This document shows positions 1 through 64,000 of a stretch of 64,000 nucleotides of DNA, in pieces. Numbering within the stretch: the first letter of the stretch is position 1; every line of letters starts with the position of its first letter. The position numbers and the translations under genes were made by a program. Location of the stretch: contig NC_026659.2 in NCBI RefSeq assembly GCF_000004075.3, positions 620,001 to 684,000 of the forward strand, in the 5' to 3' direction. The DNA comes from Cucumis sativus (Eukaryota; Streptophyta; Magnoliopsida; Cucurbitales; Cucurbitaceae). Below the pieces are notes generated by a model, which made no database searches, was not told the origin of the DNA, and saw nothing but the letters and a program-made list of their open reading frames with translations.

Positions 1-519
1 TTTGATATGGGACTTATATAAGGCGAAAGAGACCATCTTAGATTTCGACCGTTAAAACATTCTGACGAAAATACCCTTTCATGCTATAATTAGCCAGTGT
101 GTATGAAAGGGGTGTTATCGACAATATAATACGGCCACCGAATCCGCTTATGTTGTTTAAGAAATAATAATAATTAATTATAAAGAGCCGTTGTGTTGGC
201 TCATTCCATTTTTAGGAAAAATAAATGAAATAATAATACTATAGTTTGAAAAAAAGATGAGAGAAAGATGGTATTTAGGTTTGAAGGAACAAAAATTAAA
301 GAAAAAAGAACATCAAATTAAACTTTAAAAGTAGTTTGGAGCGAAAGTAAGCTTTCCTTTAGTGTTGACATTATACCTATTTTTAGAGGTAGTCTAATTC
401 AATAATAATAAAGAGAAAAGTTTATGAACTACACAAAATTTAGAGAAATTGTAAATAACATAACATTTCATAAAATATTAACACTTAAAAATTAAGTATC
501 TAAGTTTTTTTTTGTTTGA
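1..519. other. AT-rich intergenic DNA, left edge
   Basis: No open frame or RNA gene can be supported here. The stretch is AT-rich with short A and T runs. It lies to the left of a repeat block and shows no splice-linked coding segments on either strand. Confidence 0.5.
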
Positions 520-878
520 GTTCACCTATCTTGGACCGAATACCTGTTTGTCGTTTTGGGTTGTTTGGTGGGCTCTGTTACCATGTTAAATTTGATAGCA
601 TGAGGGGTTCCATTGGAGTTCCATCTCATAACCAATTGACAATTAGATGAGTATCTTAACTTTTTCCAAAATGTTCTCTCAAGATGGTGCCTTTTTTGGT
701 TCTTCTATCTTAGCCTGAATACCCGTTTGAGTTTAATGTACTCTGATACCATGTTAAATTTGATAGTATGAGGTTCCATCTCATAACCAATTAATAATGT
801 GAGAAGTAACTCATCTATATTATATGAAGTATGAGTCTTTTTAGCTTTTACAACGTGGGACTATCAATTTCTCCAACA
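520..878 (-). mobile_element. TRIM/LTR-like element remnant, two related copies in tandem
   Basis: Two related segments begin with the same TGTTAAATTTGATAG motif at 584 and 752, and both are preceded by a run resembling CTCTGATACCATG. Read on the minus strand, this is an LTR end (TTAACA) followed by TGGTATCAGAG, the usual initiator-Met-tRNA primer-binding site of plant LTR elements. The 752-878 segment begins with TG and ends with CA (TGTT...AACA), so the LTR would be only about 127 bp, as in TRIM-type non-autonomous elements. No coding capacity is seen. The 584 copy is diverged (TGTTACC in place of TGATACC) and contains an insertion. The TRIM assignment is inferred from LTR size and the primer-binding site. 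Confidence 0.55.
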
Positions 879-1176
879 ATATATATATATATACATGTAT
901 ATAATTGAAAGTCCAAATAGTAAAATATAAAAGTACATATGGGATACATAATTAATAATTTTAAGACCAAATAAATACACTTAAATCGTTTAATTAAAGA
1001 AAAAACCAAAGTATACCAACATATATTTTTAGTCCACGAGTATTAGTTGAGCTCTTTTTTACTTACACCGTGTTTTACCATTACACCTTATTTTATATTT
1101 ACTTTGTATACTTTACAATCTTACTATTTCACTCGTGTAATTAATTCGATTTTTCTTTTCAAATAGAGAAATTGTC

Positions 1177-1335
1177 AAAAATAGCAAATTTGACAAAATA
1201 TTTATAATTTATAACAAACATGATACACGGATAACATTGATAGTCATTGATAAAAATCTATAAGTTTATGTTATTGATAGAATCCAAAAATTTTGTTGTA
1301 ACTCGTAAATATTTGAATTTATTTTGCTATTTTTA
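1177..1335. mobile_element. MITE-like element with imperfect terminal inverted repeats
   Basis: The left end reads AAAAATAGCAAA... and the right end is its imperfect inverse (...TTTTGCTATTTTT), with further inverse similarity running inward for about 40 bp. The interior has ATTGATAG/ATTGATAAA units like those of the larger element at 14889-15140, so both probably belong to one family. There is no coding capacity. Confidence 0.45.
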
Positions 1336-1663
1336 AAAATATTTCTTATCAAATTTTATAATTTTATTTGTAAATGTGTACTAATTATCCCTTTTCATAA
1401 CTTACTATAAAGAGGCAATTACTTCAAATAATAACTCTAACCATTTCTGAGAAAAATTATTAGCAAAAAAATAGATTAAATGAAAGTAAACTAAAAAAAA
1501 AAAAAAAAAAGGAAGAAATATGTTTGGGGGTAAATGTGTAATTTTGATAATAGTTGTAAATTGTTATGTTTGATTTTAATTAATGAATAAATTTAACCGT
1601 ATTTGTTGAAGGTATAGATAGGGGACCACAAACATGGAAGGGTTTAGGGAAGAGAAGGCCAAG

Positions 1664-1670
1664 GTCACGT
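1664..1670. promoter_or_regulatory. G-box (CACGTG) upstream of the DYAD gene
   Basis: A palindromic CACGTG core (GTCACGTGAGG) lies upstream of a pyrimidine-rich stretch at about 1705-1850 that looks like the transcribed leader of the DYAD-like gene. It is a candidate bZIP/bHLH site. Function is not shown by the sequence alone. Confidence 0.3.
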
Positions 1671-3126
1671 GAGGTACAACACGTCCGGTAAAAATTCTAA
1701 TCATTACTTCTCCTTCCTTCAAATATCACTCCCTCTCTTCTCTGAGTTTCATGCAGAGATCGTCTCAAAACTGAAATCCATTTCGCTCCATTTCTTTCTT
1801 ACTTCTCTGCTCCCTTAAACCTCAACACACAGCTTTCGGAAAATTAAAAAGGTTCTTCAATATAATCTTTTGATTTTGTTTTGTTTTGTTTGTTTGTTTG
1901 TTTTTTTTTTTTTTTTCTGATTATTATCAAACGATATGAGTCTTGAATTCAATCTCTACGTATTACTACTGTTCTTCTTGATCTCTCAATAATCGAGTTT
2001 ATGATTTTAATTTAATTTGTTGTAGTTTATTGATTTTTTTTCTTTTTTGTTCTTGTTTGGAATGTTAGTTCATCCAAGTCTTTAACTAATATATATACGA
2101 TCACTTTGTTGATTGTTGTATGTACTTTCGAATTTATTCCAAGTAAGTACTAATCTCTTTTCTTCTAATGTTGAACTTCCTGGACTTTTGCCTCCATTTT
2201 TTAATTTGTTGGAATGTTCCTATATATACTGTCACTTACTTTATTTGATCTGTACGGTGTTTCAAGAACTGGATATGGAAATTGGTTTGTTGGTCCTCGT
2301 TAATTTTTTTTTTATCTTAACTTGAGCTCGCGATAGGTTTCTTAGTGTGTATTTAAGTCTGAATCGATTGTTTTAAGTGTTGATCGTTTGTGATTTAAGT
2401 AGTGCAGGTATTTTGGAATTGATCGATTTTGTTTAATTATTTTAGATCATGTTTGAGTTGCAAAAACAGTGAAATAGTGAAAGTTTCCGCAAAAGGATTA
2501 GAAATCTTTTGACCTAATTTTGCTGCTGTGTACTTCTATTTCACTTTAGTTCGTCTACTTCTTTTTTGTTTTTTCCATTTTAGATAGGTGTTTCAACTCT
2601 TTAAAACGTTTCCGGTCAACTCAGTGAGTCTGTTTGGTTGCTATTGCATTAATTATTTATCAATTTTAATAGTAGTATATGAATCCGTTCTCTACTGTTG
2701 TTCGTTTTCTGTATCTCTGTAATTTTCTTTTCGTTTCTGAATTTCAGGGTCTGAAAATATTGCTATTTCAGTGCTTGTAAGCTTTTTCTCTCGTAGCCGC
2801 AATAATAAAATCATTTCCGTTAATAAAATAATAAAGGCTTTTGTATTGAACGAATCCCCACGTAGGAATTCCTCGTTTCCTTTTTCTTTAAAACATGAAC
2901 CGTAAATTTTCATTTTGAGGAAAAGCCTCTGTAGTTTTAATTTGGGCATGTGTATTTATTTAATTCGTATCTGTAAATTAATCAAATGCAATGTCCCCAT
3001 AACGATCTTTTCTTTTATTCAGTTATTGCATTCTTTTCAGATTAACTGCTTTTATTTTCATTCTTATTTCATTGATTTCACCGTTAACGAATCGTTACAT
3101 GGACAGTTTTTCAGGTTTTCAGAATT

Positions 3127-6100
3127 ATGGAGGCAAGCTCGTGCGTACTTGATGATGCAGCTGAAGTTAGCACAATCTCTCTCTCTATATATAACACATA
3201 CACACACCTACAACTGTAATATATTCTCATATTACCAATTTGCAATCCCACGCGCATTCATATTCGTCATGTGTCCACTGTCGTTTCTTTTTACTACAAT
3301 AATAAAATTTAACTTTCACTAAAGTCCCCTTTGCTTGCATACGATATAATCGTTCTTTTTTTCCTAAAGAAAAAGAGAGAGATACATCCAATTGTTCAGA
3401 ATTAATTTAATCTACTCGAGCCAGGGCTTGATTTATTTCACTTACCCTTTTATTTTTATGGATAGACCATTTATTTCCGTTACTTGTGTGAAACATATAG
3501 AGCTATATTGAAGCTTATTCAATTTTAGTTTTCTTTTATTTATTTTTTATAATTTTAGTCTATATATTAACAGTAAACTTTAAATTTAGTCCCTATTTTT
3601 CAAAAAATATTTTGTTATCTATTGAATTTCTTTTGCTGTCAATTTTGAAAATACATTCACTTCCTTGTATTTTGCTTGCATGAAAATTGTTATTATTATT
3701 TAATCAACTTTGATAATTGTTTTTAGATTAAATTTAAGATTTATTGTAAGCATACAAACTATTAAAATTGTCCAATTGAAAATATTGAATTAAAACGGAA
3801 CAGTTAAAAGACCAAAATAATTTTTTACTTAATAGTAATATATAAAGGAAAGATCCAAAAAGAAGGGATTAAAAAAATAAAAAAATAGGACGACTATAAT
3901 TAATGCACATACTTTTATGTCCCCAAAAAGGATATTTACTTCTGAAAATTTACTTTTTCTGCATCGTGTACGTGTCGCAGCTAAAAAGCACAATATAGCT
4001 AATTATGAGATTAGAAAACCACATGCACGTAACAACGGGTAATGCAAATTTCTCTTCCTAAATTTTTGTTTTGTATATATTTGGTGCATTATCACACACG
4101 CGCAGACATTGAGCCGGGTAAATTAGTACTATCAAAACCGTTTCAGGTGCATAGTCTGGGCTATTGTATTGTAGGCGGGTTTGTTTCTCAGTCATTTGCA
4201 TTGAAGGGAGTCTGTGTATGGTAATGAAATTAGTGGTCGATATATATGTGTAGGTTTTATACTTTGCTACGAATAAAAGATGAGTATTTAAATATTGTTT
4301 TTGTTGATCAGGATATGAAATTGGCAATGTACTTGAAGAATAGGCAGGAACATAGCTCCGTAGACGCCGCACAAACCCCTGCATCAGCCAGACATGCGCT
4401 GCCACCATCTAATTCAGCTGTGGCGACCTCGAGTTGTACCGCTGGTATTGACAGCAACCTCCACTCCTGCTTCGAGATTTTTATCTACCTTGTCCCCATT
4501 TTACCCTTTGTTTGGTTTAAATTTATGCATATGAGGCAACGTTTGGATAACTGTGATTCATCTTCTCATTTGGCCTTTGTGAATCAGAGGGTTACCTGGA
4601 GCAAATAAAAGTGGGTTCTTTCTATGAAATAGACCACTCAAAGCTTTCACCTTCTACCCCAGAACAGCTAAGGGCAATCCGTGTAGTCATGGTATTTTAC
4701 CAAATTCACACAATATATATTTATGATCTTTTGGCATAAAATTTCATGTCCTTTAATTCCGTTCTTTGTTCATTTGATAATGCAGGTGAGTGAAAAGGAT
4801 GAAGTCAATGTATCCTTGAGATACCCAAGTGTTTATTCGCTTCGAACACATTTCCGTAACTGCAACAATCCAAATGAAAAAGGGCTCCCTGGACTAAATG
4901 AGAAGTATATAATGAGTTCAAACATTGCTGGAGATGCACTCTACCGGAGAATAGAAACCGCGGAGATTGCAAATGGAAGAAATTCCTGGAGCTTTTGGAT
5001 CGGACCGTCTGAGAACACCGAGAGAGATCGAAGCTCGGGTTCTGGTGGGGAGGTCAACAATGCAGTTTCAAAGAAGGGGATTTGTTGGTCAGAACTCAAG
5101 TTCACTGGGATGGTCCAGTGGGGTAGCCGGCGGCAAGTTCAATACATAGGTCGGCACGAAGATAAAAAGATAGTAGTTTTGTCAAAATCGATCGATCAGC
5201 TGGATGAAGCAAAAAACGAGAGTTTAGGAGAAGTGGACAAGAAAACAGATCAAGAGGATGAGGAAGAAATATTTAAGGTCGTGAACGACACATATGGAAA
5301 ACGGAACAACCTCAAGAGGAAGCGCTACAGCCCTAGAAACGTTCAGAAGAATCTCAAGAATGCACCTCCTCAAAAGAAAAATGGGGTAAAACTCCGTAAT
5401 ACTGGTAGGAAAAAAGAACTGAAGAAATCTATTGACAGATGGTCGGTTGAGAGGTGAGAAACCCTGATCGAATATTTACTCGTTTTAACTTTGAAACTTT
5501 CAAATTAGATTAGTCGTCTTTAATGGGTTGCTTTAATCATAACATTGAAGATATAAATTAGCGGAAGAGAACATGCTGAAGATTATGAAGACCAAAGGAG
5601 CAGTCTTTGGGAACCCAATACTAAGGCCAGCCCTGAGAGCTGAAGCTCGAAAGCTGATTGGTGATACGGGCTTGCTGGACCATCTACTGAAGCACATGGC
5701 TGGAAAGGTGGCACCTGGTGGAGCTGACAGATTCCGTCGACGACATAATGCCGATGGTGCAATGGAATATTGGCTGGAGAGTGCCGATTTGGTAAATATC
5801 AGAAGGGAGGCTGGAGTGCAGGATCCATATTGGACACCGCCACCTGGTTGGAAGCTGGGTGATAACCCTACACAGGATCCCATTTGTGCCAGGGATATCA
5901 AGGAGCTCCACGTGGAGATTGCGAAAATTAAGAAGTAAGTTATTTCTTTCTTTTCTGTGGTTGTTCATATATGTGGATGGTCATTTTTTCCTTGCTTCGA
6001 AATCTTGATCTCTTTCCTCAAGTTCTAATTATCAGAGTAGCTGTCTGAGGAAAAATGATTAGATTTTGCATTTGACTGCCCCTAGTAATCACCTTGTACA

Positions 6101-8372
6101 TGTTCAAAATACAATTTTTAATTGTCCTTGGCCCTACTTTATCCTTTATCTTTTTATGATCTAATTTTTCTATCTGTATAACTTTCCCGAAATGTTGGCC
6201 TTGGATCTATATTGCACTGTTTTATTGGGTAAAAATGTACAGATCCATTCAAGAACTGGCGTCTGCAAAGCAACAAGATTTAAATATCGTGACTAAACCG
6301 AATTCCGATGTTACATCCACAAGTCTGGACCACGAAATACATTCCTTGACTGCATTAAAGGTGATGATTTTGAAAAGGACTAATTAGTTCTTTCCAAGGC
6401 CGAATTACGCATACTTATTATTTCATTTTATGCTCAATGACAGGAAATCTACAACGAATTGATGAATAAAAAAGTCAAAATCGAGGAACAGCTAATAGAG
6501 ATTTCACTATCACTGCGTGGAATGGAGGTAACCAAATACTAAGCCTGTAGTTTTTTTTTTTATTCGCTGATGTGCGTGGTATGAAATTTCTCCGTGTTTT
6601 AGTAAATCTGCTTGAACCACGTGCTTAGGAGAGATTACATTGCAAGTTATGTTCACGATAATTAGGGAAAGTCTTATTTTTGTTTTGTTTTTCTTTTTTC
6701 TGATATGAGGACAGGGCAATTTATAAAATAAATTATGATGTCAATGTTACCAACAAAAATGCACTAGTTTCACACTACCACCTTTTAACACACACCTTTT
6801 TAAACCCACCCCATCAGAGAAATACAAACCGATCAAATGACACTTTTCTCGTACTTTTTTACTTTTAGAAGAAATGAACTTTGCCTACCGATGTAAATTA
6901 TAACGTAGTTAGAAGTTACACGTGTCAAGGGTTGGACAGGCCAAATTATTTGATCAATATTGAATTGTGCACTTATTTTTTTTGAAGAAGGAATAGTTTA
7001 TTTATTTTGAAATAGCTATCGTATGATTTATTGCAATCACATTCTACTATCAAATATGGATGATGAGGCCACAACTTTAAAAATATATATATATATATAT
7101 TTTTTTATCATAATAAAAAAAATAAAAATAAAGATGAAAAATATAACTTCTCTTAGCTTCCCCGGGAAATAAGTTCAAAATTTAAAAGGACCACCTATTC
7201 GATAATTACAGTATATCATTTGAGTACTTGACTACTAATCATACATGGTAGATCATAACTTAGATATCTATATTCTATTGAGATCGGTGACGGGAATATT
7301 CCATTAATGCGATGAACAAGTGCATTAATTACAAATGTTGAATGATGCAGGAGACGACAAGGAACCTAAAATCAAAAGTGGAGAAGGGAGAAGAAGAGGG
7401 TAATATGGTCGGAAAAACGGAGGACAAGGCAGCAAAAATCCGAAGGCTAAAGAGTGGGTTCAGGATTTGCAAACCACAGGGTACGTTCCTATGGCCAAAT
7501 ATGGGAATGTCCCCTCAGCTGCAGGATGATGAACCTTATTTTGTGGTCCCAACCCCACCCTCAGTTTCTTCAACGACCACTGCTGCACCACGCCTAATCT
7601 CACTCTCACCCTCACCCTCCTCTATTGGACCCCACCCCACATCCCCTGTTAAGCCTTTGGCCATGCGTCCACTCACCACAACCACTACCACCACTTTCTC
7701 AAATATCACAACAAGCCCTAATCTCATCAACCTTAATGAGGTTCCTCCTCATGGACCTTGCGACCTTGCTTTCTGTGGGACACTCACCTACCAACGAAGG
7801 CACTCCAATGCTACTGCCTGCCACGACTTGCCAAATGTATGCATCTCTCACTCTTTAACCCTTATTTTTTTAATATTGTTTGATCTTAATTTATCATGTG
7901 TCCATTTTTTTTTCTCTCTTTTTTGAAATATTTTAATTGTTTTTTCATGTGTGGGAAAGTGAGAGGCATGATAATAGGTCCATCCTTAATATTACTCTTT
8001 GAAAATTAACCTTTATTTATTATATTTTTATAAAAATAGTTTTTAAAATTTTAAATGTTTATTTAAGAAAGGTGAAAAACAATCACAAGTTCAATAATTA
8101 GAAAGTTATGAAAAGGTGGGGGTTTTTTTTTTCCATCAATTTTCTTTTTTCCAATTTGAAGATTTTAAGCAAATTTCATTAATTTTCTTTTTGACACCAT
8201 TTTTATGTGTATGCAGTTGGTATGTGGAAATCAAGAGAATGATGGTGTGGAAGGAAAGGAATGCTCAGGGTCTCCTTCCTCCACTCCTTCATGGTTGCTG
8301 ATGAGAGATAAATGGTTGTTGGATCTTGCAACCTCTAAATCATCTCTAGATCTATTTTCAGAAGGTGAGTGA
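3127..8372 (+). CDS. DYAD: DYAD/SWITCH1/AMEIOTIC1 meiotic protein, nine exons
   Basis: Proposed exons are 3127-3165, 4312-4444, 4588-4691, 4786-5453, 5551-5934, 6243-6360, 6444-6527, 7351-7836 and 8217-8372. They join in frame to about 723 aa (Arabidopsis SWI1/DYAD is 639 aa). Matches to the family are strong: VGSFYEIDHSKLSP followed by IRVVMVSE near residues 64-95, LRYPSVYSLR, the core DRWSVERYKLAEENML at about 307, GDTGLLDHLLKHMAGKVAPG, and YWTPPPGWKLGDNPTQDP at about 405. A Lys/Glu-rich stretch and a likely coiled coil (about 430-520) follow, then a Thr/Ser/Pro-rich tail with FRICKPQGTFLWP. Family knowledge: a nuclear plant meiosis protein needed for sister-chromatid cohesion and meiotic entry, which counters WAPL. 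The first exon and start codon are the least certain; a leader intron between about 1850 and 3115 is likely. The C-terminal tail is longer and more Thr-rich than in Arabidopsis. Confidence 0.9.
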
Positions 8373-9252
8373 TTTGACTTTGGTCAGTTTTAATCAAGTA
8401 GGTTTGGGGATTAAAATATAGATAGTTCTATTATATATCAGCCTAACTTCATTTAATTACGTGTGTGTTTTTGTTGGGGGACGGTATACGATACAAGTAT
8501 AATTAGTGTTGTAGAACCTAAATTGACAAACCGGAATTTGGAGGAAATGGTGGTGATTATAATGGTGTTAGTGTATTGCATTGATATTTGTAAAATTGCT
8601 TACTCAATCCCAATACTACTAAACAAGAAATAATATATTCGACAAATGTGAAATTCGAACAACGAAGGAAGTTTCTTTTTCGGGGTAGAAAATATTAAAT
8701 AATGGATTAGTTGACAAATTAAGACTTATCAAATGGTGGGAAAAAAAATTACATCAAAGTATTGGTGTATTGTGATGATTTATAAACTTTTTATATTTCA
8801 TTTTCTTTTTTTAGAAAAAAACAAGTGGAATTTCTTGAATTTAAAGGCCTTTTAGAGCGAATCTACTAGTTGGAATTGCAAAGTCACAATTTTGAACTTT
8901 AAGTGTGGCAGTTCAATTTGTTTTACTATAATCAAATACAAATATACAAGAAAGAAATTAAGGGGAAAAAACACTAAAATTTACGTAAAAGATCTATTAA
9001 TATACGAATGAAAATCACAAAGCAATTATCTATGGCAATGGTGGGATTAAATCACAAACAATAAAGGGATTAAAAGTTTTCCCACCGACTCAAATAATAA
9101 TGTCATAAGCTTAATAAGAATATATATATATACTGAAGTTAACTACAAATGGATACAAAATTTTAGCTTCTGCTTAGACAAAATTGATGCAAAACAACCT
9201 AACCATGTAAACAATCAAGGAAACCCAATGAGAGATCTCAAAAGATCAAGAC
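8373..9252. other. Intergenic region between convergent DYAD and BIOF genes
   Basis: The two genes converge here, so this stretch holds both 3' ends. No exon-like open frame or RNA gene was found. The composition is AT-rich with short A runs and an AT microsatellite near 9120. Confidence 0.5.
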
Positions 9253-12200
9253 CTACAATCTTGCGAACCTATTAGAATTACCATTAATAGCGATATCTTG
9301 AAACCTAATGCACTGCAATAGTGCGCTGGTTAGCTTCTTCACATCTTCTATTGTATGCGTTGCGCTCAAGGTCACCCGAAGCCTGAGATGGGAGTTGATG
9401 ACAACACAATGACACGGCAGTTGGTCAGATCAGTTTAACAAGTAAAGGTTTTACATTCTTAAACGTACAATTGATTAGTCCAAATTCAAAGGCCTAGCAC
9501 GTTGGCTTATAATAATAATACAGTATTTTCTAGAAAAATTGATTTCAACTTTGACATTCACCATCTCAAACTTCTTGATGGAGATTTAATTGGTTTCTAT
9601 GGTGATAAGTGGTACGGACCATAGGCAGAAGAGGCATGAGGATTGGAAGAGTGTACATACTCTTAAAGAAATCAGCTCCATTTTGAAATAAGAATGCATT
9701 TAAATACAGTAAGATATTCAGAGATTAGTGTGTTTGAGCAAATATGTTAATGAAAATTGTGAAGTAAAAAATCAAAGAAAATCTCAAGAAATAATATTCT
9801 ATGAGATTCAAAAGAAAGCAAACCTGCATGAGTTGGCTGGAACTGTGGGAGGCCTTATAGCAGTCACATGAAAACCGGATTTCAGCAAATGCCTGTTCTC
9901 CAAAAGAAAAAAAATGTGTACATAACAAAAACAAAACAATGACACATACGGTTGAAACAGTAATTAATTAAATGAGTCGAAAGGGTGACATAACACCTGC
10001 TGGCTTTCAATGCCTTCCCTTCACTGCCTACAATAAGAGAGATTATGGGGCTTTGGATGGGGATTCCAGTCAAATCACGAAAATCTTGCACCCGATTCCA
10101 AATTTCCCTTCTTCGCCACATTTCCCTCTTCGCCACTAAGACTGCAGCTGCTAAGAGATGGACTAATTAATAGCATGGAATTTCAAGATTGGATAAATGG
10201 TAAGATTAGGCAATGTGGATTAATGGTCTCTTCAGAGATTTGCATTTTAGTATAGAGTAACTGTTGAAGTCATTGGAGTGATTACAAATCTACTCTACCA
10301 TGGCCAGCAGCAATAAGAGGGATGGGTGCAGCAGTTGAAAATATAAAGGACCGGCCCCTTGATTGAATGAGCAATTTCCATCTTTTGCTGCTCGTGTCGA
10401 AGGAAGAAAATCATAAAGCCAATCAAAATTAATTTTCCAAAACTATGGAAAAGAAGCATAGAATGTGTTGCCTGTTAATACATGGGGGAACAGAACACAA
10501 TCACATAAACAGGTGGATGGAAAGCAGGCTAAATGAAATTATCTTTCTCTAATTAAAAAAATAAAACATAGTAAATCTTTTGTAGAAAACGAAGCATTCA
10601 TCTAAGAATAAAACGAAAGGTCAAGGGCCTAACCAAAAACAGCACACCCAAACCAAAGGAGCCAACCAACTAATATAAAATTGGGCTATCTAATGAGTAA
10701 TTACAAACATTCTTTGAAACCCGACACCATAAAGGTGTTAAAACCTAGCTTAGCTAACAACCACATCTCCTTCCAAGCTCTCTCCAAGTCCCTAAAATTT
10801 CTACTATTCCTTTCAAGCAAAAGTCTCAAAGGACAACAATGAAGCCAACCTGCCATGTCAAAACATAGCAAGTCTGGATCATACGTCCATATGGAAACAA
10901 GTGTTCAGTCATGGACTCATTGGGCATTTTGATAGCCAATAAAGAAATTGTTAATGTCGATCATTGCACCTGAACTTAAATTCTAGATATTTTTAAAGTG
11001 AGAAAAAGTTAATATAATGAATGAGAACAATGCATAACAACAATTACCTGCATGCTATGAACCCACCAAAACACCCTGCTGCCTTGCTCAAGGTGCCAAC
11101 ACATATGTCAACGTCTCTTTCACAATTGAACATCTCGGCTACACCCCCACCATTTTTGCCACAAACAAATGTTCCATGAGCCTGACATTTGCATGAACAA
11201 TATTACTTATGCTTCTTACATATATATTTAGCTTTTGACTCAAACAATGCATATTACAACTTATATTAAAGCTCTGACCAAAAAAACTAAACGAAACGTG
11301 CAGAAGACAAGAAAAAATTACACATAACACCAAAAATGGAATTGATAGCAACAAACGACTTCCAAAAGATCATAATGTCTAAAAACAGCTTCAAAAAATT
11401 CTAAATAAAACATTGAGTTCAAAATACTTACATCATCAATAACTAACAAAAATCCATGCTTCTTGCGAAGCATTGCAAGCTCCTTCATGGGTGCAAAGTC
11501 TCCATCCATGCTAAACAAGCTGTATTATGAATAAGATACATGTCAAATACCGATTTCACACTGGCAGTTAGGACAAAGGAAAAAAGTTCGGACCTAATAA
11601 ATTCAGTGAAAGGCTAATGGAAGATGATGCAAGAGACATAAGATCATATCAAGTAGCACAATCACCAAAGTTGTAGACTACCAAATAAGCTACTGAAATG
11701 GCTGCTTTCATTTGACCAAATAGAACCTCATCACTGGAAAGCTGTTTCATATTATGAATGAAGTTCACTGACCATCAGCAAATGCAGTGATTGACTCTAA
11801 TTGGGTATGTTCTGTGTGAGTTCCTACGGATATTAAAGATTTGTGTTCACTATATCAATGAAAACTTTGCTATTTTAGAAGAACAACACACATAAATTAC
11901 AGTATCATCAAAGCACGCATACTGGAGCAGCTAAAGTTTGTTGGTGGCCATTATATAGTCAAGAAAATGAAAAGATAGAGTTGAAAAAACCACTTGTATG
12001 CAGGACCAACCTATCAGTTACGACAACTTTCTTTGTAAGTGTGCAACTTGATCTGCCCAAAAGAAAAAAAGGAACAGTTATAATTTGGAAGCAGGAACAA
12101 AGCATCTGAATATATCAAATTAACATATAGAGAATGAAGTTAGAAAAAGGTAAAAAGAAAAAAACACACAATAAGTCGTTAAGATGAGCCATATCACAAT

Positions 12201-15200
12201 GCCTATAGATGAACAGTTTCACATTTCTTTGTCGCTCTGCAAGACGAATGCCATCAATAATAGATGCATGATTCAATGAATCAGAAAATATGGCAATCTT
12301 CTGATCATCAGATGAAGCTTTGCCTTCAGTTAAGAGCGAGCCAATATTTCCTATCGCTACCATCAATGCCATATTGGCTGCAAATCCAGTAGGGCAAAGA
12401 AGGCAATCCTAGAAACAATAAAATTATTTCACAGTTGAGCACACATAAAATATGAATAAGCAACAGAAGGGTTAAACCTAAAGAAAATCAGAAAGAGATT
12501 CCTATTATTCACGATACATGCAAATTACAAAAACACTACATTGATCCAATATGTGAATTGCTTGCTTCAATCATATAACATAATTCGTGCTATATGGTCC
12601 AAAAAAAAGTTAAATGTTCATGTTAAATGTCTACACTGAATTTATACACCTTCAACGAGACAATGCTCTAATAATGAACCTGGAGACAATATTACTTAAA
12701 CAATGATAAATTATCTGTTCAGTTTTCACAGTTGAATGTAGAATGTAGTAGTAATGATACTGAAGTATTTTTCATATTTGGTTTGGTTAGTAAAATTTGT
12801 AACGATACAGTCAAAATTATGTAGTCATTTGATAATGTGAATTTACTTAGATCAGGTTATATGTATATAGAAAATTCCAACCTTTTGATTCACCTAACTG
12901 TTCTTATTTTACATTGCAAATGGCCATTCACCCCTATCCTAATGAATATTTTGACAACCAATCAAAATACTGGAGTTTTCAAAATATTCACTAAATGAAA
13001 CAGTATTTTTATACAGACATTGGGCCCTCACCTATGGCAAGAGGAGAGGCATCAGGAGAAACTCTTGCTAGAGCACCTTCAGGCAGGCACTTGCAATGAT
13101 GGCCATATAGTCACAGCGGAGTGTCAGAGTAAAAACTGGTTGTTTTTGTGTTTAGTTTACCAAACTAGCATCAATATTTTATCATCTGCCAGAAACATAT
13201 GTTGCAGCTTTTAACTCTTACAATGTGTTTCATTTTGTATCATAGTGTTTTTCATTTCTCATGTGTAAATATCGCCCTATATTGTAACTTCTATTTATTT
13301 AATTGTGACTTGCTCAATCAAGCAACATTTGACAACTATGAGGCCTTTTAAATTACACTTGTGTCGTGCTTTGTAAAAACTGAAATTGATAATCAGTAAT
13401 TGGCCTGGATTTATCTATGTTCATAATGTGTATACATTCGATGAGAGTACTTCTGATTAAAGCATTAATACTATAATACATACCTCTTTCTTCTTTAACT
13501 TGGCCAAGCATGATTCTAGCAGTCTATGATGGAAGGTATATCCACATATTAGGGCAGAACCCCTGGGGCCCATTCTATGTTCTAGGGCTGCCTGGTTTAG
13601 AATGGAGTTTTAGACACTTTACAGAAAGAGTAAAGTAATACATGTACAATAGAGGCAGAATTTCTTTTGACGAGTTAATATCCTTAAACACACCTGTGCA
13701 GCTGCTCTTCCTATTGTTGGATGGGAACTTAATCCTAGATAATCATTTCCAGAAAATAGAACTAACTTCTTGAATTGTTGAGGATGATCCACAAGACATT
13801 TTATGGCACCGCCTTCGGTTACAATCTCATCTCCTATAAGAACAGAGCAAATTTACATAAAACAAAGGAAAAATTAATTCTCTGAGAAAACACCAAGCAG
13901 GTATGTTAAAAGAATAAAAAATAAAGGACCCACTGTCCCAATAATACTAAGCCCATGGCGATATAAGACATATAGGACACTTTTTTTAAGGATAAATAGT
14001 TTAACTGATGATATGAAAATTTTCCCTTTTATTAAATTATTTTGCACAAAAGAGTAATTTCAACAACATGGCATGAAATATTAGAACAATGTGCGAAGTA
14101 GAAACACCATATGACACAATAAAAGTCAAGATAAAGTAGATGAGGGTTGGAAGAGTTTGTTATGGGTCGAACCACGTGTTTAAATGTTGCTCTTAAAGAA
14201 GTTCTGGCCTTTTTGGTGGGTTTTTTTCCTTGGTAAGAAACTGACTTTCAGTAAGTAAAATGAGAGAATATACAAAGGCATATAAAAAAGCACCACAAAA
14301 AAAAAGAGACTCCAAAAAAATGCCTAGACTTGCTCATAACTAGCTATTATATAATACAAGATGCAGCGCTGATACTTAATGCCAAACAGACTATGTCATT
14401 CAAGTCAGACAGTACGAGTGAAAATTGTTTTGATATATTTTCTTGATCTTCTTTGGTCATATGATCAGAACTATTCCAACAAAATTAATCACATCCCAAC
14501 ATAGGATGATTCAAAGACCTTACAACTAAATGCTTAGATCTCTCACTGACTTCGATATAATCAGTTAGAACCCATGAGATGCCTACTTACTTTCTACAAG
14601 CCAGAGATCTCCATACTAACATTTTGATAACAAATCATCCTTTTGTTCTGGTCAGACGACAAGGGTGACAGAGAGAGGCTTGCATCATCAGAAGCAGGCA
14701 ACAGCCAGAAGGTGTTGTTTCCATAGAAAGTAAGAGGTTCAGGGTAGAAGTTGATGGCAGGTACAGAGGTAGGGTAGCAAAACTAGAAATAACTCTCTTT
14801 TCCCATCGATTGGATTATGGCCAAACTTATCCAAACTTAGATGGGTTTCAAATTCACACATCAATTAAAAACAAGGGACAGTAGCAAATTTAGCCATTAG
14901 ATGCAAAATAATTAAGTATATAGCAACGTTTTTAAAAAATTGCAAATATAGCAAAATTGATCAAATTCTATCAATGATAGAAACCTATCACCAATAGACC
15001 ATCTTGTAAATATTGATCTATCATTGATAGATCATACAAATCTATCAGTGATACAAGTCTATTAGCGATAGTTTTGCTATATTTGCAATTTCTTTTAAAT
15101 GTTGTTATATCCTTAATTATTATTTCTAAAATGGTCATCAATTATAATTAACCTAAAAACAAAAGTATAGGACTTTGCTCCTTCAAGGTCCATGAGTTTA

Positions 15201-16019
15201 AAAAAATGGTAAACCTGTTAGGTAAATTTTAAACTTCAAGAGCCTGTTTGGTAAAAGATTGAAAGTTTAGAAATCTATTAACAACTCCCAAAGTTAAAAG
15301 GACGAAACTTATTCCTAAACTGAACTATTTGATTAAGCTCAACAATGCAGAGAATCCAAGTTGGGAAATACAACTCCAAGTATGTTAATTTCCCATGACA
15401 CTTTAGTTGTTGTGTGGATCACGAAAAGTTCTTTTTTTTTTTTTTTTTTGAAGGATACGGAACTTTTCGTCGATAAAATAGAAAGAGGATTAATTTCTTA
15501 ACTCCAACTCCCCTATCATTTTATTTTAGCACCGATAGTAATTAGGTATGATAATAGTATTTATATACTGTCGAATCATTTGCACATAACAATTGAAGTG
15601 GACGGACGTTTTCGAATTAAAACATGCATGGAATATAACAAACAGATACAGCCACTACACAATTCACACACAAAGCATCTGTATTATATTGACTCACATT
15701 GCACAGACAATATGAACAGTGGGTTGAAGCTGTAATGCCACCTCATTCCCACATAACAAAAGCAAGGAAGCATACCGGAACTGGGAATGTCAAGAAGCCA
15801 TTTCTGGACAGTGGACTCTGCAATTTCAACCTCAACAGAGGCCCTATCCCATGGTTGCATTTCATCGAACACCTTCAATTCATCATCTTTCTTCCCTTCA
15901 ATAGAGGCTTCGGGATTGAGTTTCTCGAGGGATGGTGTAATGGGTCTCAAAGACCTGAGCAATTGGAGCAACCCAAGCTTCGCAAGCGCCTCTTCTACAC
16001 AGCAATCCCACACGCTCAT
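9253..16019 (-). CDS. BIOF: 8-amino-7-oxononanoate synthase (KAPA synthase), biotin pathway, eleven exons
   Basis: Exons on the minus strand (high to low) are 16019-15776, 13833-13694, 13591-13484, 12408-12170, 12052-12011, 11519-11432, 11181-11048, 10387-10299, 10147-9997, 9892-9824 and 9382-9253. They join in frame to about 477 aa (Arabidopsis BIOF is 476). The enzyme is PLP-dependent and condenses pimeloyl-CoA or -ACP with alanine to give KAPA, the first committed step of biotin synthesis. Seen: FSGNDYLGLSSHPTI, MGPRGSALICGYT, NHASIIDGIRLAERQ, VIDDAHGTFV (D286 and H289 match the cofactor-binding Asp/His) and GTLSKAAG with the Schiff-base lysine at about K320. The protein ends ...FARL; C-terminal ARL fits a plant PTS1 peroxisomal signal, in line with the PKL end of Arabidopsis BIOF. 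The start was set at MSVWDCCVEEAL by alignment to the family; an in-frame Met 15 codons upstream is possible. Confidence 0.93.
14889..15140. mobile_element. MITE with long terminal inverted repeats inside BIOF intron 1
   Basis: The left arm (about 14889-14957) and the right arm (about 15071-15138) are inverse copies over roughly 65 bp and include GCAAATATAGCAAAA and TTTTGCTATATTTGC. The interior consists of CTATCA/TGATAG units (CTATCATTGATAGA). It lies in the first intron of the BIOF gene and has no coding capacity. The structure fits a MITE. The TA-rich flanks make the target-site duplication ambiguous. Confidence 0.65.
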
Positions 16020-16840
16020 CCTCCCACGAAAAACTGAAGAACGATGCAACTCTGAGGCAAACACAAAGAGAGAAAAGTGAAAATTTCAAGGCGTAGCTGA
16101 AAATTTGCTTTGAATTAGTGAAACTTTGAGAGAGGAAATAGGGTAGTTGGGGGGGTATTGAAGCATTGTGTTCGTCATAAATGTTTGTAGAAATTATGCA
16201 ACAAAGAAGATGGGTTTTCAGTTAGGTCTTAGTTAGGTGATAGATTCGTAGGAATCAAGGATTTGGATTTGGATTTGGATTTTGTTGGATTGGATGCTTG
16301 GTATGATTTGGTGCTTTTGTCCCTTTTTGTGAGAAAAATATGCAATCAAAGTATTTCACTTTTTAGAAGGTCAATGTTTTCTATTTCTTTCTCTCTTTCT
16401 TTCTTTTGAAGCTCAATAAGACTAACTTTTTGGCCGGAGAGACTACAACATCTTTTCATTTTTGAGAATTTAATATATCTTTATGCACATTCTTCATATG
16501 TGTCATTGGTGACTCCTAATGGATTGAATTTACAATGTATTGTAATCTCAAACCTATGCAGTACAAAACTCATTTCAAATATTGAGTGAATTATACTTTC
16601 TATTTTAACCTATAAAAAAAAAAACCATGAAGAAATAAAAGTTGTAATTAAAAAAAACTAATTTTGATTATATTAAGTTGAATTTGGTAAGTCAATCAAA
16701 AGCTAAGCGTTAATCTCTGTCCTAAACACAGAGTGGCTAACCACCTTCTCCGGCCAATCGGAGCAGTATATAAACCAATCATCGCCATCTCCTTATGCCC
16801 TAATTAAATCTCTATACAGCTATCGGAAAAAGTAAGAAAA
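16020..16840. promoter_or_regulatory. Divergent intergenic/promoter region, BIOF and PLAT gene
   Basis: About 820 bp separate the BIOF start (minus) and the PLAT gene start (plus), so both promoters must lie here. A TATA-like GTATATAAACC at about 16766 is suitably placed for the PLAT gene. A short run of GGATTT hexamers lies near 16258-16280. Confidence 0.45.
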
Positions 16841-17981
16841 ATGGCGTCTCCTTCCCTCTGTTTCTCCATTATCTTCATCGCTCTCTTTTTCTCTTCAATG
16901 GCTGTTAACTCTTCCGTAAGTTTCTTCTCTTTTAACATATTTCTGCGTTTTTGCTTCTCATCCTCATTTGGATCTATCACTGAAGCTGCGTATTATATTC
17001 ATTCACTCTGATCTAATTTGCGTTTCTGTCTTTAGTAATCGAGTTATGGCAACATTTTAGACTGATCTAATTTGATTGTAGAAATGTAGTTTAGAAAATT
17101 ATCTGATTTCTTTTGTTGGTGATTTTGTTTTGATTGTATTCAATTGAATGATTGATCGATTCATATTTCAGATCGATTTAGAGTTATGAGAGGCTAATTA
17201 TTTGGAGAAATCTTGTTTGGAAATTGCAAGATAATGCTCCGTTTAACTAGTTGAATAATGAACTAAGTGAATGATTCACTTTTCAGATTGATTATGTGTT
17301 GCGAGAGGGCAATTGTTTTGAGAAATGTGCTTAGAAAATGGAAACTCATGCTCCGATTTCTACGTTGATGATACACGATAAAGAACTGAGTGAATGATAC
17401 AATGCAAGCTCATTTTAAATAGTCTAAAACGCCATAATTTCTGAACGGATTGTGTTCCATGAAAAGTAATGAAAGTGTCTTTCCGGCGCATGCAGGAGAA
17501 ATGCGTATACACATTGTACGTGAAGACAGGTTCAATTCTAAAGGGCGGAACGGACTCGAAAATCAGCGTGACACTCGGTGATTCAAGGGGCCAATCGGTG
17601 GAGATTTCGGATCTAGAATCGTGGGGACTGATGAAACAAGGACACGACTATTTCGAACGGGACAACATCGACATATTCAGCGGACGGGGCGTGTGCTTGG
17701 AATCGCCGGTGTGCCGACTGAACCTGACCTCCGACGGATCGGGGTCCCACCACGGGTGGTTCTGCGACTATGTGGAGGTTACGTCGGCGGGGCCGCACAG
17801 AGCATGCTCACAGACGGCGTTTTACGTGGATCAGTGGCTGGCGACCGACGCGCCACCGTTTCAGCTGACGACGATTCTGGACGGGTGCGATGATTGGTTG
17901 AGTGGGCATGGAGCGTCGAGGCATATGCATAGCGGAAAGCTGATGGTTTCCAGTTCCAAAAAATCTGTTGCATCGGAGTGA
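16841..17981 (+). CDS. Secreted PLAT/LH2-domain protein (PLAT1/2-like), two exons
   Basis: Exons are 16841-16915 and 17496-17981, giving 186 aa (Arabidopsis PLAT1 is 181 aa). The first 24 residues form a hydrophobic signal peptide (CFSIIFIALFFSS), encoded almost exactly by exon 1. A single PLAT/LH2 beta-sandwich follows: CVYTLYVKTGSILKGGTDSK, VTLGDSRG, GHDYFERDNIDIFSG, PVCRLNLTSDGSGSHHGWFC, then DYVEVTS and the cysteine-containing tail QTAFYVDQWLATD. Family knowledge: small ER or secreted PLAT proteins linked to abiotic-stress tolerance; the domain can bind lipid or protein partners. Exon 2 is clearly more GC-rich than its surroundings. The first splice donor (TCC|GTAAG) and acceptor (TGCAG|GAG) are strong. 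Confidence 0.92.
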
Positions 17982-19754
17982 AGTTGATCGGAAAGGCGGG
18001 TGATTTTTCTTTTTTTTTTTGGCAGTGGCGCAACGTGCGGAGTTTTGGGAGCATTTTGCTGCTTTATTATTAATCAAATAAGGGACATTTTCTTACGTCA
18101 TTATATATATTGAATTTGGATGATAGGTGTAAAATTTCTATAATTTATATCGAGATCGTATACCATTGGATTTTATATGTGTATGGAATTATATAGGTAG
18201 AGATTATAGTAGTTTAATTCTTCCATCTCTCATATATATATATATATATTAAAAATATACAGTGAGGGGGAGATAGATAAGACCTTAAACCTTTGGGTGG
18301 TGATTGGGATCTCACCACAAAGTTTATATTAAACTTAAATAACTTTGTTGATATTGACATAGCCAAGTAATTGAAGGTATGCGTTCAAATATTTATAAAA
18401 TTGTTTGTGTGAATCTTTTTGTCTATGTTGGTGTGTGAAATTTGGAAAGAGACTGGAGGGTTGCGTATTTCAACTATTTTTGTAGTTTAGACTCATCTCT
18501 AAAGTTGGTTTACCTAAGAGTATTTACATTGATGTGATTTTAAATTGAGTATAGTTCGATGAAAAGTTAACATATGGATTATTTAGCTAACCTTAGTATG
18601 GTGTGAGTTAGGTTTTCCTACCTACCTCTAAAGTTGCATGGTACCAATTATGAACTCAACTTAGTCATTTATCTTCTTGTGAAACTCTACTTCCTTTTCG
18701 GACTCATAGAATCCTATGCTGACTAGGGATGTTAAAAAAAAACTTAGTAACCCAATTAACTTGGATTACCTAAAATTTCTGAAATTTTGAAGTAAACTAG
18801 TTAGGTCTCATGTTCAAAATTTTCATTACATCCTTGTTTGCGTAGACCTTTGTCTTTCATTCAATCTCATATCATCTCACTTTCATGTTTCACCTCGTGT
18901 TCACTACTCAAAGTCTCAAACCTCGCCAGTTTGAGACATTTCTTGCGTCTTCACTTGACATTTCGCTCGTTTTCAACTTAGACCTTACTAGTCTCAAACC
19001 TTTCACTCAATCTTGCCTCTCACAATCACACCACTTGGTCTTAGATTTTAACTCATACCTCACATTCTTGTCTCTCAAATCAAATTGTTCCCTCCCCATA
19101 TCAATCTCTTTTAGCCTCAAATTTCACATATTCTCTAGTCCAACCCAACTTGAAGATATTTGAGTTGGATTGACCCTTGTTGGTTGAACCAACAAGGTTG
19201 TAAGTATAATTGAAAATGACTAATCGGTCCAAAAAAAGAAAAACTCTACTCAACCAAACACAATTTGCGCACACCCTAATATGAACTTTTAGACTACTCA
19301 ACAATTTATTATTTTTTAAAAAGAAAGAAACACCTTCCACTTATCAATTTTAGAAACATATTCAAAATGTCTTTTATCAAATTCAATAAAGAAAACATAT
19401 CACAACTAAATTTGGATGAAATCTATAATACAAACATTTTTAGTCCCAAAATTTACACAAACATGAGAAAACCAAAACTAGAAACCATTACAGAGTTTCT
19501 AAAACAGGAAACCAAAACAAAGATGGACAAACAAGCAAATCCTATTCTGGTAAACATAACCCACCAAAAATGTCAAAAGAATTGCAAAAACAAACACCAT
19601 GAACAAAAATGTGCACAACTAATTTAAAGAAACTTTAGAATACCAAAATCCAATCTTTCATAACTTAAAAATAATAATAAAAAGAAGAAAATACTGCAAA
19701 AAGATCAAGAACAGATTGGATGAGTTGAACAAAGTTTTGATGTCGTCAAATTGA
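17982..19754. other. Intergenic region between convergent genes
   Basis: It lies between the 3' ends of the PLAT gene and the minus-strand tail-anchored protein gene. It holds an AT microsatellite near 18233-18250 and a 23-bp perfect palindrome at 19175-19197. The open frame at 18885-19163 is Ser/Leu-rich low-complexity sequence without recognised domains, and the one at 19367-19627 is Lys/Asn-rich; neither is supported as a gene. Confidence 0.4.
19175..19197. repeat. 23-bp perfect palindrome
   Basis: CCTTGTTGGTT and AACCAACAAGG flank a central G. Further inverted CCAACT/AGTTGG pairs lie just to the left, so a larger hairpin is possible. Confidence 0.6.
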
Positions 19755-21732
19755 TTATGAAGAAGAAGTCTTATGGGCTCGAGTCACCATCACCACAAGC
19801 AGCACAACAATGGAGATTAAGAATGAAGTTCTTAGCTTTTCTTCCAACACATTCATTCCTTCTCCACTCCTTTTCTTATCATCATTTTCATTTCCACTAT
19901 GAAACAAGTGGTTCATCAGCTCTGTGATTCTCTCAATCACTTCCATCACTCTAGTTTTCGTGTTGTCAAAAATCCATCTGACAATGTTCGTCGATTCGTT
20001 TTCTGAGTGTTTGTCAGGAGAGGTTTCCTCTAAATTTTGGCGAACTTCATCTTTTGCTGCACGAAAAGAGAATAAACAAACAATGTCTAATTTGTGCCAT
20101 GAGATAATTTTGTTCAGTGTAAAGGAAATAATCATTTTAGACTTTACTACTATCTTGTTATTTAATAGTTGTTCATATTAATTGCTTGATCATAGTTCTA
20201 TTGGTTAAGAAAAAATAGAAGTTGAAATCTCTCCTAAAAAAAAGTCTTAAAAAGAACCAACCTTCATGGAATGAGTTCCTAAGATGTTGCACTGCTTCAT
20301 TGTTCATTATTGCTTCCCAAACCGCTTTATCTGATGATACCGACATAACCATTTTCTACGTACACCATGCACCAAATGCACCAAAAGACAGAGAGAATTT
20401 TTAAATGGTTAAAATTGTTTTTATCATATTTTATTTTAGTTTGAGTTTAATAACTCAAAATCTATTTATGCGTAATTCAACATCTCCAAAATATAATTTC
20501 ACTCGTCAAAATGGATTTTGAAAGATTAAACACTTTTCTTTCAGGTGATTTCAAAGATGATTTTAACAAATTTTAGAATGAGTCTCAGACTCTCAAACTC
20601 AACAATAAGATAACATCTACTCTCCCTACTGAAGTATATATAATGTTAGAGAATAAATAAACACTCATTTTGAAATAGTAAAGTGAAGAACAAATTACTA
20701 TATAAAAAATTAATCAAATATTACTTATCAGATACAAAATTTAATTATTGAGTATTCTATAGAATGGTTGGTTAATTCAACTAATTACATGACAAACTTA
20801 ATATTTAACAAAAAAATAAATAAAGAAAGAATATATTAGTATTTTTTGATAATTCAATAACTATTATACATTTTTAGAATTTTGTTACTAAATAGATACA
20901 AAATCAAGAACTAAATTTGTAATTTAACCAACAATAATATATTGAACCAATATAATAAATCAAATAGAAAAAATAAATAATAAAAAACTAGAAAATCCAT
21001 AATTGCAATTTTAGAAAAAGGGCATTCCATTTTTATGATATCGTTAAAGATAAAGGAGGGAATAGCAAAAGTCACCTGAACTGAAGGGTCAGTCTGCAAT
21101 AAATGAAAAGCATCATAAACCCTTTCAACTCCAAACCCACCCAACCGCATCTCCAAACACGGTTCAATCCAATCCACATCCGACCCGACCGGCGAAATCC
21201 GGTTCACCAAACCCGTATACTTCCTCGCCTGACCCGCTTCATCGTTCTCCTCCTGACCGAAAACCCTATACTCCGCGAAGTTCAGTCCGAAAAATCACAA
21301 GAAAAACACACAAAATTCAATGGAAAAAGGGAGCTAGAATTCGAATTCGTACTCGTGAATCGCTGAGACGGCGCCATGAACTTCATCCAACGTCGGAACG
21401 GACCATTCCATTGAGTCCTCATAAACCCTAGCGCCATTTTCAATCTCAATTCCGTCCTCAGTAACCCACTCGAACTCATCACAGTACGGATTACAGAAAT
21501 GCCAGCCGGCGGGAACTCCGTTAGTGGTGGAAACCGGGTACTGGCTAAGGGAAGTGCTCGACGACAGGCCGTGGAAATTGGCGGAGCCGCCGGGGCGTCG
21601 TGTGGCTCTGGAAGTGGAAGTCGGAGAGGAAGGTCGGTTTGTGGGGGTATTGGCGGCTCTGGCGACGGCTCTACCGGCGGTTCTGATGATGTTTCCGGCA
21701 GGTCCACCTCCCATGCTTTTGCCGCGGAACAT
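19755..21732 (-). CDS. Plant protein of unknown function with C-terminal membrane anchor, four exons
   Basis: Exons are 21732-21353, 21265-21076, 20355-20262 and 20056-19755, joining in frame to about 321 aa. The N-terminal 60 residues are Arg/Ser/Thr/Pro-rich and basic. Conserved-looking segments follow: GWHFCNPYCDEFEWVTEDG, a region with YDAFHLLQTDPSVQ, and SDKAVWEAIMNNEAVQHLRNSF. The C-terminal exon is charged and ends in one hydrophobic segment, SFLISIVVLLVVMV (about residues 299-313), with a short polar tail, as expected for a tail-anchored membrane protein. I do not recognise the family by name; the domain order suggests a plant-specific uncharacterised protein. The first intron is only about 87 bp, and its acceptor GTATAG|G was chosen because it alone keeps the frame. 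The gene is divergent from the DUF1985-like gene. Confidence 0.8.
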
Positions 21733-22721
21733 GATGATCGGTAAAAGTTTGTTTATTGTTGTTCAATGGATATGCTGGTGTGTGCCATGACTTTTGCTGT
21801 AGGAATATGAATGAGTTGTTTATTGTTTCTAGTTTTGGAAGTGGATGAAGTGTTGAATTGGATTCATTGCCATTATCGCTCAGTAATTTTTCTTTATTTG
21901 TGGGGCTGTTGTTTGTTTTTTTCTTTTGGGTTAGAATTTATCATTTGGGATGTGGTTGATGAAAGGGATAGGAAGGTATGGTATGGTTTTGTTAGCCATT
22001 TCCATCCCCGAGAGATAAGGTTTCAATCTTCAATTAGGTTAAAGTCTTTTTCTTTCCTTAAATTAAAATAATTAAAATTACTTTACTGGTTTTTTTAAAA
22101 AGAAATAAACTATTTTGCTATTTTTGACATTTTTTCTATGCTTTATTTTTTTTATTATTGTGACCATTATTAGAGGCACAGATAAAATTTGATTCCATGT
22201 ATAAGATCATGAGTTTTTTTTTTTTTTTTTTTACTTGCGTTCTATGTGAAGTTACGGAAACAATCAATCAAAGCACCCATGGTGGCCATGGACTCTTCAC
22301 ATTCGCTTCTCGCTCATTTAAATTTTCAACTTAAATATATGAACATTTCATTTCTTTCTTGTTTTCTTATTTTCACTTTCTCTTTATCAAACACTTAAAC
22401 TCGTTGATTTTGCTAATTCTCTGAGTTGTCGTTTGGTGTTTGTCATCCTTCTTGAGCACAAAGCTGTTTGGATTTTCTCGACTTTCTACAATACGATATC
22501 ACTTTTGATACTCTTGATTGATTTATAATTTTTTGTTTTTGTTGAATATGGTTTAGAGTGAAAGTTGATGGGCGAGAATGAGTATCAAGCAGCAAGTGAT
22601 GATTGAGATTATCAAGTAGCAATAATTTTACATAATTTCAAAAACTTAGCTTGCCTTCTAAGCTTTTACTATATATTTTTGTTCGAGTTCAATTTTACTT
22701 GTTTTTAAATGTAGGACTAGA
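21733..22721. promoter_or_regulatory. Divergent intergenic/promoter region with poly-T tract
   Basis: It lies between the start of the minus-strand tail-anchored protein gene and the plus-strand DUF1985-like gene. It contains an 18-T run near 22215. The sequence just before the DUF1985 start, TTTTTAAATGTAG, resembles a splice acceptor, so an upstream leader exon is possible. Confidence 0.35.
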
Positions 22722-24551
22722 ATGACTCGAGGTTTGAAGATTTCTCCTAATAATCGCTTTCCGGGTCAAGCTTCGAGCATGTCGTCGCACATTGGGACAG
22801 CAAACAAGATTGTCAAAGAGAAGCTTACCCCCAAGCAACTGGACTTGTTCAAAAGGACTGTATTTGGACGATTTGTGGATATGGATCTGGTTTTCAGCAG
22901 CCCATTAGTCCATCATATTTTATTACGAGAGGTGAAGGACGAGAGGCCAGATGCTATGAGCTTCAATCTGAATGGTATTATCGCCACCTTCTCCAAAGAA
23001 GAGTTCTTGTTGGTGACAGGATTATGGCCGTCACCTACCAAACCGGTTCCAAGGGTTGAAGCCACTAAATCACTAGGAACAAAGTATTTCGGCAATGAGT
23101 TGGTGGTGGACATGAACCCCCTTACCTTTGAGGAAAGATACAAGAATTTGAACTTCTACGATGACTTGGACGCAGTGAAGGTTACATTGGTTTATTACAC
23201 TGAGTTGGCAATGATGGGGAAAGACAGGACAAAGAGTATAATCAACAAATCACTATTGGACGATGTTGAGGACTTGAAATACTACAATAGTCTCGATTGG
23301 GGACATATATTATGGGAGAAAACGTTGAGGGGCCTTCAAAATGCACTAAAGAACAAGGTTGATATGTACAAAAAAAAGGTCAAATTGAATAAGAACTATA
23401 ATGTAAAGTATAGCCTGCCTGGTTTTCCTCATGCATTTCAGGTATTATCTATTCCATGTGTTACATGTTATCTTTTATTACGTTTCTTAGATGTTGGACT
23501 AATAGTTTATGTTGTTTGTAGGTGTGGGCATACGAAATCATATCGTCAATTGCTGGTAAAGCTGTTACTCGACTGAACAATGAGGCGGTGCCTCGCATCT
23601 TGAGATGGTCATGCTCGTATTCACTTCCTTCCAAGTTATTGCAGAGAGACGTTTTCAACTCTATGAGGGTTAGAACATACACAAACCCCGTGTCTTGCAT
23701 GTAAGAGACTCAATTTTGTGGAACTAACCTTATTAGCTTATGTTTGGTTTATGTAGATAGTGATTTCTCCTACACTTATTATGTCGGATGCGGAAAAGCA
23801 ATTTAGAGACAGTGAGGTTGATGAACGACCCATATATGTAGTAGACCAAGCCAAGAGGGCTCCATCAGTGATTGACGTCTCTGAGGATAGTGATGGCCCA
23901 AAAGATGCTCAGGGTCACTTCGATGACCATGATCTCCACAACGAGGATATTTCAAATCCCCATTACGAGCATCTGCAGGGTCCACATGCTAAGCATGAGC
24001 GCAGTGACAACTGCGATGCCCACAATGACCATGACATTGACAACAATTCCGAACGTTTCATGAGGGATCATGTGGAGGATCGTCTACCAGAGCCTGAAAT
24101 GAGCATGAAGAGGTGCAAAAGGGAAGGAAAAGCACATAAGGAGCACAACCACAACGTGTTCTCCTATCTGAAAAGCTTAGATGGTCGAGTGTCAAGGGTC
24201 GAGGACACATTGAAGGAGATGAAGTCGGACTTGCAGACCATTACTTCTCTATTGCACTCGTATTGTAAGGTATGTTTATTGGTGGCATGTTTTCATAATT
24301 GTTTCGGCTTGAAAGTGAAGTAACAAAATTTTCTTATTACGTAGAGCAAGAACGTGTTTAATGATAAGAATGGTGCTTGCGATTTGGATTCCAGGCATCC
24401 TGAACCCACATCTCTCACAGCTCCTTCACCTCACATCGAAACTACTACTACTACTGGGTTGGATGATGAAAGGGCCATTAGAACAGCAGAGTGTGAAATT
24501 GTTCAAGACATGGAGCTTCGTAAATGGGGTTTCAAGTTCACACTTGCTTAA
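22722..24551 (+). CDS. DUF1985-like (Ulp1-associated, transposon-related) protein, intact, four exons
   Basis: Exons are 22722-23441, 23522-23668, 23757-24269 and 24345-24551, joining in frame to about 528 aa. The N-terminal half (KRTVFGRFVDMD, HHILLREVKDERPDAMSFNL, FSKEEFLLVTGLW, YYTELAMMG, LPGFPHAFQVWAYEII) looks like the DUF1985 region that is abundant in cucurbit genomes beside Ulp1-type cysteine proteases in Mutator-like elements. Residues about 290-400 are very acidic and His/Asp/Asn-rich, followed by a helical stretch (SYLKSLDGRVSRVEDTLKEM) that could be a short coiled coil. No protease His-Asp-Cys region is seen downstream before the stop. The frame is unbroken, so it is either a recent element or a domesticated gene. 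Function unknown; the family call is from memory of motif style, not a search. Confidence 0.7.
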
Positions 24552-26155
24552 GTATATACTAAACAATCTTAACTTGTATTTCACTCGTAGTTTTTGATTT
24601 GTACAAAAGGCACCAGGTTAGATTGTAAATTGGGGATGGAATTTTTGGGACAAAATTTAGAAAAAGACCCAATGAATTTTGTCTTTGTGTTAAAAAATAT
24701 CTACTCCCTTTCAAAAGTTGCAATACATAAATATTTCAAAACTTTTATTCTAGAGGAAATTCATTGGAACATTGGATAGAAATTGATACTTTGAACAATG
24801 TGATCATGACTTGAAATAAACATTGAATCACAGTTACTATCATATCGTTTCACTTCTCAATTTTCATCCATCATTCTAGCAAATTCCAAACTCCAATCAT
24901 AGCTTTGAAAATATATCTAAAAATGGTTTAATTGAATGAGATAGAATGTGTAGGGTCAAATTGATTTTCCCCAAACGAAAAACTATTTACTTTAGTTCAT
25001 TGATTTTATCTAAATTGGTTGGAAGTGATCCAACTGCCATCCATAGAACTTCCAAACATGTCTTGATTCTACAACTTTTTAAAAGTAGAGAACAGGAAAA
25101 GAACAGAGAATGTATTTAATCTTGATTTTAATCTTGCTCCCACTTTGTTGCATCTCAATTTATAAAAAAAATGGTGTAGAAACAACAAATCTATACGAAA
25201 AAAAACGACTTATCTTCACCACAAGTAGTTAACTCGTTTGTTAAACAAGACAGCAATTATCAAATCAAAATTAATTATTTGATTTCATCTCTCTCAATTA
25301 CTGAACTATGAAAGTATTGATGGATAGTTAAACTATTAACAATTTCTGTTTGCTAATAATATGCAGGCCATTACATTCAATGGACGGCATTGGCACAAGC
25401 CACAAATGATTGATTATAAAACTGTGATCTATAGAAACCTTTTTATATTTTAATGCAATTTGACCTTTTCAATTGGTTATTAAGTGAAATTGTACTGTTT
25501 TATTTAAGTAATACAACAAAGAACAAGGAATAAAAAAGATATCAAATCACTATACAATATCGATGGATCCAAATGTTTGAACTTAATTCCTTTGAATATA
25601 CATGATCTCCACTATTAGAAAATCTATAGTTTAATAAGTTAAATTGTAAGTTAAATTTCTCATGTTCTCAAAATACTCCAAAGCTTACAAAAAATATTAG
25701 GCAAAATTATATAAAATACCGATTTCAATGTTGCATGTAAAAATTGATAAACATATTCAACTAATTGCGACGTCAATTTACATGAACATTTTTCACACAC
25801 ATCAATTGCATCCTAATTTGATAATTTAAAGACTCTCCAAACGTTTTTTCAAAGTTGAAAAGTTTCATAAGTGTAAGTGAGGGAAGACAAATGTCTTGTA
25901 TGGACGAATATGGTTATCCAATGATTCTTAGAGCTGCACTCCCATTTTAAACACTTTCATAAATTCTAAAACAAAGACATCGAAGATGCCGGCAGTGATT
26001 CTTCCATTTGTCTGAATTTTCGCTTCTAACAAAGTGTCCTCGTATTTGTTCTTAAAAGCATCATCACACATCCTCTTCAACTCCAAACCAGTCTCCATTA
26101 CCATTCATTCCATATCCAAGGAACAAGTTTCAATAAAAAAAGCAGAAACTCCACC
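24552..26155. other. Intergenic region
   Basis: No supported gene. The sequence is AT-rich and holds the 3' flank of the DUF1985-like gene and the presumed promoter of the basic proline-rich gene. The short open frame at 24594-24779 has no recognisable content. Confidence 0.4.
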
Positions 26156-27932
26156 ATGAACAATGGCAATGGCAGCAAAAACAGATGGATGATGGGTCTT
26201 CATTCAAAGGGTCGAAAGGAAAGAGACAATGAAGATCTCCATCTGTTCCGAGAGCTTTATAAGCGCGACAAGGAACGTACTGCCTGCTTCCTTCTTCCCG
26301 TCGATGACCTTGAACACAACCATGGTGGTACTTGCCAATTCCATGGTCTTCATCATTCAAACCATTCAGAGTTTTGTTAACTTTCTTGATAAGCTTATAA
26401 TTTTTTCTTTTGCAGGGAACTCTCCATTCTACAGAATTCATTCAATCAAGAAAGAATCTGGATTTGGACACCTTTTCGAAGGCAACAAAAACGACTACGA
26501 TTGGTATTAAAACTCATCTTCCTCTGATTCAGAGTTTGTTTAATCGGTAAATTTTCTTATCTAATCTTCATGAATTTGCTTAGTGAAGGCTTAAAACACC
26601 ACCAGCAACTCCTTTATTTCCATCTTTGGAAATGGAAGCCACTGCTCCTTCACATAAGAATGCTCAGAAAGAGACGCCACTTGTCCAGCCTCTCTCACAA
26701 CCACAGTCACAGGTGCTCTTTCTTTACAAAAGTTTCATCGTAGAAAGAATCATAGAAATGAGAATCTTCACTGTTTTTATCAAAAAAAATCCACACCATT
26801 GGAGATGTCCTCCTGGTCCTTTCCTTATTTAGCCAACGTGAGACTTAGGACTCAGCCGACCACATAATTAGCTCTTGATTTTCTTCTATGGTGTCTCTCA
26901 ACCCACATATATCACTTAATTATCCATTTAATCTCATCTCTCAGTATCACCAAATCCTTGGTAATTTTCTGGACAGGCTTCAAGCAATTCAGAATCAACA
27001 AAGAAAAGCAGTGGAATTGAGAAATCTCCAATCACAAAAGCAAAAATACCATCCAGATCCATCACTCCCAGTAATAGACCACGTATCAATTCATCAATTG
27101 ATCCCAAAAACACCAAAAGAACCACAAACCCATCTCCAAACCCAAACCATAGAATCGATCAGACATCACAAATAGACCTCACAGTCAAAAGAAACAACAA
27201 CATAAAACCCACAAATCTTAAAGAAAGTTACACAGATTATCTAACATCAAACCTCTTGAAAGGATCAACAAACAGTGTAAAGCCAAACCAAAACCAAAAC
27301 CCAAATCCAAGAAGTAGACCGACATCCCCAATTGTGAGATCGACAATAGCATCTCAAATTCCAGAGTTCTCAAACGAAACACCTCCAAATTTAAGGACCG
27401 ACCGATCGAGCTCGGTGACGAGAGGTCGACAACCAGAAAACGTGGAGAAATCAGAGGCGAACCCGAGAAGGCAATCGTGCTCGCCGAGCGTGACGAGGGG
27501 ACGGAAAGTGGAGGTTGCGAAACAGGAGAAGAACAGAGGAGGAAACTTGAGCAATAATGATCAGAGAAGAACTGAAACGACGAACATTCTTGGAAGTAGA
27601 ATGGTTGAGAGAGTGATGAACGCGCGAAAAGCAATTGGAAATGAGGAGAGAGATGTCAAGCCGTCGAGACGAAGAGGAATCGGAGAATTCAGGCAAACGG
27701 TACGCAATTCTTTGTTTCCATAGTCTTCCATGAATGACCCACAAAATCAAATTTGAAAATAAAGATTTATAACATTAAGCTTACAATCACTTCCCCCTGC
27801 TCCCTCCTCTTTCTTCCCAATGCTCCACCTCTTCACCATTTTTGAAAAAAAAAAAAACTTCCTTTCCAGTTTCCACCATTGAATTACGCTTACTTAAATT
27901 TAAACTCTATAATACAGATTCGTCAGAAATAA
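26156..27932 (+). CDS. Short basic Ser/Pro-rich protein of the At2g40070/At3g08670-like family
   Basis: Proposed exons are 26156-26327, 26416-26503, 26589-26712, 26977-27699 and a 15-nt last exon 27918-27932, giving 373 aa. If the last intron is not spliced, the frame stops at 27723. Family hallmarks are clear: DLHLFRELYKRDKERTACFL near residues 25-45, DYDWLKTPPATPLFPSLEME near 83-102, FSNETPPNLRT near 258, PRRQSCSPS near 291 and MVERVMNARK near 337. Related Arabidopsis proteins are about 600 aa, basic and proline-rich, and some have been described as microtubule-associated. Here the central Ser/Thr/Pro repeat is short and the usual C-terminal GFGRTLSKKSLDMAIRHM region is missing. Each junction restores conserved residues: the TG|G codon rebuilds the Trp of YDWL. 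A role with microtubules is inference. Confidence 0.82.
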
Positions 27933-28513
27933 GAGTGAGAGAAATGATCAGTTCTTCATCATAAGGATGTTCAACAAGAAATGCAAAGATCGTACAAGTC
28001 AAATGATATAGTGTGGTCGACATGTAAAATATTGTATTTGTGATACATAATCTCTTACGTTTACCTTTTGCTATTATTATTACTTTTACTTATATACTAT
28101 TTGTGTTCACGATTACTTCTACAAATAGTATTTAGAGCAATGGTAATGATTTTGGTTGTAACATGTCAATATTATTTTGAAATAAATTAGTTGTTGTATA
28201 GATGTATTTGGAATGTAATTACCATATTAATTTACAATAGCTAACCTCCCTCCAAAAAAAAAAAAAAAAACCTATAACTATGCATTCGTATCTTGAATGT
28301 TCTTCGAAATAACTATAATTAACATACATAATATAACATAGGAAATTTAGAATTAAAGATTATATAAACTAAAATGGACTAAAATTAGTTTTTTTTTTCT
28401 TTTTTTGGTAAGAAAGTATTATTGATTTGATGAAGCTAAGTGGGGATACCCTATACAATACTTAGCGTTCTTAGATTCGATTGTTGGATCAAGGCCTAAA
28501 TGGTAGTTTAGAT

Positions 28514-28532
28514 TATTGGGCCTGGCCCAATA
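28514..28532. repeat. 19-bp perfect palindrome built on TTGGGCC/GGCCCAA
   Basis: TATTGGGCC and GGCCCAATA flank a single central T. The arms each contain a TGGGCC site II-like core. It could be a binding site for TCP-type factors or part of an old repeat; no adjacent gene is seen. Confidence 0.5.
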
Positions 28533-31500
28533 TGTTTATTTATTTAAACCGACTTGTTTTTCAGTAGTATCACACTCAAAATATTTTTATGGAATTAAAA
28601 AGAATCTAAAATTCAAAATATATGGTTTTACAAATAAATGATGAAGCAGATGAATATATTACAATTGAGGGAGAAGAAGTGATTGCCTGTTCATGGAAGT
28701 AAAGGGACCCATTGAGAAAATTATATATATTTGGACAATAAGTTGACTTGGAATAAACAAAAATTGGTGGGGCCAAAATAAATGGAACTTAATTAAAATC
28801 ACTTCTCAATATGACAATACATTGTATTTCTCTTCTAAGGGAGGAAAGCTTTTGATTTCATATCATTCTTCTCTTTTCTTTTATAGATTTTAGATTGAGG
28901 ATGAATATCAACATTTCACTATTTACATTAAACTAGATCGTGTAAAACAAAAGGTAAGTAATTAAAGAAATTCATGCATATGAAGTGAGCGTGAGCTTGG
29001 TTGGTGGGATGGAAATTCAATTCCTTACATCCATTTGTTGTTGTACTAGAAAACGATAGTATTTTAAAGATATTAACGGAATCATACATAAAGCTAGTAT
29101 ACATTCATTTCGAATTAAGAAGATAAATGATCGTACCTTCAGTTGAATTTGAATCGACGACGTAGAGAGAGTTTGAATAAATACATCCAAAACAACAGCA
29201 CTACCAAAATCATACCAAAATGGAGTCACTCTCTTTCTTTTTATACACACACTAACATAAAGATAATAATTAGAATTGAAGTGATCACGTCTCTTCCCAT
29301 AAGTGCTTATATCTTTAATTACTACTTAAGCACTTAACCCTAATCTGTGAAATGTGAATTATATTCAAAAGAATATGGACCTCCAAAAACATGATGAAAT
29401 AGTTTACTACTATTATGACACATGCCCAAATTTTACTTTATATAATGTCAAATCTATCCCTAGCAAATTAGTCTTGCATGCACTTATATAGATAGATGCA
29501 TGATGAGTGAATATATGAGGTCCAAGTTTTATATTTCCCAATGCTCACAATTTCTAAAGGAAGTTTCAAGTGTTTTGTGGGGAAAATTCAAAAGAAAACA
29601 TCATTATTTGGAGAATATTAATTGAAAAAACAACAAAAGTAATGAAGAAAAATAATCCATATGTGGTTATTGATTATAGTGAAATAGGAACTCATTCATA
29701 ATTTTCATTGGACCCAAACCAAAGAATGTTTTAGAATATGACATATCAAATAAGAAGGAATGGTAGGGGTTGACAAATTTGTTGGCTTTCCACTCAAAAA
29801 CTCTCAAATCTAAAGGCCACAAAATTTAAGCACTTTTGTGTATTGTGGTTTAGAAGTGGAGGCCAAACCCCACATGCTTTTTTTTTTTTTTTTTTTTTCT
29901 ATTATTACTATTTTTTATTTGGCTTAATAGAGAAAAGTAAAGAGAATGTCAACTAATTATATTGAATTGAATACATCCACTTTTTCTTATTTATTTTTTG
30001 AAAAAACTTTTGAGTGCATCATAATAATGCAAGAGTTATGATTAACATTGAAGTTTTCTCCATTCTTCTTCTCCTTTTTTTATCATCTTTTATCTTTTCT
30101 TTCTTTTACCATTTTGATATAATAAAGTTTGCTTCGTTATTTTCATTCTAAATATAGTTTCTTTTTTATATTAAATGTTCACAAGAATCATGAGTCTGTT
30201 TGTATAATAAATATAAGTTTGTTATATTAATAGTTACATTTTCAATGGTCTAATTTTCTATGACAATCAACTTCGTTTTTGAGCTATTCAAGTTGTAATT
30301 AAGATCGTTTTATAAAATTAATTATTTTTTTAATTTTAAGATGGGTTGTCTACCTTACTATATTTTAAAACTCAATTAATTTTTAAATTTTTTTGTAATG
30401 GAAAAATTGAAAATTAAAAATCTATGTAATTAAAATAAAATACAAACATGGCACACTTCCAATTATTGTATTTAACCAATATTTTATATTCAACCATTTG
30501 ATATAATTAAGTTTATAATTATTACTCTCGCATCTAATTGTTTTATGTCTTCAAGAATGTTTTTAGAAAACCAAGAAAAAAAATATAGCTTTTATTTTAG
30601 GAATTTGGTTAAAGATATTCAAGTGTCTATTTAGGTAAAATGAAATAATGATGTCAAAAAATTCATTTAAAAAATAAATATGAAATAGTTGAAGACAAGA
30701 CCCACTTAGTTAACTAATAATTAATGGATAATATAATCAACTAATTTCTACAAAAATATTAAATCAATATTTAAATATACATTATTGATTTTGCTCTCAT
30801 TATTGCATAAAATATTCCTAGGTTTCTTTAAGCTTTGAACGAGAATGTATTTAATTTATAGTGGAATTTGTCAACTTTGTTTAGCTTTGTTGAATTATAA
30901 CTTGAATAAAATTGAGTACAATATTGAGTTCATCCCCTCTTCTTGAAATCTCTATGTTAATATATAATTTTTTCTTTCTTCATGTCTGAATGACAAAATA
31001 GTCAAATATTAACAGTTCATTATAATAATAAATAAATAAATAAATAAAATATAGGCTTCATCAAAAGAAATGTTGGCTCATCACTTTTGAATTATTTGTA
31101 AATAAAGTATTAAAATGTTGACATAAATTCATTCATAAATGGATTTTTATTAATTTCGTCTATGTATGTATGTTCTTTTTTGAATTGTGAATGATAATTG
31201 TAACAATATTTAAAATGAAATTATCATTTATATTAAAAAAAAATTATTGTCCACTTTGAAGTTTTTAGTAAAAACTATGCAAATGCAAATGTCCAATTAC
31301 TTTAAAAAAATTTAGACTTCTATATTTTCATACATGAAATAAAATTATGTATAATCATGTCCTTAAGAGAATGTTCTTAATCACTAAGCAGAACGTTTTC
31401 ATATTTATGGTTAATTACCAATTAATAATTAGTAATAATGCACACAAACATATAGAATAAAAGAAGTGGGAGATGACAAAAGTGAGCATTAAGCACTTAA

Positions 31501-33026
31501 TCATAATCATAATTAACATCTAATATAGGTGATATGCATAAACTTTAAAGTTCACATTTTTTACATTTTAATTTTGTATCTAATAATAGGTTACCGACAT
31601 ATTTGATAATTTAACAATATTATCTATTGATCCACTAGACTCTAAAATTGAAAGTTAAGGTTTGATTAGACACAAATTTTAATTTTACTCTAAACATATA
31701 CTAATTCATATCTAAAAATTTTCAAGTATAGTCATAGTCTATATATAGTTCTTATTAAGGGTTTGGGTTTAAAAATGTAGTGTATACAAATTAAAAGTTC
31801 AAGAACATATTAATTCTTCTAAACCCCATTAGATACATATAGTTGTAAATGATTACATACAAATAAAACACAAGTTTCTGTAATCAACTTTAAAAAAAAG
31901 TATGCCAAACAATGGAAATAGTTGACAATAATTAAGTACATAGGTGACAATATTTTTCACACTTCGAGATTTGGGTGTGGAAACTTCTTAACAACCCAAA
32001 ATTCTTAACTATTGATTTTGGGATATGGTCCAAATCATATGATGATGTCTTGCATTAAGCAGTTGTTGCTTATGGCCAACTTCAAAAGCTTTGAGAAAAG
32101 AAAGGAAAAAGGGAAATTAATGAATTGTAAGATCACAAACACAAAAGAATATAATAAAAAGGAATTAGAAGAAATATATATATATAATAAGCAAAAAGAA
32201 GCAACAAAAAAGGATGAGCACCATGATGAATGAAGATCAAGAATCTCACTTAACAGTCAGCATCAACATTTTCCACTACCAAATGAAAATAAAATAAAAA
32301 AGGGATCAAAGAGAAAATAAAAACCTCAAATACAAACATAAACCCTAATTTCATATATATAGTCAAACCTATTCAATTCTATGCTGTACCTTTCCCATAT
32401 TCAATCATTCTAAGTCTCTAGATGGCCTTCCATCACACAAAAAAGGGCCTTTTCTTCCTTTTAACTCTTTCCAAATTTTGAGTATCATTCACACCACTTT
32501 TTACAATTAAATAAAATAATAATAATATATTTCTTTTAAATAATTGAAATTATTACATGGGGTAGGAGGGATGAGTGTGTTAACACTTTTAATTACACTC
32601 AAACTTAACATACTTTAATTTTAAGTAATAAAAGACTCTTAATTTTGTTCTTAAGTTCTTTTTTATTAAGTACTTAGTTAAAACATCCATTATATAAGGA
32701 TGTATGTACTAATTTCTTATAAGTTACTTGCATAAACATGAACATTTAAAAGAGAATTAACTTTTTATTTTGTCTTTGACCTCTGTGTTCACGTTGAATC
32801 TAGATGAAATGTTACATTTTGAAAGAAAATGAAATTTAAAGATTTTAAATTGAAAGCACTTTCTAATTTTTGTTTCTTTAAAAAGTATTTCTTTGTGCAT
32901 TCTTTCTTCTTCTTCTTTTTTTTTTTTTTTTTGGTTTATTTTAAACATAAAATCCTTATAATTGGTAATCGAGTGTGAATATTCGAGATAGAGATTTATT
33001 TCAATTAACTATTTGAAAAAAAAATG

Positions 33027-33052
33027 TATATATATATATATATATATATATA
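33027..33052. repeat. (TA)13 microsatellite
   Basis: Uninterrupted TA dinucleotide run in intergenic DNA, likely length-polymorphic. Confidence 0.9.
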
Positions 33053-36000
33053 ATCATAAAAACCTACCTAACATATACCACAAAAAAGTATTTTAAAAAG
33101 TGCTTCTAATAAAACACATTTAAATAGTGTTTTCCTTTTGTTTTGTTAGAAAAAGTGCTTCAAACAAAAATATATTTTTTCCAAAGTCATATATTTAATA
33201 AAAAAAAATATTCATACTAGGCAAGAGAACAAGAAAAGCCAAGGATAATAGAATTGAAAAAGAAAAGTGGATTTTTATTGGGGTGTAAAAGAGTGGCCCA
33301 AAATTAAAGAGGAGGGAAGAAAGCAATAATAATTAGTAGTAATTATTATATTTTCCAATAAAATAAAATAAAAATAAATAGTGATAGTAATAATAAAGCA
33401 CAAAGCTCTGCCAAACCAAATCATAAATTTAAATTTTGTGAAAGTCACAATTTCAAAAACTGAAAATTCCTTTTCTTTTCAATTTTTCATATATATTATT
33501 GGATTCTTAGAATCGTGATTCAACCTTTGCTATTTTAAAAACACTCTTCCACTATGTTCTGTCCCCCAACTCTATAATTCTAAACTACACCTCTTAATTG
33601 AGCTTAATAGAGTTAATTTTAGTCTTCAAAATATGTAAACACAAAAGATAATTATATGCATAGTTGAATTATTAATTATTATTGATTAATTTTATATGCA
33701 TGCTGCCATGTTGTAAAATTTTTACAATTTTCTTTGTTCAGAAAATTATTAATGGACCTCCAAGGAAGTTATTTCCAATTATATTATACCTACGTTTACT
33801 TCCATAAAAAATATATATATTTCACAATTTTTTTGAAACAAATACATCACATATATAAAATAACCTAAAAAGTAAACTTGTGGATAACTTTTCTAAAAAA
33901 AACATTTTCCCTAATTTTTCTAGAACTCTTCTATAGACTATAAACTTAATTTTCATAAATCAAAAACTAAAAAAAATAAAAGGTGAATTTCTTATAAACT
34001 TTCTAATACTCCTGAAACTAAGTTATGGCTTATTGTGAATCAATTTTATAAAAGATTATAATCTTAATTAAAATTGTTAATTAAATAATCTTAACCTGAA
34101 TGTAGTAAATAGTCTAAAGAATATTAAAAGTGGGGAATGATGTGCGTAGAAATCGAATGAATGCATTTGGGACGTGGGTATAGTATAAAATCAATAAAAT
34201 ACATTATCTAGAAAAATCAATAAGAAACAAAAAGTTTATAAATGATCTAAATCTTAAATAATATTTTTCGAAATTGAATTAAATGTACGGAGTCAAATAG
34301 GGGGGAAAACTATGTTCATTCAAAATAATAATTAATGACAATAATAATAGTTTCATTAGAGAAATTATAAGTATTAAGTACAATTTATTTTTAGAATTTA
34401 ATAACTTGGGCTGGCTTGTTTTGTCACCGCCTACATCGCTGGGAAGCTCCATGGCCTACTCAATAAAATAAAAGAACTAAATAATAATAAATATGCCGTA
34501 AATGTAATTATAATATTATAAACGTAGATATTCATAACCATATATACTCTAATTTAATTTTATGTTGTAATATTTAGTTTATTAAATTTAATAATGTAAT
34601 TTTATATCAGGACATGTCCTATAGAGATGTGGTGTAATATTATTTTTTTTTTCTCTTCCAAATTTGCTCTATTTGTTATTATTGTTTATTTTATAATAAA
34701 TAAATAAAAGATTCCAAATTAGTGGGACTAAGGGAAGTAATTAAAAGAAGTTAAGAACGTGATTAAAGTACTAATTGCAAAAGCATTTTCTATAAATACT
34801 TTAGCCTTGTCTTTCGCTACATCCCTCCACCATTCTTCCATCTTTATTCTTTCTTCCAATTTTTTATTTCCCTCTTTTTTATATATATATTTAATATAAT
34901 ATTATTTCAACTTTATGTATATTTTAGTATCTTTATTGTTTTTAGTTGTTAAATTATTATAAACCAAATAATACTTTTAAATGTTTTATTTTAACTATTG
35001 AAGAAGTTTGAATTAGTTTAATTTGTTTTAGGAAACACCGACTGAATTAAGTTTGTATTACTAAGTTCATACCCTCTCAATTTTCTATCATTTTTTTAAT
35101 GGTTTTTTGCTAATCCTAATTAACCTCCAAATTTTTTACTTTTCAGATTATTTTAAATCTTATTCTCTCAAGTAACACATAAAGTCGAATTTTTTTCATC
35201 CATGAGTTTAACAACAAAATCATTTAAGTGTTTGTTTCGAAAAATTTTCAAACTTTTTAAGTATTAATAAATAAAACATTTTAAAATTTCAAGGATTTAA
35301 TTTATAATATAACTTTTTTTTTCTCTAATCAGGGTGGTGAGTACTAAAATATGTAAAACTAAAATGTCTAATAAAGTTAGTTGATCAAAGTGTGTTAAAT
35401 AACTCGTAGAAAGAAAAATAAATTGTCTTGAATCGATGTTGAATAATAATAAAATATAAAGTAGCATTTAAATAAACCAATATTATATATATTTACAAAC
35501 TGTTCTTAAAATTATCTTCTTTAGTTCAATAATGTTATTATAATCGTTATCATTGGTCATTATTTCAACTTTAATTACGTGAAAATGAAGCCAAATTATA
35601 TATATATATACACACATTTAGATATGTTTATACTTTTACTTGCTTTTCAATTGGAAAATGGTCTTACGACTTTTAGTATATGGTTTAATTTTAACATTAA
35701 ATCTCTCTATTATTGCACATTTTATTTTTGTATCAAACTAAATAATAATGCCCAAAATCTTTGAACCATTTAAAACAATCTCATTACATTGACTTAGCAA
35801 CAATTAAGGATGAAATTAATTCCATCAAATTGCTAACTCTCATCATAGTTGAATTTTTATTTCCACGAGATTTAGAGTTAAGTTATGTATATATTATGGC
35901 TTCCTTTCATATTAACTCTACATATTTTTAGTAATTAATTATATCAAATTTGATATTTTTATTAAACCAAATGACGTTAAAGATACTTATATATTATAAA

Positions 36001-39000
36001 AAAAAATATATCATTCAATATTGACCATAAACTTAATTATTGTATTTGTTTTACAAAATAAATATATTAATTATAAAGTAAATTTTTATATATCTACACA
36101 CAATTAAAACGAAAGGAAACAAAAGTTTTTAAAAGTTTGTCTTCGAGATTTGACGTCCTTTTAAGATGTTCCTTGAAGCGGTATCTCTATAATTAGATGC
36201 TTGAACATCTTATACTATCAAAAAATAAACATAATAATTTAGATATTTCTCTAAAAAAAATTAGATTCTTTTCAAACAAACAGTCCCTAAATTTATTTAA
36301 TTAGTAGACGAAAAAAATAATGCTAATTAGCTTTCAAAATAATCACTAATACTACATCAAAAGGCAACTAGGAGCCTAGACATAAACAATTCTAATACTT
36401 TTTCTTTTTAATACTTCAACTATGCATGTTTGATACCTTTGTAAGCAATATTTTTAATGTTTAACATTTTAAGAAAATAATCATTCTACAGCAAAACGAT
36501 GAAAAAGGTTTAATTTATTATTGTTAAAATTCATAGTTAATTAGTCGTTATACCTTTTTAAAAAAATTAAAAATGGAAGTTTATGTATAGGTTTAATTTT
36601 TACTACTTTTTGTTTGTTTAAACTATTTCAATAATATATATGATTGTTATGTTGGCATAATAATGGGTGGGTGGAGTTCATTGCTCACTTCCAAATGGAA
36701 AAAAAAATTGAAAGAAAAAAAAAACTCAATCCACCCTCAATAATAAGCACTTACATGTGATTATAGTTAATAATCTTTAATTTATATAAAAATATATTGG
36801 AAAGTTTTGTATTAATTAGATATCCTAAGTCAACTTGATTTCTATACTATTCTTAAATGACATCACAAATATCATAGAAAAATAGTCATTTAAAAACTCG
36901 ATAATAACAACAATTGATTATATAAATCTTATTTGTTGACGAAACAGTTGAGAGAGATAGCTTCCAAAATAAAATTCTCACGAAAAATACGTTTGTTATC
37001 AATGGTCATAATTATATAACGTTAAAAAGTATATTTCTCTCGACGTTGTACAATACATATATTGATTAGACTCTTAGTAATTAGATCTACGACTACTTTA
37101 AATTTATGAGATTAAAAGTTTAAATTACTTTATATCTTCAAAAATAATAGGTAAGTAAAGCTTCCTTTAGTTATAATAAAAAGTATCAACTAATAACTAT
37201 ATTAAAAATACAACTAACTTTAGTCAAATACTAGAGTCTAAACTTATACATATGATTTCAATATATAATTTAATTGTGGGATATTTCTATTTCTCAACCT
37301 CATAATGCATCACAACTATTATTTTGTATTATAAGATAAGATGAGGAATTACTTGGAACTCTTAGCTTTTTCAACTATCTAATTTGTCATATAGTTAGCA
37401 ATAATGTACTTTTCCTAATCTATGATACATGTTGGCCAAATGTGACATGTACTATATGTCCAACATGGTCTATACCCTCCAAATCATATCATTGGTTATT
37501 TAGCATTTTACTCTTTTAGCCCCTTATGAACTCAACTTCATAACCATGCATGTGAATTAAACTATTTAATTTCATATATACTTCACCTTCTCCTCTTTTC
37601 TCTTTTACATTTGATTTTAAATTACAAGGCCCTTTGTCTATTTCATATTTTAATTAACGAGCATGAAACCAAAGTTGAGATATCGCAAATATATATAAAT
37701 GTGATTTTAATTTAGTTACGTTTCTTTACCGATCCATTACACTAGTGTGCAAAATCTTTCATAATAACAATAAATATTTAATAAACTAATAAATCATTTA
37801 ATGATGGTGTCAAATAATAAATAATAGGTAACACTAACATATTTTACAAATATTATATAAAATATCCAAAGTTTTTATAGGTAAATTTAAAATTGTCACC
37901 TAATGTTTCTGTACAATTATAAGTGAAATCAAATCATATACAAAATTGACAAACTTCAGGGTCCAATCTATTATTTTTTCTTCAACTTTTTCGATAACCA
38001 TCTTACCCAATGGATGTGGTTTCAACATCATCTTTTGTCCGTACATTACATATTACATTTTTTTTCTTCTTGAAATTAAAAGTTAAATTCTTTTATGGTT
38101 CTAAAATACATGTTAACAAAGTAAAATCAATTGTCAAAATATATGATAAAATTTGTATTATTGACCTTAAAGCTTAAGTCGAAGGTTTGACGAAAATTAA
38201 AAATTAAAAATTAAAGAAAGAAAAACAAAATAAATTAACTTTTGTGCATTTAGTATTTATTATTGTTTTTTCTGACTCCCATTATTGATAGGAAGGTTGG
38301 TTTGAGAAAAGCAATGACAATGATGAATCAATAAATAATAACAATAACAATAATTAGCTCTAGCACGATTGAATTAATTTAATTCACACATTCCAAATAT
38401 AACCCATGAATCCCCTAAATCTTTTCACAAAAGTTTGTGATTTTTTTAAAAAAATAAAATTTTCTTTAATAATTTGATTACGTTTAACAAAATGCATCCT
38501 ACACCACAAAAAGAAACAAATCAAGAGCCATAAATAAAAGTCATCAAAGCCATAATGTTTTCTTTTCCTTTTGTGAGTTTGGTAAAAGTGGAGTTTGAAA
38601 ATTTTAACCTTCAAAAAAGTTTTTGTTAATACTTTTAACTAATTAAATTATATTTACATACATGTGTATATATATACCTCAAGTTTAAATAAAATATATT
38701 TCAAAATTTTTAGCTGAATTAGACTTATGTTTTATAGTACTATGATTATTTCTCATGACGAGTGTAGTCGAATATATGGTATAGCTAGACATGTATCTTT
38801 GTGACACTTTACTTCAATGATTTTGTAACGTTATAATAATACTATTTAAACAAAGTAACAACAATTAACGTATATCTAAATTTTAAAAATGTAAAAAAAA
38901 AAAAAAAAAAAATCTTCAACTTAATTTTTTTTTAAAAAAAAGCTCGTTTATATTAACAAGTCTTTCCCCCTAAAAAAAGAATAGTATTTTTCTATATAAA

Positions 39001-40764
39001 TTTCAAAAGACATATTTAACTATAATTTATTAGTTTTGAAAAAAAAAACTCTAAAATAATATTAAGGGTCTCGACTAAAATTGAATGCTTAAAAAAGTAT
39101 AGAGATAAAAAAGAGAGGAGACTAAAATCGTAATTGAACCAAAAATAAATAAAGTGAGATAGGAGAGAGAGATAAAGATGATAGGAAGTGATGAAAGCTT
39201 GGTTGAAATGGCCAAAATATGCTTAGTTTGGTGATGAAACAATGAACACTTTTTTTTAGTAGTATTATTGAGTGGTTAGCGTGGGCGGTGGGTGTTATTT
39301 ATTTATTGGGTAATTGGGATTGTTACAATATATATCTGTGTGCATGTGCGGCCTATTTGTATTTGCTTTCTTAGACTAACAATACTTTGCCTTAACATTA
39401 TTCTTCTTCTTTATTCTTCTTTATTCTTTTTCTCTTTTGGTTCTTTACTTCCTTCAATTTCACCCTTTTTACCTACCTCCAAAAATTCTTTCCCATCCAC
39501 AAAAATGGAATATGTTAGATTATTTTTTTCATGACGTAAACAAAATCGAAATGAATTAATCAAGAATGATATAGTGAAGCTTCATCGCTAGAGAGATAAT
39601 AATTTTATTTTGTAAAGAAAAATAAGATAATGTAGATAATAATAAAAATGAAAGAGTTTATATGTATCCATTTATTTTCTTTTTATTTCTTTTAATGTTT
39701 TAAGGATGAATGGAGGGGATTAAGATTCAAATTCTATTCCCTAAATTAAAACAATAACTTCCACATTGTTTATTGGTTGATTTTTAATGAGGTTTAGGTA
39801 TTTTTGTGTTAGTTTAGTATATATCAGCCCTTTTTCCTAAACCCTAGTTTTGTGGGTTTAGTTCTACAACTTTTTAATGGATATATATATATATATGATT
39901 GAGACCTTTCTATATTTTTATATGTATATGTATAGTTGGTTGAAAGATTAGAATATTTTTAATATTTATAACAAATAATAAAACATGAGTATAACTAATC
40001 AAATTCGGTTATAACTTTATTTCTTTCCTTGAATTTAATGTAATTTTTGGTAATGTAATGGGTGAAGTTCTAATTTAGTTTTAAATAATTAATATGAACC
40101 TAACTCAACGATCACTTGTATGTAATTAAAGGTTATATATCACTCTCTCTACCTCTATCTACCTCTAATTGTATTAAATGATGAACCTATATGTATAATT
40201 AATTTTTTTTTGTGTTTAAGGTTAGAATTGAAAACACTACAAGAAATTAAATTTTAGATATTAAAATTTAAAATTTGGATATTAACTCAAAAAAATCAGT
40301 ATTTCTTTTTAGTTTAACAATAGGAAGGGTGATGATTAAAATCATTAACATAAAAAAACAAAAATATATCAACAAAAAAAATATACAAACAATCTCTCAC
40401 TTTAGCACAAATCAAATCGTTGAATTACATAGTAAGTGATCATGTATATATTTTATTAAAAAATGTTCTCACTTTAGGAGGTGATATTTTATTTTTCTTT
40501 GTTGTTTTATATATTTTGAAAAAGGAAAAGGAAGGTTTATGAAGAAGGGCGAAATGAATGACTGTGAGGAAAAGAAACCCAAAAGAAAGTGGGTGACTCT
40601 TAACATTATATCACAATGCAAAGAGCTGTATAAAGCCAAGTCCATACCCATTGACTTTTCTTCATTATTAATTTCAACTTCTTTTTTCATTTACAATTTT
40701 CCCATTAATTTATACTAAACTAATAATTATAATAAACAGTATTTCATGGGACTTTGTTCCTCTC

Positions 40765-40771
40765 TATAAAT
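40765..40771 (+). promoter_or_regulatory. TATA box of NIP5;1
   Basis: CTCTATAAATTTG is followed by a pyrimidine-rich CTTCCTTCTTCCCTCTTCTC stretch typical of a plant transcription start. This predicts a leader of about 530 nt before the NIP5;1 start at 41331, of similar scale to the long leader of Arabidopsis NIP5;1. Confidence 0.55.
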
Positions 40772-41027
40772 TTGCCTCTTCCTTCTTCCCTCTTCTCTCC
40801 ATTCTCTTACTCCCGTTTTAAACCTATCTCTCTCTCATTGTTCCCCATTTTCTTCCTATCTCTTTTCTCAACTAATCTTAATTCCACAACTCCATTTTGG
40901 TTTTTTCTTCTTCACTCTGGATTTTCTCATTCAACCCATCTTTCTTAGGTTCTAAATTAAACTAAGCCTGGCTTCCTTCTCTTCAACAAATCTTCCTTAA
41001 CTTCACATTTATAAAAGCTTCCAAATC

Positions 41028-41033
41028 ATGTAA
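41028..41033 (+). promoter_or_regulatory. AUG-UAA minimal uORF, first copy, NIP5;1 leader
   Basis: ATGTAA in the context AAATCATGTAACTT, 303 nt before the NIP5;1 start. In Arabidopsis NIP5;1, AUG-UAA elements in the leader cause boron-dependent ribosome stalling and mRNA degradation. The position matches that gene's element (about 300 nt upstream). The boron response here is inferred from the family. Confidence 0.75.
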
Positions 41034-41115
41034 CTTTAGCCCCTTTCTTAATCACCCCCTTCAAAAAAAATCCCAAAAAAAAAAAAAAAAAAAAAACATT
41101 TTAAAAAAACTTTAG

Positions 41116-41142
41116 ATGAATTTCTCTTGTATCCCAAACTAA
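41116..41142 (+). promoter_or_regulatory. Eight-codon uORF in NIP5;1 leader
   Basis: ATG at 41116 opens a frame of eight codons (MNFSCIPN) ending TAA at 41142. It lies between the two AUG-UAA elements. It may only be passed by reinitiating ribosomes; no conserved peptide is recognised. Confidence 0.4.
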
Positions 41143-41215
41143 AACTCTAGTGTTTAATATCCTGGCTAAGCTTCCAATTCTGCCTTAGAACAACCTTTAT
41201 AAAAACCTTCAAATC

Positions 41216-41221
41216 ATGTAA
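41216..41221 (+). promoter_or_regulatory. AUG-UAA minimal uORF, second copy, NIP5;1 leader
   Basis: ATGTAA in the same context as the first copy (AAATCATGTAACTT), 188 nt further downstream and 115 nt before the NIP5;1 start. The flanking bases also match (TTTATAAAA...CTTC), so the two copies come from a local leader duplication. Confidence 0.75.
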
Positions 41222-41330
41222 CTTCGTTCTTTTAAATCTCCATCATTCCAAACCAAAAACCCAAAAAAAAATATTTGATTTTTTTAAAAAAATACCCAGA
41301 AGTTAGTTTAGTGAAAAAAGAAAAAAGAAA

Positions 41331-44300
41331 ATGCCGGAATCGGAAAGTGGAACGCCGGTAGCATCGGCGCCAGCGACGCCGGGGACGCCGGGAGGGCCGC
41401 TGTTTTCCGGGCTCCGAGTAGATTCTCTATCGTACGATCGGAAGTCAATGCCGCGGTGTAAGTGTTTGCCCGTGAATGCTCCCACGTGGGGCCAACCTCA
41501 CACGTGCTTCACTGATTTCCCTGCTCCTGATGTCTCTCTCACTCGCAAGGTACCATTTTTTTTTTTCTATTGCATAATATGAGTTTAATTCCTATTTATG
41601 CTTTTGTATTTTTCTATTTTGAATATATTTTGTACATTTCTTTAATACAACACTTGATAGGAAAATTCGAACCTCCTCCTCCTTAAAGATGAGGTCATAG
41701 ATCAAATTAGCATTTAATTAAGTTTGTTTTCACTGTTTTTTTTTTTTTTTTGTGAGTTTTTAAATATCTAAACAGCATTTAAGTTCACAATAACTGATAT
41801 TATATTTTTGGATAATAATATCAATTATTAGTACAATAAATAGTGGTTTTTTTTAGAGAGTAGAACTTTCAATTTTTGACTTTTGATACAACCAAATGAC
41901 AATTTTTGATCTTATTATAGGGTCAAAGTTTCCATAATAATTAATGGGTTTTGGTTGTGTATCTCTATAGGATTTGTGTTGGGATTTTACCCATTGATAT
42001 TTAAATTATTATAAATAAATATTGTTCATTTAGAAAAGAAATGAAGCATAATAGTATTTTTTACATATATATATATATATAAACTTATTTATTTATTTTA
42101 TTCTGACATCTCTGACTTGGATTGGATTGTTGCATTTTGAGCATTCAATTATTAAGTCATAACAGAAGAACTATCTCTTTAAATAATTTTTAAAAGGTTA
42201 TGTTCTCAATAATTGATCTCAAATTTTATGTGCCTAAAATGACCCCTCTTTGTTCTTTTCCTTCATTTTTAATTTATAAATTTAGTCATGTGATATATTT
42301 TTTAAAAAAATTTAGGCATCTATTTTCTCAATCCTATCCTTATTATTATTTTATTTTAATTTTAAATAAAACTATAACAAAATAAACCTATAATGTAAAT
42401 TTTAAAATATTTTTAGATGTAATTCTATTAACTATTTTATCTTGTTCTCCAAAGTATTTGGAATTAAAAGAAAATTGAGAAAATATTGTAAATAAAAAAA
42501 TTAGTAAAAATATTTATAAAGTATAACAAAATTTCAATATTAATAAAATATAATTTTTTTATATTTTATAAATATTTTTAGTATATTTTGATCATGTTTT
42601 TTCACACTTTATTTATTTTGGTATTGCTCTCTTTGAAAGTTTAAAATAAAAATATAAAAATAAATAAATAGCATCATCTCTTTCCCTTTTATTTGTTTAT
42701 TAACTATGGGGAGAAGGCACCTAAACAATAATTGATGAAGATAATCAAAACTATTATGTGGATGGCTATTTTTTTTCCATAAACAATGGAACTTTTTTTT
42801 TTAAGTTAAGAAAGAAAATGACATTGCTTTTGTATAATTTAAATTCATGTATCTTATATTAGTTTTGTCGTCTATATATTTTCTTATTACAAATTAATTT
42901 AGATATTCTTAATTTTACAATAACATAACGACAAAATAATATTTTTTTTAAAATATCTTAGTGCACATTTTTTATTTTAGCTTAATATATGTTTGAGTCC
43001 ATAATAATTTTTTTAGAGACATTATTTCAATTTAATTCATATTGATTAAAAATTTAGAACTTAGTTCTTCTAGTTCTTAGCTCATCTTTTTTTTTTTTCC
43101 CCTTCAAAACTCGTGTTTTTTAAACGCAATTAAAGGTAGACAAAATTTTGGACTTAGTTCTTCTGGTTCTTAGACTTTTTGTTTGTCAATTAGTTCATGA
43201 ATTTTAATAAATATCAATTAGATATAAAAGTGAGAGATGAAAGACTTATTATACATAGTAATTAATTTCTTGTTTATTTAATTATGCTCCACAGCTGACC
43301 ATTTGCATTGTTAATATCTAGTTGGGAGCAGAATTTGTGGGGACATTCATCTTGATATTTGCTGCGACGGCAGGCCCCATTGTGAACCAAAAGTACAACG
43401 GCGTGGAAACTCTGATCGGAAACGCGGCATGCGCAGGGTTGGCGGTGATGATTGTAATTCTGTCAACAGGACACATTTCCGGTGCACACCTGAACCCATC
43501 ACTCACCATTGCCTTTGCTGCCCTCCGCCACTTTCCTTGGGTTCAAGTCCCCGCCTACATTGCCGCCCAAGTCTCCGCCTCCATTTGCGCCTCCTTCGCT
43601 CTCAAAGGGGTTTTTCACCCTTTCATGTCTGGTGGTGTCACCGTCCCCTCCGTCAGTATTGGCCAAGCCTTTGCTCTTGAATTTATAATCACTTTCAATC
43701 TCCTCTTTGTTGTCACTGCGGTTGCCACTGACACTCGTGCGGTATGTTGTTTTTCCTAATTAACTTATGCTCTACATGATCATTCGTATTCTTTAACAAA
43801 TCTTTTCCTTTTCTTTTAGGTCGGAGAGTTAGCAGGAATTGCAGTCGGAGCTACAGTGATGCTTAACATTCTTGTAGCCGGGTCAGTTTTTTATCCCGAC
43901 CTTTTTAATAAAAACAAAAACAATATGCAATTATGTATTATGTATTATATAATTAAACGTTAAAGATATGATCGGATATGAATTCGTAATTGATTTTCAT
44001 ACACTCAAAATATATTTTAAACTTCGTTCCTAAAGGAAAAGCAACCTCAATCATTCGTAAAACAAATAATTTTGAACATGTGCTTTTCATATCACTTTGA
44101 TTGGAAGCTCAAACCCAACTTGTAGAGAATTTACAACTGAAGTTTAAATAATATAAACAATTTCTTACTTTTTTTTATTTTTCCAAACAAAACGTACACA
44201 ATTAGGTGTCAAAAAGTTGACATTTTTCCCACTTTCATAATATAGTGTTCCATTTTTTCCAATAATTTCATAACAAAACAAAAGAGAAAGGAATCTCTAT

Positions 44301-45091
44301 TTCAACGATATTTAATTATATACTTATAAATGACGACAAATTGTGTTCTTAGTTCCACTTTGTCCTTTTCTTCCCATTATTTTCAAGCAATAACTTTTTT
44401 TGTTCTTATGAAGTTTGGTTCAATTATATGAGAAATACTTCTAACTTTTGAAAAGATTTTTTCTTTTTGTTAAGTTTTGAACCCTTTTTTGAAAAATAGC
44501 CTTAAAATTCAAAATAATTCGGAAAAATAACTTTCCTTTTGAAAAGAAGGAGAATTGATGTGTGATGGATGTGACATTTATCATAATTATACAAATGATT
44601 AATATAGTTATAGCCATTTATTTTATAATCATTAAATTTTACATCATTGTTTCGTGTGAATGATGGATGGAATGAATTAATTGAGTTAACTCTTATCTCT
44701 ATGCATTTCACCTCGATCACACTCGTAAATATCGACAATGAATGTGATTGATTAAAAGTTTGAAGATGAAGTAGCATCCATGGGCCACTAAAAATTTAAA
44801 GTAATCCCAAAACCTTTGACTTAGAACCAAAAAGAGAGAAGGAATCGTTTTTTGCCATTCATAATTAACGAAGACTTTTGTGGCATTAATGTCAGGCCCT
44901 CAAGCGGTGGTTCGATGAACCCTGTTCGAACTTTGGGACCCGCCGTGGCTGCTGGAAATTACAAAGCATTGTGGGTTTATCTGGTGGCGCCGACGCTTGG
45001 GGCAATAATTGGGGCCGGGACTTACACCGCCGTCAAGCTGAGAGACGACGAAGTGGATGCTCCATCGCAGGTAAGGAGCTTCCGGCGTTGA
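41331..45091 (+). CDS. NIP5;1: NIP5;1 boric-acid channel (aquaporin family), four exons
   Basis: Exons are 41331-41549, 43322-43741, 43820-43881 and 44896-45091, joining in frame to 298 aa (Arabidopsis NIP5;1 is 304). It is a plasma-membrane nodulin-26-like channel with six membrane segments. The first pore motif is NPS (residues 131-133) and the second NPV (242-244), the pair that marks NIP5;1 (NIP6;1 has NPA/NPV). The selectivity-filter Arg follows the NPV (R245). The N-terminus carries TPGTPG (16-21), the Thr-Pro-Gly repeats needed in Arabidopsis for polar, soil-side localisation, and the conserved CKCLPV, WGQ and [12 protein letters not shown]. Family role: boric acid uptake in roots under low boron. 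Intron 1 is about 1.8 kb and intron 3 about 1 kb. The leader has two AUG-UAA elements. Confidence 0.96.
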
Positions 45092-47480
45092 AATTCAGAC
45101 GGTGCGAATAATTTGGCTATGCATAGCATAAAATAATAAGTAGTGTACTGTTGTGTGATTTGTGGAATAATAAAGTTGAGAAGAAAAGGCGATTGGTGAT
45201 TACTGAGACTTGAAGACTATATAATCGTCTCGATTCAGATTGCTATGTTGGGTGTTTTTATATGCGTAATTGGTTTCTACTTGCCGTCTTCGAATTCAGT
45301 TCTTTAATTTCGGGGTTTCTTTTGTAAAAACATACAAACTTTTGTGTTCTCTTTATGGTTGTGATCAAATGTGGAATACACATCTGGTCTTTGTGATATA
45401 TATGTATAATGTATGGGCTTGTTTAGTATATGGTTTGCATTACTTGGCTGTTTCTTTTTTTCATTTTGATAATGTGTGAGTTGGGCAAATCAAACATCTA
45501 AATTGATAGTATAAACAGTTTTATGTTCATTTAAGCACGTTGATTAATTAGTCGTTATACTATATAAGTGTAGCATCGATATATATTGATCTTGTTATCA
45601 CATTTTATATATTACAATTAAGTTGTCACCTAATTAAGTTAGGGTATATTCCATAAGTAAATTAGAAATTTTGTACAATATACTGTATTCCAACAAAAAT
45701 TATGACACAAGAAATAAACCCCATCATAAAAACTAATAAACCATGATGTATGCAATTTATATTTATATATAATTTTAATATTATCTAATCTACGTATATA
45801 CTTGAGATGTGGATGGAAAGCTTATAAATTTTCATGTAGGAATATAGAACAAAATCAATATTGCAATAGCAAAACTTTGAGAAACTATAGTAAAATTATT
45901 TCAAATTTCATCGTATTAATATTTATAGTTAAACGTTAATTGAAGGGACCAATAATATAATTTTAAATTGACCATAAGAGCAATCATATATATCATAACG
46001 TACGTAATGTGCCTATGACTATGCCTAAACATTTAAAGGCCAATTGAGACAATCATTGTCATTTTGCACATCCAAACTACTATTCCCCACACCCCTTTTT
46101 TCTTTTGTTTGAGACAATAAATATTGAATTACAATCAAATGAAAACAATTCTTCAAATAAGCTATGTGTAATTGTTCACCTTAGGATGCCCCCTTCTAGT
46201 TTTCTAGATAAATTGAAGAAAGAAAACCTATGTGTGTGTGAAAAAAATGCTAATAAAATTACAAATTTATGTGGTCTCATTTGTAAGGGATAAGAAGATC
46301 AATATCAAACAAATTCTTCCTTATATCTTTATGAGTCAAAGATTGAGCCATACCATTTCGACTTCGATGAATCCGAATATAATAATAACAATGAGAAATC
46401 TTGGTTGAACTAAAGAAAAACAATATTAAAATCATACAAAGGTGTTTTTATAATAAAGTTACCATCATTTAATTTATGAAGGCATCAAGGTAAAAGTAAG
46501 GTCCCCCACACACATTGAAGAATTGTTTCCATTGCTAAGAATTAATATGGTTCCCTGCCTAGTTGGCTTCAGTTGAATTTTAATGCTAGTTGACTAAAAT
46601 TTATAGGCTTGTTTTCTTTAACACTTGAATTCTTAATCAAATTCTCAAACCTAAAACATGTTTATGAAAATTTGCTCTATAGTGATCTAATGAGACTTAA
46701 TTTTTTGGTTTTGTAAGCAAAAAAAACTTGTGGTTATTTGAGCTTCCCACTTGGTCTTCTTGATGCTGCCAAGTTGGAACCTCTTTTAGCAGTAGACTTT
46801 TATTTATTCATTAATGCATTATTTGTCTCTAAGTTTTCAAAAAAGAAAAAGAAGTGTAACGTTAAGATCACTCTTTTCTCTTCTTTAAATAGATGGCAAA
46901 TGATCTATTAAATGATGAATCTCCAACAACTATGGTTTGAGTTAATGTTAAGAATACAGGTATCCTCATCTCTCTAAATCTTTTCAATTTTAATTGGAAG
47001 TCTTTACTATTGTTTTTTAATTACAGTAAATGTGAGTTATGAATTTAGAGCTGGAAGTATTCGTTGTTAATTATTGTCTAGTTTTTTTATTGATTTTTAT
47101 TTCTTTATTTTATAATAAAGATATAAAATGAACTTAAGATACCAAAAAAATATTTTTGACGAACTTGAAAAATAATAGTTTGGCTATGGGTAAGAGAAGT
47201 TAATTAAACTTAATCTCCTAATTTATAAGTTAAAATTTTCTTTGTGGCTTAGTTAAACTTTAGGATAGTTTGATAAACGACAAATATTTTATAAATTGTA
47301 CGTTAAAAGTGAATTTCATCAAATGGTAGAAGTTAAGTTGTAATTATATGGACTAAATTTAACTTTATTTAAAAGTTTGATTTCTTTCTTATTAGTAAAC
47401 CCTAAAGCTTGTTTTTAGAGAAGAGAAGAAGATAAAAGACGAGAAAAGAGAGTTATTACCTTATTGAACATTAGAAGCTA
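45092..47480. other. Spacer between tandem NIP5;1 genes
   Basis: AT-rich DNA between the two aquaporin genes. It holds the 3' region of the first gene and the unknown promoter of the second. I see no obvious copy of the NIP5;1 leader here and no ATGTAA in the 600 bp upstream of 47481, although one ATGTGA (AUG-UGA) occurs at 47030. Confidence 0.5.
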
Positions 47481-49820
47481 ATGGCGTTCGAGTGTATACA
47501 TGTAGACTCCCCAAAGCGAAGCCACACTCTTGATGTCTCTCTCACTCGAAAGGTAAAATCTCTATCGTAAAATATTATTCTTTGTGTTGACTAAATTTTT
47601 AGCCCTAATAGATGTATTTAGTTTTTAAAATTACTCGACTTTTCCTTTTACATTTATTTTAAATATTGATATGATATTTTTAAATGATCAAACAAGTAAA
47701 CAAAAGAGTGTGAGAAAGATAACTTTTTAATTAATATCTTTAATTTAAATGCCAATGCCAACATTTAAACAATTCTTCAAACGGTAGTATTTAAAAAAAA
47801 ATCTGTGTTTAATATATTTCTGAACATTATAAATACCAAATAAGAACTTGTATCTAATATTTATTTTACCGAATTAAAAATTTATTATTAACAAAAAAAT
47901 AAATAGAAAGCATACGTAAAATAGGTAACAGAAAATAACATATAATGTTATATTAACTTTTGATCAAGTTTGCTATAGAGAAAATTAAATTTTATGTTTA
48001 ATAGATCATTCAACAAATTTAATAAAATGTTAAATAAGTCAGCAACCTATTAGATATACAACTAAAATTTCAAGTTATTATTATATATGAAAAGGAAAGT
48101 TCAAAAATTATTAGATAAAAAGTTATTATTCCCAAAATTTCAACTACTATCAATTTATAATAAGGACAAGCTCCGCTTAATTGCTCGTTTGAATTAACTT
48201 AAGAAAAAATGTTTATTAAAAAATACATTTTTATTTGAACTTTTTGGATGAAAAATATTTAAAATATGCTTCAAAATTTTTTTGGAGTGGTGTTATAAAA
48301 TGGTTCTTTTAAAATTAAACACTTTATTTCAAACACACCAGGTGTGGGCTTGCAGAATCTGACCTAAACTATGATTGGGCCTCATAAGGTTTTACCTACG
48401 CTTATGATTGGGGGCGTAAGGCTTTTGCCTAGCCCAAACATAGGCTTGGTCAGCCCAACTAATATGGCCCAATGACGATGTTTATGAGTTATGGGTGAAA
48501 CTGAAGACAAGAAATCAAGTTTATCAGAGTTACTTCTCGAGAATGCTACCACTTTTTTTTCCCTTTTGAAATTGGATGAGGACTTTAAACTCTCTTTTCA
48601 TTATGGATCTAAAAATTTTGTTTTGTTATCTACTTGTTATCAATATTTGAAAGAAAAAACCAACCCAAAATGTGAAAATTTAACAAAGATTTGGTCATAA
48701 TTATATAGCAAACTTTATAATTTGTGATAATTGAAGAATGATTTACTTAAAACGAAAAGTTTATTTCTAATATTTGCATCAAAAGTATTGCCTCAATATA
48801 GTTGAATGAGATATAAATTAAGATTTCAAAAGTTGAAGATTCGATCATTAAAAGTTAGCAAACTATTTGGAATTTGAACGGAGCTTCTAGCTAATATGAG
48901 AGAATTTGAGTGATATACAAAGGTGGCAGCCGAATTTGTGGGCACATTCATCTTGATATTTGGTGCAACAGCTGCACCCATCATCAACCAAAAGTACAAC
49001 TCCCCCATGTCACTGATCGGAAACGCAGCATGTGCCGGCCTAGCTGTGATGATCGTAATTCTCTCAATAGGACACATCTCGGGTGCCCACCTGAACCCGT
49101 CGCTCACCATCGCTTTGGCCACCCTCCGCCACTTCGCTTGGGCCCATGTCCCTGCCTACATCACCGCCCAGGTCTCTGCTTCCATATGTGCCTCCTTCAC
49201 TCTTAAAGGCGTTTTTCACCCTTTCATGTCTGGTGGTGTCACAGTTCCGTCCGTTGGTACCGGTCAAGCCTTTGCTCTTGAATTCCTCATTACCTTCAAT
49301 CTCTTGTTTGTCGTCACTGCTGTTGCTACAGATACTCGAGCTGTAAGGGAAAAAAAAAAAAAACATTCTTTAATTGTAAGTTTTTTCATAGCATAATAAT
49401 CAACATTACTTGATCGTCACAGGTTAGAGAGTTGGCCGGAATTGGAGTTGGAGCTACAGTGATGCTCAACATTCTTATTGCAGGGTCAATATTTCTAATT
49501 CTATCTTCTTTCTTCTCTTTAATTTTGAGGATTGATTACATCTCGAGTGAAACCAAAAATAAAATGAAAGTAGATAATACAACGTATGAAAATTGATTGT
49601 ACGTATGAACGATATATATAATAGGCCATCCACCGGTGGTTCGATGAACCCAGTGAGGACTTTAGGCCCTGCGGTCGCCGCTGGAAATTACAGAGAACTG
49701 TGGATATACATGGTGGCTCCTACACTTGGGGCCATCGTTGGCGCCGGAACCTACACCGCCGTGAAGCATAAAGATGATGGAATAGATGTTCTGCCGGAGG
49801 TGAGCAGTTTCCGTCGTTGA
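47481..49820 (+). CDS. Tandem NIP5;1-like paralogue with shortened N-terminus
   Basis: Exons are 47481-47552, 48923-49342, 49423-49484 and 49625-49820, giving 249 aa. Exon lengths 2-4 (420, 62 and 196 nt) and intron phases equal those of the upstream NIP5;1 gene. The channel core is intact: NPS at residues 82-84, NPV at 193-195, [14 protein letters not shown], and the same SSFRR-type end. Exon 1 encodes only 24 residues, of which the last seven (DVSLTRK) match NIP5;1; the TPG repeats and CKCLPV segment are missing. Exon 2 begins VAAEFVG rather than LGAEFVG, and its acceptor (TATACAAAG) has a poor pyrimidine tract. With no stops or shifts it could be functional, but the first exon is weakly supported and a silent copy is possible. 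Substrate presumably boric acid, by homology. Confidence 0.78.
48345..48480. repeat. GCCCA-rich block with an imperfect 30-bp direct repeat
   Basis: Within intron 1 of the second NIP gene, CTATGATTGGGCCTCATAAG and CTTATGATTGGGGGCGTAAG are followed by related GTTTTACCTA/CTTTTGCCTA parts. Further GCCCA/TGGGC cores follow to about 48475. The stretch is GC-richer than its surroundings and probably an old repeat or insertion. Confidence 0.45.
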
Positions 49821-50779
49821 TAGTGATGGTGGTAGCTAGCTATAATGTTTGTGTTTAAATGTTCCCTTTTGCTTTGTGTATTATGATCATTAATTAATTA
49901 TAGATATAACTTTAGTTTTTGTCATATATATATGTTGCAGTACTCTCTAATATTCACACAAGTTTAACAACCATTATTTGAAATATTGAGTTTGACTTAA
50001 ACCTAAACAAAATGTTGTCAATATTTGTCTCAAAACAATCCTAAAGTGAATGACAAAAAATAACAATGTAGTTGGAAGAGTTTGAGGAGTCCTTTTACTC
50101 ATTAATTAAAAAGTTTAAGTTGACGAGCGAAAGTAAATTTAATATTATTATATCAAACTAACACGGTCTTTTACTCGAAAACGTTAATATAATTATATTT
50201 ATAAACTTTATTCATTAATTACTTAAATTTTTTCTTTCACCAATGTGCCATAACAAATGAAACAATAGCTTTAAGTGAAAAAAAGAACTTAAAAGACTTA
50301 AAAGGAACTAAGCCCCACAAGTCAATTCATCTCGATTGAAGAGGTTCTTTATTAGTATTTAAACAACCAACCAAATTAAATGACGATCATTGACTACTAT
50401 TGAATACAACATGCTTTCCATCTATCTATCTATCTATATATTATAGCTTTGTTTTTCTTTCAAAAATACTTGGTGGATCTTACCTTTCCTTTCTATTCAA
50501 TATTTAGGTCTTTTAAGACATTATACATATAGTCCATCCAAACTAAAATTTATACGATTGAAACTTTCTTAAATACAATACTTACATCCTTACCCAAATT
50601 TAAAAAACAAAAACGATTTTTATATGTTTTTAAAAATTTGCTCTATATGAGTGTTCACACGAGATTTCGAAAAGATGTATTTCGTGAAATTTAATTTTGA
50701 TATATTGATGAATATAACGGATACAATCTCTGGTATTTACTCATTTGATGTCTTCTCTCGAATACAAGTTAAAACTTAA

Positions 50780-51130
50780 AATTTATTGATCTTCAGTCTT
50801 CAGGGTGTTGTAGTTGCAAGTCGATTTGAACTTCGATCTTCTGGAATTCAAGAAAAGTTTAATCTTTGGAATTCAAGAAAAGTTTAATCTTTTAAGTCAT
50901 CAATCTTTCAGAAGTTGTTGGTCTCGAGGTTAGATATGAACTTAGAAGTTTGAATCAATTCTTTTTTCAACCAAAAACCTCCTCAAATGAATGACAAATG
51001 TCTCTATTTATAGAGAAACTTCATGGGCTTCAGGTGGACTTGGACTTGGACCTATTTTCTTGGCAAGCTCAAGCCTCTTGATTAGTCCAATTTTTCATCG
51101 AGGCTTGAATTGGGTTGGATACGAAAAAAC
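50780..51130 (-). mobile_element. Possible solo-LTR remnant
   Basis: On the minus strand the segment has CTCTATAAATAGAGAC, a TATA-like box in an otherwise non-genic, moderately GC-richer block with CTTGGACTTGGACCT and GAGGCTTGAATTGGGTT, as often seen in plant retrotransposon LTRs. Ends and target duplication were not resolved, so this is a weak call. It includes a 25-bp exact tandem duplication at 50843-50892. Confidence 0.3.
50843..50892. repeat. Exact 25-bp tandem duplication
   Basis: The unit beginning GGAATTCAAGAAAAGTTTAA is present twice back to back (50843-50867 and 50868-50892), pointing to a recent slippage or fill-in event. Confidence 0.85.
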
Positions 51131-51674
51131 TTTGACTAACCAGATCTAATCAAATTATTGTAATGATGTGACGAAATTTAATTGGTCGAAATTTTTTGGT
51201 TGAAGAATGAGAAATGAAAATAAACCTTTTGTTTAAGAAAAAACAAAATAAATACTAAATAGAACACAACTAAAATTAAACATTGACTAGGAAAATTTTA
51301 TTAAATTTATATATTTTATTTATTTGCATGCTAAAAAAAATAAAATAAACAAAATGGGGTGACATAATATATATATATATATATAATAAAAATATAAAAA
51401 AAGAGTATGAATATTAAATAAAGAGGTATAAAAATGGGGCCTACAATTGGCAGCCACATAATTCGAAATCTGTTGGCAAAATAATTGGTGTTATGGACAA
51501 CAAGTCATCGTCGGTGATGGCAACGTGTACTCCATCCTCCACGTTTCACTTCCCTTCTTTTTTCACTTCTTTTTTTCCTTCTCTAAAACAAACAAACAAA
51601 TATTCTTCCCTTCCAAATATTACAAACAAACCATTTTTTACATTTAATAATATCTACATTTACATTTCTCTCTT

Positions 51675-53063
51675 TTACCATCTCCCCATATCCAATCCTT
51701 TACTGCCACGTTTCACCTCCCCAACACTCCCCATCTTTTCCCTCATCATCTCCACCACCTCTCCGATCCTCGGCCTCGGTGCCGGCGGCTGTCTCACGCA
51801 CTCCGCCGCTATTCCTATCAACGCCCCTGCTTCATCCACCTCCAATTCCCCCCAGAGTTTTGGATCAACTAATTCCAAGACCTCCGACGCTTTAATTCCT
51901 CCCCCGTCGCGAACTGCCGGAGGTAAAATTGATGTCAGAATTTGACCCTTCTCCGAACAGAATGCTTCTTTCCCAGTGACTAGCTCTAAAAGAACAACGC
52001 CGAAGCTGTAAACATCGTTTTTCTTTGAGGCGATTCCGGTTCTTAGATATTGGGGATCTGTATATCCTGGAGATCCCATCATCAATTGCTTTGCTCTGAA
52101 TGGGCTAGACGGCGAGGATGATGATGATGGGTTCCCCACCGCGGACGAAAATCCCATTTTTGCAGACCCGAAATCGCATAATTTGCAGTTCAATTGCTCG
52201 TCTAGTAAGATGTTTGATGATTTTATATCGCCGTGAACGATTTGTAAACTGCATTTCTCATGGAGGTATTCGATTGCTTGTGCTAACTGAAAAGCTATGA
52301 GTAGCCGGATTTTCCATGGAAGAACCGACGCCGCTGGCCGTCGGTGGAGCTTCTCTTGTAAGTTGCCATTTGGAACATATTCGAATACCAAAGCTCCTTC
52401 ATCTGCAATTTTCAAATAAATTAATAAGTTAAACCTTGATTATGGGATTATTAAGTTAAAATAATTGGTTAATTGAAGATGGAATTGAAATAATTGAATT
52501 GCTTTTATTCTTGAAAGAAAGCATTATCCTTTACTGTCTTTTTTGCTTTATTCTTTTCCTTTGTTTCCTCTCTGAATTTGAAACCACTTTTTTTTTTCCT
52601 TTTTCTTTTGCACTAATCCAAACTTAATTATTATCAACAAACAAAAATGGTAAAAACAGCTCATTGATTTACATTCTTAACTGAACGAATAAAGAAGAAA
52701 GAAAAAGAAAACAGAGTCACTCTGTTTCTCACCTCGTTCATCACAATAACCAACGAAATTGACAATATTACGATGACGGAGTTTGAGAAGAATGTCCAAT
52801 TCTTGCCGGAACATTCGGTTAAGCCGCTCGCTAGCGCCTAAAATCTTAACGGCAGCGGCCATCCCCGGCGCCGTCCGAGCAAGATAAACGTTGCTGAAGC
52901 CGCCGGAGCCGACAAGAGTGGAGAAATTCTTAGTGAGAGACTCGATCTCAGTCCAACGAAACCTTGTAGCAAAGAAACTCTGTTGAATTTGAGCATCGAG
53001 AATGGTTTTTTTATCAGCAACTTTGGATTTTCTCTTAACTCTAAAGAAGCGGAGCAAACCCAT
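51675..53063 (-). CDS. Receptor-like cytoplasmic kinase, At1g33260-like, non-RD
   Basis: Exons are 53063-52733 and 52402-51675, joining as DER|DEG to 352 aa (At1g33260 is about 350). There is no signal peptide or membrane segment, so it is a cytoplasmic kinase. The glycine loop is GSGGFSNVY (52-60), the ATP lysine is K73 in AAAVKIL and the helix-C Glu is near E88. The catalytic loop is HGDIKSSN (167-174), with D169, K171 and N174 present but Gly in place of the HRD Arg, so it is a non-RD kinase. The metal motif is DFG at 187-189, followed by a Ser/Pro-rich insert (NPSSSSSPSSP), then GSPGYTDPQYLRTG and DVYSFGVVLLELVTGKEA. Substrate and pathway are unknown. Non-RD kinases often work in immune signalling, but that is only a general tendency. 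Confidence 0.9.
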
Positions 53064-56000
53064 TTGGAAATATCAAAAGTTGAACAAAACCCCAAGTGAG
53101 GAAAGATTGTGAAGTGGAGATGGGATTTTTAAGGCATAGGGTCGGTGGGTAGCCAAAAAAAGTATTTCTTTTTTTCTTTTTTTGAGAATGGGTATGATTG
53201 AAAAAATTGATATGGTTGGTGGAAGAATAGGGTTTGGCTGAGAAGCTACGAAGAAGAGAAGATGAAAAGGGAAAAAAAGAAAAAGAGAGAGAAATTTAAG
53301 ACTAAGGAAACAGCCAAATGCAACACCTACAGACCATTCACTCGTGCGGAGGATTTTATATTTTATGGGGTTTGTTTGTTTTGTTTTGAGCCTTTGGATT
53401 TGGGTGTTTTCGGGAAGATCAGATGGTGAGGAGGCATTATCTGACACTATTTGGATTTGCTTTTTCTTTTTTTAAAAAAGTATTATAAATATAGTATTGT
53501 AATGTAAATAGGACAATAAGTATAATAAGATGACGAATAGATTCATGTACCTAAGTTTGGGAATTTTGGATGTTGTTCATATGGAACTTTAAAGTTCTCC
53601 TCTACCCCTGCGGTGGTACCATAAACTCATATTGACTACTGCTGCTTTCACCCATGCTCTACTATTAATATGTTTCTAATTCATACGCTGTAAAGTTTAC
53701 ATGGATGAGTTTTTCCCATAAATGTTAAAAGAAAATGAACTTACTTGATAAATTTATAAACAAATGTGAAGGCTTTTTATAAAAGAAAAAATGTGTGTTT
53801 CTAGATAAATGTAAAATTTTGTATTTGTTATTCAAAAACAATAGTTTATACCATCAACCTCTCTTCATATTTTAGGGTTGTGTTGCATTTGTGTTTAATA
53901 ATTACTTGGGTTTTGATTTTGTGTATAGTAATTCTTACCCAATTTGAAAGATACAGTGGATTATTAAATATTAACATTAAAAATAATGATAAAAGTATGA
54001 ATTAATCATACATCTCTTGGTATCAGTTGAATTCTGATGGTTTTGGTCAATGATGCACTAGATGTAAAAATAAAATACATGTGTTGTGAGATTTTTGTGA
54101 TTATGTGCATGAATTTTTCTTTCTTAAAATGTCACATGTAAGTTTAATATTTACCAATTCTGACTCAAAATTTAAAATTTGGAAATTTGTTGGAAACATA
54201 ATTGAGAATTAAAGTTGCAAGAACTTATTTAGACGTTTGTTAAAAAAACTAACTATGCAGAATAATTAGTCATGAACTTTAAAAACTGGATACAATAAAC
54301 TTGTAATTCAATGTAAAATTAGAGAGCACCACAAAATGCTTGACATCATAGTTATATTGGTTTGTTTTATATAATGAAATGTTTTAAGTTTTAACTATAT
54401 TCTATCACCAAAGTCATTTCTTTAAAGAAATTTATGTCTATGATTTATTGAATTGATACCCTAGAATCAAGATGTTGTAAATGATCGAAGTAGACCGTAG
54501 AAAAGATGATTTTCGATAAGTATTCGTCAACGAAAGTTGCGTTATGAAAGTTTTGACAATCAAAGGTGACCGTTTAAGTATGTCTCAAAGAGGTAGTAGT
54601 AGTCGCTTGACTCTCAAGGATAGTTGTTTGTTAAAAGGTGTATTCGTCGAAGTTAAATTAGATTCATTAATCGTAGCTAATTAGTGAAATCATACCAAAC
54701 ACGAAAATGAAGAATATGAAATGAATGCTAGAAATATGGAGTTTAGGAAATTAACACAAAAATTAGGTGTAAATTGTAATTATGGTGCAGATATATACAC
54801 GATAATTAAGTATGAAATAATTGAAGGAGAGACGGTCAATTTGCCATTTGTTTGGTTTTAGTCAATTTTATCATTTCCAATATCAATTTTAGTGATGTCC
54901 ATTTCGTTAGTTGAGCCAATTTAATCAATTTGTTAATATGTTTTGATTGATTTTATTAATTTTGTCCATTTTCTTTCGTTTTGATGTTTTCTGTATCCAT
55001 TTTTCTTAGTTATTATTTTTTAAAATAATGAAAATGTTAGTCTTGATGTTAACTTTTATAAAAATCTACTTTTATTTTATTTTATTTGATTAATTCTACA
55101 CCCCTAGAATTATCATTTTACATTTTTACTTATTAAGAGCACAACACAAAAATTATTAAATCACAATTAGAATTTGGTGAAAAAGGCACAATTAATTAAG
55201 AGTCTATTTTAGAACATTTAAAAGGGTTATATTGTTAGTCTATAATCAATTTGTTTTATTTTCCATTTTAGCCCACAACTTCATAAAATATCTATTTTTC
55301 TCATAAATTATTCAAAAATAATACAAATGATCGTATTAAGACTTTGATGAGTATTTGTGTCTTCTTTAAATTCAAGATTTTAAATAATGTCCTTACTCCA
55401 AAAGAAAAATCAAATTATGTACGAAAGCAAATATGTTGAAATAGGTCATACAATGGGACGTTGGATTTTAGATTGTAGAGTAATAATAGTGATAATTCAA
55501 AATTATGATCACCTAATCTTAAAATGTTTGTGTCTAATTTCATTTTAGATGTTAGAGTAATAGTCGTAATCATCAATTTCTTCTCTATATTGTTTTATTG
55601 GAAATAGAAAGTTCTGTTTAGATTTGATCTGGCATTATTTTTCCATTAATACATCATGGTTACTTAAAAAGGAATATTAATGGGAATAAGAACAAAGCTT
55701 TCTTAAAACTCAATATTTTATAAGTAAGAAAAAAATTGTATTAGTTAGAAACCAAAAGAGCAGTGTTATTTTAATTTTTAGTTTGATTAAGAATTCAAAT
55801 ATTTGTTTAAAAATTGTTAAATAAAATTTTAACCAAGTTTGGTTTTGATAAGAACGCACTTAAAAATAAATAACAACAAAACCAAAAATTATTTTGTTCG
55901 TTTATGGTAAAAAATAGAACTTTGTTTTCATGATTTAATAAAATTTCTCCATGGTTTAATAAAATTCTCCTAAATTATTCTTACCACTGAACTTATTTAT

Positions 56001-58317
56001 GAATACTTTATTCTAACTATATAGATTAAATCTCTAATCAGAAGTTATAGAGATTAAATTTGAATTTTTATACATACCATTAAAAACTAAATTTATTATT
56101 TAACAAAAAAAAACCTAAAGTCAAATACTAAACTAAATAATTATTAAATATAAACCTAACATTTTCTTATGAAAGAACAAACGGACAATTGAAAGAAATT
56201 AAAAATATTAGGTGTCAAGAGATGTCCCTTAGGAACAAGTGGTTGCTCTTAAAGAACACATCAAAAACGAAGAAGAAATAGAATAACATGGAGTATTTTT
56301 TAAAACAAAAAACCAAACTAGAAAATCAATTTCAACTTTGATTGTTTAAAGGTGCACATTTTATGTTATAAAAATGTGATTTTTAAGTAGACGATCATCC
56401 ATCTAAAATCTTCGTTTATATCAGTATCACTTCGTTAACGTTTAAGTTTAATTTAGCATGGAAAAGTCATAAATTTAAATATTTAAAAGGGGTAAGAATG
56501 AATAAATTATGATTTTAATTAAACAACTATCCAATAAATATATATATATATATAAAGGCAAAAGGAAAATAGAGAGGAAGAGAAAAAAAGAAAAGAAAGG
56601 AAATTGAGGAGAGGTTCAAATGAAGAGAACCACGATTCTTTTGAAAATGAATGTGTCAACAAACAAACACGCGGCATTCAAATGGATGCCGCCTTTCCGC
56701 CTTCCGCCATCAACACCATCTCCTAATCAATTCTTTAATCATTCATTTGATTGGTTAATCAATTAATTTCTCACTAAAACCATGCCTTAAAATGTCATTT
56801 ATTTCTCTCTTCCTCTAATATTTATAAATATATTTGTTGTCACTGTCAATTCCACAACCACTTCTCTGACGTGGCCCTCGACGTGGACGTCTCCGTTTAC
56901 CTCTCTGTTTCCTTCTCAATTCTTTAAATAAAAATGTGCTAACACCTCATGTCTTCCTTCATTCGATTGATTCTCATATTTTACTTCATTTCTCCAGGTT
57001 TTATATTTTTCATACAATAAACTTAGAGATTAAAAATATATGATATAGAATTTAATGGATGAAGTGAAAGTAGTACATTTTGAAGGTATTGTTCGAAATA
57101 TTCTAGGGAGTCTCGAAATTATTATGTTTGTGTTAATTTTTAAATTTTGGGTTTTTGTTTAAATAATTGTATACTTTGTGAATTAGTTGAATGAAGGAGA
57201 CAGTTTCTGACTAAATGAACCAATGTTTGTGATAATGATACCACCAATTATATATTTTCTTGATCGGACCAAATATGCTTTCTCATTTCTTCTCTCTCCT
57301 TTCCTTTTTTAATATTTTGCCCCAAACCCACTTTCAAATTTAATAATTTAAGCCTATATATACATGTAGTTTAGTTTCTAATCATCTCTAAATATTTTAA
57401 TATTACATGTTTCTTAACTAATTTTTTATATTGAATCGAACAGACACGTTCTTCCAAAACTGATATGTTAACAAACATAAACATAAGAATGCGCTATGGA
57501 GTACTTCACTTTATTTGATTAAAAGAAGTTTTTAAATTAGATCAACAACTCAACTATAATACGACATAAGTTGATAGATGATACGTTTTTTAGGTCAACA
57601 CAAATCTAAATGAGTAATATCGTGTGAATTAGAAAGTGTTACACGTTTACCAAACTATCAAAGTTAATTTATAGCACAATTAATCATAACATGTAATAGC
57701 CAATGATTTGTAAAATTATTATTAATGATTCTAAAAAAAGAGGCTAAAAGTAGTCAACTTAAAATAATAAACTGGACTAATTTTGTAAAAAAATATTCCT
57801 ACGTCACCATAATACGAATATTTGGAGAATGAGAATTATTTATTTATATTCTCTCGTTCTAATTCTATTACTGTATACAATCTGCAAAAAATACAAAAGA
57901 ATCAAGACAATTCAAACTTGATATTTATTCCAGAAAATAATTTGATTTGTTATACTTTTCTATAATTTTTAAAAAATAAAGAAACATGACTTGTTTCTTA
58001 TATTTTGATATAATTGACATTTTAATTAATCATTTTAAAACAATTGTCCTTTTCACGAAAATTCTTCTCACAATTTTTTGAGTTTTGTGCGATATGGAAG
58101 ATCATTTCACCACATATTTAGAGTCCAAGTGTCTAAAACTTCAATCAAATATAAAACAATTTGAAAAATCAAATATTATATATATATAACAATAATAATA
58201 AGTGTATGCTAAAATTATAATGTTAAGGTTCTTGTGAAGCACTTCTCAAAATAATAATAAACAAATAAATAAAAGTTAGGGGTTTTTTCATAAGTTGAAA
58301 AATAAGAGGCAAAGGCT

Positions 58318-58375
58318 TTGGATGGGCCTTATAGGGTTTTCTCCTCATGTTTAGAAAAGCCCAGTAAAGGCCCAA
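58318..58375. promoter_or_regulatory. Site II and telo-box motif cluster without an adjacent gene
   Basis: Within about 60 bp lie ATGGGCCTTA, TAGGGTTTTC (telo-box core AAACCCTA on the minus strand), AAAGCCCAG and AAAGGCCCAAAA. This combination marks promoters of ribosomal-protein and many snoRNA genes in plants. No coding region or clear box C/D pair was found beside it. Confidence 0.4.
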
Positions 58376-59406
58376 AACATCTAATTTCATTTTGTGTATT
58401 TTAGATTTTAAAAGACTAATTATTTACTAAAAAAACCCATTAAAATTTTGATCAAGATAACCCTATGGAGGTAAAATAGGTGGTTTGATCATTAAAATCG
58501 AGGTTAATTTTAACCTAATTTTTAAGGACTGACTACATATCAATTATTTTGAAGCTAGGCGTAATTTTACAAATATCTAAAATCTAATTAACCTAAGTGG
58601 AATAATACTAAATTATTTTTTATTCTACGGAATAGAAATGATAGAACCATATCATATCTTATTGTTGACTTTTATAAGAACCCTAAGGAATTTCACTTTT
58701 AGGAACTTTTCAAAACTATGAAGAAAACATTATTATGAGTTGATTTGATGGACTTTGGGTTGTCACCTAAGCTTTGAACTCTAAACTTTGGTGTTACCTT
58801 TGGACTTGGGGGACCATTGTATTTTTATTGTAGCCTTAATTTAATTTTTCAACCCCTTTGGACTGCATATTCTTATATATATTCTATGGTTTTTTTTGGG
58901 CTCCAAATGGTTTGTCCCAAATTAGATGATTTCAAGAGAGACCAACACTTTAATAAGATACCCTTTATGTGCAGAGTTTGTAATACCCTTTTAATTACTT
59001 TGGACTTCCTTCAATAATCTCTTGCCTCGCCTTATTTTGTAGGGACATAAATCTTAGCCAAACAGCATTCCTCTATGCTATGGCAAATTAGTGCTTCAAC
59101 CTATCTCTGTTAAATCATTGTTCTACTTTCAAGTCTAGTTTTTTATACTTGAGTTTTGAATTTAGTTTTCTATTGGTCTTTAGATTTTTGCTCATGTTTA
59201 CTTTGATATATAGACTTATGATAAAAAAATATATATATGTATATGTTTTAATCAATTAAGTTATTTGTCATTGAATTTAATTTATGAGTTAGATATTCTA
59301 AATTAGTAAAAAATATAAAAATTTACTAGGAAATATTTTTAGCATATTTAATTAAGATATTGAGAGGTCAACTAGATATATAATTTCAAGACAACAAAAT
59401 TTAAAT

Positions 59407-59424
59407 AAAAAAAAAACGAAAAAA
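59407..59424 (-). terminator. Pol III terminator T runs of the tRNA-Met gene
   Basis: On the minus strand a T6 run (59424-59419) and a T10 run (59416-59407) lie 8 and 16 nt past the tRNA 3' end, enough for RNA polymerase III termination. Confidence 0.8.
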
Positions 59425-59431
59425 GAGTTTA

Positions 59432-59515
59432 TGGGGTGAGAGAGGCTCGAACTCTCGACCTCAGGATCACTCTAAGCTATGAGACCTACGCGCTAGCCAA
59501 CTGCGCCACCACCCC
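59432..59515 (-). tRNA. Elongator tRNA-Met (CAU) with short intron
   Basis: The minus strand begins GGGGTGGTGGCGCAGTTGGC and ends with the paired CACCCC plus discriminator A, forming a 7-bp acceptor stem. The anticodon CAT is at 59481-59479. The span is 84 nt, which leaves about a 12-nt intron just after the anticodon, as in all plant elongator tRNA-Met genes. The A box (GGCGCAGTTGGC) and B box (GAGTTCGAGCC) are intact. Runs of T follow on the minus strand. Confidence 0.97.
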
Positions 59516-59834
59516 ATGTTGTTGGGAAGTAATTTATATAATACCTAAAGTGCTTTGTTGAGACGAAAATAATTACATTTGAACATTACACCAATACTTT
59601 TATAGCTTCAAGTTCAACCAGTTTTCAACGGTAATATCAACAAGGGATTAAAACAAAAGTATTTACGTGAAGGTTTAGTAATTAGTTAGATGTTGTTGCT
59701 ATATCCAAAAATGTGGTTTCACTTTGTTGTATTGAAAAAATTAAACTTACAACAAGAAACTCCAAAGTGAATCCAATAGAAGGAAATGAATAGGGGTTAA
59801 TTAGGGGAGATAGGAGTTGGATAATAAATGAAAA

Positions 59835-59875
59835 AGAGAGAGAGAGAGAGAGAGAGAGAGGAGGAGGAGGAGAAG
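59835..59875. repeat. (AG)13 microsatellite running into GAG triplets
   Basis: An uninterrupted AG run at 59835-59860 is followed by GAGGAGGAGG. About 150 bp further a CT run occurs, so the two can pair. Confidence 0.9.
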
Positions 59876-60023
59876 GAAATGGAAAGGAAGTGGGAAACAA
59901 CAGTGGGATTAAAAGAAAGAAAAAGGGGAAGAGGCATGTGGGAATGATATTGTAGAGATGGAGATTGCCAGGCAGTTAGGGGGATTTTCCCTTACCCTTA
60001 CACCCTGTACTCATATACTCATA

Positions 60024-60042
60024 CTCTCTCTCTCTCTCTCTC
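60024..60042. repeat. (CT)9 microsatellite
   Basis: A pure CT run, complementary to the AG run about 165 bp upstream. Confidence 0.9.
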
Positions 60043-63000
60043 CTTTTTATTTATTTCTATTGTCAACCCATTCTTCATTACTTTTCCACTATCTCCCCCC
60101 CTCTTCCTCTTAATTTAACCTTCCCCACTCATACATTATATTACACACCAAAACCATCCCCATGTCTATCTTATAAACCCGACAATATCATACTATATTG
60201 TGTACTATATGAACATATCTCCAACTTCGTCTTCCCTAACATACATCATTATATATACATATCATATTTTTTTAGTTGTATAAGTTTCACCCTTTAAGTT
60301 TAGTGTAATTGTGTCAATGTATAGTTCATTCTATAACATTTAGGATAATTGCAATGTTGCTAAATATTCAACTTATTGGTTATCTTTATAAAAAAAATAA
60401 TAATTTGAGAAGCTAAAATGGGATATATAATTAAGTGGCTAAATATACTTTCTTTTTTATATATATACATATATAAAAAAGGTGGCTAAATTCAGGCATT
60501 TCTTTTCAAGGGTTGGGTTCAAAGTTTCTCTCACATTTGCAATGTATAAATATACAATATTACGAGTAATAAAAAGAAACTTTAAAAGTTAATTTCTTTC
60601 CCCTGCAATTTTCCCATATTAATTTCAAAGATATATTTTAAGAAATTAAATAAATAAAATAAATCAATTAAGAAGAGATAATATTGAAAATGAAAACAGA
60701 TATATGTTAAATAATATAATAATACAATTAATCCTCACATACTTACATTTCTAATTTAATAATTTTCTCTCTTTCCTTTCTTTCTTTTAATTTTCTCTTC
60801 AATAATGAGTAGATAATAATGCACATATATATATTTTGATTAAAGTATTTATTATTATAAATGATTCATTGCATCTCGAGGCTATTGGATATATTACAGC
60901 CACAATTATTGTCTAATCTTGATGCTAATGATAAGTAATAATATCAAAAACCTAATGCTTTACGTTCTTATTCTTGCCAGCCAACTAATTTCATTTTCAT
61001 TAATTAAATTACACTTAAACCTTAATTAATGAAAATATTGGGTTCTTCTTTTTCTATTATTCAGAAAAAATAAATTATATATATTGAAAACGCTCATGTA
61101 ATTTAGTTTCTATTTTAGTTATATAAAAAAGAGTTGAATCTTTTGACCTTTAAAAAAACAATAAAAACTTTGTGTTATAATATAAACATGGTTGTTAGAT
61201 TAAATAAGGGAAGTTTAATAATAAATAATAACCAAAGTTTAAAATGTTGGCACGATGATATATTGTTAGAAATATTGAAATCTCAATTTACGTTAATGTT
61301 GCATTGAAAATACCAATATAATAGTAGATTTTTATTGATATTCTGAAAAATATCAACTTTAAAAAATAATTTTAAATAAGATATAAATATCTTATGCTTT
61401 TAAAATAAGTTAAAATATTTATTATTTTATTACATTCATCTTTACAACTTTTTTTTTTTTTTTGAATGTTTCATGAATTGTATGATATAATGAAAATTTT
61501 TATTTATCTTTTGTATGAATGTTGAATTGATCATAGAAATATATGAATATTGATAAACATGTCGACATGAGTTGTAATGTTATAATAACACATAATATAT
61601 GTTGATTCAACTAGCGAGTGATAGAATAAAAAGTAAACTAATAAAAAAAATTTGACTTTACCGATTCAAACTATCCATTATTTCTGTTCGTAAATATCAA
61701 AACGAAATTAATTTAGTGATATTTAAGTGGTGGAAGTTCAATTTCTTACCTCACCATACTAAAAATTTCTTTGATGCCTCTATTTAATTTATCTAGCTGA
61801 CTTCACTCTTATATCACTTCACATGGAATAATAATTTGTAAGTAAAATCAATGTTCACACCTACAATTGTTAAATGCTTCTAAAGATAAATCTATTCAAT
61901 CACATTGTTCATTCAAGGAAAAAAATACACATGCTTACAAGTTAAAGAACAAATGAATGATCAAATTAGTCATGTGTTAAAAATATTAATATGAATATTT
62001 TAAAATTTTCAAACAAAATATTTAAATGTTACTAATCACGAAAATTAACATGAAATCTTGTATTTCTAATTCATAATAATTTTTTTAGCTTATAATAAAT
62101 AAATATCATACAATTTTGTTTTACTTACTATCAACTTTTAAAAACTAGCTAATGTAATTCCAATTTGTAGTTAATTTATAAGTTCTCAATGTTTACATAT
62201 TTTTATAAATTGTATAAGTGACATGACTAAATATGTCAAGCTTGCAACCTATACTAAGCATCAAGTATTTACTTATGGTAGGATTAATTACAATATGTTA
62301 AAAAAAAAGTATTTCTATAAAAAATACTAATAGAATATAATCTAAGGTTCTAAAATAATGTCCTCAAATCTACTTTACATCCCAAAACTTAAGTGTGAAG
62401 TTATAAATTTTTTATACCCCATGGAGTAAATAAAAATTTAAGATAAATATTGTCCATTTTGTTGAATTTTATATTATTTGAATTCAATTAATTTAAAAGA
62501 AAAAGTATAAATGATGTTTGCTTCGTTATTAAAAAGCATATTTAAAATCAGAATTGAGATAACTTAGATTAATAATTTAACTTAAACAAATGAATAATCA
62601 GTATACGAATTGTATAAGCAAAACAATTGATTCCTTAGACAGATTAAATAAATTCAAACTTATTTTCTATATGCTTAAACAAATTCACACGCAAAAAACA
62701 TAATAATAATAATTAATTAAGGTTTATAATCTTCACATCGTCACATGCCATCCTATAAATGTAATTAAATCATAGTCTTAAACAATTGTTTTAATTTTTA
62801 CCCTTAATTAAAGAAAAAGGTATAACTATTTCATAATCTTATTTCCCTTTTCATTATTATTTTTGTTTTGGAGATTGAAAACAAATATTGGTGTGAGATT
62901 TAAATGAAAAAAGAAAATTGAAAAGTCCCATCATCATTTTACTATACATATATATATATATATATACACTTATAAACAAAACTATTATTAAATAGGAGAT

Positions 63001-64000
63001 ATGATTGAAAAAAAATTGAAAATTAAGAACCAAATCTAGACTTTTAAGAACATTACATGTGACAATAAAATAGTAATGAAATTTCTTTTAAATAAAATAA
63101 TATTCAATTCACAACTTAAACATAACTTAGTGGTTAAAAAGTTGAGACCTAATATGAAATGAATAATACTTCTGTTTTAATAAAGTTAAGTTGGAGCTTC
63201 AAACTCTTACCCCCCTATATACTTTAACTTAAAAATATATTAAATAAAAATTCAAAGTATTTAATTGTGAATGATTATTTTCAACTAGTTTAATTATTGA
63301 TCACTTTGTTCATGCCACACTATATAATAATATTTAATCAATACTCCATTTTTAAAATCATAGAAAATGCATATCTTAGAAAATAATTTAACATAGTCTC
63401 TCAAATTTTTCATAAATTTTCCAATAATAAATATCTATATTTTAAAAAAGTATACAACTTTTTTGCCCATAAATTACTAATCTACCTATCTATTATGTTG
63501 TTTAAAACCTAATAAACATAAACTTAAAATATAAAAAGTAAGGAGAGATTTTAAATATACGATTATTTTATTCAACTAAGTACAATATCTGGATTGAACT
63601 ACATTTAAAATTAACAAAAACGAAACAAAACGAGAGAAATTGATAATAATTATATAGATAAGAAGCCAAGTCAAGAAGAAAAAGAAAAAACTGTGAAATC
63701 AATAATTTTATAAACAAGAAAATTGATAATACATAAACATCAATTTTGTGAAGTCAACTATGAAATAAATAAGTTGAAGGTAGAAACTATTATTTCAAAA
63801 TTTCAAATACGAAAGACATAGAGAAATTATATAATTTAAAAGAGAGAGAGAGGAAATGGGTACAGAATTTATGCGCTGTCAAATTAGATTTTATTAATTG
63901 AAAATGAAAGAATAGTAAAGAGAAGAAAAAAAAGGATATATAGTGGTGGAATTTTGGAGAGGGGGAAAGTAAATTTACAATTATCTCCCTCACTCTCTAT

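Follow-up and report, generated by a model that had tools for sequence, protein, structure and literature searches.

The AUG-stop switch in the 5'-UTR of Arabidopsis NIP5;1 is said to have been described by Tanaka et al. in 2011 and 2016. According to published papers, this 5'-UTR contains two AUGUAA elements (PMC11915504, PMC7503886, PMC12666852), with GRO-seq peaks over both of them (PMC11915504). Boric acid is reported to stabilise eRF1, whereby ribosomes are kept on AUGUAA, with impaired re-initiation and cleavage of the mRNA as the result, the 5' ends of the decay intermediates lying 13-14 nt upstream; GGNVS motifs are reported 60 and 52 nt upstream of the two ATGTAAs (PMC11915504). At 12-19 nt upstream of the AUG there is a well-conserved region, described as enhancing decay, not stalling (PMC12666852). 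In rapeseed, BnaA3.NIP5;1 is credited with 'two conserved uORFs' in its 5'UTR, given as -464 to -1, and CTTTC repeat differences between alleles are reported to alter expression (PMC8279314); for Arabidopsis, a 5'-UTR deletion is given as -558 to -313 in PMC9208793. The TPG repeat is required for the polarity of AtNIP5;1 (PMC5698777).

Among the cucurbits, a melon study (PMC7747737) gives CmNIP5;1 as a gene of 4 exons whose mRNA has 1794 bp and whose protein has 298 aa (Table 2) and NPS/NPV motifs; it is adjoined by CmNIP5;2 (250 aa), for which qPCR showed expression in root and leaf whereas RNA-seq put it in the group of lowest expression. Here we describe a cucumber NIP5;1 orthologue whose leader very probably carries the same double AUG-stop boron switch as that of Arabidopsis, together with the adjoining NIP5;2 gene. 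The leader is of an already described regulatory kind, here in one more species.

Gene identification and features

The window, i.e., the whole stretch of Cucumis sativus DNA that was analysed, is 64,000 nucleotides long. Four exons with GT-AG junctions (Table 1) yield an open 298-aa frame that is assigned to Pfam MIP (major intrinsic protein). The protein contains the NPS and NPV motifs as well as a TPG repeat (TPGTPG) in the N-terminus, and is 93% identical to Ricinus NIP5-1. (Note that three open sets of junctions were found; the set chosen is the one that retains residues of the relatives.) These features of the predicted protein support the identification as the NIP5;1 boric acid channel gene, and the first-pass annotation, which had placed the elements described below in a NIP5;1 leader, was right in this respect.

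Because a TATA box candidate is present at 40765, transcription is predicted to start near 40797, which would give a leader of about 534 nt with both AUG-stops within the mRNA. The three AUGs of this assumed leader are those of AUG-stop 1, of an 8-codon uORF at 41116, which had already been noticed between the two AUG-stops, and of AUG-stop 2. The leader is probably free of introns, because the 4 exons of melon CmNIP5;1 equal the 4 coding exons found here, if the melon annotation is right.

Table 1. Coordinates of the features in the window

Feature	Position	Strand	Evidence or remark
TATA box candidate (TATAAA)	40765..40770	+	Motif list; a pyrimidine-rich stretch then follows
Repeat unit 1, with AUG-stop 1	40987..41036	+	78% identity to 41175-41224 over 50 nt
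TTTATAAAA block, unit 1	41008..41016	+	-20 to -12; position of the reported decay-enhancing region
AUG-stop 1 (ATGTAA)	41028..41033	+	Motif scan
Run of 22 A between the units, in the assumed leader	41075..41096		Assembly length may be unreliable
8-codon uORF between the AUG-stops	41116..41142	+	Leader motif list
Repeat unit 2, with AUG-stop 2	41175..41224	+	Repeat and local alignments
TTTATAAAA block, unit 2	41196..41204	+	Offset equal to that in unit 1
AUG-stop 2 (ATGTAA)	41216..41221	+	Motif scan
NIP5;1 coding exon 1, with TPGTPG	41331..41549	+	Spliced-frame model
NIP5;1 coding exon 2	43322..43741	+	GT-AG junctions, open frame
NIP5;1 coding exon 3	43820..43881	+	Spliced-frame model
NIP5;1 coding exon 4, with stop	44896..45091	+	Pfam MIP on the joined protein
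NIP5;2 coding exon 1, short N-terminus, no TPG	47481..47552	+	Spliced-frame model
NIP5;2 coding exon 2	48923..49342	+	86% aa identity to NIP5;1 exon 2
NIP5;2 coding exon 3	49423..49484	+	Spliced-frame model
NIP5;2 coding exon 4, with stop	49625..49820	+	Pfam MIP on the joined protein

A motif scan of the window placed the two ATGTAA of the + strand at 41028 and 41216, with a spacing of 188 nt, in agreement to the base with every coordinate given in the first-pass annotation. Relative to the main ATG at 41331 the AUG-stops are located at -303 and -115, and the distance of 303 nt quoted earlier for the first of them is thus exact. The shared context and similar flanks that had been claimed for the pair were also recovered: AAATCATGTAACTT is found at 41023-41036 and at 41211-41224 with 0 mismatches between the copies, and the ungapped repeat (40987-41036 vs 41175-41224) is identical at 39/50 bases (78%). 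Counted in the register of each ATG, the ungapped likeness amounts to 8/10 at -40 to -31 and to 26/30 at -20 to +9, is weak at -30 to -21 (4/10), and falls to 0-4/10 beyond these blocks. The gapped local alignment is longer (about 140 nt; 40914-41056 vs 41109-41241). TTTATAAAA occupies -20 to -12, counted from the A of the ATG, in both repeat units.

Compared via the published descriptions, the locus resembles Arabidopsis NIP5;1 in being the orthologous gene with a long leader and two AUGUAA, and resembles rapeseed BnaA3.NIP5;1 in having two conserved uORFs in the 5'UTR. In its position TTTATAAAA fits the Arabidopsis region at 12-19 nt, of which it is a candidate counterpart. Regarding GGNVS, no forward match was found within 90 nt upstream of either ATGTAA; on the reverse strand the motif matches at 56, 36 and 10 nt in unit 1 and at 45 and 36 nt in unit 2, but it is too loose for these matches to have meaning. 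That both elements are boron-type AUG-stops, as the first-pass annotation had read them, is well supported by their sequence, their register and the upstream block.

Frequency of the elements in the genome

The genome searched comprised 226,625,048 bases in 88 contigs. A single ATGTAA is at background level, the window containing 77 vs 79.3 expected, and the 14-mer AAATCATGTAACTT is near background, with 18 genome sites (10 + 8) vs 14 (7 + 7) for the reversed control. Dinucleotide shuffling of the assumed leader (40797-41330) gave two or more + strand ATGTAA in 0.4% of 20,000 rounds, a figure to be taken as indicative because the leader bounds were set from the TATA box after the finding was seen. 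Aligned locally, 40797-41060 and 41105-41330 reached a score of 32, which was attained by 0/2000 shuffles (maximum 28.5). Considering all ATGTAA pairs no more than 300 nt apart on either strand of the window, the pair at 41028/41216 was the best, with 39/50 bases; the next-best pair (minus strand, 7 nt apart) agreed at 26/50 bases. The composite element TTTATAAAANCNTTCNAATCATGTAACTT, searched with up to 3 mismatches, yielded 2 genome matches, both in the NIP5;1 leader, vs 0 for the control (such genome-wide counts may be lower bounds), and the 226.6 Mb yielded no further copy. A chance pair of ATGTAA was ruled out by the window counts, the shuffles and the comparison of pairs, and the two matches of the composite element, being the only ones found genome-wide and both located in the NIP5;1 leader, argue likewise that the pair is not due to chance.

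The three best genome matches to NIP5;1 exon 2 were NIP5;1 itself, NIP5;2 and a NIP6;1-like gene (contig C4:1204500-1213500), with the switch seen only in NIP5;1. The NIP6;1-like gene also encodes TPGTPG in the N-terminus. In the 2500 nt searched upstream of it, ATGTAA was found only at -1325 and -1881; its leader may be long and spliced.

Proposed working of the leader

Gene identity, elements, flanks shared in one register and the lack of any further copy among the genome matches are results of this analysis, and stalling, cleavage and re-initiation are taken over from Arabidopsis. Under high boric acid, eRF1 would be held in the A site and ribosomes would stay on AUGUAA; re-initiation by such stalled ribosomes at the start codon of the channel frame would fail, and a cut in the mRNA would be made about 13-14 nt upstream of the AUG-stop, which here would be inside the TTTATAAAA block. 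Under low boron, ribosomes would leave AUGUAA and re-initiate at the main AUG. A ribosome escaping the first AUG-stop could be caught at the second. As each AUG-stop has its own upstream block, both would be equipped to trigger decay, and we infer that both respond to boron in cucumber.

The role of the second AUG-stop is less certain, because in the published work consulted on AtNIP5;1 both the degradome signal and the small RNAs are tied to the first AUGUAA. It is conceivable, if rather unlikely, that a single AUG-stop is at work, probably the first, and that the second is conserved for other reasons or catches only those ribosomes that leak past the first. The Arabidopsis leader deletion mentioned above would fit such an arrangement, as it is reported to abolish the boron response (PMC9208793), but the stop context and the upstream block are kept in both units here, and the GRO-seq peaks in Arabidopsis cover both AUGUAA (PMC11915504).

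Regarding the origin of the double switch, the first-pass annotation had proposed a local leader duplication that could change the strength or threshold of the boron response. The two units are indeed alike beyond chance, as after an old duplication, and to this extent the proposal stands; recent local copying found no support. That the second AUG-stop is a recent copy of the first, made in the cucurbit lineage and shifting the response threshold or strength, appears very improbable. The identity of 78% over 50 nt and the alignment beyond chance, gapped over about 140 nt, would suit such a copy, but Arabidopsis NIP5;1 itself has two AUG-stops and rapeseed BnaA3.NIP5;1 two conserved uORFs, so that the double arrangement is shared with Brassicales, and the ungapped likeness does not reach beyond the core at each ATG, a pattern that suits an old repeat under constraint better than a fresh copy. 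The idea that copying has altered the system relative to Arabidopsis is not supported by the same published leaders. The simplest account would be that one duplication preceded the divergence of the cucumber lineage from Brassicales and that both copies have been retained since. One-to-one descent of both elements from the ancestors of the Arabidopsis pair is suggested on the basis of the published papers; alternatively, there may have been two independent gains, one in the cucumber lineage and one in Brassicales.

The sequence TATAAAA fits the TATA consensus, and it was picked up by the motif list at 41010 and 41198. TTTATAAAA might accordingly be read in each unit as the TATA box of an internal core promoter, from which transcripts would start about 30 nt on (near 41040 and 41229), past the AUG-stop, and so escape the switch. 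We regard this as most improbable, given the upstream TATA box at 40765 with its pyrimidine-rich stretch, the capped 5' end reported upstream of the first AUGUAA in Arabidopsis, and the role in mRNA decay ascribed to the conserved upstream region (PMC12666852). The least credible reading is a leader intron that removes one element, for which ATGTAACT, resembling a weak donor (CAT/GTAACT) in both units, would provide donor-like sites at 41030 and 41218, with several TAG/CAG sites downstream. This candidate donor departs from the donor consensus at -1 and +5. Besides that departure, the 4 exons listed for melon CmNIP5;1 are accounted for by 4 coding exons (PMC7747737), and the identical letters form a functional element in Arabidopsis. 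Leader intron and internal promoters were dropped on the evidence counted against them, and the double AUG-stop switch is retained as the reading of this leader.

The adjoining NIP5;2 gene

The genome search with NIP5;1 exon 2 revealed a second gene in the window (match at 48926-49342, 86% aa identity). This gene, the tandem paralogue NIP5;2 (47481-49820, +) and counterpart of melon CmNIP5;2, begins 2.4 kb past the NIP5;1 stop codon, and its four exons yield an intact open 249-aa frame with Pfam MIP; the protein is 92% identical to the melon protein. From VSLTRK onward it shares 193/231 residues with NIP5;1, with a dN of 0.09 and a dS of 0.89. The pairwise dN/dS of 0.10 points to purifying selection, the ratio covering the pair and not the NIP5;2 branch alone. 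(A 246-aa open frame with a TTG start, possibly a gene exon, is located downstream of NIP5;2 at 51675-52415 on the minus strand.)

The arrangement is like that of the melon tandem CmNIP5;1/CmNIP5;2, with both genes on one strand, in the same order and with a short NIP5;2 N-terminus; the protein lengths are 298 and 250 aa in melon and 298 and 249 aa in cucumber. For CmNIP5;2 the melon study gives 5 exons, against the 4 coding exons of the present NIP5;2 model, which may therefore lack a leader exon. At the H2 filter position the melon study gives S, whereas the aligned residue here is, in our own reading, A (both melon entries from PMC7747737).

A blastn comparison of the NIP5;1 region (39500-45800) with the NIP5;2 region (45801-51500) gave three matches only: one covers exons 2-3, one exon 4, and one a stretch of 29 bases where exon 1 ends. 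The 29-base match (47527-47555) spans the end of NIP5;2 exon 1 and 3 intron bases, and no DNA similarity between the two leaders was found by blastn. There is no + strand ATGTAA between 42423 and 53501, hence none upstream of the NIP5;2 coding start outside NIP5;1, and only a leader that started within NIP5;1, or upstream of it, could bring NIP5;2 under the switch. In 45092-47480 the AUG-stops are limited to ATGTAG at 45834 (-1647) and ATGTGA at 47030 (-451), which would be candidate AUG-stops of another kind if the NIP5;2 leader extends there.

The N-terminal TPG repeat is absent from NIP5;2 as well. Its short N-terminus is common to the proteins of melon (P0004), Benincasa (wax gourd, P0006) and Cucurbita maxima (pumpkin, P0007) and to P0005. 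The start of the Cucurbita protein, MSQIECLPIDAP, aligns in our own reading with an internal stretch of NIP5;1, and the start of NIP5;2 appears to correspond to a methionine inside NIP5;1. The protein search found 816 proteins, of which the best 120 were examined. An SLTRK-like anchor is present in 118 of these best 120, and TPG before the anchor is missing in 10 of the 118, i.e., P0004-P0007 and six that resemble annotation starts or altered repeats. A tree was inferred from 27 proteins (25 chosen from the best 120 of the 816, plus NIP5;1 and NIP5;2 of the window). Five short NIP5;2 forms, including P0005, group together in it (100/99, the bootstrap not being settled), and NIP5;2 sits on longer branches. 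The tree neither places the NIP5;1 of the window nor dates the duplication; the other cucurbit NIP5;1 are outside the rows considered.

NIP5;2 may thus be a boron channel without a boron switch. We tentatively put forward, as a possibility somewhat short of even, that the tandem cucurbit copy kept the channel without the AUG-stop leader and TPG, as a selected boric acid channel that escapes both the high-boron mRNA cutting and polarity. The terms 'TPG' and 'uORF' are both absent from the main text of PMC7747737, and no loss of switch and TPG in cucurbit NIP5;2 was seen among the literature titles and abstract openings listed, a scope beyond which most subscription papers lie; that the losses are unpublished is not claimed firmly.

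Implications

The double element is not new, the arrangement being known already from Arabidopsis. Outside Brassicaceae, the double AUG-stop switch and its two upstream blocks have now been placed in cucumber. This speaks for an old pair of which selection has kept both copies. The main interest lies in the contrast with the adjoining NIP5;2, which would be without the switch: NIP5;1 and NIP5;2 offer a natural comparison, within one genome, for the value of boron control of a boric acid channel. If the proposal for NIP5;2 is true, this gene would offer a natural example of a channel that has escaped two layers of NIP5;1 control, mRNA cutting and polarity.
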